From positions 1 through 39,512 of IMG/VR virus record IMGVR_UViG_3300024520_000197: a DNA stretch of 39,512 nt; one strand, 5' to 3'. The notes under the pieces were generated by a model. It ran no database searches. It saw only the letters and a list, made by a program, of their open reading frames with translations, and had not been told where the DNA came from. Source of the stretch: a virus. Every line of letters begins with the position of its first letter. The stretch's first letter is position 1. Below, piece after piece: positions 1 to 39,512 of this stretch. A program made the position numbers and the translations under genes.

Positions 1-165
1 TTCCCCAAGCGGCTAAGGCAGATCATGGACATCGTCGCTGAGGACCAGGGGTGCGCGACCGCATCCGAGTACCTGCGCCGCCTGGCGCGAGAGGATGCGC
101 TCGCCCGTGGGTTCAATCTCAACGAGAAGCACCCCCTGGAACGCAAGAGGGGGTCCCTGCGTTGA
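1..165 (+). CDS. Ribbon-helix-helix-like protein, C-terminal part (5' end outside window)
   Basis: Open from the first base in frame 1 to TGA at 163-165, giving 54 residues with no start inside the window. The segment LRQIMDIVAEDQGCATASEY followed by LRRLARED looks like the second and third elements of a CopG/Arc-type ribbon-helix-helix DNA-binding protein: helix, Gly-containing turn, SEYLRRL helix. These proteins usually act as dimeric repressors. The stop codon overlaps the TTG start of the exonuclease gene (TTGA), so the two are probably co-transcribed and translationally coupled. A second protein of the same general type is encoded at 33220-33426. The DNA-binding beta strand is not in view, so the assignment rests on the helical half alone. 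Confidence 0.6.
   Translation, partial: FPKRLRQIMDIVAEDQGCATASEYLRRLAREDALARGFNLNEKHPLERKRGSLR
146..153 (+). promoter_or_regulatory. Shine-Dalgarno that decides a TTG start
   Basis: AGAGGGGG lies 8 bases upstream of TTG at 162. No comparable purine tract is correctly spaced for the ATG at 189 or for the earlier ATG at 51. The TTG start also restores the N-terminal SASSV segment that normally precedes the first cysteine in this nuclease family. Confidence 0.6.
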
Positions 166-980
166 GACACTCAGCATCGTCCGTGGACATGGCGTCCATG
201 TGTGGAGAGGCTTTCCGCCGACGCTACATCGAGCGTGACCGTAGGTCCGACCACCGGGTCCCAAACACGATCGGCAAGGCGGTCCACCTGGAGGCTCAGG
301 TTGACCTCGAGTTCAAGATCGAGACTGGCGAGCTGATCGAAGACGAGGCCGTCGAGGACATCGCCGCCGACTCGTTCGAGTCGATGTGGGACGACCTCGA
401 GCCCGACCTCGACGAGAGCGAGAAGGCTCGCGGTCGAGACACCGTCCGAGGCGAGGCGAAGGATCTGACCGTCACGATGGCGAAGATGCACCACAACCTC
501 GTTGCTCCGGGGCTCAACCCAACCCATGTCGAGCGCAAGCTCGAGTTGCGGCGTCCGGATCTGAAGTGGCCGACCATCGGCTACGTGGACGTGCAGGAGC
601 CCAACAAGATCCGAGACCTCAAGATCCCCGCGAGGACACCCAAGGCGGAAGACCTCGACCAGTCCACTCAGGCTGCGCTGTACCCCGCTCTAGCCGAGGC
701 TATGGACGGCGTGCGCCCCGAGGTCTTTGCGATTGACGCCCTGGTCAAGTTGAAGACGCCCAAGCGCGTCACGATCGAGACTGCGGTTCTCGATAGCGAA
801 CACGTCTTCGAGCGCATCAAGCGGATCGAAGACATGGTGGACGCAGGTACGTTCCTGCCCGCCGATCCGAGGTCGTGGAAGTGCTCCGAAAAGTGGTGCG
901 AATTCTTCGATGACTGCCCCTGGGGACGCGCCCGTCGTGTCTCCTTCTCCGTGATAACCAACTCCCCCGAGAAACCCTGA
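162..980 (+). CDS. PD-(D/E)XK exonuclease, Cas4/AddB-like with probable 4Fe-4S cluster
   Basis: Predicted 272-residue nuclease of the RecB/Cas4 superfamily, probably the 5'-3' exonuclease that makes single-stranded ends for the RecT partner encoded next. Visible motifs, numbered from TTG 162: a motif-I-like H42 in GKAVH, D143 in GYVDV, D152-L-K154 as the D/E-x-K element, and Q170-x3-Y174 as the QxxxY motif that follows it in this superfamily. C14 near the N terminus and C241, C246 and C252 at the C terminus match the 1+3 cysteine layout that binds a 4Fe-4S cluster in Cas4 and AddB. The open frame extends back to ATG 51, but residues upstream of 162 overlap the preceding gene and look non-coding. 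TGA at 978-980 overlaps the ATG of the next gene. Confidence 0.85.
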   Translation: MRHSASSVDMASMCGEAFRRRYIERDRRSDHRVPNTIGKAVHLEAQVDLEFKIETGELIEDEAVEDIAADSFESMWDDLEPDLDESEKARGRDTVRGEAKDLTVTMAKMHHNLVAPGLNPTHVERKLELRRPDLKWPTIGYVDVQEPNKIRDLKIPARTPKAEDLDQSTQAALYPALAEAMDGVRPEVFAIDALVKLKTPKRVTIETAVLDSEHVFERIKRIEDMVDAGTFLPADPRSWKCSEKWCEFFDDCPWGRARRVSFSVITNSPEKP

Positions 981-2056
981 TGTCTAACGAAATCACCACA
1001 ACGCAGAAGGCTGACGGCAACGTAGTCTTACAGATGGCTGCCGCCTACGGCTTCAGCGAGTCTGAGTATGCCGAGACCCTGATCCAGACGATCTTCCCTC
1101 AACGCAAGGCGACGAAGCAGGAGGTCTGGGCAATCTGCATCGTCGCCAACGAATACAAACTGAACCCGCTGACTCGGGAGATCTATGCGTTCCCCGGCAA
1201 GCAGGGGATCATTCCGATCATCAGCGCCGATGGCTGGTACACGATCATGCAGAGGCACCCCGAGTTCGACGGGTTCAAGCATGAGTTCATCGACGACGAC
1301 AAGGGGAACGTGGTCGCGTGCCGCTGCATCATCTACACGAAGAACCGATCACACCCGATCGAGGTCATCGAGTACGTCTCCGAGAACAAGCGCCCAACGG
1401 ACCCGTGGAACAAGCAGCCGCGACGGATGATCCGTCACCGCGCGACGATCCAGGCAGTCCGCATGGGCTTCGGTATCTCCGCGATGGACCCCGAGGACGC
1501 CGAGCGCATCCCCGATTACGAATCCGCCGACTCGCCCGTGCAGCGCGGGAGGGACGCCGAGGCATCGGCGCTCGAGAAGGCTCGAGAGAGAGCGCGCGGC
1601 AAGATCGAACCGAAGGTGGAGGCGAAGGTCGTGGACATCACACCCGAGGTCGAGCCCGAGCCTGTTGAGCCCGAGCCCGTCGAGCCCGAGGTCGTGGTCG
1701 AGCCGAAGCCTGAGCCGAAGCCTGTGGCACCGGAGCCGAAGAAAGCAGCAGCGCCGGCCAAGAAGGCCCGCAAGGCGAAGGCTGTGAAGGCGCAGAAGGA
1801 CGAGTTCTTGACGTACCTCGACGACCCTGCGGTTGACGACAGCCTCATCTCTCCCAACCTGCCCCCGGAGGGTGAGTTCTACGACGAAGCCTTCGCGACC
1901 ATGTGGAAGGACGACGCCGAGAAACTCCTGGTGCAACTCCGAGCTGGCGCGTTCCGCATTCCGGTGACCGAGACCGCAGAGGCCGCACCGCCAGAGCCCG
2001 AAGAGGGGAGCGCACCCAGCGCCGCACCCGCTGAGAGCGTCGAGTTCGACCTCTAG
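980..2056 (+). CDS. bet: RecT/Bet-family single-strand annealing protein
   Basis: A 358-residue protein. Residues about 10-180 show the Bet/RecT signature: NPLTREIYAFPGKQG, a SADGW segment, IIYTKNR, and RMIRHRATIQAVRMGFG followed by an acidic DPEDAER stretch. The family anneals complementary single strands during phage recombination and replication, normally with an exonuclease, which is the gene immediately upstream (TGATG overlap). The C-terminal half is unusual. Residues about 217-255 are a low-complexity Glu-Pro tract built from EPEPVEPEPVEPE-like units, followed by a Lys/Ala-rich stretch (about 255-273) and an acidic end (EFDL). Acidic tails on recombination proteins often contact SSB or other partners; that role here is inference. 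No separate SSB gene is visible. Confidence 0.9.
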   Translation: MSNEITTTQKADGNVVLQMAAAYGFSESEYAETLIQTIFPQRKATKQEVWAICIVANEYKLNPLTREIYAFPGKQGIIPIISADGWYTIMQRHPEFDGFKHEFIDDDKGNVVACRCIIYTKNRSHPIEVIEYVSENKRPTDPWNKQPRRMIRHRATIQAVRMGFGISAMDPEDAERIPDYESADSPVQRGRDAEASALEKARERARGKIEPKVEAKVVDITPEVEPEPVEPEPVEPEVVVEPKPEPKPVAPEPKKAAAPAKKARKAKAVKAQKDEFLTYLDDPAVDDSLISPNLPPEGEFYDEAFATMWKDDAEKLLVQLRAGAFRIPVTETAEAAPPEPEEGSAPSAAPAESVEFDL

Positions 2057-2075
2057 GTCGTCTCTTTCGGGCTCT

Positions 2076-2109
2076 GCGGCCCCTCTCCTTGACACAGGAG
2101 GGGGGCCGC
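2076..2109 (+). terminator. 14-bp GC-rich hairpin after recT (possible terminator)
   Basis: GCGGCCCCTCTCCT (2076-2089) pairs with AGGAGGGGGGCCGC (2096-2109) over 14 bp with one G-T wobble and a 6-base loop (TGACAC). It starts 20 bases after the recT stop. The following bases are TCCTATATG, not a U tract, so it is not a textbook intrinsic terminator. It could stabilise the transcript end, attenuate, or act through the overlapping promoter-like sequence. Confidence 0.5.
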
Positions 2110-2118
2110 TCCTATATG
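2089..2118 (+). promoter_or_regulatory. Sigma70-like promoter candidate ahead of the fibre block
   Basis: TTGACA at 2089-2094 matches the -35 consensus 6/6, and TATATG at 2113-2118 matches the -10 consensus 4/6 with an 18-bp spacer. It points at the 2174 gene and would separate host-contact genes from the recombination genes. The -35 box sits in the loop of the 2076-2109 hairpin and the right hairpin arm fills the spacer, so promoter and hairpin cannot be treated as independent. Confidence 0.45.
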
Positions 2119-2173
2119 TGGAGGTCTAGCGCGGTCGTATCGTCGCTTCTTACAACCACGGAAGCTGATAATC

Positions 2174-2620
2174 ATGGCGAACTTTGCCTTCACCAACGCC
2201 AAGCGCGCGATCCTCGCAGGAGAGATCAACCTGGCGACCGACGACATCCGCGTCCTGATCGTAATGACGAACACGACGGCGGACACGGATGACGGAACAG
2301 GGATGGATGCCGCGCTCCTCTCTGCCATCACCCTGGACGAGGCCGACGGTTCCGGCTATGTGCGTGAGCTCCTGGGCTCTGGCGCTGCCGTCACCGCCGA
2401 CAACACGAACAACCGTGGCGAGTTCGATGCCTCGGACATCACGTTCGACAGCCTCATCCAAGGCACGCGGCAGTTCCAGGCGATCATCGTCTACAAGCAT
2501 GTCGGCGCGGACTCGGCGAACATCCCGATCGCGTACATCGACGACGGCTTCCCGCTCTGGGGCAACGGCGCGGACCTGACCGTCTCCTGGAACGCCGAAG
2601 GCATCCTCCAGGCGACGTGA
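2174..2620 (+). CDS. Small phage protein of unknown function, probable virion component
   Basis: A 148-residue protein with no signal peptide or membrane segment. The pattern TNAKRAILAGEINLATDDIR near the start, a central NNRGEFDASDITFDSL segment, QFQAIIVYKHVG and a C-terminal WNAEGILQAT make it look like a recurrent phage protein that I recall as usually annotated hypothetical and often found beside tail-fibre genes. The alternating hydrophobic pattern suggests an all-beta fold. It follows a 117-base gap containing the hairpin and promoter candidate and precedes the large fibre gene by 4 bases, so it is probably made together with that fibre. A GGAAG purine run about 9 bases upstream could serve as ribosome binding site. 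A role as fibre base, decoration or chaperone is inference. Confidence 0.75.
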   Translation: MANFAFTNAKRAILAGEINLATDDIRVLIVMTNTTADTDDGTGMDAALLSAITLDEADGSGYVRELLGSGAAVTADNTNNRGEFDASDITFDSLIQGTRQFQAIIVYKHVGADSANIPIAYIDDGFPLWGNGADLTVSWNAEGILQAT

Positions 2621-2624
2621 TCCC

Positions 2625-5051
2625 GTGCCGTTTGAAGTATGGCGCACCACGCTTGACGGCGCTACGTCGTCGGGCGATCAGGACTACACAGAGAGCGGTC
2701 GTCCGACGCCGCTCTGTGCGCTGTATCTGACGGACTACAACTCGGGGACGCTCGGGACGACCGTCAATAACGGCGGCTTCTGTGTCGGGTTCTCTGACGG
2801 CGCTTCTAACTATGTAAGCGCGGTATCTGACTGGAACAACAAAACCACGGTCAACAGTTGGCGTAGGTACGCGACGAACGAGTGCGTCATGCGCCTCGCT
2901 CCCGCAGCCGGCAACGTGCGCGCCGAGGGAACCGCCACGATGATTTCGGGCGGCTCCCGCGTGAACTGGGGCAACCCGGAGGCCGGGAACAAGAAGGTGA
3001 CCGCGATCCACTTCTCTTCGGATCACGCGGACGCGGCCTCGAAAGTCGGTGGCTTGCTGATGTCCGCAAGCGACGCGGGAGAGGCGAGCGTGAGCATTGG
3101 GTTCCAGCCCGACTTCGTGATTTTAGCGACAAGTTGGCTTCCTATCGACGACCTCGACACCACGAAGAGCGACGGCAGCATCGCGGTCGGGTTTGCCGAG
3201 CGAGATGGAGGCTCTGAATCTGGGTCCGCTTGGTTCAACGAGAGTGGACTCTCTACATCTGCGCCGCTGGCATGGAGCACTAACACCTCAACGCTTGCCG
3301 ATGCCGAGACGGGCATCGAGGCTAACGTCACGATCGACTCGGACGGGTTCACCGTCACCACGACCCTACCGTCAGGAGCCACAGGCGTAGCGTTCGGCGT
3401 TGGGTACATAGCGGTCAGCCTCGGCGGACAACTCTACTCAGATGCCAACGTCACCCGCGTCAAGACCGATGACGGAACCCAGACCACAACAGTCGGGTTC
3501 GATCCTGACTGCGCCCTGATCGGTCAATGCTACCCAGACAACGTCAACTCTCAGAGGTCGGGCGCATCGGCGCAGGCATTCGGACTCGGTTGGTTTAGCG
3601 AGACAGACGAGATCGCGCACTCCTGCTTCGCCCAGGACAATGTCGGCACGACCATTGCGCGTAGCCTTGCTTCCGCGCAAGCGTTCGGTGCGCCAGCCAC
3701 CACAGGAACCACGCAGGAACTCGGAACGGTGGACTCGTTCACCTCGACTGCGGTTGTCATCGACTACACATCGACGCCGATCGCGGCTGACGGATTCCCG
3801 GCGTACCTCGCGCTCGGGCAGCGGCACCTAATCAAGCCGACCTCCGTAGCTACGACCATAGAAGTCCCTGCGGTCGCCCTGCTCCTCGGCGGGATTCAAG
3901 TGTCGCCCGAGCCCGTCAGTATTCAGGTCACGAACACGACGACTGCCGTTTCGTTCGGAGCAGCCACGGTGTCGCCAGACCCTGTCGCTGTTCCGCTGGT
4001 GGCCCCCTCTGCCAGCAACAGCTCGAGCCTCGTTACGCTCGCGCCGGACGCCGTGAAGGTCCCGATCAACGCGCCCGCTGCCTCTATCGCACCAGGCACC
4101 ACCGCAGTCGCCCCCAGTCCGGTTGCAGTCCCGCTGGTAGTCCCCACTGCTTCCGTTTCGATGGCGGCGCTGACGCTGGCCCCGGACCCCCTGACCGTCC
4201 CCATGGTGGCCCCCACGGCCTCTCTCGGGTCCGGGCTCACGATCAGCCCCTCGGCGGTGCCGATAGCTATCAGCGCCCCGTCGGCGACGATTAGCTTTGG
4301 AGCCCTGACGTTATCGCCGGACGCGGTATCCATCCAGCTCACGGCAGCGGCGGCAGCGGCGGTCCTGGGCGCTGTGGCGGTCTCTCCGGACGCGGTCGCC
4401 ATCCTCATGGTGGTCCCGAACGCCGCCGTGGGTGCCGGACAGCAGGTCGCAGCCGGCGCGACGGCGATCCCCATCCTCGTCCCGGCGATCTCGCTGGCCT
4501 TCGGCTCGGTCACTCTGACGCCGGACGCTGTAGCGATCCCCCTGAACGTCCCGGCAGCATCCGTCGGCTCGATCACGGTCATTCAGCCGAGCCCCGTCCC
4601 GATCTCCCTGTCGGCTCCGGAGGCGATCCTGAGCCTTGGGGCGACGACGGTCAGCCCGACCCCGGTCCAGATCCCGATCAGCGCCGTGACCCCTGCGCTC
4701 ACGGCTGCGGGCATCAGCCTCGCCCCCGACGCTGTGGCTGTTGCCATCGGCGTTCCCGGCGTCGCGATCTCGAACGGGTCAACGCTCGCGCCAAGCGCCC
4801 TGTCGATCCCGATCATTGTTCCCTCGGTTGGAATAGTCCTGGGTGGTACGGTGATCTCGCCGAGTCCGCTCGCGATCCCCATCGGGGTTCCGTTCCACAC
4901 GATGGTAACGGTCGCGCTGACCGCGAACGTGCTCGACGGCGGGGTCATCTACATCATGCGCTCGATCGACCTCGAGGCGCACGTGCGAGAGACCGCAGGA
5001 CAGGACTCCCACATTCTCCAGACACCCACCCAGGAACTGCATCTGCCATGA
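2625..5051 (+). CDS. Large repeat-containing fibre protein
   Basis: An 808-residue protein read from GTG 2625, without a good Shine-Dalgarno, 4 bases after the previous stop. Residues 1 to about 400 are Ser/Thr/Gly/Asp-rich with alternating hydrophobics and aromatic-Gly turns, as in beta-sandwich fibre heads. Residues 404-745 are 15 tandem repeats of 22-24 residues, with consensus close to sPDAVaIPLxVPaAsxsxG plus a short hydrophobic strand, and a partial sixteenth follows. The C-terminal 50 residues leave the repeat and become charged. There is no lysine/arginine patch, signal peptide or enzyme motif. Position between a small phage protein and a BppU-like protein, plus the shaft-like repeat, argue for an elongated tail or head fibre. 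The last codons overlap the next ATG (ATGA). Confidence 0.75.
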   Translation: MPFEVWRTTLDGATSSGDQDYTESGRPTPLCALYLTDYNSGTLGTTVNNGGFCVGFSDGASNYVSAVSDWNNKTTVNSWRRYATNECVMRLAPAAGNVRAEGTATMISGGSRVNWGNPEAGNKKVTAIHFSSDHADAASKVGGLLMSASDAGEASVSIGFQPDFVILATSWLPIDDLDTTKSDGSIAVGFAERDGGSESGSAWFNESGLSTSAPLAWSTNTSTLADAETGIEANVTIDSDGFTVTTTLPSGATGVAFGVGYIAVSLGGQLYSDANVTRVKTDDGTQTTTVGFDPDCALIGQCYPDNVNSQRSGASAQAFGLGWFSETDEIAHSCFAQDNVGTTIARSLASAQAFGAPATTGTTQELGTVDSFTSTAVVIDYTSTPIAADGFPAYLALGQRHLIKPTSVATTIEVPAVALLLGGIQVSPEPVSIQVTNTTTAVSFGAATVSPDPVAVPLVAPSASNSSSLVTLAPDAVKVPINAPAASIAPGTTAVAPSPVAVPLVVPTASVSMAALTLAPDPLTVPMVAPTASLGSGLTISPSAVPIAISAPSATISFGALTLSPDAVSIQLTAAAAAAVLGAVAVSPDAVAILMVVPNAAVGAGQQVAAGATAIPILVPAISLAFGSVTLTPDAVAIPLNVPAASVGSITVIQPSPVPISLSAPEAILSLGATTVSPTPVQIPISAVTPALTAAGISLAPDAVAVAIGVPGVAISNGSTLAPSALSIPIIVPSVGIVLGGTVISPSPLAIPIGVPFHTMVTVALTANVLDGGVIYIMRSIDLEAHVRETAGQDSHILQTPTQELHLP
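3834..4859 (+). repeat. 15 tandem protein repeats of 22-24 residues
   Basis: The stretch encodes 342 residues that divide into 15 units of 22-24 residues, each starting with a PDAV/PSPV/PDPV-type turn, then a VxIPL-type strand, a V/A-P-x-A step and a G-x-T-L strand. DNA copies are diverged (for example GCCGGACGCC, GCCAGACCCT, GCCGAGCCCC at unit starts), so the array is old or selected at protein level rather than a recent DNA expansion. A partial sixteenth unit begins at 4860. Confidence 0.85.
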
Positions 5052-5365
5052 GCGACTCCCGCAAACACATCCGGGCTGGCGACACGCCGTTGCTGACGTA
5101 CACGATCAAGGACGGAGACGACGAGGTGGACATCTCTGGGAACTCCTCCCTTGAGCTCAGGTTGACCGCGCCCTCTGGCGGAACGTCAGCAACGGTCACG
5201 CCGGTCATTCCATCTGGAGAGACCGCCGTGCTCCAGTACCAATCGGTTGCCGGGACGTTCGACGCGCTCGGCGACTGGATCATCGCAGCTCGCATCTCCT
5301 GGGCGGGAGGTCGCGTGCACCAGACGACGGTCCACCATCTCCACGTCGATGTGACCCAGTTCTAA
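5048..5365 (+). CDS. BppU-like Ig-fold baseplate or fibre-adaptor protein
   Basis: A 105-residue protein with the pattern of the N-terminal domain of BppU-type upper baseplate proteins: an early IRAGDTPLLTYTIKDGDDEV strand pair, then SLELRLTAPSGG, a G-T-F-D-x-L-G-D-W-x-I strand and a terminal HLHVDVTQF. Such domains are small immunoglobulin-like sandwiches that dock receptor-binding proteins. The ATG overlaps the stop of the fibre gene (ATGA), and the stop TAA at 5363-5365 overlaps the next ATG, so it is translated as part of the fibre block. The family call is from pattern memory, not a search. Confidence 0.6.
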   Translation: MSDSRKHIRAGDTPLLTYTIKDGDDEVDISGNSSLELRLTAPSGGTSATVTPVIPSGETAVLQYQSVAGTFDALGDWIIAARISWAGGRVHQTTVHHLHVDVTQF

Positions 5366-5583
5366 TGGAACAACCCCGCTGCCCGTGCTGCGAACAGGTC
5401 GTCACCCTTGCGTTCGCCGAGAGCCTTCGCCGCTTGACTGCCGACCGTGAGCGTGAGCTCTTCAAGCAGATGTCCGGACCTCTCCCGCCGCCATACCGAG
5501 GGACCATTGGTTTCCACGAAGAAGAAGACCCGGAAACGGGCCGCAAGCGCATCTACGCCTCGCGCCAAGAGCCCGAAGCGTGA
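5365..5583 (+). CDS. Small CPCC-containing protein of unknown function
   Basis: A 72-residue protein beginning MEQPRCPCCEQVV and continuing with charged helix LRRLTADRERELFKQMSG, a proline turn and a charged tail. Three cysteines within four residues suggest a half zinc-binding knuckle that could be completed in a dimer or by a partner. The start overlaps the previous stop (TAATG). The 3' part overlaps the nuclease gene in another frame by 77 bases if that gene begins at TTG 5507. I do not recognise a family and assign no function. Confidence 0.6.
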   Translation: MEQPRCPCCEQVVTLAFAESLRRLTADRERELFKQMSGPLPPPYRGTIGFHEEEDPETGRKRIYASRQEPEA

Positions 5584-6016
5584 TTCAAAACTGGAAGAGC
5601 ACTTCGCTCTCCAGGTTCAGGCCCGCGACATTCCGACGCCCGTGAGGGAGTTTGTGTTCGCGCCTCCGCGCCGCTTCCGTTTCGACTTCGCCTGGCCCGA
5701 GTACCAGATCGCTGTAGAAATCGACGGGGGCGTGTGGGTGGCCGGACGGCACTCTAGGGGTCCTGGGTACGTTTCCGACGCCCACAAGATCAACCTGGCG
5801 ATCATTGAAGGCTGGAACGTACTGCGCGGCGAGGGGAACATGATCAAGAAGTGCACTCTGATCGACGACCTCCAGGAGCTATTTGATGCAGTACGACGAA
5901 GTGGTCCGACGCGCGCAGGCCGCGCACGAAATCCTCAGCCCGGTGGCTGCCCTCCCCCCTACACCCCCGACCGACCCTCCGTCGGAGCCTCCCGAAAGAG
6001 AAGACCCGGTCGTTGA
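5507..6016 (+). CDS. DUF559/VSR-like PD-(D/E)XK endonuclease
   Basis: Predicted 169 residues from TTG 5507, preceded by GAGG at 5498-5501. The frame is open from ATG 5447, but that stretch lies wholly inside the CPCC gene and reads as low-complexity shadow sequence. After a basic Lys/Arg N terminus, the core contains RFRFDFAWP (D60), AVEIDGG (E71, D73), a conserved Lys region near K94 and a closing EGWNVLR strand. This matches small very-short-patch-repair or DUF559-type nucleases with a PD-(D/E)XK fold. The recognisable domain ends about residue 130. The remaining Pro/Arg-rich tail lies in a 131-base overlap with the tailspike gene. It could be a stand-alone homing-type nuclease, a repair nuclease or a resolvase-like enzyme. 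Confidence 0.65.
   Translation: MVSTKKKTRKRAASASTPRAKSPKRDSKLEEHFALQVQARDIPTPVREFVFAPPRRFRFDFAWPEYQIAVEIDGGVWVAGRHSRGPGYVSDAHKINLAIIEGWNVLRGEGNMIKKCTLIDDLQELFDAVRRSGPTRAGRARNPQPGGCPPPYTPDRPSVGASRKRRPGR
5874..5878 (+). promoter_or_regulatory. Shine-Dalgarno selecting ATG 5886
   Basis: AGGAG lies 7 bases upstream of ATG 5886, supporting ATG 5886 over the in-frame TTG at 5883. The site lies inside the nuclease coding sequence, so the tailspike is initiated internally while the upstream frame is still being read. Confidence 0.65.
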
Positions 6017-7277
6017 AGATCCGAACCCCACGGAGCCGATCGACGAGAGACCGCCTCCAGGTGAGCGCGAACACGGCGACAACGTAGAGATCCCGCCGCG
6101 ACCTCCGATGCCGAATATACGCGCGCCAACAGATGTTGGGTGGCGCTTCGATGGAGACAAGATCGTCCGTGTCCACGACGGTCTCACCATCACGGGGGCC
6201 GACCTGATCCCGAAGGCGTTCAAGGAACACACTCACGGTCGCCCGTTCGTCGTCGGCTTAGACGCGCACTACCCGTGGCCGCTGAAGATCAGCCACTCGA
6301 AGTCCAGCGACCAAGACCCGAACCTCGTCGGGCACCGCCTGTCGAATGGAACGTACGCGCCGATCCACATGACGATCGTGGGTGGCGGCAAGCGCATTGG
6401 CCGCGTCGAGCTCAACGAGTCGTACGGGCAGATAGACAAGGTCGCGCTGCATGACGTGAAGATCCGTGGCCCTCAATGGAACGACGGGCGCTGCGTCAAC
6501 CAGTTCGGTGACATCTCCGGGCGCTTGATCCTCGACGACTTCGAGCTGCTCCAGGACCCCGGCGTGACGCGGCTCCAGCACGGGATCTACCTGGGCTACC
6601 ACGTGCCTTTCCTTTTCGTCCGTGGCCGCAAGCACAACCTCGACCCGACGAACGGCAACACGTACACGCGCTTCTACCACCACTTCGATTACGACATGAG
6701 CCTCGGGGAGACGTGGTTCATCAACAACGATCTCGCAGGCGGCGGTCGCACAGGTCGCCAGTATCGCCCGCAGCAGATTCCCCACGGAGGCGGGCAGGTC
6801 AGCCAGCGCCCGTCCGGCTTCTGCGTCTGGGAAGCCAACCACTGCACGGAGGGCGGACAAGACTCCCAGTGGGCGCAAGGCGGCTCGAGGATGACATCGT
6901 GGGCGTCTCCGGACTACCCCGTCTGGTTCATCGACAACGAGATCACCGACGACAAGTACGGGTGCTGCGCTGTGAGCCATCAGGGGTCCGACAACGGGAA
7001 CTTCGTGAACCGTGGTGGGTGGACGCACTCGTACGTCTACTTCACGGGTAACACGTTCCACAATCCGAACGGCGACCGAGCTGCTCTGGCAATCGCGTCT
7101 GCGTCGGTCGCGATGGTGGACGAATCAAACCGCATCCTGCCGCCCACCGGCTACGCGCAGATCGCGCTCGACGGGACATGGGAGAGTCAGCGCGGCGCGA
7201 AGCCCGTCGGAAGGCTGTTCTCCGACCCTTCGTTTAGCATCTCGAAGGGCGGCGTCATGCTGCCTGCTTCGGCCTAG
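5886..7277 (+). CDS. Beta-helix tailspike-like protein
   Basis: A 463-residue protein. Residues 1 to about 25 form a helix that could be a virion-attachment segment, and about 25-75 are a Pro/Glu linker (PPTPPTDPPSEPPERE and following). From about residue 80 the sequence has the short strand-turn periodicity, Asn/Gly/Asp turns and aromatic ladder positions of right-handed parallel beta-helix proteins such as pectate-lyase-fold tailspikes, for example VALHDVKIRG, GRLILDDFELLQD, ETWFINNDLAGG, PVWFIDNEITDD and YVYFTGNTFHNPNGD. Many such spikes cleave or bind surface polysaccharide, but I see no catalytic residues I can name. It is the last plus-strand gene of the fibre block and converges on the minus-strand operon. 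Confidence 0.75.
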   Translation: MQYDEVVRRAQAAHEILSPVAALPPTPPTDPPSEPPEREDPVVEDPNPTEPIDERPPPGEREHGDNVEIPPRPPMPNIRAPTDVGWRFDGDKIVRVHDGLTITGADLIPKAFKEHTHGRPFVVGLDAHYPWPLKISHSKSSDQDPNLVGHRLSNGTYAPIHMTIVGGGKRIGRVELNESYGQIDKVALHDVKIRGPQWNDGRCVNQFGDISGRLILDDFELLQDPGVTRLQHGIYLGYHVPFLFVRGRKHNLDPTNGNTYTRFYHHFDYDMSLGETWFINNDLAGGGRTGRQYRPQQIPHGGGQVSQRPSGFCVWEANHCTEGGQDSQWAQGGSRMTSWASPDYPVWFIDNEITDDKYGCCAVSHQGSDNGNFVNRGGWTHSYVYFTGNTFHNPNGDRAALAIASASVAMVDESNRILPPTGYAQIALDGTWESQRGAKPVGRLFSDPSFSISKGGVMLPASA

Positions 7278-7286
7278 ATAGAGTCA

Positions 7287-7345
7287 CGCCCCTGGCCCTG
7301 GAGGGCGACCACCCCCGAGAGTGGCCGTTCAGGAATCCAGGGGCG
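7287..7345. terminator. Structured gap between convergent operons
   Basis: The 75-base gap holds the inverted repeat CGCCCCTGG (7287-7295) and CCAGGGGCG (7337-7345), 9 bp, closing a 41-base interior that contains a smaller CCAC/GTGG pair (7309-7312 with 7321-7324). Being self-complementary it would fold in transcripts from either side, which is what a bidirectional transcription-end element needs. There is no T tract on either side, so Rho-independent termination is not assured. Confidence 0.45.
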
Positions 7346-7352
7346 CGACGTA

Positions 7353-7856
7353 CTAGGCGGTCTCGGATGCGACCTTCGTGAGGTCTTTCTTCCGAGTCCG
7401 GTTTCGGTAGGTGTTGAGGCCGAACATTCCGACCCCAGCAGCAATCAGGGAGTCCCAGATTCCGGACGAGCCGGGGATCAGGATGGACCCGCCAATCTTG
7501 GCAGCCCTTGCGGCTGTAGCTTGGCTTCGAGCAACGCTCTCCTTGACCTCCTCGACGGCGGTCTGGGCAGCGACCTTGCTGTTCACCTTCGCGGTGTCCA
7601 CGGCGATCTGCATCGCCTGGCCCCGCTCTTCCTTCAGAACGCCGACCTCTGCGTCGAACTGGCTGCGCGTAATGACTCCCGTTTCCAGGAGGTCTTGCTG
7701 CGCGGCAAGCTCAATGCTGAAGTTGCGGTCGCTCTCAGCAACCTGGGCCTCGAGTTCGTCAAGTTGCAACTCGAGCGCAGTCTCCAGCCGCGCGATGGCG
7801 GCGGAAGCCCCACAGCCGACGAGCGGCAGGAGGCATAGTGCAGCGAGCCAGCGCAT
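7353..7856 (-). CDS. Lipoprotein with C-terminal membrane segment (spanin-like, weaker candidate)
   Basis: A 167-residue protein. The N terminus MRWLAALCLLPLVGC ends in a lipobox (L12-V-G-C15), predicting lipidation and outer-membrane attachment. Residues 20-118 are Glu/Gln/Ala-rich and probably helical coiled coil. About 122-148 (IGGSILIPGSSGIWDSL and the glycine-rich stretch after it) is a moderately hydrophobic, possibly membrane-spanning segment, followed by the basic tail RNRTRKK. Lipobox plus C-terminal membrane anchor is the topology of unimolecular spanins such as T1 gp11, which fuse inner and outer membranes at lysis. The membrane segment contains Asp and several Gly, so a periplasmic lipoprotein of another kind is possible. 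It is the last gene of the late operon; ATG overlaps the previous TGA. Confidence 0.65.
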   Translation of the reverse strand: MRWLAALCLLPLVGCGASAAIARLETALELQLDELEAQVAESDRNFSIELAAQQDLLETGVITRSQFDAEVGVLKEERGQAMQIAVDTAKVNSKVAAQTAVEEVKESVARSQATAARAAKIGGSILIPGSSGIWDSLIAAGVGMFGLNTYRNRTRKKDLTKVASETA

Positions 7857-8065
7857 CAGGCCGGTCCTGCCTTGGCGATGCCGCGCGACACCGAGTAGGC
7901 GGCGACGGAGGTCATCATCAGGTTCTGCGCGAACTCTCGCGCTTCGGGGTCCTCTGCGGATCGGATGAAGATCAGAGCGCCGACTACTAGCGATCCGATC
8001 GCCATCCAGAACTCGGTCGTCTTCGTGCCGGGCTTCACGCCGGCTTCCAGTTTCACGTCTTCCAT
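7856..8065 (-). CDS. Small membrane protein, holin-like
   Basis: A 69-residue protein from ATG 8065, chosen because GAGGA lies 5 bases upstream and the upstream extension of the frame reads as Arg/Ser shadow of the overlapping gene. The motif KTTEFWMAIGSLVVGALIFI gives one clear membrane helix (about 18-35), and residues 46-62 (AQNLMMTSVAAYSVSRG) form a second, amphipathic or short membrane helix. KTxEFW plus two helices is a pattern I recall from small phage proteins in lysis regions. It sits between two lipoprotein genes (1-base gap upstream, ATGA overlap downstream). Holin is the reasonable guess, but size and topology alone do not prove hole formation. Confidence 0.6.
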   Translation of the reverse strand: MEDVKLEAGVKPGTKTTEFWMAIGSLVVGALIFIRSAEDPEAREFAQNLMMTSVAAYSVSRGIAKAGPA

Positions 8066-8066
8066 G

Positions 8067-8531
8067 TCATTCCTCGGGTTTGGGTTTCTTGGGTCTCTTG
8101 AGTTTGATTTCGTTCCAGACCCAGAGCAGCGCGATGATCGCGAGCGAGCCGAGCAGCCAGCCCAGTCCACCCTCCAGGGTCGTCGGGAGATCGTCCACGC
8201 TGATCGGTAGTGAGCTGTTGTCCTCTTCGGTCACGGTGTCGCCCGTGTGAACGGTCACTGCTGGCTTGTCGCCCGTGTGCGCTTCGTGGTCGTGGACCTG
8301 TAGCCTGCCCATGCGGTCAACGTCGAGGTTGCCGCCAAGGTTGCGCCACATCGCTGAACGGTCTTGGTTCAGGTTGTACCGGAGCTCGACAGAGACCGCC
8401 CAGTAGTCCGACGACGCGCCTTCTCGCGATTGGTTTCTACCTATATCGCCCTCGCCGTACTCAGGCACGACCGCGACTTCATCGGGTATCAGCGAGCAGG
8501 ACGCGAGCAGCAGCAGGGCTAGGTACTTCAT
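8067..8531 (-). CDS. Probable unimolecular spanin (lipobox plus C-terminal membrane helix)
   Basis: A 154-residue protein. MKYLALLLLASC gives a lipobox (L9-A-S-C12) for outer-membrane lipidation. Residues 13-118 are a polar, beta-leaning periplasmic region (ELRYNLNQD, HEAHTGDKPAVTVHTGDT). About 121-139 (GGLGWLLGSLAIIALLWVW) is a strong membrane helix, followed by the basic cytoplasmic tail EIKLKRPKKPKPEE. One polypeptide anchored in both membranes is the defining topology of u-spanins, which carry out the last lysis step in Gram-negative hosts. Length is close to known examples (T1 gp11, about 131 residues). The start overlaps the upstream stop (ATGA). Unlike many spanins, the periplasmic part is not an obvious coiled coil, which fits the beta-rich class of u-spanins. 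Confidence 0.7.
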   Translation of the reverse strand: MKYLALLLLASCSLIPDEVAVVPEYGEGDIGRNQSREGASSDYWAVSVELRYNLNQDRSAMWRNLGGNLDVDRMGRLQVHDHEAHTGDKPAVTVHTGDTVTEEDNSSLPISVDDLPTTLEGGLGWLLGSLAIIALLWVWNEIKLKRPKKPKPEE

Positions 8532-8797
8532 GCTGTTCGCTCGAAACGGTCGAGAGCTCCGCTAACTCGACCAAGTATCGCGGTGTTCTCCTTCATCGCT
8601 TCGGTGGCGGCTTGCTGCACGGTGTGACAGTCGTCGCCGATGTGCGTGATTACGGATTGGAACTGGCGGTCACGCTCTTCGGTGTGTCGCATGTAGATAA
8701 GGTCGCGCTCCTTCAGATGCGCCATCGCCTTGACAACAAGGAAGACGAGGGCGGATATGTACGGCGCTTGCTTGATGAACTCGGACCAGATTTCCAT
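8528..8797 (-). CDS. Small membrane protein with N-terminal helix, lysis-cassette candidate
   Basis: An 89-residue protein. Residues about 11-28 (APYISALVFLVVKAMAHL) are a membrane helix preceded by a short negatively charged segment, and 29-89 are charged and helical (LKERDLIYMRHTEERDRQ and onward), suggesting a coiled coil. This resembles either an Rz-like inner-membrane spanin or a one-helix holin-type protein. It is the first gene after the J-like gene, separated by a 72-base gap that contains a hairpin, and is followed by ATGA overlap with the spanin-like gene. The leader upstream of the ATG is C-rich and has no Shine-Dalgarno. Confidence 0.55.
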   Translation of the reverse strand: MEIWSEFIKQAPYISALVFLVVKAMAHLKERDLIYMRHTEERDRQFQSVITHIGDDCHTVQQAATEAMKENTAILGRVSGALDRFERTA

Positions 8798-8815
8798 GTG
8801 ACTGTCTTGGGTGGG

Positions 8816-8848
8816 GCGGTTTCCCGCAACTTGAACTGGGTAAACCGC
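8816..8848 (-). promoter_or_regulatory. Hairpin between tail-tip and membrane-protein genes
   Basis: GCGGTTTCCC (8816-8825) pairs with GGG-T-AAACCGC (8838-8848) through 10 bp and one bulged base around a 12-base loop. In the minus-strand transcript it lies after the J-like stop and just before the ATG at 8797. There is no T tract. It may be a processing, attenuation or partial termination point separating tail from envelope-disruption genes. Confidence 0.45.
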
Positions 8849-8869
8849 TCGCGCGGGCCGCGATGGTGA

Positions 8870-11800
8870 TTAGCTTGTTGCGTCGTCTCCCACGAACACG
8901 CCTTCGTCGTACTTCAAGAACTCAACATCAACCGCTCCATCGTGAGAGAGCGCGAGGCTGGTGATGGTGGACTCGAAACGCTGCGCGTCGGAGTAGATCA
9001 GGTATTCGTCGCCCTCTTCGATTGTGAAAGTCAGAGCCGTGGTGTCCACGGCCAGTAGGTCGCCCTCAAGGAACTCGCCGTCGCCCGCAGTGACGTTGCA
9101 CGTCTCGCAGTTGCCGGTGGTCTTGTTCGTGATGCGTGCCGTGTACGAGGTTCCGGGCTCGAGCTCGATCTTGCGGTCGAGCCAGATGCCCGCTCCGGGT
9201 CGGTCGTACGTGGAGGGCAGGCCGGTCGCGGGAGCCAACTCGAGCATCGCGTCTGCCACGTAGACACGCGCGCCGTCGTATGACGGGATGTCGCGCTCGG
9301 GGATGATGATCATCTTCAGCCCGACCGCCGCCTTGGACTCATAGTCGAGGTACACGCGGACCCAGCCGTTGGCCTCTACGATGACGCCCGATGTGATTCC
9401 CGATGCGACGGAGATCTGCGCCAGGACCCCGGTGCTCCACGTGTATTCAAAGACGCCAAGCTGCGTGCCGCTTGCTTCCTGCGACAGCGAGAAACCGATC
9501 TTCACGCCGGTCTTCTTTTTCACGCGGATCGAGAACATATATGACACCCCGTCGCCCAGCTCAATGCTCGTCATCTGGACCGGACCCTGGAGGGCGTCGT
9601 CCACGGCGATCAAGTGCCCGTTCGGTATGCCCGTGGGTCCAGCCACCACGTTCGCTGTGACGGTGACGTAGCTGCTGGTGAACGTCCACGCTGTGAAACT
9701 CTCGTTGTCGGTGATGAGCAGGTTGAGGGCCGTTGTGGACTGCCTAGACGTGCGCCCGCCCTTGCCGAGGGGGAGCATGTCGTGGCCGAAAGCGACAACG
9801 TCGCCGGGCTCGTACGAGATCTTGCCGGGACTCGCTCGGAGCGACCCCTCGACGTTACTGAGCTCGTTGACCCGCAGCATGTATTCGCCGTGACGCAGAG
9901 CCTGCGAGCGCCGCGTGACGCCCGGCAGCGAGAAGTTGCCCTGGATGATCACTTCGGGGTCGGCCAGGTCGTCGAGCGTGTCCGTGGTGACGACGACGGG
10001 CTTCCGTTCCCAGTTGTGGTCCCGGTCCTGGATGTCCGTGGTGAGGTAGTTCTCCCGCAGAAGCCCCCCGGTGTAGCTGAACTTCAGGGTGCTGTCGCCG
10101 CCAGGCTCGCGCTCGATCGAGCCCATCGTGAGCAGGCCGACCGGAAGGCGCACGCCGTCCTGCTTGAAGCGCAGGCGTCCGCCCTCTCGACCGGGCATGG
10201 CGCGACAGGATCTCGAGACCTCGATCAGCGCGTCCCAGAACTGCCTAAACGTGTCGTGCACGGCGTCGTAGCGGAAAAGTGCCTCAGCGCCCTCGACCGT
10301 TCCTCCAGGGGACGCCCCGGTGGTGACCTTCGACGAGACCCATACGCCGACGCTGCCTATGTAGAACTCGGCGTCAGCAGTGGCGTCGATGTAGGCGAAC
10401 TCCATCTGCGGGGACGATGTGGATGTCAGCGTCGTCGCCGTCAGCGTCACCCAGTTGTCCGCATCGCTGGCCGCGTTGGCATCGTCCTGACCAGACGCTG
10501 CGCCATCTCTGAGAATCAGAATCAGTGAGTCCACGCCAGCCGGGCGGTAAGCCTTCGCGCGGAAGACCAGCGTGTCGCCAGTCGTGCTGCTTATGACCTG
10601 CCAGGAGTTACCCAAAGCGGAGTCGGTCGTGTGCTTGAGCACGTTCGCCTGGAGCGGGCTTGGGTGCAGAGGTCCGCCCGTCGTTCCGCCGTCGTCGAAC
10701 TCCGTGGTGAGCGTGTCGCCTGATTGCTCGGCAAAATCACCGAGAGGGTCCTCCCATTCTCGCGTGCCCGTGATGAGGTTCGGGAAGGTTGAACTGGGGT
10801 GAGTGGTGGTGAGTTCCGAGTACCACTCTGCGGTGATGACCCAGACGCGGGTGTACCCGTCGATGTCATCGAAGGTTTGGACCTCGAGAATCTCGAGCGC
10901 CTTCACGACGCCAGCCGGCGTGTCCCAGTCAGCGTCAGAGCACCCGCGCAGTCGCAGCTCGCGACCGACGGTCCAGTGACTTGGAAGCGTCTGGGCGGAT
11001 CCCGAAGCGTTCTCGTCCGCCATGTAGAGGTAGCAGCGAGGGCTCACATCGGTCAAGTAGTCCAGGTGGACGCGACCACGGTGCAGGAACGCTCCCCACA
11101 CGGTGATCTCTCCGATGAGAGCGCCGTCCTCGACCGTCGTCCCAAGCGTGTACCGGCAGGGATAGATGCTAGGCGCGATCGCGCCGACCCCAGATCCCCC
11201 GATGCTGAAGAACGTGTCCATCTTCACCAGCCACCAGGTGTCCGAGTAGTCCTCGACGACACACCCCGACACGGCCTCTCCATCGCTCACGCTGAACGAG
11301 CACGAATAATCGACGCCGCCAACGGTGGCTTGGATACTGCTGCTGAACGGTGCGCCGGGCTGCTTCAAAACGAAGAGCGAGTAGCAGTACCACGTGGGCT
11401 CCTCCGATGCGGTTATCCCGATGGCGGTGATGCTCTCCGTCGCCAGAACTCCGGACGCGGTGCTGTTGTCCTCGAGTTTGTCTGCGGTCGTCTCTCCGTC
11501 TGGCGCGACCTCTGTGTTCGCGGTGACATCCAGGTTGCCCGTCCAGAAGCCGAACGCCTCGGATCGTGCTGCGATCAGGTTGGAGTTCGCCTCGAACTCT
11601 TGGCGGTAGAAGTGCCGCCCGCCCTTGCGGTCGTAGACCCGCGCGTCGCAGGCGTCCGCGACCGCCTTGAGTGCGACTAGGTCGAGTTTCGCGAGGCTGA
11701 AGACCTGCCCCCCTCCGTAGATCGGGTTCGTGGCGATGTCGCCCATGATCCACGCGGGGTTGGCCGTCCACGCCTCTGGTGCAGTTGGCGCGATGGTGCT

Positions 11801-14008
11801 CTCGCCGTCCCAGATCGGAACCTTGCGCCCCTTGGCGACAGACGTGAGGCTCGGCGCTCGGGTGTTGAGCTGTCCCGTCGCGGGGATCTCGAGGGCGAAG
11901 TAGGCGATCCTTGGGTAGACGTAGGACTCCGCGATGGATGTCACCGCGAGATCGAACTCAACCTCGTCCTGCCGGCGCTCTGCTGTCGCCAGCGTAGAGT
12001 CGGGCTCGAGCCCGTTGACCCGCAACACTTGGACGCGGTACTTGCCCGTTGTGCCGAGCGGCGCGAACACCTTCTCGACGACGCCATCATCTGTGCCTAC
12101 CGAAAGCAGGCCGCTTGACCCGATGATCTCGAGATCGTTCACGCCAGCGGCATCAAGGAAGTCGCCGTTTCCGTGCCACACGTTTAGGACGGCCCCATCT
12201 TCGGCATCCTGGAGTTGGCCGCGACCCGAGTTGTAACGGAAGTTGACATCCGTATAGGTCAGCGCCTTGTTCCAGATGATGACCTCGTCGATCCACCCGC
12301 GCAGCGCGTAGTCCGGCGTGCGGATCGTGGATCCGTGACCGATCAGAATCCGGGCATCTGCGACTCCGTTGAAACCGTAGCCATCGACGTTGGGGCAGAG
12401 GAGCCCCGCGTGCGGCGTGAAGATCGCCCCGTAGGTGGTCCCGTTGATGAAGAACTCTTGGGTCGCCTGAAGGCCGTAGAGGAACTTGTACGAGAAGACG
12501 ATGTGGTGCCACTTCTTGTCGCTCGCGACGGTGGTCCTCTCGATCGCGTTGCTCACGTCGGGCCACTCAGCGGCGACCCCACGGTGCCCGAAGTCAACGC
12601 GCGGATGCCACTTGCCGTCGGGCGTTACGCGGAAGCCAACCCACAGACCGTTGCCGACCGTTGTGGCGGCCAAGACCGTGTAGGCGGACGAGTATTCCAT
12701 CAGCGCGACGTAGCGGTCGCCGCCAGAGAACGACCCGAACGGACCCTCGGATGTGGTCGTGTCGAACGTGAACCAGCCCTCGAAGCTGAACCTGTTGATG
12801 TAGTTATGACCGACGATCGACGGTGCCCAAATCGCGGGGCGGCGTGTGCTGTCGAGAGCGAACTGCGTCCGGAGGTAGGTGCCCGCTGTCCACGTGTCGA
12901 TCCGCATCGCTCCACCAGGATCCCCCGCCTGGTAGTCCTGGGGCTCGTAGAGCGGGATCGGCATTGAGATCTGGAACGGCGTCTGCTCAGACTTGGTGAT
13001 GGTCTTCTGGACCATCCTCACCCAGCCGTCGTTCTGATTCCCTCCGCGACCTGGACCAAGCAGAGGATTGCCGTCACTGTCGAGAAGGCAGAACCGGACC
13101 TGCACCACGACGCCGGCTGTTTGGATGTCGCTTGTTCCGGAGTCGATCCGGTACAGGCCGCGCGGGAAATTCAAGATCACATCGACGCGATCAACGTCAC
13201 GGCGAAGGGTGTCCCAGCCGAACGCCCACTCGTTCCATACTTCCTCGTAGGCATCCGAGTCGAAACTGACCTCCGGAATGACGCGCGTGTTTACGCCGAC
13301 CTGCTCCTGCTCGAGGACCGCGCCGACCTCGACCGTGCGGTAAGCCCTCTCAAAACCGGGCACAGGCTCCGGGTCGTCGCTGCCTAGACGCACCCAAGCC
13401 TTGATGCCTGAATAGTTGGGCGCAGGGTTCCCCTGGATCTGGATCCCCGTGGGCATTGTGCCCGCGTCTGTAGAGAGGGGCGTCCCGGCTGGCGTGTCCG
13501 AGGTCTCACCAGCGATCGACTCGATCGGCCCGTGACCGACGCTGACCAGCGCGAAGTACGTCGAGATCAGCGTGTCGTTGTTAACCCGCACGAACTCGGA
13601 CAGGATCGTTCCGGCGATGCGGTGCTCTCCGTAGAGAACCTCGATGGGCTGCCCCTCTGCCCGCGTGTTGGACATCGAGTTGAAGCCACGGTTCGCAGAC
13701 CGATCGTCGTCACGCTGGACGGGGGGGTCCGGAGAGGGGATGAGCAGGCTGATCCCGTACCCGATCACCGCAGAGATCGCGATGTTGACCAGGACGGCGA
13801 CCGGCGTCCCCGGCATGGGAACCACCGACAGGTGGTCGTAGTCGCTGACCTCGTCATCGAGCTCGCACGCCTCACCGTTCCTCATGACCGTCCGAGGACC
13901 GACCAGATCACCCACGAAATCGCCAACCCGAGCGCCGGCCTTGAAGGGCTCGATCCAGCTCGACCGCTCTGCGGCGCTAAGGGTTTTCCAGTAGTGGACG
14001 TGGATCAT
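8870..14008 (-). CDS. J-like tail-tip (central fibre/host specificity) protein with lectin-like inserts
   Basis: A 1712-residue protein in the lambda gpJ position. Residues 1-65 resemble the small N-terminal domain of TipJ proteins, followed by a hydrophobic segment at 68-92 (PVAVLVNIAISAVIGYGISL and onward) and the family-typical EGQPIEVLYGEHRIAG. About 390-620 is a LamG/concanavalin-A-like domain (FSFEGWFTFDTT, KKWHHIVFSYKF, GWIDEVIIWNKALT). Three further stretches look like carbohydrate-binding jelly rolls: near 810-930, 1080-1210 and 1430-1600. The first and last share an NL-I, E-x-F-x-x-W-T, VTAN pattern. The C terminus is short-beta and acidic. Host recognition and signal transmission at the tail tip is the family role. 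The start overlaps the upstream stop. Confidence 0.85.
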   Translation of the reverse strand: MIHVHYWKTLSAAERSSWIEPFKAGARVGDFVGDLVGPRTVMRNGEACELDDEVSDYDHLSVVPMPGTPVAVLVNIAISAVIGYGISLLIPSPDPPVQRDDDRSANRGFNSMSNTRAEGQPIEVLYGEHRIAGTILSEFVRVNNDTLISTYFALVSVGHGPIESIAGETSDTPAGTPLSTDAGTMPTGIQIQGNPAPNYSGIKAWVRLGSDDPEPVPGFERAYRTVEVGAVLEQEQVGVNTRVIPEVSFDSDAYEEVWNEWAFGWDTLRRDVDRVDVILNFPRGLYRIDSGTSDIQTAGVVVQVRFCLLDSDGNPLLGPGRGGNQNDGWVRMVQKTITKSEQTPFQISMPIPLYEPQDYQAGDPGGAMRIDTWTAGTYLRTQFALDSTRRPAIWAPSIVGHNYINRFSFEGWFTFDTTTSEGPFGSFSGGDRYVALMEYSSAYTVLAATTVGNGLWVGFRVTPDGKWHPRVDFGHRGVAAEWPDVSNAIERTTVASDKKWHHIVFSYKFLYGLQATQEFFINGTTYGAIFTPHAGLLCPNVDGYGFNGVADARILIGHGSTIRTPDYALRGWIDEVIIWNKALTYTDVNFRYNSGRGQLQDAEDGAVLNVWHGNGDFLDAAGVNDLEIIGSSGLLSVGTDDGVVEKVFAPLGTTGKYRVQVLRVNGLEPDSTLATAERRQDEVEFDLAVTSIAESYVYPRIAYFALEIPATGQLNTRAPSLTSVAKGRKVPIWDGESTIAPTAPEAWTANPAWIMGDIATNPIYGGGQVFSLAKLDLVALKAVADACDARVYDRKGGRHFYRQEFEANSNLIAARSEAFGFWTGNLDVTANTEVAPDGETTADKLEDNSTASGVLATESITAIGITASEEPTWYCYSLFVLKQPGAPFSSSIQATVGGVDYSCSFSVSDGEAVSGCVVEDYSDTWWLVKMDTFFSIGGSGVGAIAPSIYPCRYTLGTTVEDGALIGEITVWGAFLHRGRVHLDYLTDVSPRCYLYMADENASGSAQTLPSHWTVGRELRLRGCSDADWDTPAGVVKALEILEVQTFDDIDGYTRVWVITAEWYSELTTTHPSSTFPNLITGTREWEDPLGDFAEQSGDTLTTEFDDGGTTGGPLHPSPLQANVLKHTTDSALGNSWQVISSTTGDTLVFRAKAYRPAGVDSLILILRDGAASGQDDANAASDADNWVTLTATTLTSTSSPQMEFAYIDATADAEFYIGSVGVWVSSKVTTGASPGGTVEGAEALFRYDAVHDTFRQFWDALIEVSRSCRAMPGREGGRLRFKQDGVRLPVGLLTMGSIEREPGGDSTLKFSYTGGLLRENYLTTDIQDRDHNWERKPVVVTTDTLDDLADPEVIIQGNFSLPGVTRRSQALRHGEYMLRVNELSNVEGSLRASPGKISYEPGDVVAFGHDMLPLGKGGRTSRQSTTALNLLITDNESFTAWTFTSSYVTVTANVVAGPTGIPNGHLIAVDDALQGPVQMTSIELGDGVSYMFSIRVKKKTGVKIGFSLSQEASGTQLGVFEYTWSTGVLAQISVASGITSGVIVEANGWVRVYLDYESKAAVGLKMIIIPERDIPSYDGARVYVADAMLELAPATGLPSTYDRPGAGIWLDRKIELEPGTSYTARITNKTTGNCETCNVTAGDGEFLEGDLLAVDTTALTFTIEEGDEYLIYSDAQRFESTITSLALSHDGAVDVEFLKYDEGVFVGDDATS

Positions 14009-14379
14009 CAGGCTGTGGTGTAGCGGTAGACGCCCAGGGGACCTGAGATCGTCGCAATAGGCACAATGCAGGCTCCGTGCTCCTTTGTCGAGGTCAGCGC
14101 GGTTCCGTCCCCCAGCGCCAGCGAGACATGCAGCAGGAACTCCTCAGACTGGGGTCCGGCAGACAGGATGACCTCGCCCCTGGATGACTGGTGGCTCCCC
14201 TTCTCCTGGCGCTCCCATGAGCCGCCCCCAGACGCCTCCAGGGCGACTAGGCGCTCGGCGGACCTCTGACTCGCAGGGACCGCCAAGGACGCCTCAGAGA
14301 GCCCCATGTGCGCCAGGCCGAGCGCCACGATGGCGGCGCAGTTGGAGTCTTCCCACTTCCTGCCGATCAGGTGCCGCAT
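14008..14379 (-). CDS. K-like tail assembly protein, NlpC/P60-type peptidase fold
   Basis: A 123-residue protein between the L-like and J-like genes, where lambda-type phages encode the NlpC/P60 peptidase K. GRKWEDSNCAAIVALGLAH places a candidate nucleophile C14 at the start of a helix, and FLLHVSLALGDGTALT places a candidate catalytic H84 on a strand, the usual Cys-then-His order of the family. The family cleaves peptidoglycan stem peptides or matures tail-tip components. The classical Y-x-G segment before the Cys is altered and the protein is short, so activity is uncertain. It could be a degenerate, purely structural version. Starts and stops touch neighbours on both sides. Confidence 0.6.
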   Translation of the reverse strand: MRHLIGRKWEDSNCAAIVALGLAHMGLSEASLAVPASQRSAERLVALEASGGGSWERQEKGSHQSSRGEVILSAGPQSEEFLLHVSLALGDGTALTSTKEHGACIVPIATISGPLGVYRYTTA

Positions 14380-15044
14380 CAGAGAGAGATCCCTCGGAAC
14401 CCGCCGAAGCGTTCAGGGTGCTTGCGTTCGACCAGCATCACGTTCTCCTCGTCGTCGCCACGGAGGTCGCAGGATTCGTGGCTACCGTCGCACGACGTGT
14501 AGGAGGCGCTCACGTGCGTCAAGTCGTAGCCGCAGCGCAGACCTCCGAACTCCCTCTGGAAGCGGCACGCATCCTCCGTGTATCGCTCACGCGGAAAGGG
14601 GAGCTCGGTGAGGTTCAGCGATCCGATCGAGAAACTGACCTGGCTCTCGCTGATATCGTTGGCGAGGATCACGCCCTCGAAGCGGAGTGACGCTGTGTAG
14701 TTGCCCAACTCGCCAAGGCTGACCAACTGCACCGCAGCCTCCTGCCCGGAGAGCCCGTCATAGTCGTGCAGGTACTCGACCAGTATGTCCGACCTAGCGA
14801 CGACCACCTGGATCTGCGGTAGGTCCCCCTTGCTCTGCCGGACGATGGTGCCGACGCGCAACGGATAGGGCGACCAGAGGATGTCCTTTCCAGCGATGGA
14901 CTGACCGAACGTGACCTCTTCATTGTCCGAGGTCATACGGATGCGCGTTCTAGGCGACGACGGAACCTCGACCTCGGCCAGCCAGACGGATCCAGATTCG
15001 GCCTCGAGTTCTCGCGCGTCACGAAAGAGTTGGATGTCGGTCAT
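14379..15044 (-). CDS. Minor tail protein L-like, probable Fe-S protein
   Basis: A 221-residue protein with the L-family layout: a beta-rich N-terminal domain (LAEVEVPSSPRTRIRMTSDN, then GVILANDIS) and a C-terminal domain with four cysteines, C160, C171, C185 and C192, in the contexts DACRFQ, GLRCGYD, TSCDGS and ESCDLRG, ending in RFGGF (212-216). In lambda gpL the equivalent four cysteines bind an iron-sulfur cluster. The protein joins the tape-measure/tip initiator complex at the distal tail end. It overlaps the upstream gene by 4 bases and abuts the K-like gene. The assignment combines the cysteine signature with position. Confidence 0.8.
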   Translation of the reverse strand: MTDIQLFRDARELEAESGSVWLAEVEVPSSPRTRIRMTSDNEEVTFGQSIAGKDILWSPYPLRVGTIVRQSKGDLPQIQVVVARSDILVEYLHDYDGLSGQEAAVQLVSLGELGNYTASLRFEGVILANDISESQVSFSIGSLNLTELPFPRERYTEDACRFQREFGGLRCGYDLTHVSASYTSCDGSHESCDLRGDDEENVMLVERKHPERFGGFRGISL

Positions 15045-18000
15045 GCGATCGTGACCGTGTGGCGTGTGATGGATCCGGACGCAGTCGGGACGACCGCGTT
15101 ACCGAGCGGCTCCCAGGACATCGCGTTGCGCGGGAAGAACTGAGGGGGAGGCCCAGTGAGCGGCGTGTCCGACATTTCGTGGAAGAGGTTGTAGACACAC
15201 ATCCCCTTGTTGATGTTGGTCGCCAGACTCTCGGGCACTGGCGGGTTGCCCCCGAAGTAGGCGGGCCGAATCAGGATGTTGGTTGCCTCGCCGAGACGCT
15301 CGAGGCGGGGCTCGCGATAGATAAACCATAGCCGCAGGAGTTGCTCTGAAGACCCGTCCGACATGCGGTGCGTCTCGAGCTCTATGCCCGATTCGCTACC
15401 GGAAGAGAGATCAACCTCAGCGTAAACATCCCAAGCGTTCCCCTCGTACGTGATAGCTCCAGAATTGGGAGACTGGTTATCAAAGACGACGACGTGTTCC
15501 TCGTCCACGGAAGTCCCGCTCTCAGGAGCGTCCTGCGGGGCCGCCATCTGGAAGCCGCGGTCGCGCCATATGAGCTGGACGAATCGCGGAAGGTCGATAC
15601 CTGTCGCCTTTCGGACGTACACGCTGACTCGCGAATACTCCTTCTGGGAATGAAGGGTCGTTGTGCCCGCGCAGAAAACCTGAGCCTCGGAGTTCTTCCG
15701 GTGATACCCAGAGCCCCGAGCATCTGACCGCAACTTCAGCGTCGGAAGGGGGAGCCCCAACGGGTCAACAAGCGTGCTGTCAAACCCGATGGAGAGCGGG
15801 TGGGGCGGAAGTAACCCTGCGGGGCCAGGAGCGCAGTCGCCAGGCTCCGTGGGAAACCTTCCGGTATCCTGTCCATCGGACACGTCCATCTCCATCGTGT
15901 CTGTGTTCGTCCAGAGGTTCTTGTCGAGCTCGCCCTCGCGCTCATGGTAGAGGTCGAGGACTAACTTGCGGCCAACGGTCGCGCTGAGCTCAATCTGCAC
16001 GTAGAGCGTGCGGAGCGTGTTCAGCGGCGGGATGCCGTAGAGGCCGTGCAGAGCACCCGGACTGGGGATGAATGTGTAGTCAACCCCCTCAACGGCGTCG
16101 GTGCTGTCTTCGTCGATCTTGAAGTAGAGGGCGACGTTGTCCTCATGATCGGAGCCAACCTTGTCCACTTGGATCTGGTGGAGGTCACCCACGGAAGGGC
16201 TCGAGGTGCTCGCGTTGAACTCGAGCAGGGGCGGCGCGGTGGTAGTCCGGATGTAAGCGTGCAACTCGTCCACGTCCCCATTCACCGTCGCTTCCGTCTG
16301 ACCGGACAGCATCTTGATTTCCATCCTCTTCTCGAGGTGGTAAAGCCCCGTGTTCAGGATGTTGAACGTGATCGTCAGCTCGGTCAGCCCCGCCGCGATC
16401 GTCACGGGCGACTCCGAAGCCGTCGGGATCGAGTAGTTCGTCCCCTCGACGGCTGTGCCCGTAATCTCGTACGCGATGTCTAGGTCCCGCGTCGCAGCTT
16501 CCGCAAGTAGGATCGTGACATCAAAACTGACATCGTCGTCCTGGAAGAAGAAGACCGGGTAGCCGGGAGACCCTGCGGGGTAGTCCACGATTTCGATGCC
16601 ACCTACCGACGGAGTCACGATCGAGCTGCCGAACATCTCGAAACTCACTGTCGGCAGATCTGGGCCAAGCAACTCAATCACCTGGACCGAGAACGTGTAG
16701 ACGCCAGCACTGACCTTGACTTTGCGGATTGAGTTGTCCCTAAAGGCCACCTTGACCGTCTCACCATCTGGTGTGACCCACTTGAACCCTAGACCCACCC
16801 CGTCGTGATCCTCGAAGAACGTGACGAGGCCCTCGACCTCGGTTTGCGTTGCTGCTCGGCTGCTGATCGTCCAGATGCGTCGCTTGCTCGTCGCCGTCGC
16901 GTGGCGGTGCTCATGTTCAGATGCGAACTGCTGCTCGAGGGCGTACGAGACGTAGCCCACGCGAACGGGCCACTCATGGTTCAGCGTGAGCGTGTCGTCG
17001 GTTCGGACGCTCTGCTCTACGGGCAGAGAGATCCCGCCCAGGTCACGCTCGTCGTTCTGATAGACGACGGCGTTCCGCGTGAACGAGTGAACGAAGATCG
17101 AGGGCGTTCCGAGCGTTGCCGAGTAGAAGCCGATCGAGGTCCCAGAAAGGACGCGGTCGTCGCCTGCGTCCAGGAGGTATCCCGTCTCCTCGGTCGTTCC
17201 GCCTGCAAGGATCCAGCCCTCGAGCATGACGCCGTCTAAGAGCGGGATCAGTTTCACGCTCCCGTTCGTCTGGCTAGAACCGTTCACGTTCTGCACGTCG
17301 AAACGCACAGTGAACGGGACCGCGACCGATGCGATGAATGGATCGTCTGTCGCGTTCAGAACCCTCGCAGCGACGATAGTCAGCGTGTCGCCGGCCTCGA
17401 ATCGGTAGATCCGGGCAGCCCAGACGCCGCCAGATGTAATGGCTATGCCGAGCGCGTAGCCGGTCTTTCCTGTGCCGGCGTTGACGTTCAGCCAGCCGTC
17501 GTCTCCGGTGAGGTCCATCCTCACGCCCAGGGCGACCTCTCTGGAGACCGCGCCCGTGCCCATCTCGACCTTCGCCGAGCACGACTGGACGTAGATGTTC
17601 GACGCCGGGCTGACATCCAAGTGCCAGCCGCCGACCGGAGTGCCGTCGCTTTCGAGTTTTTCATTCAGAGAATCTCGAACGAGCCTGCCCTGGAAGTCGA
17701 GGGCCTCGCCGGACTGGCTCACGCCCGCCTGGTCTCCCGTGTACGCGCCGCTGATCATTCGGCAGTCAGTTCCGAGCAGGTCGCTGAATCGCTGGAAGGC
17801 GTGCGTGTGGCCGCGCGTGAACTCGTCGCGGAAGATGACCGTGCCCGGAACGTGGTAGTCCTTGACCTGGAAGTATTTGATCCCGTGGATCCACTCCTGG
17901 CCGCTGTCCTGGATCTCGGAGGTCATCCCGAAACCGCAGTGGCCCTCGCCCGTGATTGCGCCCGAGTAGTCCGACGCCTTAGCGACGAGTTCCTCGACTC

Positions 18001-18724
18001 CCGTGATGGTGTTCGTCCAGTACCCGAAGATCGTCACCGACCCGCTGTCATCGAAGACCTCCATGCGGAGCTTCTGCTCGGGAGCGCCGTCTATGTACGC
18101 ATCGGCCAGGTGGGCATACCACGCCTCGTTGACCGCTCCGCTAAGGCCCGACTTCGGGGGGCCGTCGTTCATGTGGTCGATCGTGCTGTTGCCGCCCGAC
18201 GCAGCAGGACCCGTCACCTTGTAGATTGAAAACCCGATCGACGTATCGAAGGTGGGCGAGTTGATGTAACGGGTCGCCATCGAGAAGTAGTAGCCGGTCG
18301 GGGCGTTGAGCGCCTCGTTGTAGCCGGCCTCTGACCAAAACTGCGTGTCCGTCTCTCCCTGGATGCGAGCGCCAAGCGTGCACCACGTCGCCTTGTTGTG
18401 AAAGAAGTCACCCCCAGACTGATTCTTCATCTGGAACGTCGCTTCCAGGGAGTGGTTGAGGCGCTTCTCGTTCCTCAAGGTAAAGAACGGCATGGCGCGA
18501 TTCGAGCTCGTTGGCCGACGGCTGCACGCAGCTACACCGTCGGTTGCCAAGTACCCGTCGTGCAGCGACCCCCAGTCGCACGCCAGGTTGAACCCCGTGA
18601 GACCCTCCGTGCCGTTGTTCCAAAGAAGCGTCGGCCAGTAGAGCGTCGGCTCCGTCCAGCGTTCGCCGCGCACGCCGATCGCGGAGTCGAGGAACTCGTC
18701 CGAACTGAGAGGGGTGTGGGTCAT
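15041..18724 (-). CDS. Multi-domain minor tail protein with embedded gpM-like domain
   Basis: A 1227-residue protein directly after the tape measure, where lambda has the roughly 110-residue gpM. Residues about 85-290 and 300-565 look like two concanavalin-A-like beta sandwiches (SLEATFQM, GYYFSMATRYI, then TVIFRDEFTRG, REVALGVRMDL). About 575-690 carries the M/DUF2460-like pattern: RRIWTISSRAATQTEVEGL, a FFEDHDG turn, LGFKWVTPDGETVKVAF, GVYTFSVQVIEL. About 690-850 and 850-960 resemble Calx-beta domains (ITGTAVEGTNYSIP, AGLTELTITFNIL; DAVEGVDYTFIPSPG). The remainder is beta-rich with no assignment. It probably sits at the distal tail tip and presents adhesion domains. ATGA overlap with the tape measure gene. 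Confidence 0.75.
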   Translation of the reverse strand: MTHTPLSSDEFLDSAIGVRGERWTEPTLYWPTLLWNNGTEGLTGFNLACDWGSLHDGYLATDGVAACSRRPTSSNRAMPFFTLRNEKRLNHSLEATFQMKNQSGGDFFHNKATWCTLGARIQGETDTQFWSEAGYNEALNAPTGYYFSMATRYINSPTFDTSIGFSIYKVTGPAASGGNSTIDHMNDGPPKSGLSGAVNEAWYAHLADAYIDGAPEQKLRMEVFDDSGSVTIFGYWTNTITGVEELVAKASDYSGAITGEGHCGFGMTSEIQDSGQEWIHGIKYFQVKDYHVPGTVIFRDEFTRGHTHAFQRFSDLLGTDCRMISGAYTGDQAGVSQSGEALDFQGRLVRDSLNEKLESDGTPVGGWHLDVSPASNIYVQSCSAKVEMGTGAVSREVALGVRMDLTGDDGWLNVNAGTGKTGYALGIAITSGGVWAARIYRFEAGDTLTIVAARVLNATDDPFIASVAVPFTVRFDVQNVNGSSQTNGSVKLIPLLDGVMLEGWILAGGTTEETGYLLDAGDDRVLSGTSIGFYSATLGTPSIFVHSFTRNAVVYQNDERDLGGISLPVEQSVRTDDTLTLNHEWPVRVGYVSYALEQQFASEHEHRHATATSKRRIWTISSRAATQTEVEGLVTFFEDHDGVGLGFKWVTPDGETVKVAFRDNSIRKVKVSAGVYTFSVQVIELLGPDLPTVSFEMFGSSIVTPSVGGIEIVDYPAGSPGYPVFFFQDDDVSFDVTILLAEAATRDLDIAYEITGTAVEGTNYSIPTASESPVTIAAGLTELTITFNILNTGLYHLEKRMEIKMLSGQTEATVNGDVDELHAYIRTTTAPPLLEFNASTSSPSVGDLHQIQVDKVGSDHEDNVALYFKIDEDSTDAVEGVDYTFIPSPGALHGLYGIPPLNTLRTLYVQIELSATVGRKLVLDLYHEREGELDKNLWTNTDTMEMDVSDGQDTGRFPTEPGDCAPGPAGLLPPHPLSIGFDSTLVDPLGLPLPTLKLRSDARGSGYHRKNSEAQVFCAGTTTLHSQKEYSRVSVYVRKATGIDLPRFVQLIWRDRGFQMAAPQDAPESGTSVDEEHVVVFDNQSPNSGAITYEGNAWDVYAEVDLSSGSESGIELETHRMSDGSSEQLLRLWFIYREPRLERLGEATNILIRPAYFGGNPPVPESLATNINKGMCVYNLFHEMSDTPLTGPPPQFFPRNAMSWEPLGNAVVPTASGSITRHTVTIA

Positions 18725-21700
18725 CGGGCAGCCTTCTTGATCGACTGGTTCAGCCCACGGTTCACACCCTGGGAGATTGTTTGGGCGAGCATCTGCTGGA
18801 TGGCTCCGGACTGCTCGGACAGTTTCTGCCTGAAGGTGCTTGGGTCCGTGTCGGTGATCTGGATGACGATCTGCGGAGCGATGGTGATCTGCTGAGACTG
18901 CTGTGAGCGTGCACCGTCGCCGAGCATCTTCACGGGGATCGCGCGACCGCCCGGCAGCGGCACGACGGCCTCCTTCATCTTGCCCTCGCCGACGCGGTAG
19001 AGAGAGTCCTTGATGACTCGACCGCCCGCCGTGATGTTCTCGATCCGCTGCGGGATTCCACCTGAAGCGAACGCCTGTACGACAGCTCCCGGTCGGCCAC
19101 CCATGACCCCCCCGTTCGCAAGGCCCGCCGCCGCTGCAATAGCGGCAGCCTCGAGCGCGATAGCTGCCTTGGCTGCGGCGAACCCCATCGAGATGATCGG
19201 CGACACGGCACCCGTTGCAGCGCCGGCCATGCCCTCGATCGGGATTATCGAGGTGAATGCCGCAATATCCATACCTTGGATCGAGGGCGCGGCGAAGGAA
19301 GACGCCAGGCCGACTTGGTCCAAGCCTATGTATGCGTATGCCGCCTGCCCGCCAAGGATCCCAACCTCGACTGCGGCTGCACTCGTCGCTGCGGTGAGTG
19401 CTTGGTCCGCTGCGAGAGCCGCAGCGTCCGTGCCGATGTTGCCGAGCTCTTCGGCAGCCTTATCTGCGGCACCGAACAGGAACTCACCGATGGTGCCGAT
19501 GGTCTTCGTGAGGATCCCTTGGATCGGAGCGATGACCAGTTGAGTGATCGACTGCGACAGTTGCTCGGACAGGGTCGTTGCAACGGTTTCGCGCAGGGCC
19601 TCGGAGAAGACCTCCATCGCGTCTACGCCCTCCCGCCCGACAAGTGCCGCGTGTAGTCCCTGCTGGACAGGGTCGTGCACCATCGCGACGAGCCCCTCTG
19701 CGAACTGCGTGCCTCGGGAGCCGAGGTTGCCGAAGTCGTCGAGCGCGTCCTGGATGCCCGCCGAGAATCCGTTCTTGAATCCACCCTGCTTGTCCGACTG
19801 CTCCTTGCGGACCTTCGCGACCAGGTCGGCAATCGCCATCCAGTTCTTCTCCTCTTCGGCGAGGAGCGCCTGGAGACCTTCATGATCAGCGAGCTGCTCG
19901 GCGGTCGATCGCTCGATGCTCTGGTTCATCGCCTCGACCCGCGTGAGGAACGGATCCTGCGCGGCGATGTCGTCCTCGCGGAGTGCCTTCAGTTTAGCCA
20001 TCTCCGCTTCCTCCCAAAGCCCGGTGAGCATCTGGACCTCTTCCTGAGCCTTGCCGACAAGGGTCAGTTGGAAGAGCGCCGCGCGTGACGCCTCCGTAGC
20101 CTTCAGGAACTGGCGCTGTGCTTCGGTCGCGCCCATAACGTGAGCCCGCATGTCGCTGACCAGTTGCTCCTCTTCGATGAGTTCCTCGAGCCTCGTAGAC
20201 TTGAGCGCGTTGTCCCGCGCGAGTTCTGCATCGACCCAAAGGGTTTTGAGGATTTTTGTAGCCTCCGCCGTCTCCTTGGCGTTTTCGAGATCGAAGAGTT
20301 CTAGGCGGGCTCCCGCGCTGGCGCTCCGGAACTCCATGTCGGCCTTGGTGGCACCCACGATCTCCTCGCGGAGTTTGCGGATCTTCTCGGTGCTCTCGAT
20401 GATCTCCTTGATGTCAACGATGCTGTTCTTGTTGTCCTCTTCGTCGAGAGCTTCCTCGCGCGCCGCCTTCACTAGCTTGTAGAGCTCCCTGAACGCCTCT
20501 GCCTCGTCGGGCGTCTTGGTTAGCAGGCTATTCTCAAAGGCTTTGTCCTGCGCTCCACCGATCACCTTGTCTAACTCTCGCTGCGCCGCCGTCGTGTCCT
20601 CGATCTCTTGCCGCATGTCACGGATCTGCTCCTTGCCCTCGACGAACAACTCGAGGTAGGTGTCCAGCGCACCCTTGTCCGAGAACAAGAACCCTTGAGG
20701 CAACTCCAGGCCCGTGATGCCCCTGAGCGACTCCTCAACGATTGCCTGAGCGCGAGACGGGTCGATCCTGAAGATGTCGTTCAGCAGGTTTTCTTCGTCT
20801 GCTGATATGCCGCCAGGCGCAGTGATCTTCACGGCAGAGAGCGCATTCTGGAACTCGTTGCTGACCTTGGCGGCGAGTTCGCTCGCCTTGTCCTCTGCGG
20901 CCTTGTCCGCCTGTAGTCCCCTGAAGATATCTTTGAGTGCGCCCGACAGGCTGTCCTTGCCCATCTTGGCGATCTGCCTAACGACGATGTCGAAGCGTTC
21001 GCTGAACGAGAGGGTCACCCCGTTCATGAACTCGTTCCAAGCCTCCTCCATATCCACGTTGGCCGTCTCGAAAGACTTGGACAACTCAGATACGCCGGCC
21101 AGGAACTCCTCATCAAACACCGCTTCCGGGCCAACCATGTCGCGCAGACCCGCGCTGCTGTTGAGCGCGTTGAGGAGCTCCTCAGTCTTCGCTAGTTTCG
21201 CATTCGTGCGCTCGATCTCTGCGGTGGCGTGCTTGAACTCATTCAGGCGCTCCACCTGGCCGAAGGTCATATTGCTCGCCAAGTCGTCGGTGAAGAGGCC
21301 GTCCTTCATCAGCGCGATCCGGGCAGCGTTCGCTACGTTTTCCAGCTCGATGAGCTTGTCAATCTTGTCCCTCTTGCTCTGGATCGTGTCCGCGAGCATC
21401 GTCTCGAAGCCTTTATCGTCGAGCTCTATCGCGAAGGCTACGTCTGGGAACGGAAGGTCGATCGCCTCTTGCTCGAAAGGCTGAAGCGCGACCAGCGCGT
21501 TGATCGCCTTCTTGAAGTCAAACGAGACTGCACGAATGATCTTCGGCAGGCGCAGCAGCAGTTGAACAAGCATCTGTATGGCAGTCACAACCGAGCTTAC
21601 GATCCTGCGCCCGATCTGGCCGACGAGTTTCCCAAGGCTGCCCATGAGCTCCTTGGCGCGTTCGATCCCGCCAAAGCTGACGATGAAGGCGTCGATCTGG

Positions 21701-22950
21701 TCGATCGTGTCGCCGATCGCCTGAGCGGCTCCCTTAGCAACACCCTTGAGGGCCTCGAACCCCACAGCGATCTTATCCACGACGAACTCCACGCCTCCGC
21801 GCGCTTCGATGCCGTTGCTCAGTTCGGTGATGAAGGTCTCGCCAACTTGACGGAGCCTGAGCCTCAAGGCGTTGAAGAACACCTGGAACCGCTTGAACGG
21901 GTTCGAGAGGAGTTTCTCGATCGAGCCATCCACGCGACCGAACGCTTCATTGTTCGCGTCGAGCACCTTGTTGAACTGCTCGTACTGGTTGCCCGTCAGC
22001 GCGAGGATCGGGATCAGCGCACGGATGTTGCCGAAGATCTGAGAGTAGGCAGCGGCGTTGTCCCCGAGCTTGTCGCGCAACTCGGTGATGACGGATGCGA
22101 ACCCCTCGCTCCGGATGCGGGCCACGCTCACGTCGATGTTGTATCGCTCGAGGATCGCGGACGCCTCGATGCTCGGCTTGAGCAACTGGTTGAACGCTTG
22201 ACGCAGTTGGATGACTGCCGTGTTCGTCTCGATGCCACCCTGGGTGATCGTCGCGATGGCGGCGGAAACCTCTTCAAGGGAGATCCCGAGTGTGGCCGCG
22301 ATGGGCAGCACCTGGCCGAGCGATGTCGCCAGCTCGGGGATCGTCGTCTTACCCTTGATGACCGTTTGGAATAGTACGTCAGTGATCCGAGCGGACTCTT
22401 CCACTTCGTTCCCGTACGCCTTGATGACCGAGGTCACAAGGTCGATCGTCTGCTTGATGTCAGCGAGGCCGACTGTCGCCAGTTTCGCGGACGACTCCAA
22501 GACCACCATCGCGTCTGCCGCGTCGGTGATATCAGCCGAGATGATCTGGTAGAAGCCCTTGGCCGCGATGGTCTCCGCGAACCCGAGCGCCTCGCTGAAG
22601 GAGAGGATCCGGTCCTCGACCATCTGCAACTCTTCGTCCGTTCCGCTGAAGATCGTTCCGATCTCGGCGATGGCGAGACCGAACTTCTGCGCGTCGGCGA
22701 TCGACTTGAAGATCAGCGCGGTCCCCGCCATCGTCGTAAGCATCGCAGTCCAGCGCCCTGTGAGCGACCGGACTGCGCTTGTTGTCTTCTTGAGCGACGT
22801 GCGAAGGGGCTTGAAGGACTTAGCTGCCTTCTTTGCCTTGCGGTTCGCCTCGGTAGCGAAGTTGTTCAGCAAGCGAACCGTCTTCCCCAACTCCTGAGCC
22901 ACTTGGCCCTGGATGTTGATGGTGATGGTGATCGTTTCGTTTGCTGCCAT
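18721..22950 (-). CDS. Tail tape measure protein
   Basis: A 1409-residue, mostly helical protein, the longest of the conserved tail-assembly set and placed right after the G/GT gene. Residues about 80-330 match the TP901-type tape-measure core (FGLAIAEIGTIFSGTDEELQ, ELATSLGQVLPIAATLGI, ETNTAVIQLRQAFNQLL). Residues about 773-1000 hold three degenerate repeats of roughly 75 residues. About 1150-1330 is an Ala/Gly-rich hydrophobic zone typical of the part that inserts in the host membrane, followed by the usual glycine-rich ASGGIPQR turn. Using the common estimate of about 0.15 nm per residue, the tail would be near 210 nm. An AAGGGAAG purine tract precedes the ATG. No lytic domain is visible. 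Confidence 0.92.
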   Translation of the reverse strand: MAANETITITINIQGQVAQELGKTVRLLNNFATEANRKAKKAAKSFKPLRTSLKKTTSAVRSLTGRWTAMLTTMAGTALIFKSIADAQKFGLAIAEIGTIFSGTDEELQMVEDRILSFSEALGFAETIAAKGFYQIISADITDAADAMVVLESSAKLATVGLADIKQTIDLVTSVIKAYGNEVEESARITDVLFQTVIKGKTTIPELATSLGQVLPIAATLGISLEEVSAAIATITQGGIETNTAVIQLRQAFNQLLKPSIEASAILERYNIDVSVARIRSEGFASVITELRDKLGDNAAAYSQIFGNIRALIPILALTGNQYEQFNKVLDANNEAFGRVDGSIEKLLSNPFKRFQVFFNALRLRLRQVGETFITELSNGIEARGGVEFVVDKIAVGFEALKGVAKGAAQAIGDTIDQIDAFIVSFGGIERAKELMGSLGKLVGQIGRRIVSSVVTAIQMLVQLLLRLPKIIRAVSFDFKKAINALVALQPFEQEAIDLPFPDVAFAIELDDKGFETMLADTIQSKRDKIDKLIELENVANAARIALMKDGLFTDDLASNMTFGQVERLNEFKHATAEIERTNAKLAKTEELLNALNSSAGLRDMVGPEAVFDEEFLAGVSELSKSFETANVDMEEAWNEFMNGVTLSFSERFDIVVRQIAKMGKDSLSGALKDIFRGLQADKAAEDKASELAAKVSNEFQNALSAVKITAPGGISADEENLLNDIFRIDPSRAQAIVEESLRGITGLELPQGFLFSDKGALDTYLELFVEGKEQIRDMRQEIEDTTAAQRELDKVIGGAQDKAFENSLLTKTPDEAEAFRELYKLVKAAREEALDEEDNKNSIVDIKEIIESTEKIRKLREEIVGATKADMEFRSASAGARLELFDLENAKETAEATKILKTLWVDAELARDNALKSTRLEELIEEEQLVSDMRAHVMGATEAQRQFLKATEASRAALFQLTLVGKAQEEVQMLTGLWEEAEMAKLKALREDDIAAQDPFLTRVEAMNQSIERSTAEQLADHEGLQALLAEEEKNWMAIADLVAKVRKEQSDKQGGFKNGFSAGIQDALDDFGNLGSRGTQFAEGLVAMVHDPVQQGLHAALVGREGVDAMEVFSEALRETVATTLSEQLSQSITQLVIAPIQGILTKTIGTIGEFLFGAADKAAEELGNIGTDAAALAADQALTAATSAAAVEVGILGGQAAYAYIGLDQVGLASSFAAPSIQGMDIAAFTSIIPIEGMAGAATGAVSPIISMGFAAAKAAIALEAAAIAAAAGLANGGVMGGRPGAVVQAFASGGIPQRIENITAGGRVIKDSLYRVGEGKMKEAVVPLPGGRAIPVKMLGDGARSQQSQQITIAPQIVIQITDTDPSTFRQKLSEQSGAIQQMLAQTISQGVNRGLNQSIKKAAR

Positions 22951-22953
22951 GAC

Positions 22954-23349
22954 TTACTTCCCTTCTCGTTTCAGGTCTTCGATGGCGGCCTTCTCCGCGT
23001 TGATGATCCCTATGACGTGCGAGACGCAAGCCGCTTGGTCGTAGGAACCCCCAGGGTCAGGCAAGACCCCATTCTGGAACGCCGACCACATGGTCAGAGC
23101 CCGTTGCTCCTCGAGGCCGACGATGGACGCCGGGCACCGATAGATGTATTGGTCGCCGCGCCCCTCGCAGAGTCCGCAGGGTTCCCCGTCGAGCACCTTG
23201 TTCCCGTGACACCTGGGGCATGTGATGCCGAACACCGGAGTCGGTGCTGGTACATCGCAGCCCCAGGCCGCACGTTGGAGTTCGCTGCTCTTGCAAGTGG
23301 GGCACCGTGGTACGTCTTCAGAAAAGGCAAGGTGCGCGGCGACCCTCAG
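22954..23349 (-). CDS. T extension of the G/GT chaperone, reached by -1 frameshift
   Basis: This frame has no ATG, GTG or TTG start after the G-like stop, lies in the -1 frame relative to the G-like gene, and ends 3 bases before the tape measure ATG, exactly as the T part of lambda G-T. Joined at 23349 it adds 131 residues to give a 269-residue G-T protein. In fusion numbering it has three CxxC pairs: C154/C157 (CPTC), C182/C185 (CPRCHG) and C196/C199 (CGLCEGRG), plus C169. The last two look like the DnaJ-type CxxCxGxG zinc module. G-T proteins coat the tape measure and recruit tube protein; a zinc-ribbon T domain is not what lambda has. The frame remains open up to 23469, but that upstream part overlaps the G-like gene. 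Confidence 0.8.
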   Translation of the reverse strand: MRVAAHLAFSEDVPRCPTCKSSELQRAAWGCDVPAPTPVFGITCPRCHGNKVLDGEPCGLCEGRGDQYIYRCPASIVGLEEQRALTMWSAFQNGVLPDPGGSYDQAACVSHVIGIINAEKAAIEDLKREGK

Positions 23350-23762
23350 TTTCCCACATCTTTCTCGTCCGACACCTTGCCCTGTTGGAACAGGGCAGAC
23401 ATCGCTTCGGCTCGGTGGTTGAAACTGAACATCTGGATCTGGTCGTAAGGCAGCTCGCCCTCGACCCACTCGTCCTTGAAGGGGATCGGCTGACCCTCTT
23501 CATCGACGGCGTTCTCCCAGCCCACGACGCGCTTGGCGAAGATTGAGTTCACCTTGCTCGCCTTGAACTGGAGAAGGATCGCCTGCTTGCCCTCGCCGTC
23601 GTCCGAGAACGACGACTCGAGTGCAGCGTCAATGAAATCCTCTTCCTCGATCTTCGAGAGAGGGGAGAGGAAGAGCGCAAAACGCTCTCCCTCTGCAACG
23701 TCTGATTGACCTGAAAGCACATGCTTCCAGCGTCCACGTCGGGTGAGTATTAGTTTCGGCAT
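23346..23762 (-). CDS. G-like tail assembly chaperone
   Basis: A 138-residue, acidic, soluble protein between the tube protein and tape measure genes, the conserved place of lambda gpG. It starts at ATG 23762 with a perfect AGGAGG (23771-23776) 8 bases upstream, the best ribosome binding site in the tail module, consistent with the high G:GT ratio these systems need. The sequence (FALFLSPLSKIEEEDFIDAA, ILLQFKASKVNS, GWENAVDEEGQPIPFKDEW) gives no enzyme motif. The gene ends with GTG GGA AAC TGA, so the slippery heptamer lies immediately before the stop. Identification rests mainly on position, size and frameshift architecture rather than sequence similarity. Confidence 0.8.
   Translation of the reverse strand: MPKLILTRRGRWKHVLSGQSDVAEGERFALFLSPLSKIEEEDFIDAALESSFSDDGEGKQAILLQFKASKVNSIFAKRVVGWENAVDEEGQPIPFKDEWVEGELPYDQIQMFSFNHRAEAMSALFQQGKVSDEKDVGN
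23349..23355 (-). promoter_or_regulatory. Programmed -1 frameshift slippery heptamer GGGAAAC
   Basis: Read in the G-like frame the bases split as G_GGA_AAC, an exact X_XXY_YYZ heptamer; lambda G/GT uses the closely related GGGAAAG. The TGA stop follows at once. After slippage GGA-AAC re-pair as GGG-AAA and decoding resumes with CTG AGG GTC into the T frame. A weak GCACC/GGTGC pair (23335-23331 with 23306-23302) lies downstream, but I see no strong pseudoknot by eye. Confidence 0.85.
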
Positions 23763-23809
23763 GGTCTAGCCCTCCTAGCTATGCCCTTGGGTACACGGGG
23801 TAGTCAGGA

Positions 23810-25279
23810 TCAGCGTGCGAACACGGCGTCCTGGTGATAGCTGAACACGAACTCTCGGTCAGAACCATCCACGCCTTCCGGGTTCTTGCCAGAGGCAGAG
23901 AACTGGAGGTCGCGCGTAGCAAGACCGTTCCGATCGCCACCACCCTCAGAGGTGATGAAGCAAGCGGCGGTCGAGAGGTGGAACTGGTTGGCTGCGGTGT
24001 CGCCCAGGGTGACGCGCTGGCGGAACGTGGTCCCGTTCCGGAAATTCGCGAGGAACGGGAACGAAGCCTCGGGGCGCACGCTCGGGTCAAAGGACCCGGT
24101 GACCGCACGACCACTGATGAAGGCTGCGCCCCTGGTGCCGTCGGTGGACGCCGCGCATCGCTCGATCGCGACCTCGTTGGCGTACTCCACGGACCAGGAG
24201 TTGATGCAGGCGGTGTGCTCGTTCGCCGGCGTGACCGCAGGCGAGTCGGCAGCAACGCCGTAACCGATCTCTAGGAACACCGGGGGGACCTTCGAGGTCG
24301 GGACCGGGGTTCCCGTGAGCTGGCCGTCGCTGATCGACGCGATCAAACCCTTGAAGGTGAAGTCCATGAACATCGGCTCGCCGAGGTTCGCGGTGAACGT
24401 CACCGACCCACGGCAGCCCTTCAGCAGGCGCTTGACTCCATCCTCGATCACGCCGAGGGAAACCGAGGGCATCGTCGGGGTCGTGATGAACCCCCCCGAG
24501 CCAGAGACCTCGAACGTCTTCGTTCCTGCGGTGTCGGTAAAAACCTCTCCCATCGAAAGGAAGTCGCCGATGTCCAGGAGTTTGAAGTCAACCAGGCCGG
24601 CTGTGCTGGCACCAAGTGCTTCGGCGGCTTCAATGACAGCACCCCCGGTGCCGCCAATGTAGATGTCGCCGATGTCGATGTCGCCAGAAGTCGTCGTGAG
24701 CTCCAGTTCAACGAGCGGGGACGAGACGGGCATCCACGCCCAGCCGCACTGCGGGTCGCCGGCAGCGGTGCTCGCCGTTGCCGTAGACAACGACGTGGCA
24801 CCCGTGATCAAGCCAGTTACGGGGGTCGTCCCGGTGTGGTAGAGCTTCGTAGCGCCCTCCCACGTGTCGTGGACGACCTTGCCCGTTCCTGATCCAGACC
24901 CGGTTCCGGAGAGTTCTTCGCCGGAATAGAAGGCGTCTGCGCCGCCAGCCGTGATGGCCCCGATGTCCGTGGAGCTCATCTCGTACTTCTTGAGACCGCA
25001 AGCCTCCAGGAGGATGCTCCAGTCCGGAACCGCGTCGGCGGTTGAAGTACCCGCGACTTCAACGCGGAACGTGCACTCGGCCTCGACGACGCCGGCGATC
25101 GGCGTCAGCGGGGTGAGCGATGTCCGGTTGATCTCGCGCTCGTAGGTTTCTCGGTCGTAGGTGACCTGGGGATCGGAGACGAGGAGTTTGGCGTTCGCGA
25201 CATCGACAAGATTCGACGCGGCGACCCCCGGTTGATCCTCGACAGCCGCCAGTAATTGGAAGAGTCTCTTTGTTGCCAT
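23810..25279 (-). CDS. Major tail tube protein
   Basis: A 489-residue beta-rich protein upstream of the G-like gene. The N terminus (LFQLLAAVEDQPGVAAS, then a YERE-x-x-R-T-S-L-T-P segment) and the long strands around FTANLGEPMFMDFTFKG look like siphophage tube proteins that stack as hexamers to form the tail. It is clearly longer than the roughly 250-residue tube proteins of lambda type. The middle (about 125-240) is Gly/Thr/Ser-rich with SGTGSGSGTG and could be an inserted or surface-exposed domain. The start is 9 bases after the stop of the terminator gene and has no clear Shine-Dalgarno, so re-initiation may drive it. A 47-base gap to the G-like gene holds that gene's AGGAGG. Confidence 0.8.
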   Translation of the reverse strand: MATKRLFQLLAAVEDQPGVAASNLVDVANAKLLVSDPQVTYDRETYEREINRTSLTPLTPIAGVVEAECTFRVEVAGTSTADAVPDWSILLEACGLKKYEMSSTDIGAITAGGADAFYSGEELSGTGSGSGTGKVVHDTWEGATKLYHTGTTPVTGLITGATSLSTATASTAAGDPQCGWAWMPVSSPLVELELTTTSGDIDIGDIYIGGTGGAVIEAAEALGASTAGLVDFKLLDIGDFLSMGEVFTDTAGTKTFEVSGSGGFITTPTMPSVSLGVIEDGVKRLLKGCRGSVTFTANLGEPMFMDFTFKGLIASISDGQLTGTPVPTSKVPPVFLEIGYGVAADSPAVTPANEHTACINSWSVEYANEVAIERCAASTDGTRGAAFISGRAVTGSFDPSVRPEASFPFLANFRNGTTFRQRVTLGDTAANQFHLSTAACFITSEGGGDRNGLATRDLQFSASGKNPEGVDGSDREFVFSYHQDAVFAR

Positions 25280-25288
25280 CTTGTTATC

Positions 25289-25774
25289 TCAGGCTGCTTG
25301 GGTGGGGTCCGCCGTGTAGTGGCGGAAGGGGATAGTGACGACGATCTCCGCTGCGCTGACCGGCTGACCGCCGACTAGCTCGAAGACATCTACGCTTTCG
25401 ATGATCGTGTCTATGGCGAGACCGCCACGCTTCAGGTCTGCAAGCAGAGCCTTCTGAGCGTCGGTCGCCATATCGCGGATCGCTTTCTCGAGTGCCTCGT
25501 TGTCCTGAGACGGGCTCGGTGGACTGAGCAAGGCACACGTGACTGAGAGTTTCAGGTCGATGCGCTCGAGGCCATTCGGACAGTCGTGACTGTGCGGAGA
25601 GTCGAGCGCGGTGACGATGAAGCAGGGGTACTCCACAGCCTCCAGCACGTTCCCGAACATTCGGAAGACGCGCGGGGTGGACGTGTAAAAGGTGTTATTG
25701 CCGTCCGTTACCTTTTCGAGCGCGGTGATCACGCTCTGGACGACGCGCCATTCGACGGAGTTTCCGAGGCTCAT
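25289..25774 (-). CDS. Tail terminator (gpU-like) protein
   Basis: 161 residues from ATG 25774, which overlaps the upstream TGA (ATGA) and has AAGGAG 8-9 bases ahead; the frame extends to 25810 but that region belongs to the upstream gene. The N-terminal helix (EWRVVQSVITALEKV), the central strand pair (EYPCFIVTALDSP, IDLKLSVTCALL), the long helix DNEALEKAIRDMATDAQKAL and the final strand VVTIPFRHYT follow the alpha/beta order of gpU-type tail terminators, which cap the tube at the head-proximal end. Immediately followed by the tube gene, as in lambda U-V. Sequence identity to a named family was not searched. Confidence 0.65.
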   Translation of the reverse strand: MSLGNSVEWRVVQSVITALEKVTDGNNTFYTSTPRVFRMFGNVLEAVEYPCFIVTALDSPHSHDCPNGLERIDLKLSVTCALLSPPSPSQDNEALEKAIRDMATDAQKALLADLKRGGLAIDTIIESVDVFELVGGQPVSAAEIVVTIPFRHYTADPTQAA

Positions 25775-26124
25775 CGCTTCGTCTCCTTCAGGCGCAACGA
25801 CAGCGACCAACTGGTGGCGCTGTCTTGGATGATCTCGAGGTCGCTAACCATCCGGCACTCGACGATGGCGGTCCCATCCGGGGGGATGTAGTTCACCGAC
25901 CCGACGCGCCCTACGGCCTCGTACGCGCGCTGAACCAGGTACGCCTTACCCTCCGAAGCGTTCGCCCATGTGAGGTCAAACGTACGGAGCGTGCGCCCCG
26001 TGAGGAGCGTCGGAAGGATGACCGACTCGGCGTCATCCAGGATGCCGCTGATCTGCGTCTCGTCCGTGTGATCGAACTCGGGGCAGATGTCGAGGTTGTC
26101 AACTCTAAGATCGACGAGGCTCAT
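25771..26124 (-). CDS. Small head-tail or minor tail protein of uncertain type
   Basis: A 117-residue protein with ATGA overlaps to both neighbours, between an HK97 gp10-like gene and the terminator. The pattern RTFDLTWANASEGKAYLVQR, a G-R-V-G turn, NYIPPDGTAIVECRM and a final SWSLSLRLKE echoes the gpM/DUF2460-type order seen in the 1227-residue tail protein (W-x-I...F-F-E-D-H-x-G...W-V-x-P-D-G...F-S-V-Q-V-I-E-L). That resemblance is by eye and could be a shared beta-sandwich pattern only. Position suggests a role in head completion or tail joining. No catalytic motif or membrane segment is seen. Confidence 0.6.
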   Translation of the reverse strand: MSLVDLRVDNLDICPEFDHTDETQISGILDDAESVILPTLLTGRTLRTFDLTWANASEGKAYLVQRAYEAVGRVGSVNYIPPDGTAIVECRMVSDLEIIQDSATSWSLSLRLKETKR

Positions 26125-26852
26125 TTCTTGGGGATCCCCACGAACGAGTCCTTGAGCGCCTTCCCAGCGGCGGTCGTCAAGCGGCGGCGCAGTTTCCCAC
26201 GGGCCACCTTGTTCGTGGCCGTGTCAATCATCCCGAGGCGCGACGCCCTCTTCTTGGGTGACTTAGGTCCAGGGATGACGACGCTCTTCCTGAGCGCGAA
26301 CAGGAACTTGAGATCCTTGACCTCGACACCCTTGTTCCGCTTCTTGCGGCTGACCGTGTGCGTGCGGCGCACGTAGTAGAGCGTGTCTCGGTTCTTGCCA
26401 GACTCGAGGAAGAACCCATCGACGATCTCGGGGTGCAGCGGGCTGTCCCATCGCGCGCTGCCACCGGGCTTGAGGTTGTCCTCGATCGGGATAGCGAGGA
26501 ATCCGCCAGCCCTCTTGGCTGAGATCCTGCCGCCGAACTCCTGCAACGGCGCGTACTCGCTGTCGCTCCACATGCGGAGAGAAAGGTCGCTCAACTTCGT
26601 TCCGTTGACGCGCTTGTGCAGCGAGTTCCGGAGAGCGTTGGTGCGGTTACTGAGCGTCGATTTGTTGTTTTGGGATCCGTACGTCGGCGCGTCGCCCCTG
26701 AAGCGGTCGGCCATCTTCCCAAACCACCAGTCACCCTGAAGGCGCAGGGCCTTCTTGAGATTCCGGTTCAGCGCCGTCCCCAAGCTCGGGAACGACTTTT
26801 TCAAGCGGTTCATGTCCCGCTTGCTTACGCCTGATTTCTTCTTGCGTGCCAT
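26121..26852 (-). CDS. HK97 gp10-like tail completion/neck protein
   Basis: 243 residues from ATG 26852, which overlaps the upstream TAA (TAATG). The frame stays open to 27200, but those residues are Arg/Pro shadow of the connector gene. After a very basic N terminus (MARKKKSGVSKRDMNRLKKS) come helices, then TLSNRTNALRNSLHKRV and SEYAPLQEFGGRISAK. The A-L-R-x-S-L segment plus Y-A-P-L-Q-E-F-G-G is the classic HK97 gp10/gpZ signature. These proteins sit at the head-tail junction. At 243 residues it is longer than the usual 110-150; the Lys/Arg-rich C-terminal half (HTVSRKKRNKGVEVKD, KSPKKRASRLG) is the extra part. Confidence 0.75.
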   Translation of the reverse strand: MARKKKSGVSKRDMNRLKKSFPSLGTALNRNLKKALRLQGDWWFGKMADRFRGDAPTYGSQNNKSTLSNRTNALRNSLHKRVNGTKLSDLSLRMWSDSEYAPLQEFGGRISAKRAGGFLAIPIEDNLKPGGSARWDSPLHPEIVDGFFLESGKNRDTLYYVRRTHTVSRKKRNKGVEVKDLKFLFALRKSVVIPGPKSPKKRASRLGMIDTATNKVARGKLRRRLTTAAGKALKDSFVGIPKK

Positions 26853-27451
26853 TAGATCTGGAGCATCCGGTGGCGTGAGAAGCGGCGGTGGACATCCTTC
26901 AGGAGTCCGAGCTGGTCGAACTGCTGGACGTAGGATCCCTTGAATCCGATAGACCCCGTCCCCGCGTTGATGCGGCGAAGGTACTCGATGATCTGCTGAT
27001 CGACCGCGCCGGCGAGCGCGGGGTACGCCGCGACGAACGCCGCAGTCAGCGCCGCAGCGGTCGCGCCGGTCACCATCCCTCCGGTGTAGGTCACCTGGAC
27101 GAACCCCGGCGAGTACGGAGTCGGGCCACGGAGGAACAACTCTCCGCTCTCGCTGTCGGTCTCGTACAGCTCGGAGGACATCGCCGTGACCCCGCCCCAC
27201 TCGCCCGTGCGAAGGTGGTACTTGACCGAAGCGACCGAGGCGACCGGGAAGCCAATCAGGCGCATCCGGTGCTTGTGTGCACGGACCTGATAGACCTCGG
27301 TTCGGGATTCGGAGGAGACGTGACGACCCAGGAACTGCTCGCAGTCATCAGAGATTTCTGCGATCAGTTCGTCGAGGAGATCGTCGTCCGTCTGCGTGGT
27401 TATTCCACGGCGGCGCTTCACTCGGTCTTTGGTCGTCAACTTCGTCACCAT
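26852..27451 (-). CDS. Head-tail connector (gp6-like adaptor)
   Basis: A 199-residue protein. The N-terminal helical part (KDRVKRRRGITTQTDDDLLDEL, split at an ISDDCEQFLGR helix) followed by a beta hairpin and a final helical bundle is the layout of HK97 gp6-like connectors, which attach a 12- or 13-mer ring beneath the portal. GFVQVTYTGGMV and an Ala-rich helix (LTAAFVAAYPALAGAVDQQI) are typical of the family. It starts where the upstream acidic protein ends and its TAA overlaps the gp10-like ATG. The order capsid, two small proteins, connector, gp10-like, terminator matches HK97-type maps. Confidence 0.7.
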   Translation of the reverse strand: MVTKLTTKDRVKRRRGITTQTDDDLLDELIAEISDDCEQFLGRHVSSESRTEVYQVRAHKHRMRLIGFPVASVASVKYHLRTGEWGGVTAMSSELYETDSESGELFLRGPTPYSPGFVQVTYTGGMVTGATAAALTAAFVAAYPALAGAVDQQIIEYLRRINAGTGSIGFKGSYVQQFDQLGLLKDVHRRFSRHRMLQI

Positions 27452-27756
27452 CAGAGATCAACCCCTTCCTCTTCCTCGCGGTCGCTCCAGGGGAACACCG
27501 CGTCTTCGTCCTCGGGATCCTCCTGGAGAGGCTCGTCCAGCGCGGGCTCTTCCGGCTCTGGTTCGGGCCGAGGGGCCACAGGGGCAGCCTCGGGGACCTC
27601 CAGGACAAGGTCACCCTCGATCTCCTCGTTCACCGAGCAGACCTGGTTCGGGTACATCTTGGCGATGGGATCATCGTCGGGGAGCACGGTGCCCCTCGTC
27701 GCGTAGATCGTTCCGTCACTTGGGTTCGTCAGCGCCCGGAGTGCTTTGACCGGCAT
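27451..27756 (-). CDS. Acidic low-complexity protein in the head module
   Basis: A 101-residue protein. Residues 1-45 are a small domain (GTIYATRGTVLPDDDPIA, YPNQVCSVNE). Residues 46-101 are strongly acidic and proline-rich (PRPEPEPEEPALDEPLQEDP, then repeated Glu/Asp). It overlaps the stop end of the preceding gene by 41 bases and the start of the connector by one base. I do not recognise a family. The acidic tail contrasts with the basic protein encoded just upstream, so an electrostatic pairing of the two during head assembly is possible but only inferred. Confidence 0.6.
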   Translation of the reverse strand: MPVKALRALTNPSDGTIYATRGTVLPDDDPIAKMYPNQVCSVNEEIEGDLVLEVPEAAPVAPRPEPEPEEPALDEPLQEDPEDEDAVFPWSDREEEEGVDL

Positions 27757-28216
27757 CGGAGTCCTCCTTGGGGGTCGTCGGGCGAGTCCGCTTCGTACGG
27801 CTACCCGTGGGGGTCGTGTCGAGGCCGGGCAGACCGCCAGCCTTGGGCTTGGGCTGATCCGCCGCGTTGTCCTTCAACTTGTCGCGGCGCGAGCCACGGC
27901 GAACATCAAGGCGCTTGACCAACTTCTGATTGACGAGTTCGTTCAGGATCGGTCGCGGATAGCTCTGCTGGTCCTTGACCTTCCCGCGAGCCTCGTCGAG
28001 CTCGCCTTTGGGCACGGGCTCGAGGAACCTCTCCTGCCCGAAGAGGAGCATCGACTCCTCCTTCCGATCTAGGTCCACCACGTACCCAGCCTTTCCGCGA
28101 TCTCGCATCGGGTGCTGGATGGGATTCATGATCGACTCGGGCCACTTGATGTTCTTTCCGGGCTTCACGCGCCAGAGGCCGGTCATCGTCGAAAGGTTCG
28201 TTGCGGGGCGTGCCAT
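27716..28216 (-). CDS. Basic protein downstream of the capsid gene, unknown function
   Basis: A 166-residue protein. The N-terminal half has a compact look (TGLWRVKPGKNIKWPE, KAGYVVDLDRKEESMLLFGQ). From about residue 90 it is basic and disordered (DVRRGSRRDKLKD, QPKPKAGG, GSRTKRTRPTTPKEDSD). It is the first gene after the capsid gene and its terminator-like hairpin. The leader contains CCCCCGAA twice and no Shine-Dalgarno. The place suits a decoration or head-stabilising protein, but the sequence gives no direct sign of that. The second in-frame ATG, 10 codons in, would be an alternative start and is equally without a Shine-Dalgarno. Confidence 0.6.
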   Translation of the reverse strand: MARPATNLSTMTGLWRVKPGKNIKWPESIMNPIQHPMRDRGKAGYVVDLDRKEESMLLFGQERFLEPVPKGELDEARGKVKDQQSYPRPILNELVNQKLVKRLDVRRGSRRDKLKDNAADQPKPKAGGLPGLDTTPTGSRTKRTRPTTPKEDSDAGQSTPGADEPK

Positions 28217-28247
28217 GTTCTGTTCGGGGGTTTCGGGGGTGGTTGGG

Positions 28248-28271
28248 AGGCGGGGGCCGAAGCCCCCGCCT
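28248..28271 (-). terminator. UUCG-capped hairpin just after the capsid gene
   Basis: A 10-bp stem, AGGCGGGGGC with GCCCCCGCCT, encloses CGAA on the plus strand, which reads as a C(UUCG)G tetraloop in the minus-strand transcript. It begins 21 bases beyond the capsid stop. The bases that follow are C-rich with no U tract, so it may act as a partial terminator or as a barrier to 3' exonucleases that keeps capsid mRNA abundant over distal genes. Confidence 0.65.
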
Positions 28272-28291
28272 GTCAGCGACTCAGCTCAGAC

Positions 28292-29575
28292 CTACAGGTG
28301 GGTCGAGCCGATCGTGAACGACTCGAGGTGGTCGATCGACACGTCGGCATACATGATGCCACGGACGAGCGTCTGGTCTTTCAGGAACGTGCTCGCGCCG
28401 ACATCAGTCGTGCGGAGCTCCATCGTCTTCCAGAACGGGACGCGGATCTGACGCCAGTCGCCGAAGATGACGGTCTCTTCGTCGCCGGAGTAGGAGGTGT
28501 GCGCCAGGAGTGTCGTGGTGCGGATCGGGTAGCCGAGCAGGTTCGTGTTCGCGCCGTCAGACACGACGAGGCGGTTGACATCGACATTCGAGGTGCCAGA
28601 GGTCATCTGGACAGCACGCGACCAGTCGGTCGGGTTCATGACCCAGCCGAGGCTTCCGCGCAGAGCGTTGACGTTCATCAGGTCGGTGATGAACTCCATC
28701 GCCTCGTTGTAGGTCCACGCGGCTCCGATGCCGACAGCACCCGAGGCCAGCTCGCCCGACATGAGCGGGCTTGCGTTCAGCAGGCCGGTCGGGTTCGCGC
28801 CCGAGCCGCTGCCCTTGAGGACGGCGGTGTCGAGAGCCGTGCGGAACTGCTCGATGAGGTTGTCTCGGATGATGCCTTCAGCCATCGGTCGCGAGTTGCT
28901 CAGGAGCATGTTGGACACGCGGACGGCACCGGCCAGGCGACGGGGTCGCATGGTGTGCTCGCCGAACGTCGGGTCGGTCTCGCCGATCGTCGTGTTCTCA
29001 TAGGACCACGTCGCCGAGGCACCTGAGAGCAACACGGGGATCGTGACGGTGCCGAACATATTCGGCATCGCGCGTGCACCCGACTGGAAGACGACCGACT
29101 CTGCGTAGAACAGGTCGATGATCTCGTTCATGTGCTCTTCGGGCACAAGGTGGGGGCCGTTCAGCCCATCAGGAGACGCGACGTAGCCGGTATCGCCGGC
29201 CTTGGTCGAGACCGCAGCATCCTTGGTCTGCGCGGCGAGCCATGCGCCGCCATACTGCTTCTCCATGTTCTTGAAGCACTCGAACTCGTACGGGGCGAGG
29301 TCGGGGTTCTTGAGACGGATGGCGTCGAGCGCGCGGGCGAACTCGAACTTCTGACCCTTCTCTTCGTTGACTCCGGGGAGGCTGAAGTTGGGGTTTTCCT
29401 TCGCGTACTGCGCGATGGCTTTCGGGACCAGCTCGTCGAGCATGTTGCTGACTTTCTGAGCAAGCTCGGTGTCGCGGTCGTCGAAACGCTTCGCGATCTC
29501 TCCGTTTAGGGTGGTCAGCAAGCCCTTGACGGCGTCTTGCTGCTCGGAGAACGATTTTTCTTGGGTGTCGGACAT
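28292..29575 (-). CDS. HK97-fold major capsid protein
   Basis: A 427-residue protein directly after the prohead protease gene. Residues 1 to about 110 are charged and helical (the delta/scaffold part usually removed by the protease). From about 125 the sequence follows the phage_capsid pattern: an LVPEEHMNEIIDLFYAES helix, MPNMFGTVTIPVLLSGASAT, an E-loop-like region, KGSGSGANPTGLLN, WVMNPTDW and LLGYPIRTTTLL, then a P-domain return to VRGIMYADV. The Gly/Ser-rich GSGSGANPTGLL motif is a family hallmark. Cleavage near residues 110-125 is expected but the exact site is not readable. The ATG lies 18 bases after the protease stop, with no purine-rich ribosome binding site, unexpected for the most abundant virion protein. 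Confidence 0.9.
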   Translation of the reverse strand: MSDTQEKSFSEQQDAVKGLLTTLNGEIAKRFDDRDTELAQKVSNMLDELVPKAIAQYAKENPNFSLPGVNEEKGQKFEFARALDAIRLKNPDLAPYEFECFKNMEKQYGGAWLAAQTKDAAVSTKAGDTGYVASPDGLNGPHLVPEEHMNEIIDLFYAESVVFQSGARAMPNMFGTVTIPVLLSGASATWSYENTTIGETDPTFGEHTMRPRRLAGAVRVSNMLLSNSRPMAEGIIRDNLIEQFRTALDTAVLKGSGSGANPTGLLNASPLMSGELASGAVGIGAAWTYNEAMEFITDLMNVNALRGSLGWVMNPTDWSRAVQMTSGTSNVDVNRLVVSDGANTNLLGYPIRTTTLLAHTSYSGDEETVIFGDWRQIRVPFWKTMELRTTDVGASTFLKDQTLVRGIMYADVSIDHLESFTIGSTHL

Positions 29576-29593
29576 AACGGTGGTGGTTGAGGT

Positions 29594-30751
29594 TCAGTTC
29601 TGTTCGGAGCTGCCCAGTAGGGCGATGCGTGCCTGCTCGGCGACGCGCTCCATGAAGTTGTCCTCGCCGCGAGCGTCGGGATCCTGCGAGGGTTCGTCGA
29701 GCTCATCGCCCGCGCCCGTCGCCACCGCTTCAGCCTTCGTGAGGTTCGCAACCAACGTGTCAACGCAGGCCGTGAGTTTTTCGATCGCAGAGCGCGACTC
29801 CTGATCGAGCGCGACAAGTGTGCGCTCGGGGAGTTCGCGGCTGTCCGCCGACGGCTCTTCGCCGGGCGGGGTCTCGACTACGGTCTTCTGGCGCTGCTCC
29901 GGGGGAGCCTCCGCAAGACTGTCGATCGTGTCGTGGTATTCGTCGGGGACGAAACCGCCCTGCTCGACGGACTCGCGCGTGACCGCGACGCTCTTCATCG
30001 CGAAGATGCGGCGGCGGTTGATGAGTTCTTCGTCCGTGGTGAAGTTGAGGGCTCGCTCGAGGTGCTGGACCATCTCGGGATCCCAGCCAAACTCCTCAGC
30101 CTTGCCGAAGATCTCGCGGCCAGCATCGACCATCTTCTTGCGGAGAGCGTTCTTGTTCGCGGGGACCGGAACGACGGAAAGCTCGAGGAGTTCCTGCTCC
30201 TGGTGCAGCACGCCCCACTCGCCGAGGCCGAGTTTCGTGCGCTCTTCGTCGCTCTTCGGGTACGTGAACGCCTTGGGGATGAACCCAACGGAGACGCCAG
30301 GCAGAGCGCCGGCCTCGACCAGTTTGCGGACAGCGTCGGCGTGAGCGTTCGTGTCCGCGTCGTGGAAGACTGAATCCGTCATGAGCGCCTTGGCCCCGTT
30401 AGTCTTCCCCTTCCAGACATTGGAGACGTTGCCGATCGGAAGGCTCCTCTGGTCGTGAGCCCACAGGAGTTGCGGGTTCGACTTGAATCGGTCGAGCCCC
30501 CAGCCGGCGACGAGGATGATGTCGCCCATCGAGTCCACGGACTCGTCGCTTGCGACGTGCCGGAACTTCTGAGCCTTCTCGTCCCCAACGGCCTTGGTCG
30601 CCTCAACCTTGTGGGTTCCACCGACGAATCGGTAGTGCATCTCAGACCGATCGCCCTTGATGGCGACCATGTCTTCACGCGAGAGGTCTTTCAGATCGTC
30701 GTTGGACGCTAGTCCGCATTGGATGCGCTGTGCGCGTTCGATGAGTTTCAT
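29594..30751 (-). CDS. Prohead maturation protease (S78/U35 family), long C-terminal extension
   Basis: 385 residues from ATG 30751; the frame is open to 30820 but that stretch lies inside the portal gene. The N-terminal ~60 residues precede the HK97-type protease domain: SDESVDSMGDIILVAGWGLD, LLWAHDQRSLPIGNV with H99, PGVSVGF with S154 and ELLELSVVPVPAN with E190. These correspond to the His and Ser of the active site and the conserved acidic residue. The family removes the capsid delta domain. Residues about 205-385 are acidic and helical (EKLTACVDTLVANLTKAEAV) and could be a scaffold-like domain carried on the protease. It begins 7 bases after the portal stop and its product acts on the next gene's product. 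Confidence 0.87.
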   Translation of the reverse strand: MKLIERAQRIQCGLASNDDLKDLSREDMVAIKGDRSEMHYRFVGGTHKVEATKAVGDEKAQKFRHVASDESVDSMGDIILVAGWGLDRFKSNPQLLWAHDQRSLPIGNVSNVWKGKTNGAKALMTDSVFHDADTNAHADAVRKLVEAGALPGVSVGFIPKAFTYPKSDEERTKLGLGEWGVLHQEQELLELSVVPVPANKNALRKKMVDAGREIFGKAEEFGWDPEMVQHLERALNFTTDEELINRRRIFAMKSVAVTRESVEQGGFVPDEYHDTIDSLAEAPPEQRQKTVVETPPGEEPSADSRELPERTLVALDQESRSAIEKLTACVDTLVANLTKAEAVATGAGDELDEPSQDPDARGEDNFMERVAEQARIALLGSSEQN

Positions 30752-30758
30752 GGTCTGG

Positions 30759-33161
30759 TCAGTCCTTGACGATGGGTCGCGTGACGCAGCGACAGTTGAT
30801 GACATCCTCGGGAGCACCAACTGGGTCGCCGGGGTGTTTCAGTTGAGAGGTATCCCTGAAGGAGTCGCCGACAGATCGGATGACTCCATCGAGGATCACG
30901 TGCGAATGGGGGCTTGCGTTGCGTACGTGGGAATCTCCAGAGGTCACCCATTGGTGCTCGGTAATTCCTTCGCGCGACATCATCTCGAACCGCGTGCCGC
31001 TGGCAGCGCGGTTTACTTCGGTGCGCGCGATCGTGCTCGCCCGAGCACTGCGCGACTTGAACACCTTCCTGAGCTCTCCCCGGATCTCGGGGAGGACTTG
31101 GCGCACATGCTCCTGGAGCGTCGCCATCGAGAAAGGTCTCTTCCTAAAGACGCGGACCAACGCATCGCGCACGTCGTGCTCGAGCGTCGTGTTGACAGCC
31201 TGGGAGAGTCGGATGCGCTGAGACTTCAGGTAGTCGAGAGCCCAGGGGTCGCTCGACGTAAGAGCGTCTGCGCCCAGCTCGACCGCGAACTCTTCACTCG
31301 CCTCGCGAAGCACGTTCGCAAGCGGACCCTTCAGCTTGTCGGCCAGCTTCGCGTTCCACTCCGCAACGTCGAGCAGCAGGATGTTGAGGAAGTTGGGGTC
31401 GTCGATGATGTTCTGCGGAGAGACGTGGACGCCAACCTTCTCGACGCTGGCAGTCCGGAAGCCTTCCGAGCCCTTCTCCGCGTAGTCCTCGACGCGCTTG
31501 ATCTGAGCTGCGTTGTAGCGGCCCAGGTAAGCGTTCGCCGCCTTCCTAACTACGCGCTCGCCGGGCTCAAGGACGTTTGCCTCGTAGCCCTTGTGGTAGG
31601 TAGGGGGGGCCTCCTCGTAGTCACTGGACGCGGTCGTATCGTCGCCCTGGTGTTCCTTGGAGGAGACCCCTTTGCCATCTGATCCGGTGGGACCGTTCGA
31701 CCCGCTCTCGCCGCCGTTCGATCCAGGGAAGTCGTCTTCCTCTTCGCCGGAACCGCTGGAGGGAGCCTCCTGCCCGTTCTCGCCCGGCCCCTCATGGTTC
31801 TTCGATCCGCGCAGGGCGTCCTCTGCGGCGACGATGTTCGGGGGCAGCCATGCGATCTTGCCGAACTCGGTCTCGACGCCGACTAGGCCAACGATCTTCG
31901 CCGACTCGTCGTACGAGAGGCCGATGTTCGCCTGGCTCATCGAGATGGCGAGTTCGTGTTTCTTCTGGCTGTCGTCCCGGAGCGCCTCGACGTGCGAGGT
32001 GTCGAACCGCGCAATAAACCCGCGCGTGCGCGAGTCCTTCATACGCAGGATGAAATCGTTGTTGATCACGTCTTCGATCGACGCAAGCAGCGCAAGGACT
32101 CCGTTGCCGTTCTGCCAGAACTGCGCGACGGCGGTCGCGTAGTTTGAGTAGGTCGCTTCCTCGAGTACGCCGAGCACCGGGAGCGGGACGCCAAGGATCG
32201 CAGCGGTCTTGTTCCGGACTGCCATGAGCAAGTCCTTGAACTCCATGTCGCGCGGGCCGAACTTCGCAGCCTCGTACTTGACCTTGCCCGAGATCACGCG
32301 CCAGCGGCCCTTGTTCTCAAGAGAGAACTCGTCGGCTGCCTGCCGCTCGGCTGCACGCTCTTCCTCTCGCGACAACTCCTCTTCGTTGATGATGTAGCCG
32401 CCAGGGTCTCCCGAGTTGGCGAGCATCGCCTCGAGGTATCTCTGCGCGCCGAACTCGAGCGCGAGGTCTCGAAGTAGAACCTCAACGTCGCCGAGTCCGC
32501 GCAGCGGGTTCGCCGGGTCGTAGTCGGCGAACTGCACAACGGCAGGCGACGGGAACCGCGTCTGGTCCTTGCTCGGGTAAACCCAGCCGGCAGGGAATCC
32601 GTTCTTCCCAGGGATCTCATCGACGGTCGATCCCTTCACCGGGATGATGAAGGCGGGCAGGTCAATCCTTCCGTCTCCATCGGGCTCGAGGGGGTGCTTC
32701 GTTCGGTCAAAGCAGAACCAGAAGTCTTCGCCGTCGATCTTCCTGTGGAGCGTCGCGGCTTCCCAGAACTTCGCCGCAGTCATGAACTGGTTCGGGCGGC
32801 GGAAGAGATTCACGATCGGGTGGTCGGTGACCTCCCTCGCGCTCGCGTCCTCTTGCGGATCGACTTCGTAGAATCGCAACTTGCAAGACCTCACCGCCGA
32901 GCTGATCGCCTTCAGCGCAACGTGGACCCAGCCAGCCTGCTCGTACGGGCGCTCGATGTTCTCGCCGCCCGCGTACCTGGCCTCGCCAGACAGGACGGTT
33001 CCCATCCAGTTTCCGTTGCCGCCAGCGGGACTTTCCCACTCAGCGACGGTACGGGCCTCGATGGAGGTCCCGTTAGTGCGGACGAAGGGCTTCGCCCGCG
33101 TGGGCCTTGGGGCGGTCTTAGCGACCATCCACTCAGGTTTTGCGGTTCGTGAGGCGATCAC
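30759..33161 (-). CDS. Portal protein fused to a MuF-type minor head domain
   Basis: 800 residues from GTG 33161 (ATG 33128 is an alternative; neither has a good Shine-Dalgarno). Residues about 60-430 are an HK97-family portal: VHVALKAISSAVRSCKLRFY, HPIVNLFRRPNQFMTAAKFW, FADYDPANPLRGLGDVEVL, GVPLPVLGVLEEATYSNY. About 450-517 is a Gly/Ser/Asp/Glu linker (GSGEEEDDFPGSNGGE). About 518-800 is a helical region ending in a Mu gpF/SPP1 gp7-type domain: SARASTIARTEVNRAASGTR, EHQWVTSGDSHVR, and a terminal ..HPGDPVGAPEDVINCRCV. MuF proteins are normally separate minor head proteins made next to portal. It is the first gene of the late operon in this window. Confidence 0.88.
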   Translation of the reverse strand: MIASRTAKPEWMVAKTAPRPTRAKPFVRTNGTSIEARTVAEWESPAGGNGNWMGTVLSGEARYAGGENIERPYEQAGWVHVALKAISSAVRSCKLRFYEVDPQEDASAREVTDHPIVNLFRRPNQFMTAAKFWEAATLHRKIDGEDFWFCFDRTKHPLEPDGDGRIDLPAFIIPVKGSTVDEIPGKNGFPAGWVYPSKDQTRFPSPAVVQFADYDPANPLRGLGDVEVLLRDLALEFGAQRYLEAMLANSGDPGGYIINEEELSREEERAAERQAADEFSLENKGRWRVISGKVKYEAAKFGPRDMEFKDLLMAVRNKTAAILGVPLPVLGVLEEATYSNYATAVAQFWQNGNGVLALLASIEDVINNDFILRMKDSRTRGFIARFDTSHVEALRDDSQKKHELAISMSQANIGLSYDESAKIVGLVGVETEFGKIAWLPPNIVAAEDALRGSKNHEGPGENGQEAPSSGSGEEEDDFPGSNGGESGSNGPTGSDGKGVSSKEHQGDDTTASSDYEEAPPTYHKGYEANVLEPGERVVRKAANAYLGRYNAAQIKRVEDYAEKGSEGFRTASVEKVGVHVSPQNIIDDPNFLNILLLDVAEWNAKLADKLKGPLANVLREASEEFAVELGADALTSSDPWALDYLKSQRIRLSQAVNTTLEHDVRDALVRVFRKRPFSMATLQEHVRQVLPEIRGELRKVFKSRSARASTIARTEVNRAASGTRFEMMSREGITEHQWVTSGDSHVRNASPHSHVILDGVIRSVGDSFRDTSQLKHPGDPVGAPEDVINCRCVTRPIVKD

Positions 33162-33180
33162 GACCCGCTGGTTACGGGAC

Positions 33181-33200
33181 GACTGGAGTCAAGTCCAGTC
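33181..33200. promoter_or_regulatory. Operator-like dyad in the divergent region
   Basis: GACTGGA (33181-33187) and TCCAGTC (33194-33200) form a perfect 7-bp inverted repeat with 6-base spacer, followed closely by the smaller palindrome TGTA-A-TACA (33202-33210). They lie between the divergent starts of the portal gene (33161) and a small ribbon-helix-helix gene (33220), the usual place for an autoregulatory operator. No convincing -35/-10 pair could be fixed on either strand. The 58-base gap holds nothing else. Confidence 0.45.
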
Positions 33201-33219
33201 TTGTAATACACTCCGTGGT

Positions 33220-33426
33220 ATGGGTATACGCTTCGGCCACATCAAGGAGGGGGGGCACCAGGGGGAGCGTCTGAGCAAGATGATGCCCGTCCGGCTGACC
33301 CCGTCGCAGCACCAGGGAGTGGTCCGTGCGGCCCGTGAGACCGGATTGACGGCCTCCGAGTTCGTCCGGCGCAGCGCGGAAGAGGCGCTCCGCAGGCGCG
33401 AGGCGGTGCGGCGGATCAAGCCGTAA
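33220..33426 (+). CDS. Ribbon-helix-helix (CopG-like) DNA-binding protein
   Basis: 68 residues from ATG 33220; the frame is open much further upstream, but only as a shadow of the portal gene. MMPVRLTPSQHQGVVRAARE then TGLTASEFVRRSAEEALRRR gives strand, helix, Gly turn, and SEFVRR helix, the ribbon-helix-helix fold. These proteins dimerise and insert the beta ribbon (here around MPVRLTP) in the major groove. It is the only plus-strand gene within the minus-strand region 7353-39512, is divergent from portal, and ends 5 bases before the convergent end of the next minus gene. A repressor of the late operon or of itself acting at 33181-33210 is plausible. The basic tail RRREAVRRIKP may add non-specific DNA contacts. 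Confidence 0.75.
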   Translation: MGIRFGHIKEGGHQGERLSKMMPVRLTPSQHQGVVRAARETGLTASEFVRRSAEEALRRREAVRRIKP

Positions 33427-33431
33427 CAGGC

Positions 33432-34103
33432 TCAGACCCCCGGTGGAAGATTCATCAGTTTCACGCCGTTCTTCTCACAAGCATCTCGGCTTCTCGTCAT
33501 CAGCGAGCGTTCGCCCGCCCAGCGTTTGATCCACTTGGCCTCGCGGCCTTTCGCGGCGCTGCGGATCGAGTCCGTCGCGCAGGCGTCGTGATATCCGAAG
33601 CCGCCGAGGTCGCACCCCACGAAGTAGACGTGAGAGAAGCGCCGGCGCACCGCCCAGGAGATCGCCATCGTTGAGCTGTACCGAGGTCCGCTCTTGATCG
33701 CGACTCGCAGCCACGTTGGTCCGTCGTCAGCGATCTCTATCGCGGGCCACTCGAAATGCGGGATCCCCAGATTCTTCAGCCACTTCTCCCAGCCTTTCAC
33801 GCGCTCTTTGTTCGTGACGATCGTGGGGCGCAGTTTGAGGAACGCCTCGCGTGCGTGGTCGTGGATGTGGTTGGGCGTGTCATAGCAGATCCACCAGTCG
33901 CAGCGCGTGAGCCCCTTGAGGGCCACGTTGATCGCTGCGACCGGCAGGTCGTCCGGCAGGTCGTCCGGATGAAAGGACGGGCCGGGGCAGGCTAGGGCTA
34001 ACCCGCGCGTCTCACCCTCTGGATCACGGCTAGGACATCTTCGGGGTAGATCCTCCCCATCGCGTCCGTGCAGTGATCGCAGGTCCGACTCATTGATCCG
34101 CAT
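33432..34103 (-). CDS. DUF115/MptE-like protein with C-P-G-P-S motif
   Basis: Up to 223 residues. The recognisable domain begins about residue 34 (GLALACPGPSF), then INVALKGLTRCDWWICYDTP, PTIVTNKERVKGWEKWL, and SWAVRRRFSHVYFVGCDLGG. An early G-P-S loop, an N-x-A strand and a D-W...Y-D strand form the pattern seen in DUF115 and MptE-like proteins, often found with glycan genes and in sialyltransferase-like flagellin-modification enzymes. The ATG at 34103 requires a 106-base overlap with the upstream GT9-like gene. No ATG, GTG or TTG lies between that ATG and the motif, so the real start is unresolved. A second, separate GGGPS protein is encoded at 37763-38452. Confidence 0.6.
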   Translation of the reverse strand: MRINESDLRSLHGRDGEDLPRRCPSRDPEGETRGLALACPGPSFHPDDLPDDLPVAAINVALKGLTRCDWWICYDTPNHIHDHAREAFLKLRPTIVTNKERVKGWEKWLKNLGIPHFEWPAIEIADDGPTWLRVAIKSGPRYSSTMAISWAVRRRFSHVYFVGCDLGGFGYHDACATDSIRSAAKGREAKWIKRWAGERSLMTRSRDACEKNGVKLMNLPPGV

Positions 34104-34801
34104 GGCGACCCCTCGGTCTCGACGTATAGGTTTTCATGTTCTGGATACCCCAGGATGTTCGGATCTGATCGTCCGCCCCAGATGACGACTGCCGGGATCT
34201 TGAGCGCCGCTGCCGCGTGGTGCAGGAACCCCTCGGAGCAGAGCACGGCCCCCGCGAAGGACATGATAGCCATAGCCATCCGGACCTCTTCCTGCACGCG
34301 ACCCGAGACGCCGAACATCGTCGGTGCTCTTCCGGGCGACATCTGGACGGTCTGAACTTGCGACACGCGCAGCTTGCCGACTACGCGGATCCAGCCGCTC
34401 ATCGGCCACTCCTTATTCGTGCCAGAGAACGTCCCCTTCACGTAGGGGTCGAACGCAACGAACCCCGGCTCGACCTCGCGGTCAGACATCCACTCGCGGG
34501 CACGCTTGAGCTCGTCGTCGGTGAAGTGGAACGATCCGCGCATGGGCGTGTAGCTCGATCGCAGCACCTGCTTCGATCCTCCCGACCTGGCGTAGTCGAT
34601 GTAGGGGCGATGCCCTGGGCAGTTCAGAAGGCTGACCGCGCCCTTTGCGCTCTCGCCTCTCTGTATCAGCCACGGAACCTTCTCAAACACCGGGCTGAAC
34701 CGCTGCTTGCCTGTCGAGTCGATGATCTTCACCTTCCTCTCGGCGTTGCGGTGCAGTCGCTCGGCCTCGGCAACGGCTATCAGTTCATCACCTAGTCCCA
34801 T
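33998..34801 (-). CDS. GT9-like (heptosyltransferase-type) glycosyltransferase
   Basis: A 267-residue protein with the GT-B style ends of glycosyltransferase family 9: GLGDELIAVAEAERLH at the N terminus (the G-x-G-D loop) and, near 187-215, CSEGFLHHAAAALKIPAVVI, then WGGRSDPNILGYPEH. That C-terminal half is the acceptor/nucleotide-sugar binding region with the conserved H-x-A-A-A-L-x-I-P-x-V pattern. A Cys cluster follows (CGSMSRTCDHC). Family members move ADP-heptose or related sugars to LPS-type acceptors. The middle is shorter than in RfaC/RfaF (about 320-350 residues), so the donor and acceptor are open. The start overlaps the end of the TylF-like gene by 14 bases. Confidence 0.7.
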   Translation of the reverse strand: MGLGDELIAVAEAERLHRNAERKVKIIDSTGKQRFSPVFEKVPWLIQRGESAKGAVSLLNCPGHRPYIDYARSGGSKQVLRSSYTPMRGSFHFTDDELKRAREWMSDREVEPGFVAFDPYVKGTFSGTNKEWPMSGWIRVVGKLRVSQVQTVQMSPGRAPTMFGVSGRVQEEVRMAMAIMSFAGAVLCSEGFLHHAAAALKIPAVVIWGGRSDPNILGYPEHENLYVETEGSPCGSMSRTCDHCTDAMGRIYPEDVLAVIQRVRRAG

Positions 34802-35387
34802 GCGACCTCCAGAGGGCTTGGCCCTTTACGGTTCGTCCGATCCACTGACCCTTCAGTTCTTTCCACTCAAGCCAATTCTCCATCGCCGCCCACTGCCCCG
34901 CTCTCCACTCCGGGTAACCGTAGAGGTCATCGAAGAGCAGCAGAGCGCCGGCGTGATCCAGCCGGTCGTGCAGAGAACCGAGAACGCAGAGCGTGGACGA
35001 GTAGATGTCACAGTCGAGGTGCGCGAGGTCGATCCTCCCGACCTCGCGGTCTACCGTGTCCGCGAACCACCCCTTGTGAAGGTGGACGCGGTGGTCGTCG
35101 AACTCAGGAACCGGGCAGGCGAAGTGCCCAGCCCGCGTGATCTCAACGAGCTCATCGCTATCCGACCTCACCCAGTCATCAGGCAGACCTTCCCATGAGT
35201 CGTACAGGTGTAGCTCACCGTCCGGCTTCAGCATCTTGAGTAGGTGTCTGGCGCTCTTACCTTCGCGCACGCCAAACTCGGCCCATCGCGTGCCCGCCGA
35301 CTCAACTGCTGCGAACGCGCGCAACTCCTTGCGGCTTCCGAACAGGGGCGCGACCGCTACTTCTTCAGGGATCGAATGGTTCGGCAT
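34788..35387 (-). CDS. TylF/MycF-type O-methyltransferase
   Basis: A 199-residue class I SAM-dependent methyltransferase. WAEFGVREGKSARHLLKMLK (residues 35-54) is the SAM-binding loop, LYDSWEGLPDDW (61-72) and LHKGWFADTV (103-112) are family hallmarks, and LAHLDCDIYSST (121-132) supplies the acidic metal-binding D125/D127 that TylF/MycF enzymes use with Mg2+. Those enzymes methylate sugar hydroxyls. Placed between a GT9-like gene and two paralogous methyltransferases, it most likely methylates a phage-made or host glycan. It overlaps the 3' end of the next gene upstream by 31 bases. Confidence 0.8.
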   Translation of the reverse strand: MPNHSIPEEVAVAPLFGSRKELRAFAAVESAGTRWAEFGVREGKSARHLLKMLKPDGELHLYDSWEGLPDDWVRSDSDELVEITRAGHFACPVPEFDDHRVHLHKGWFADTVDREVGRIDLAHLDCDIYSSTLCVLGSLHDRLDHAGALLLFDDLYGYPEWRAGQWAAMENWLEWKELKGQWIGRTVKGQALWRSHGTR

Positions 35388-36124
35388 CTGTCGATGAAGG
35401 CGTGATGGCTAGCAAGAGGGAAGGACTTTCGCATGGCCCCTCGGTCTTGAAAGAGAACCCCAGCGGACGGGTTCCGAGTGGCCGATGCGAGAATGATCTT
35501 CCCGCCCGTCGGGGGCTTGTGCGGAGCGATCGGGTGTGGGTTGTTCACCGGACCTGTCTGGTCGTACAGATCTACCCCGCCGAAGCCGCACAGCTCGAGA
35601 AGGTCCAGGAAGTTTGACGGCGTGTAGTGCCTCAAGTGGAACGGGTTCGAGTCGAGGCGGTGCGGCTCGACGTTGATGTTGGGCACCGAGAAGAAACATC
35701 TCGAGTCCGGCCTCGTCTTCACCCAGAGGTCCACAAGGAAGAGTTCCGGCATGACCAGGTGCTCGATGACCTCGAAGCAAACCGCAGCGGTGAACCCCGC
35801 CTCCAGGTTCTCGAGCGAGTGGAGTTCGTGGTGCTCGAAGTCTAAGTTGGGGCGCTCTTCGCCCCAGTAGTGCTTCGCGAGCTCGACGGACTCCTCACTA
35901 ACGTCGATGCCGGTCGTGTGCTCTGAGGCTTCAGCCAGCAGCGCCGATCCGTATCCCGTTCCGCACCCAGCGTCGAGGACTCGCTCATGGCCCTCTAGTT
36001 GGCTCGCGGCCCACCTGTACCGTTGCGTGTGGTTTGCCTTGATGGCGTCGTGCGTTACACCGTACTGGCGCTCGCCAGTCGGGATCATGCGCTCTCTGAG
36101 TAACTGTGCTTCTGATGCGTTCAT
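35357..36124 (-). CDS. Class I SAM methyltransferase, copy A of a paralogous pair
   Basis: 255 residues from ATG 36124; the frame extends upstream into the neighbour, but ATG 36124 aligns exactly with the start of copy B. Motif I is VLDAGCGTGYGSALLAE (49-65), with GIDVSEESVELAK after it (72-84) and CFEVIEHLVMPELFLVDLW near 116-134. FFSVPNINVEPH and NPFHLRHYTPSNFLDLL complete the fold, the last being typical of Ubie/COQ5-like methyltransferases acting on small or sugar substrates. The leader is CCCCCGAACTGACC-ATG, with no Shine-Dalgarno. Over the first 83 residues I count 44 identical positions with the gene directly upstream, so this is a tandem duplication that has diverged. Confidence 0.8.
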   Translation of the reverse strand: MNASEAQLLRERMIPTGERQYGVTHDAIKANHTQRYRWAASQLEGHERVLDAGCGTGYGSALLAEASEHTTGIDVSEESVELAKHYWGEERPNLDFEHHELHSLENLEAGFTAAVCFEVIEHLVMPELFLVDLWVKTRPDSRCFFSVPNINVEPHRLDSNPFHLRHYTPSNFLDLLELCGFGGVDLYDQTGPVNNPHPIAPHKPPTGGKIILASATRNPSAGVLFQDRGAMRKSFPLASHHAFIDRCRTIRSLKK

Positions 36125-36138
36125 GGTCAGTTCGGGGG

Positions 36139-36903
36139 TTAGGGGGCGGCGTCCTTGACGCCTTGCGCCACGCGGATCGCGCGGCATCGGTCGATCATCG
36201 CATCCTGAAACTTCTGGGGCAGGAGGCCCGTGAGGTGACCGATAGCGAGGCGATCCATCTCATAGTACGGGTCAACGATGCCAGCGCAGATCACGATCTT
36301 TCCGTCAGCGTCGTCCGGTGTGTGGCGGATCTCTTCTGAGCCGCTCTGCGAGAACGTCCCGATGACGTTGAACCCGCAAGCCACCAGCATTTGCCGTAAC
36401 TCCTGGGCGGTGTAGTGCCGGATGTGGAACGGGTTCTTAGCGACGCTGTGAGCCTTTACGTTTGAGTTCGGCGAGCTGATGAAGATGGTCCCGCCTGGGC
36501 CGATCTCTTTGCGTACGCGCAGCAGGAACAACTCTGGCAAGACCAGGTGCTCGATGACCTCGAAGGCGACGACGCTAGAGAACGATGCAGCCGAGGTGAA
36601 GCCGTGCAACTCGCGGTGCAGGAACCGAACCTTCGGGTGCTTCCAGTAGTGCTTCGCGAGGCTGACCGTTTCGAGGCTGACATCCATCCCAACGACAGAC
36701 GCTACCCGCTCTGCAAGAACCGTCGATCCGTAGCCGACGCCGCACCCGGCGTCGATCACGTCGTCCCTGTCGCTAACGATGTCCCGCGCCCACACATAGC
36801 GGTTGAGGTGCGCGCCCTTGATCTGATCGAGAGTCAGCGGGAACTGCCGCTCGCCACGGCGCTGCATCAGCCTTCTAAGAGTTTGCGCTTCAGTCTTTTC
36901 CAC
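36139..36903 (-). CDS. Class I SAM methyltransferase, copy B of a paralogous pair
   Basis: 254 residues from GTG 36903, chosen because AAGGA lies 5 bases upstream and because residues then match copy A from the first helix. Motif I VIDAGCGVGYGSTVLAE (49-65) and GMDVSLETVSLAK follow the same spacing, and AFEVIEHLVLPELFLLRV and NPFHIRHYTAQELRQML are shared with copy A. After about residue 180 the two diverge (here GTFSQSGSEEIRHTP, then a different C-terminal helix), which suggests different acceptors. The GTG overlaps the end of the upstream gene by 37 bases and the gene ends 14 bases before copy A's ATG. Confidence 0.8.
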   Translation of the reverse strand: MEKTEAQTLRRLMQRRGERQFPLTLDQIKGAHLNRYVWARDIVSDRDDVIDAGCGVGYGSTVLAERVASVVGMDVSLETVSLAKHYWKHPKVRFLHRELHGFTSAASFSSVVAFEVIEHLVLPELFLLRVRKEIGPGGTIFISSPNSNVKAHSVAKNPFHIRHYTAQELRQMLVACGFNVIGTFSQSGSEEIRHTPDDADGKIVICAGIVDPYYEMDRLAIGHLTGLLPQKFQDAMIDRCRAIRVAQGVKDAAP

Positions 36904-37766
36904 GGGGTTCCTTTTTCGATCTCGGGGATCGTCCATTGGGTGTAGGCGAGCTCGGCCAGCCATTGGTACTTCCTGGAGTCGTCAGCAAGCCACGGGTCGG
37001 TCAGCCGACCGAGGTGGTGGTTGGCGACATCGTACGCGGGGCTTCCTGTATCCATCGCCCACGTTGGAACTCCAGCGCAGATCGACTCGATCGCGCTCAG
37101 GCTTGTGAACGTGATGACGGCGCACGCGCTTTCCAGATCGCGTGCCAGGCCCTTCGCGGACAGGTCGTTGGAGAGTTCCGCGTAGGAGGGGGGCGTGAAC
37201 GACTCGCGGTCGAGCGGGTGGGGCCGGATAATGATCCGTAGGTCCGGCGCGTTCACCTTGACCTGCGCCGCCATCGACCTCGCCCAGTTGCGCACGTCTA
37301 CCCCACGGAGGCTCGCGTCGGTGTTCTTCTGGAGCATGATAAGGGCGCTGTCGCCGCCGTGCTTCCAGTCGCGGACCTCGATCCCTTGCTTCTCGGCGAT
37401 CATGTCGAACCGATCGCCGTCCACTCCCTCGTTGGCATAGTCGGCCTCGTCGCGCAGGAACCCGTTGAGGCCAACGCGCCAGAACTCAACCGGATCAACA
37501 TTGAGCCCTTGACGGAAGCAAGGCGACTCGATGACTACGCGGCTCTTCGGGTGGATCTGGATCAGCGTCGAGCGGTCAGTAGAAAGCCTCGAGTCCCTCA
37601 GCCGGCCACTCTTCACGCCGCTCGCGTGCACCGCGACATCGCAGGGATCGAAGAGGTCCGTCGTGAACTCGCAGTCATCGCCAACAGCAAGGCATCCCTT
37701 CCGGAACGCCTCGAACGCCGGTCGCCCGCCTGAGCTGATCGCGGGTGTCATGATTCGTACTTTCAT
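36867..37766 (-). CDS. Capsular-polysaccharide-type glycosyltransferase-like protein
   Basis: 299 residues from ATG 37766, which overlaps the upstream TGA (ATGA); the longer open frame to 38129 is shadow of the GGGPS gene. The C-terminal half has LRIIIRPHPLDRES, then ITFTSLSAIESICAGVPTWA (about 213-232), DTGSPAYDVANHHLGRL and a closing WLAELAYTQWTIPEIEKGTP. The R-P-H-P plus S-x-x-x-I-E-x-x-x-x-G-x-P combination is the C-terminal GT-B domain of capsule synthesis or export proteins (KpsS/LipB-like) and phage relatives with the same A-Y-x-Q-W-T ending. The N-terminal half is hard to assign. It probably transfers or handles a sugar in the same pathway as its neighbours. Confidence 0.65.
   Translation of the reverse strand: MKVRIMTPAISSGGRPAFEAFRKGCLAVGDDCEFTTDLFDPCDVAVHASGVKSGRLRDSRLSTDRSTLIQIHPKSRVVIESPCFRQGLNVDPVEFWRVGLNGFLRDEADYANEGVDGDRFDMIAEKQGIEVRDWKHGGDSALIMLQKNTDASLRGVDVRNWARSMAAQVKVNAPDLRIIIRPHPLDRESFTPPSYAELSNDLSAKGLARDLESACAVITFTSLSAIESICAGVPTWAMDTGSPAYDVANHHLGRLTDPWLADDSRKYQWLAELAYTQWTIPEIEKGTPWKRLKRKLLEG
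36909..36913 (-). promoter_or_regulatory. Shine-Dalgarno selecting GTG 36903
   Basis: In minus-strand sense AAGGA sits 5 bases before GTG 36903. The upstream frame extension (to 36963) has no such site and overlaps the end of the neighbouring gene, so the GTG is preferred. The alignment with the paralogue encoded at 35357-36124 agrees. Confidence 0.6.
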
Positions 37767-38452
37767 CGGATCGCGTCCTTGAGTGGTCGGTATGGAAATG
37801 TTCTGAGGGCAGACGCCTTGTTGCAGTTCCAGACGTTCGAGGATCCGTACAGAGGCACGCGATCGAAGTCGTTCCGGTAGGTGTCGTAGTGGGACTCTGG
37901 TGGTCGCATGTTGTCTGGGTAGTAGTCGTGGAAGTTTACCGTCCTCCCCTTCTCGCCCCGCATGTCGAACCCAATCAGGTAGATGTTCTCTGCGCCAAGA
38001 ATGTCGGCCATATTGACCGCCACCAGGCCGCTGTTCGAGAAGACGGGCACGCCGGTAATGAAGTCGGAACCCCACTCTTCCTGCGAGCACTCCATCACGT
38101 GGCATCCGTACTGGCTCTTCGTGTTCCAAACCATCGCCTCGAGCGCCGCTCGCACGCCGACGATGTCGTTGAAATCGGCTTCTCGCGAAGCTCGCATCAG
38201 GAGCAGGATCGAGCCGAAGTACGCGATCGTTGGCTTCGCCGCTCGGTATCCCATGTTGACGGTGATGACCTTGCGGCCCTCGAGCACGGAGAGGTCGTGG
38301 TCGAGCACAGACGGGCCACCGCCGACAATGAACACGTCTTCTCCAATCCAGTCGAGGTCGGCAAAACTGTCGTTGAACCTGGGTTTGTGCACCCTTGGGA
38401 GTTGACCGCTATTCAAGCGGGTGAAGTAGTTGTCTCGCTGCCAGGATCCCAT
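37763..38452 (-). CDS. DUF115/MptE-like protein with GGGPS motif
   Basis: A 229-residue protein. DWIGEDVFIVGGGPSVLD (34-51) contains the G-G-G-P-S loop. VITVNMGYRAAKPTIAYFGS, NSGLVAVNMADILGAENIYL and IGFDMRGEKGRTVNFHDYYP then follow in the order found in DUF115/MptE-like and alpha-2,3-sialyltransferase-like proteins. The second and third segments correspond to nucleotide-binding strands. It shares fold type but little detailed identity with the protein encoded at 33432-34103. Start and stop both overlap neighbours by ATGA. No catalytic assignment is possible beyond a probable nucleotide-sugar or phosphotransfer role. Confidence 0.65.
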   Translation of the reverse strand: MGSWQRDNYFTRLNSGQLPRVHKPRFNDSFADLDWIGEDVFIVGGGPSVLDHDLSVLEGRKVITVNMGYRAAKPTIAYFGSILLLMRASREADFNDIVGVRAALEAMVWNTKSQYGCHVMECSQEEWGSDFITGVPVFSNSGLVAVNMADILGAENIYLIGFDMRGEKGRTVNFHDYYPDNMRPPESHYDTYRNDFDRVPLYGSSNVWNCNKASALRTFPYRPLKDAIR

Positions 38453-38856
38453 CAGGCTTTGAACCTTTCCCAGTTGTTGTCCGGTCGAGCCTTCAGCTCA
38501 CGCGCGAATGCCTGGAGGTCTTTAGGGTTCGCGAACGTGATGACATCCACGGAGTAGAACCCCAGAGCCTCTGCGGCGAGTAGCCGCTGGTTCCCGACCT
38601 CAACAACAAGAAGGCTGCCGTCGATGTCGCGCCCGCGCGGGTACTCTGCGCGCTTAGGCTTCACCGACTCCCATGCCTCCCACTCATGCTCGAGGTATCG
38701 GCGGGCGAGCAACGGGAAGCGCATCCCAAACGAGACCACGTCGTCAATCAGGTCTCGCAGCGTAGGCCAGTCGCTCGGCCACCGAACCTTCGGGGTTAGG
38801 TGTTCAACAGCGACCATGCGCGCGTTGGGGAACTCGATATTGGCGGCGAGGTGCAT
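38452..38856 (-). CDS. ParB/Srx-fold protein
   Basis: 134 residues from ATG 38856 (ATGA overlap with the upstream gene). The longer open frame to 39060 is Arg-rich shadow. MVAVEHLTPKVRWPSDWPTL (14-33) and then DLIDDVVSFGMRFPLL (35-50), LVVEVGNQRLLAAEALGF (83-100) and VDVITF follow the ParB/sulfiredoxin-like order: V-x-x-L-x-P, helix with I-x-x-x-G-x-x-x-P, G-N-x-R box, and a final strand. The GNQR (88-91) loop is the CTP/ATP-binding part in the superfamily. Stand-alone versions in phages occur with DNA-modification or sugar genes. There is no HTH or dimer domain, so this is not a partition ParB. The acting substrate is unknown. Confidence 0.6.
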   Translation of the reverse strand: MHLAANIEFPNARMVAVEHLTPKVRWPSDWPTLRDLIDDVVSFGMRFPLLARRYLEHEWEAWESVKPKRAEYPRGRDIDGSLLVVEVGNQRLLAAEALGFYSVDVITFANPKDLQAFARELKARPDNNWERFKA

Positions 38857-39512
38857 CAGTCTCGTCCGTCCATGATCAGCTCGCCATCGAACTCGATCTC
38901 TTGCGCGAGAAGGGCGATCCTCCGGTATGTCTTCACCGCCGCATCGTCCCGGTGAGCCGGGCGACCGAACTGCGCCTCGTACGGATACCACGGCTGCGTG
39001 CGCGCGTTCGTGTAGTGCACCAGTCCGGTGTTCGCGACGACCTTGTCGGGCTCGTTCCAATGGCGCGACATCGACGGGTCGATGAGCCCGCGCTTTTGGA
39101 GGATCGACCGCAACTCGTACATGGTGCCGGACCCCTGCTTCTGTTCAGAGATCGAGGGCCACCAATCCCACGTGCTAAACGCAGCGCAATCGAGGACCAT
39201 CACGCACGCTTTCATCTGCGAGAGGTAAACCGGTTTTGGCGTGGCCCTACCTTCCTCCCACAGTTCGCGGGGATCCTTGAGAAAGAACTGGTCGCAATCG
39301 CAGTAGATCGCGTGGCCCTCGAAATTCCGGAACTCAGGGACGGCCCAGCGGAAGTGCGTGAACGGCGTTCCCCATCCCCCGCTCTTCGGGTACACGTCGC
39401 CGAACTCGCACCCGGTATTCCACGATCCGTCTAGGCCGTCTTTGGATGTCTGCCAGGTGCCGCCCTTGATGAGGTGGCCGCTTGACGGCGTCGCGCGCAT
39501 CCAATGCAACTT
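38856..39512 (-). CDS. Glycosyltransferase-like protein with D-C-D motif (start beyond right edge)
   Basis: At least 218 residues; the minus-strand frame is still open at 39512, so the true N terminus is outside. HFRWAVPEFRNFEGHAIYCD and then the CDQFFLKDPRELWE segment form a Y-C-D-C-D motif like the D-x-D metal/nucleotide-sugar site of GT-A enzymes (GT8-type). KACVMVLDCAAFSTWDWWPS and VVANTGLVHYTNARTQPWYPY complete a conserved pattern: the last contains the H-Y-T-N segment that follows the acceptor site in many such proteins. It is the most upstream visible member of the minus-strand island and overlaps the ParB-fold gene by ATGA. Confidence 0.7.
   Translation of the reverse strand, partial: KLHWMRATPSSGHLIKGGTWQTSKDGLDGSWNTGCEFGDVYPKSGGWGTPFTHFRWAVPEFRNFEGHAIYCDCDQFFLKDPRELWEEGRATPKPVYLSQMKACVMVLDCAAFSTWDWWPSISEQKQGSGTMYELRSILQKRGLIDPSMSRHWNEPDKVVANTGLVHYTNARTQPWYPYEAQFGRPAHRDDAAVKTYRRIALLAQEIEFDGELIMDGRD

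Follow-up and report, generated by a model that had tools for sequence, protein, structure and literature searches.

A predicted lambda-type G/GT frameshift adding a conserved cysteine-rich T domain to a tail assembly chaperone in uncultivated tailed phages

Between the probable tail tube gene and the tape-measure gene of a virus known from metagenomic DNA, one short reading frame ends directly after a slippery heptamer and a second frame, displaced by -1, runs on almost to the next gene. The locus raises the question of whether these frames form a G/GT pair of tail assembly chaperones like that of lambda and, if so, what sort of T domain the ribosome would add. Throughout, the window denotes the whole stretch of DNA that was analysed, 39,512 nucleotides of IMG/VR record IMGVR_UViG_3300024520_000197. 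A reading of the window made from its letters and translations, referred to below as the sequence-only reading, had proposed that a canonical -1 site joins a G-like chaperone to a zinc-ribbon T domain, and the present analysis follows that proposal.

Two frames meeting at a heptamer

The features of the locus are collected in Table 1. The junction is as first described, with the heptamer in X_XXY_YYZ phase before the stop and the downstream frame at -1. ORF0 begins behind a good Shine-Dalgarno sequence (AGGAGG) and closes with the codons GAT GTG GGA AAC TGA. Across the junction the -1 frame reads VGN/LRVAAHL... and remains open for 131 codons to a TAA (22956-22954) three bases before the tape-measure ATG at 22950, so that the predicted fusion has 138 + 131 = 269 residues. 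The claim that the extension lacks a start codon is close to correct: the T frame of the window contains no ATG, GTG or TTG between 23469 and 23235, but that claim overlooks a GTG at 23469, 40 codons upstream and deep inside ORF0. The 20 nt preceding that GTG (CCGATCCCCTTCAAGGACGA) are without a GGAG, GAGG or AGGA core, and the next T-frame start, GTG 23235, falls within the cysteine region.

Table 1. Positions of the chaperone locus and its neighbours in the window
Feature	Position	Strand	Basis
ORF0, G-like tail assembly chaperone, 138 aa + TGA	23762-23346	-	reading frame, homologous ORF0s, AF2 model
Slippery heptamer G_GGA_AAC	23355-23349	-	in X_XXY_YYZ phase; kept in most family clusters
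ORF0 stop TGA, abuts heptamer	23348-23346	-	
-1 frame extension (T-like), cysteine-rich, 131 aa + TAA	22954-23349	-	reading frame, 46-sequence alignment, AF2 model
Putative zinc-binding part of extension	23131-23304	-	invariant alignment columns
C-terminal part of extension, predicted helices, conserved GxLPxxGGxxDQ motif	22957-23130	-	alignment, AF2 model
Tape-measure protein, 1409 aa	18721-22950	-	PF10145 E 6e-32; numerous matches to tape-measure families of PHROG, E 6e-43 at best
Probable tail tube protein, 489 aa	23810-25279	-	tblastn matches (E 1e-7 at best) with proteins annotated as tail tube

A position between tube and tape-measure genes had also been claimed, and it holds, with the tape-measure gene identified by profile matches and the tube gene by weak tblastn matches. 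Further along the window, an 800-aa ORF (30759-33161) combines in one frame a match to an HK97-type portal over residues 218-409 with one to an SPP1 gp7-like minor capsid domain over residues 692-796; it is a possible portal-MuF fusion, with both domain matches below their cutoffs.

The frames also recur outside this contig. A second contig (L002, metagenome 3300024518) is 99.96% identical to the window, differing at four positions (24543, 19588, 19440 and 19404), and its bases at the frameshift region are unchanged; the two frames are therefore not an assembly slip of one contig. At the first of these positions L002 is without one T, a difference that would throw its tail tube gene out of frame and that reflects either an assembly error or a real indel in either contig.

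A family of diverged relatives and its slip sites

Conventional searches revealed little. Single-protein scans of viral contigs returned the near-identical contig as the only match, and tblastn in 50,697 phage records gave no match to ORF0 or to the window's extension. The extensions of four relatives against named phages, and of one relative against plasmids, likewise had no related tblastn match, a Bifidobacterium phage match at E 0.9 being unrelated. Relatives were instead recovered by DNA patterns. The first, combining the heptamer with cysteine motifs, gave about nine diverged relatives of the same layout. Because this pattern imposed the heptamer, a second was run that did not, consisting of part of the protein motif (WGCD and two CxxC pairs, with one glycine each). 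Together with the earlier loci it yielded at least 121 sequences in at least 67 clusters at 80% identity. An ORF0 was readable (at least 70 codons, ending 10-55 codons before WGCD) in 62 clusters, while the remaining five were cut off or unclear there and are left out of the counts. A pattern scan of genomes gave 16 matches, among which two on MAG contigs (L250 and L248) look real; two in Marinomonas (L236, L246) are host DnaJ rather than a phage T domain, and the other short matches are due to chance. In the Marinomonas DnaJ, WGCD stands ten residues before the first CxxCxG of the cysteine-rich region, a layout resembling that of the phage T domain. The cysteine-rich T domain recurs in dozens of uncultivated phage lineages and was found in no named phage searched. 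A large ORF directly follows the T stop in nearly all family clusters, and these downstream genes carry a Pfam tape-measure domain in 6 of 10 tested, one of the six lying just under its cutoff, and match PHROG tape-measure families in 7 of 8 tested.

An in-phase X_XXY_YYZ heptamer occurs within the last 12 codons of ORF0 in 47 of the 62 clusters. Counted by codon position, this amounts to 47 of 806 positions in ORF0 tails against 3 of 6,528 in the rest of ORF0, in clusters that are related to one another and in a family defined by the matches listed. The sites comprise GGGAAAC, AAAAAAC, GGGAAAG, AAAAAAA, GGGAAAA, GGGGGGC and AAAAAAG. The codon before the site was compared in the 46 clusters in which a Gly or Lys in the ORF0 tail precedes Asn, Lys or Gly. 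In all 46 its wobble base is G where a Gly codon comes next and A where a Lys codon does, through the pairs GCG/GCA, GTG/GTA, CGG/CGA and GAG/GAA. On the T-domain tree, which is poorly resolved, the Gly/Lys class changes 11 times (best tree) and at least four times on well-supported branches; the wobble base follows every change, with a sign test p of 0.125 on the four supported pairs. This covariation is a constraint at the nucleotide level, unexplained by protein sequence, and the slip site is present in the family more than by chance. The -1 frameshift of G/GT type claimed for this locus is accordingly supported by heptamer conservation and wobble covariation across the family, by the position before the tape-measure gene and by an HK97 gp13-like predicted fold.

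Sites ending in AAC are followed directly by the stop codon in 29 of 34 cases. Among the 30 sites where the stop abuts the heptamer, 21 have TGA followed by T. Where the heptamer ends in C, such a stop also fixes the first residue of T as Leu. The abutting stop may supply a ribosome pause, which is a guess. For other stimulators, no stable downstream RNA structure was found at this phage's site (z +2.5), while the family has a slight excess of it (mean z -0.64 vs -0.04 to -0.16). A Shine-Dalgarno-like sequence lies upstream of the site in 21 of 47 clusters vs 125 of 563 control windows, sequence composition not being controlled in this comparison; this is suggestive of an upstream stimulator in the family, and none occurs in the 20 nt before this phage's site.

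The canonical heptamer is absent from the other 15 clusters, which are concentrated in a few lineages; all of them nevertheless keep T at -1 relative to ORF0, with the frames meeting at much the same point. In eight of them (L130, L152, L168, L169, L179, L191, L193 and L224, here termed EGE) ORF0 ends in GAG GGG GAG TRA, where relatives have GAG GGA AAC TRA. Three read GAA AAG, where good re-pairing is possible for the A-site tRNA only, and L143/L188, L216 and L217 have no clear slip site. Absence of the heptamer with both frames conserved had been named in advance as evidence against frameshifting. It does occur in these 15 of 62 clusters, and it limits the generality of the claim rather than the claim for this phage. 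Frameshifting is the rule in the family, but in some lineages the slip may be less efficient or coupled initiation may have taken its place.

ORF0 and the cysteine-rich extension

ORF0 is recognized by position and predicted fold. The window's ORF0 matched nothing in Pfam, PHROG or NCBIfam, including any sequence profile of a known chaperone, and it is diverged even within its family: in an alignment of 39 ORF0 sequences its identity to the others is 14-25%. One relative among the 39 matches the tail assembly chaperone family phrog_344 (E 0.0055). In VIA-align, the AF2 model of ORF0 (pLDDT 82.8) comes closest to the tail assembly chaperone of HK97 (2ob9_A; Z 6.2, rmsd 4.4, 96 of 107 residues); this Z is modest in absolute terms and the next row stands at 2.8. 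The HK97 chaperone was not among the 50 rows listed by Foldseek for the same model. Position and predicted fold agree, and they support ORF0 as a G-like tail assembly chaperone.

The extension was described in the sequence-only reading as carrying three CxxC pairs. All three are present (C16-C19, C44-C47 and C58-C61), yet the description is incomplete, as C31 (in W29GCD32) and C72 (in RCP) bring the total to eight cysteines. In an alignment of 46 sequences, C16, C19, R26, W29, G30, C31, D32, C44, C47, G49, C58, C61, G63, C72 and P73 are invariant and P97, G100, G101 and Q105 nearly so; the second pattern had left columns C16, C19, R26, C72, P73, P97, G100 and Q105 free, and the first had left C31, C44 and C47 free. 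The AF2 model made from these 46 sequences has a pLDDT of 92.8, and the invariant cysteine sets would fit tetrahedral metal sites. Eight cysteines would suit two four-cysteine zinc sites, predicted as C16/C19/C31/C72 and C44/C47/C58/C61. The proposed zinc-binding T domain is therefore plausible from the conserved cysteines and the confident model, with metal binding as a prediction.

The label "DnaJ-type" fares less well. One full CxxCxGxG (C58-C61) exists, where the DnaJ cysteine-rich domain has four such repeats; the profile of that domain, PF00684, reaches 13.9 bits where its cutoff is 32.7, and no DnaJ profile rises above threshold. The profile search that had been suggested for the 131-residue extension found no curated family above cutoff in Pfam, PHROGs or NCBIfam, and the weak zinc matches below threshold were scattered. 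A fold search of the T model in PDB and BFVD had no match at E <= 0.001. Its nearest structural match by Foldseek is anti-TRAP (E 0.05), and in a second fold comparison DnaJ zinc domains and BSD2 came lower (Z 2-3, weak). With PF00684 below its cutoff and the fold matches weak, "DnaJ-type" amounts to a likeness in one or two hairpins rather than to membership. CxxCxGxG hairpins are what the domain shares with DnaJ, anti-TRAP and BSD2, while the number and order of its cysteines differ from theirs and its scores stay below the family cutoffs. It further has the additional WGCD and RCP cysteines and a helical C-terminal part, and a J-domain search of ORF0 and the extension gave no match.

Comparison with known systems sets the domain apart further. 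Lambda G/GT has the same gene order (tube, G, T, tape measure), a -1 slip on G_GGA_AAN near the G stop and an extension of similar size (138 aa, against 131 here). The lambda heptamer, however, is GGGAAAG five codons before the stop, whereas GGGAAAC abuts the stop here, and the lambda T extension has no cysteine. HK97 gp13 and gp13-14 likewise involve an annotated -1 frameshift product; ORF0 resembles gp13 in predicted fold at 6% identity, and the HK97 extension of 95 aa is without cysteine. The pre-tape-measure chaperone of Dinoroseobacter phage vB_DshS-R5C shares GGGAAAC directly before the stop and a related tape-measure protein, while its 123-aa -1 extension has no cysteine motifs, and neither do those of Me-ZS1 and SIO-2. 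In the R5C record (L252, 1562-2342) the annotated chaperone and a hypothetical protein are joined by this abutting heptamer, apparently an unannotated -1 frameshift. The g-t sites of the haloarchaeal viruses HCTV-1, -2 and -5 are among the closest known systems, likened at the level of the site. The literature searched contained no zinc or cysteine T domain, subscription papers being mostly outside its coverage. The lambda-type G/GT arrangement itself is already known; the cysteine-rich T domain is previously undescribed.

How the fusion would be made and used

A lambda-type G/GT operon, in which a -1 slip adds an eight-cysteine, probably zinc-binding T domain to the 138-aa G-like chaperone, is very probably the right explanation. 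It builds on the observed arrangement of the frames, the conservation of the slip site at the nucleotide level, the gene order and the predicted folds. Most ribosomes would stop at the TGA and release the G-like chaperone, and a small share would slip on G_GGA_AAC to give the fusion. Its added domain would probably hold two structural zinc ions, followed by helices. The published lambda model assigns binding of the tape measure to G and to the G portion of GT, and binding of the tube protein to T (PMC5009743). By analogy, G units may coat the tape-measure protein here, and a few fusion units may recruit the tail tube subunit by way of their T domain.

The T domain might instead be a separate protein, its translation either coupled to that of ORF0 or initiated internally close to the ORF0 stop. 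The EGE clusters speak for this, as in seven of the eight their GAG GGG GAG TRA tail supplies a T-frame GTG that overlaps the TGA (L168 has TAA). The EGE tail needs two changes on the T-domain tree and possibly marks a switch from frameshifting to coupled initiation. The same GAG GGG could, however, also allow a P-site slip. The stretch of the window's T frame without a start codon leaves coupling little to work with, a start with a Shine-Dalgarno-like sequence lies near the junction in only 3 of 47 heptamer-bearing clusters, and coupling would give no reason for the conservation of heptamer and wobble base. As an account of this phage it is quite unlikely. That the frame change reflects a sequencing error or a decayed gene is scarcely credible: all that favors it is that one contig contains two frames, and against it stand the same arrangement in L002 and the invariant second-frame cysteines of 62 diverged clusters, so the frame error in the assembly that had been raised as a possible objection is not borne out.

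The other disagreement concerns function. A frameshifted chaperone could use its cysteine domain to recruit a host chaperone or as a redox switch, rather than as a structural zinc domain that binds the tube. The faint likeness to DnaJ zinc domains, BSD2 and anti-TRAP invites this idea, but the matches are weak and local, no J-domain is present, and the domain is positioned like lambda T, whose published partner is the tube protein (PMC5009743). Host recruitment or redox switching is accordingly an improbable role, and the structural zinc domain of a lambda-type GT protein is preferred. A wider proposal, speculative and on balance doubtful, is that in a widespread class of uncultivated tailed phages a metal-dependent T binds its clients much as DnaJ does and hands tube subunits prone to aggregation over to the tape measure. 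The slip class would then drift freely from GGG-AAC to AAA-AAC and back, and some lineages would have exchanged frameshifting for coupled initiation.

The family matters in several ways. In many environmental phages, none of them represented among the named records searched, a conserved metal-type domain has replaced or extended the frameshift-added half of the chaperone, which is cysteine-free in lambda and HK97. Switches of site class accompanied by compensating changes at the wobble base, along with lineages that lost the heptamer, provide a natural data set on slippery-site evolution. The recruitment of tail tube subunits by T also becomes open to testing through the predicted dependence of the domain on metal.
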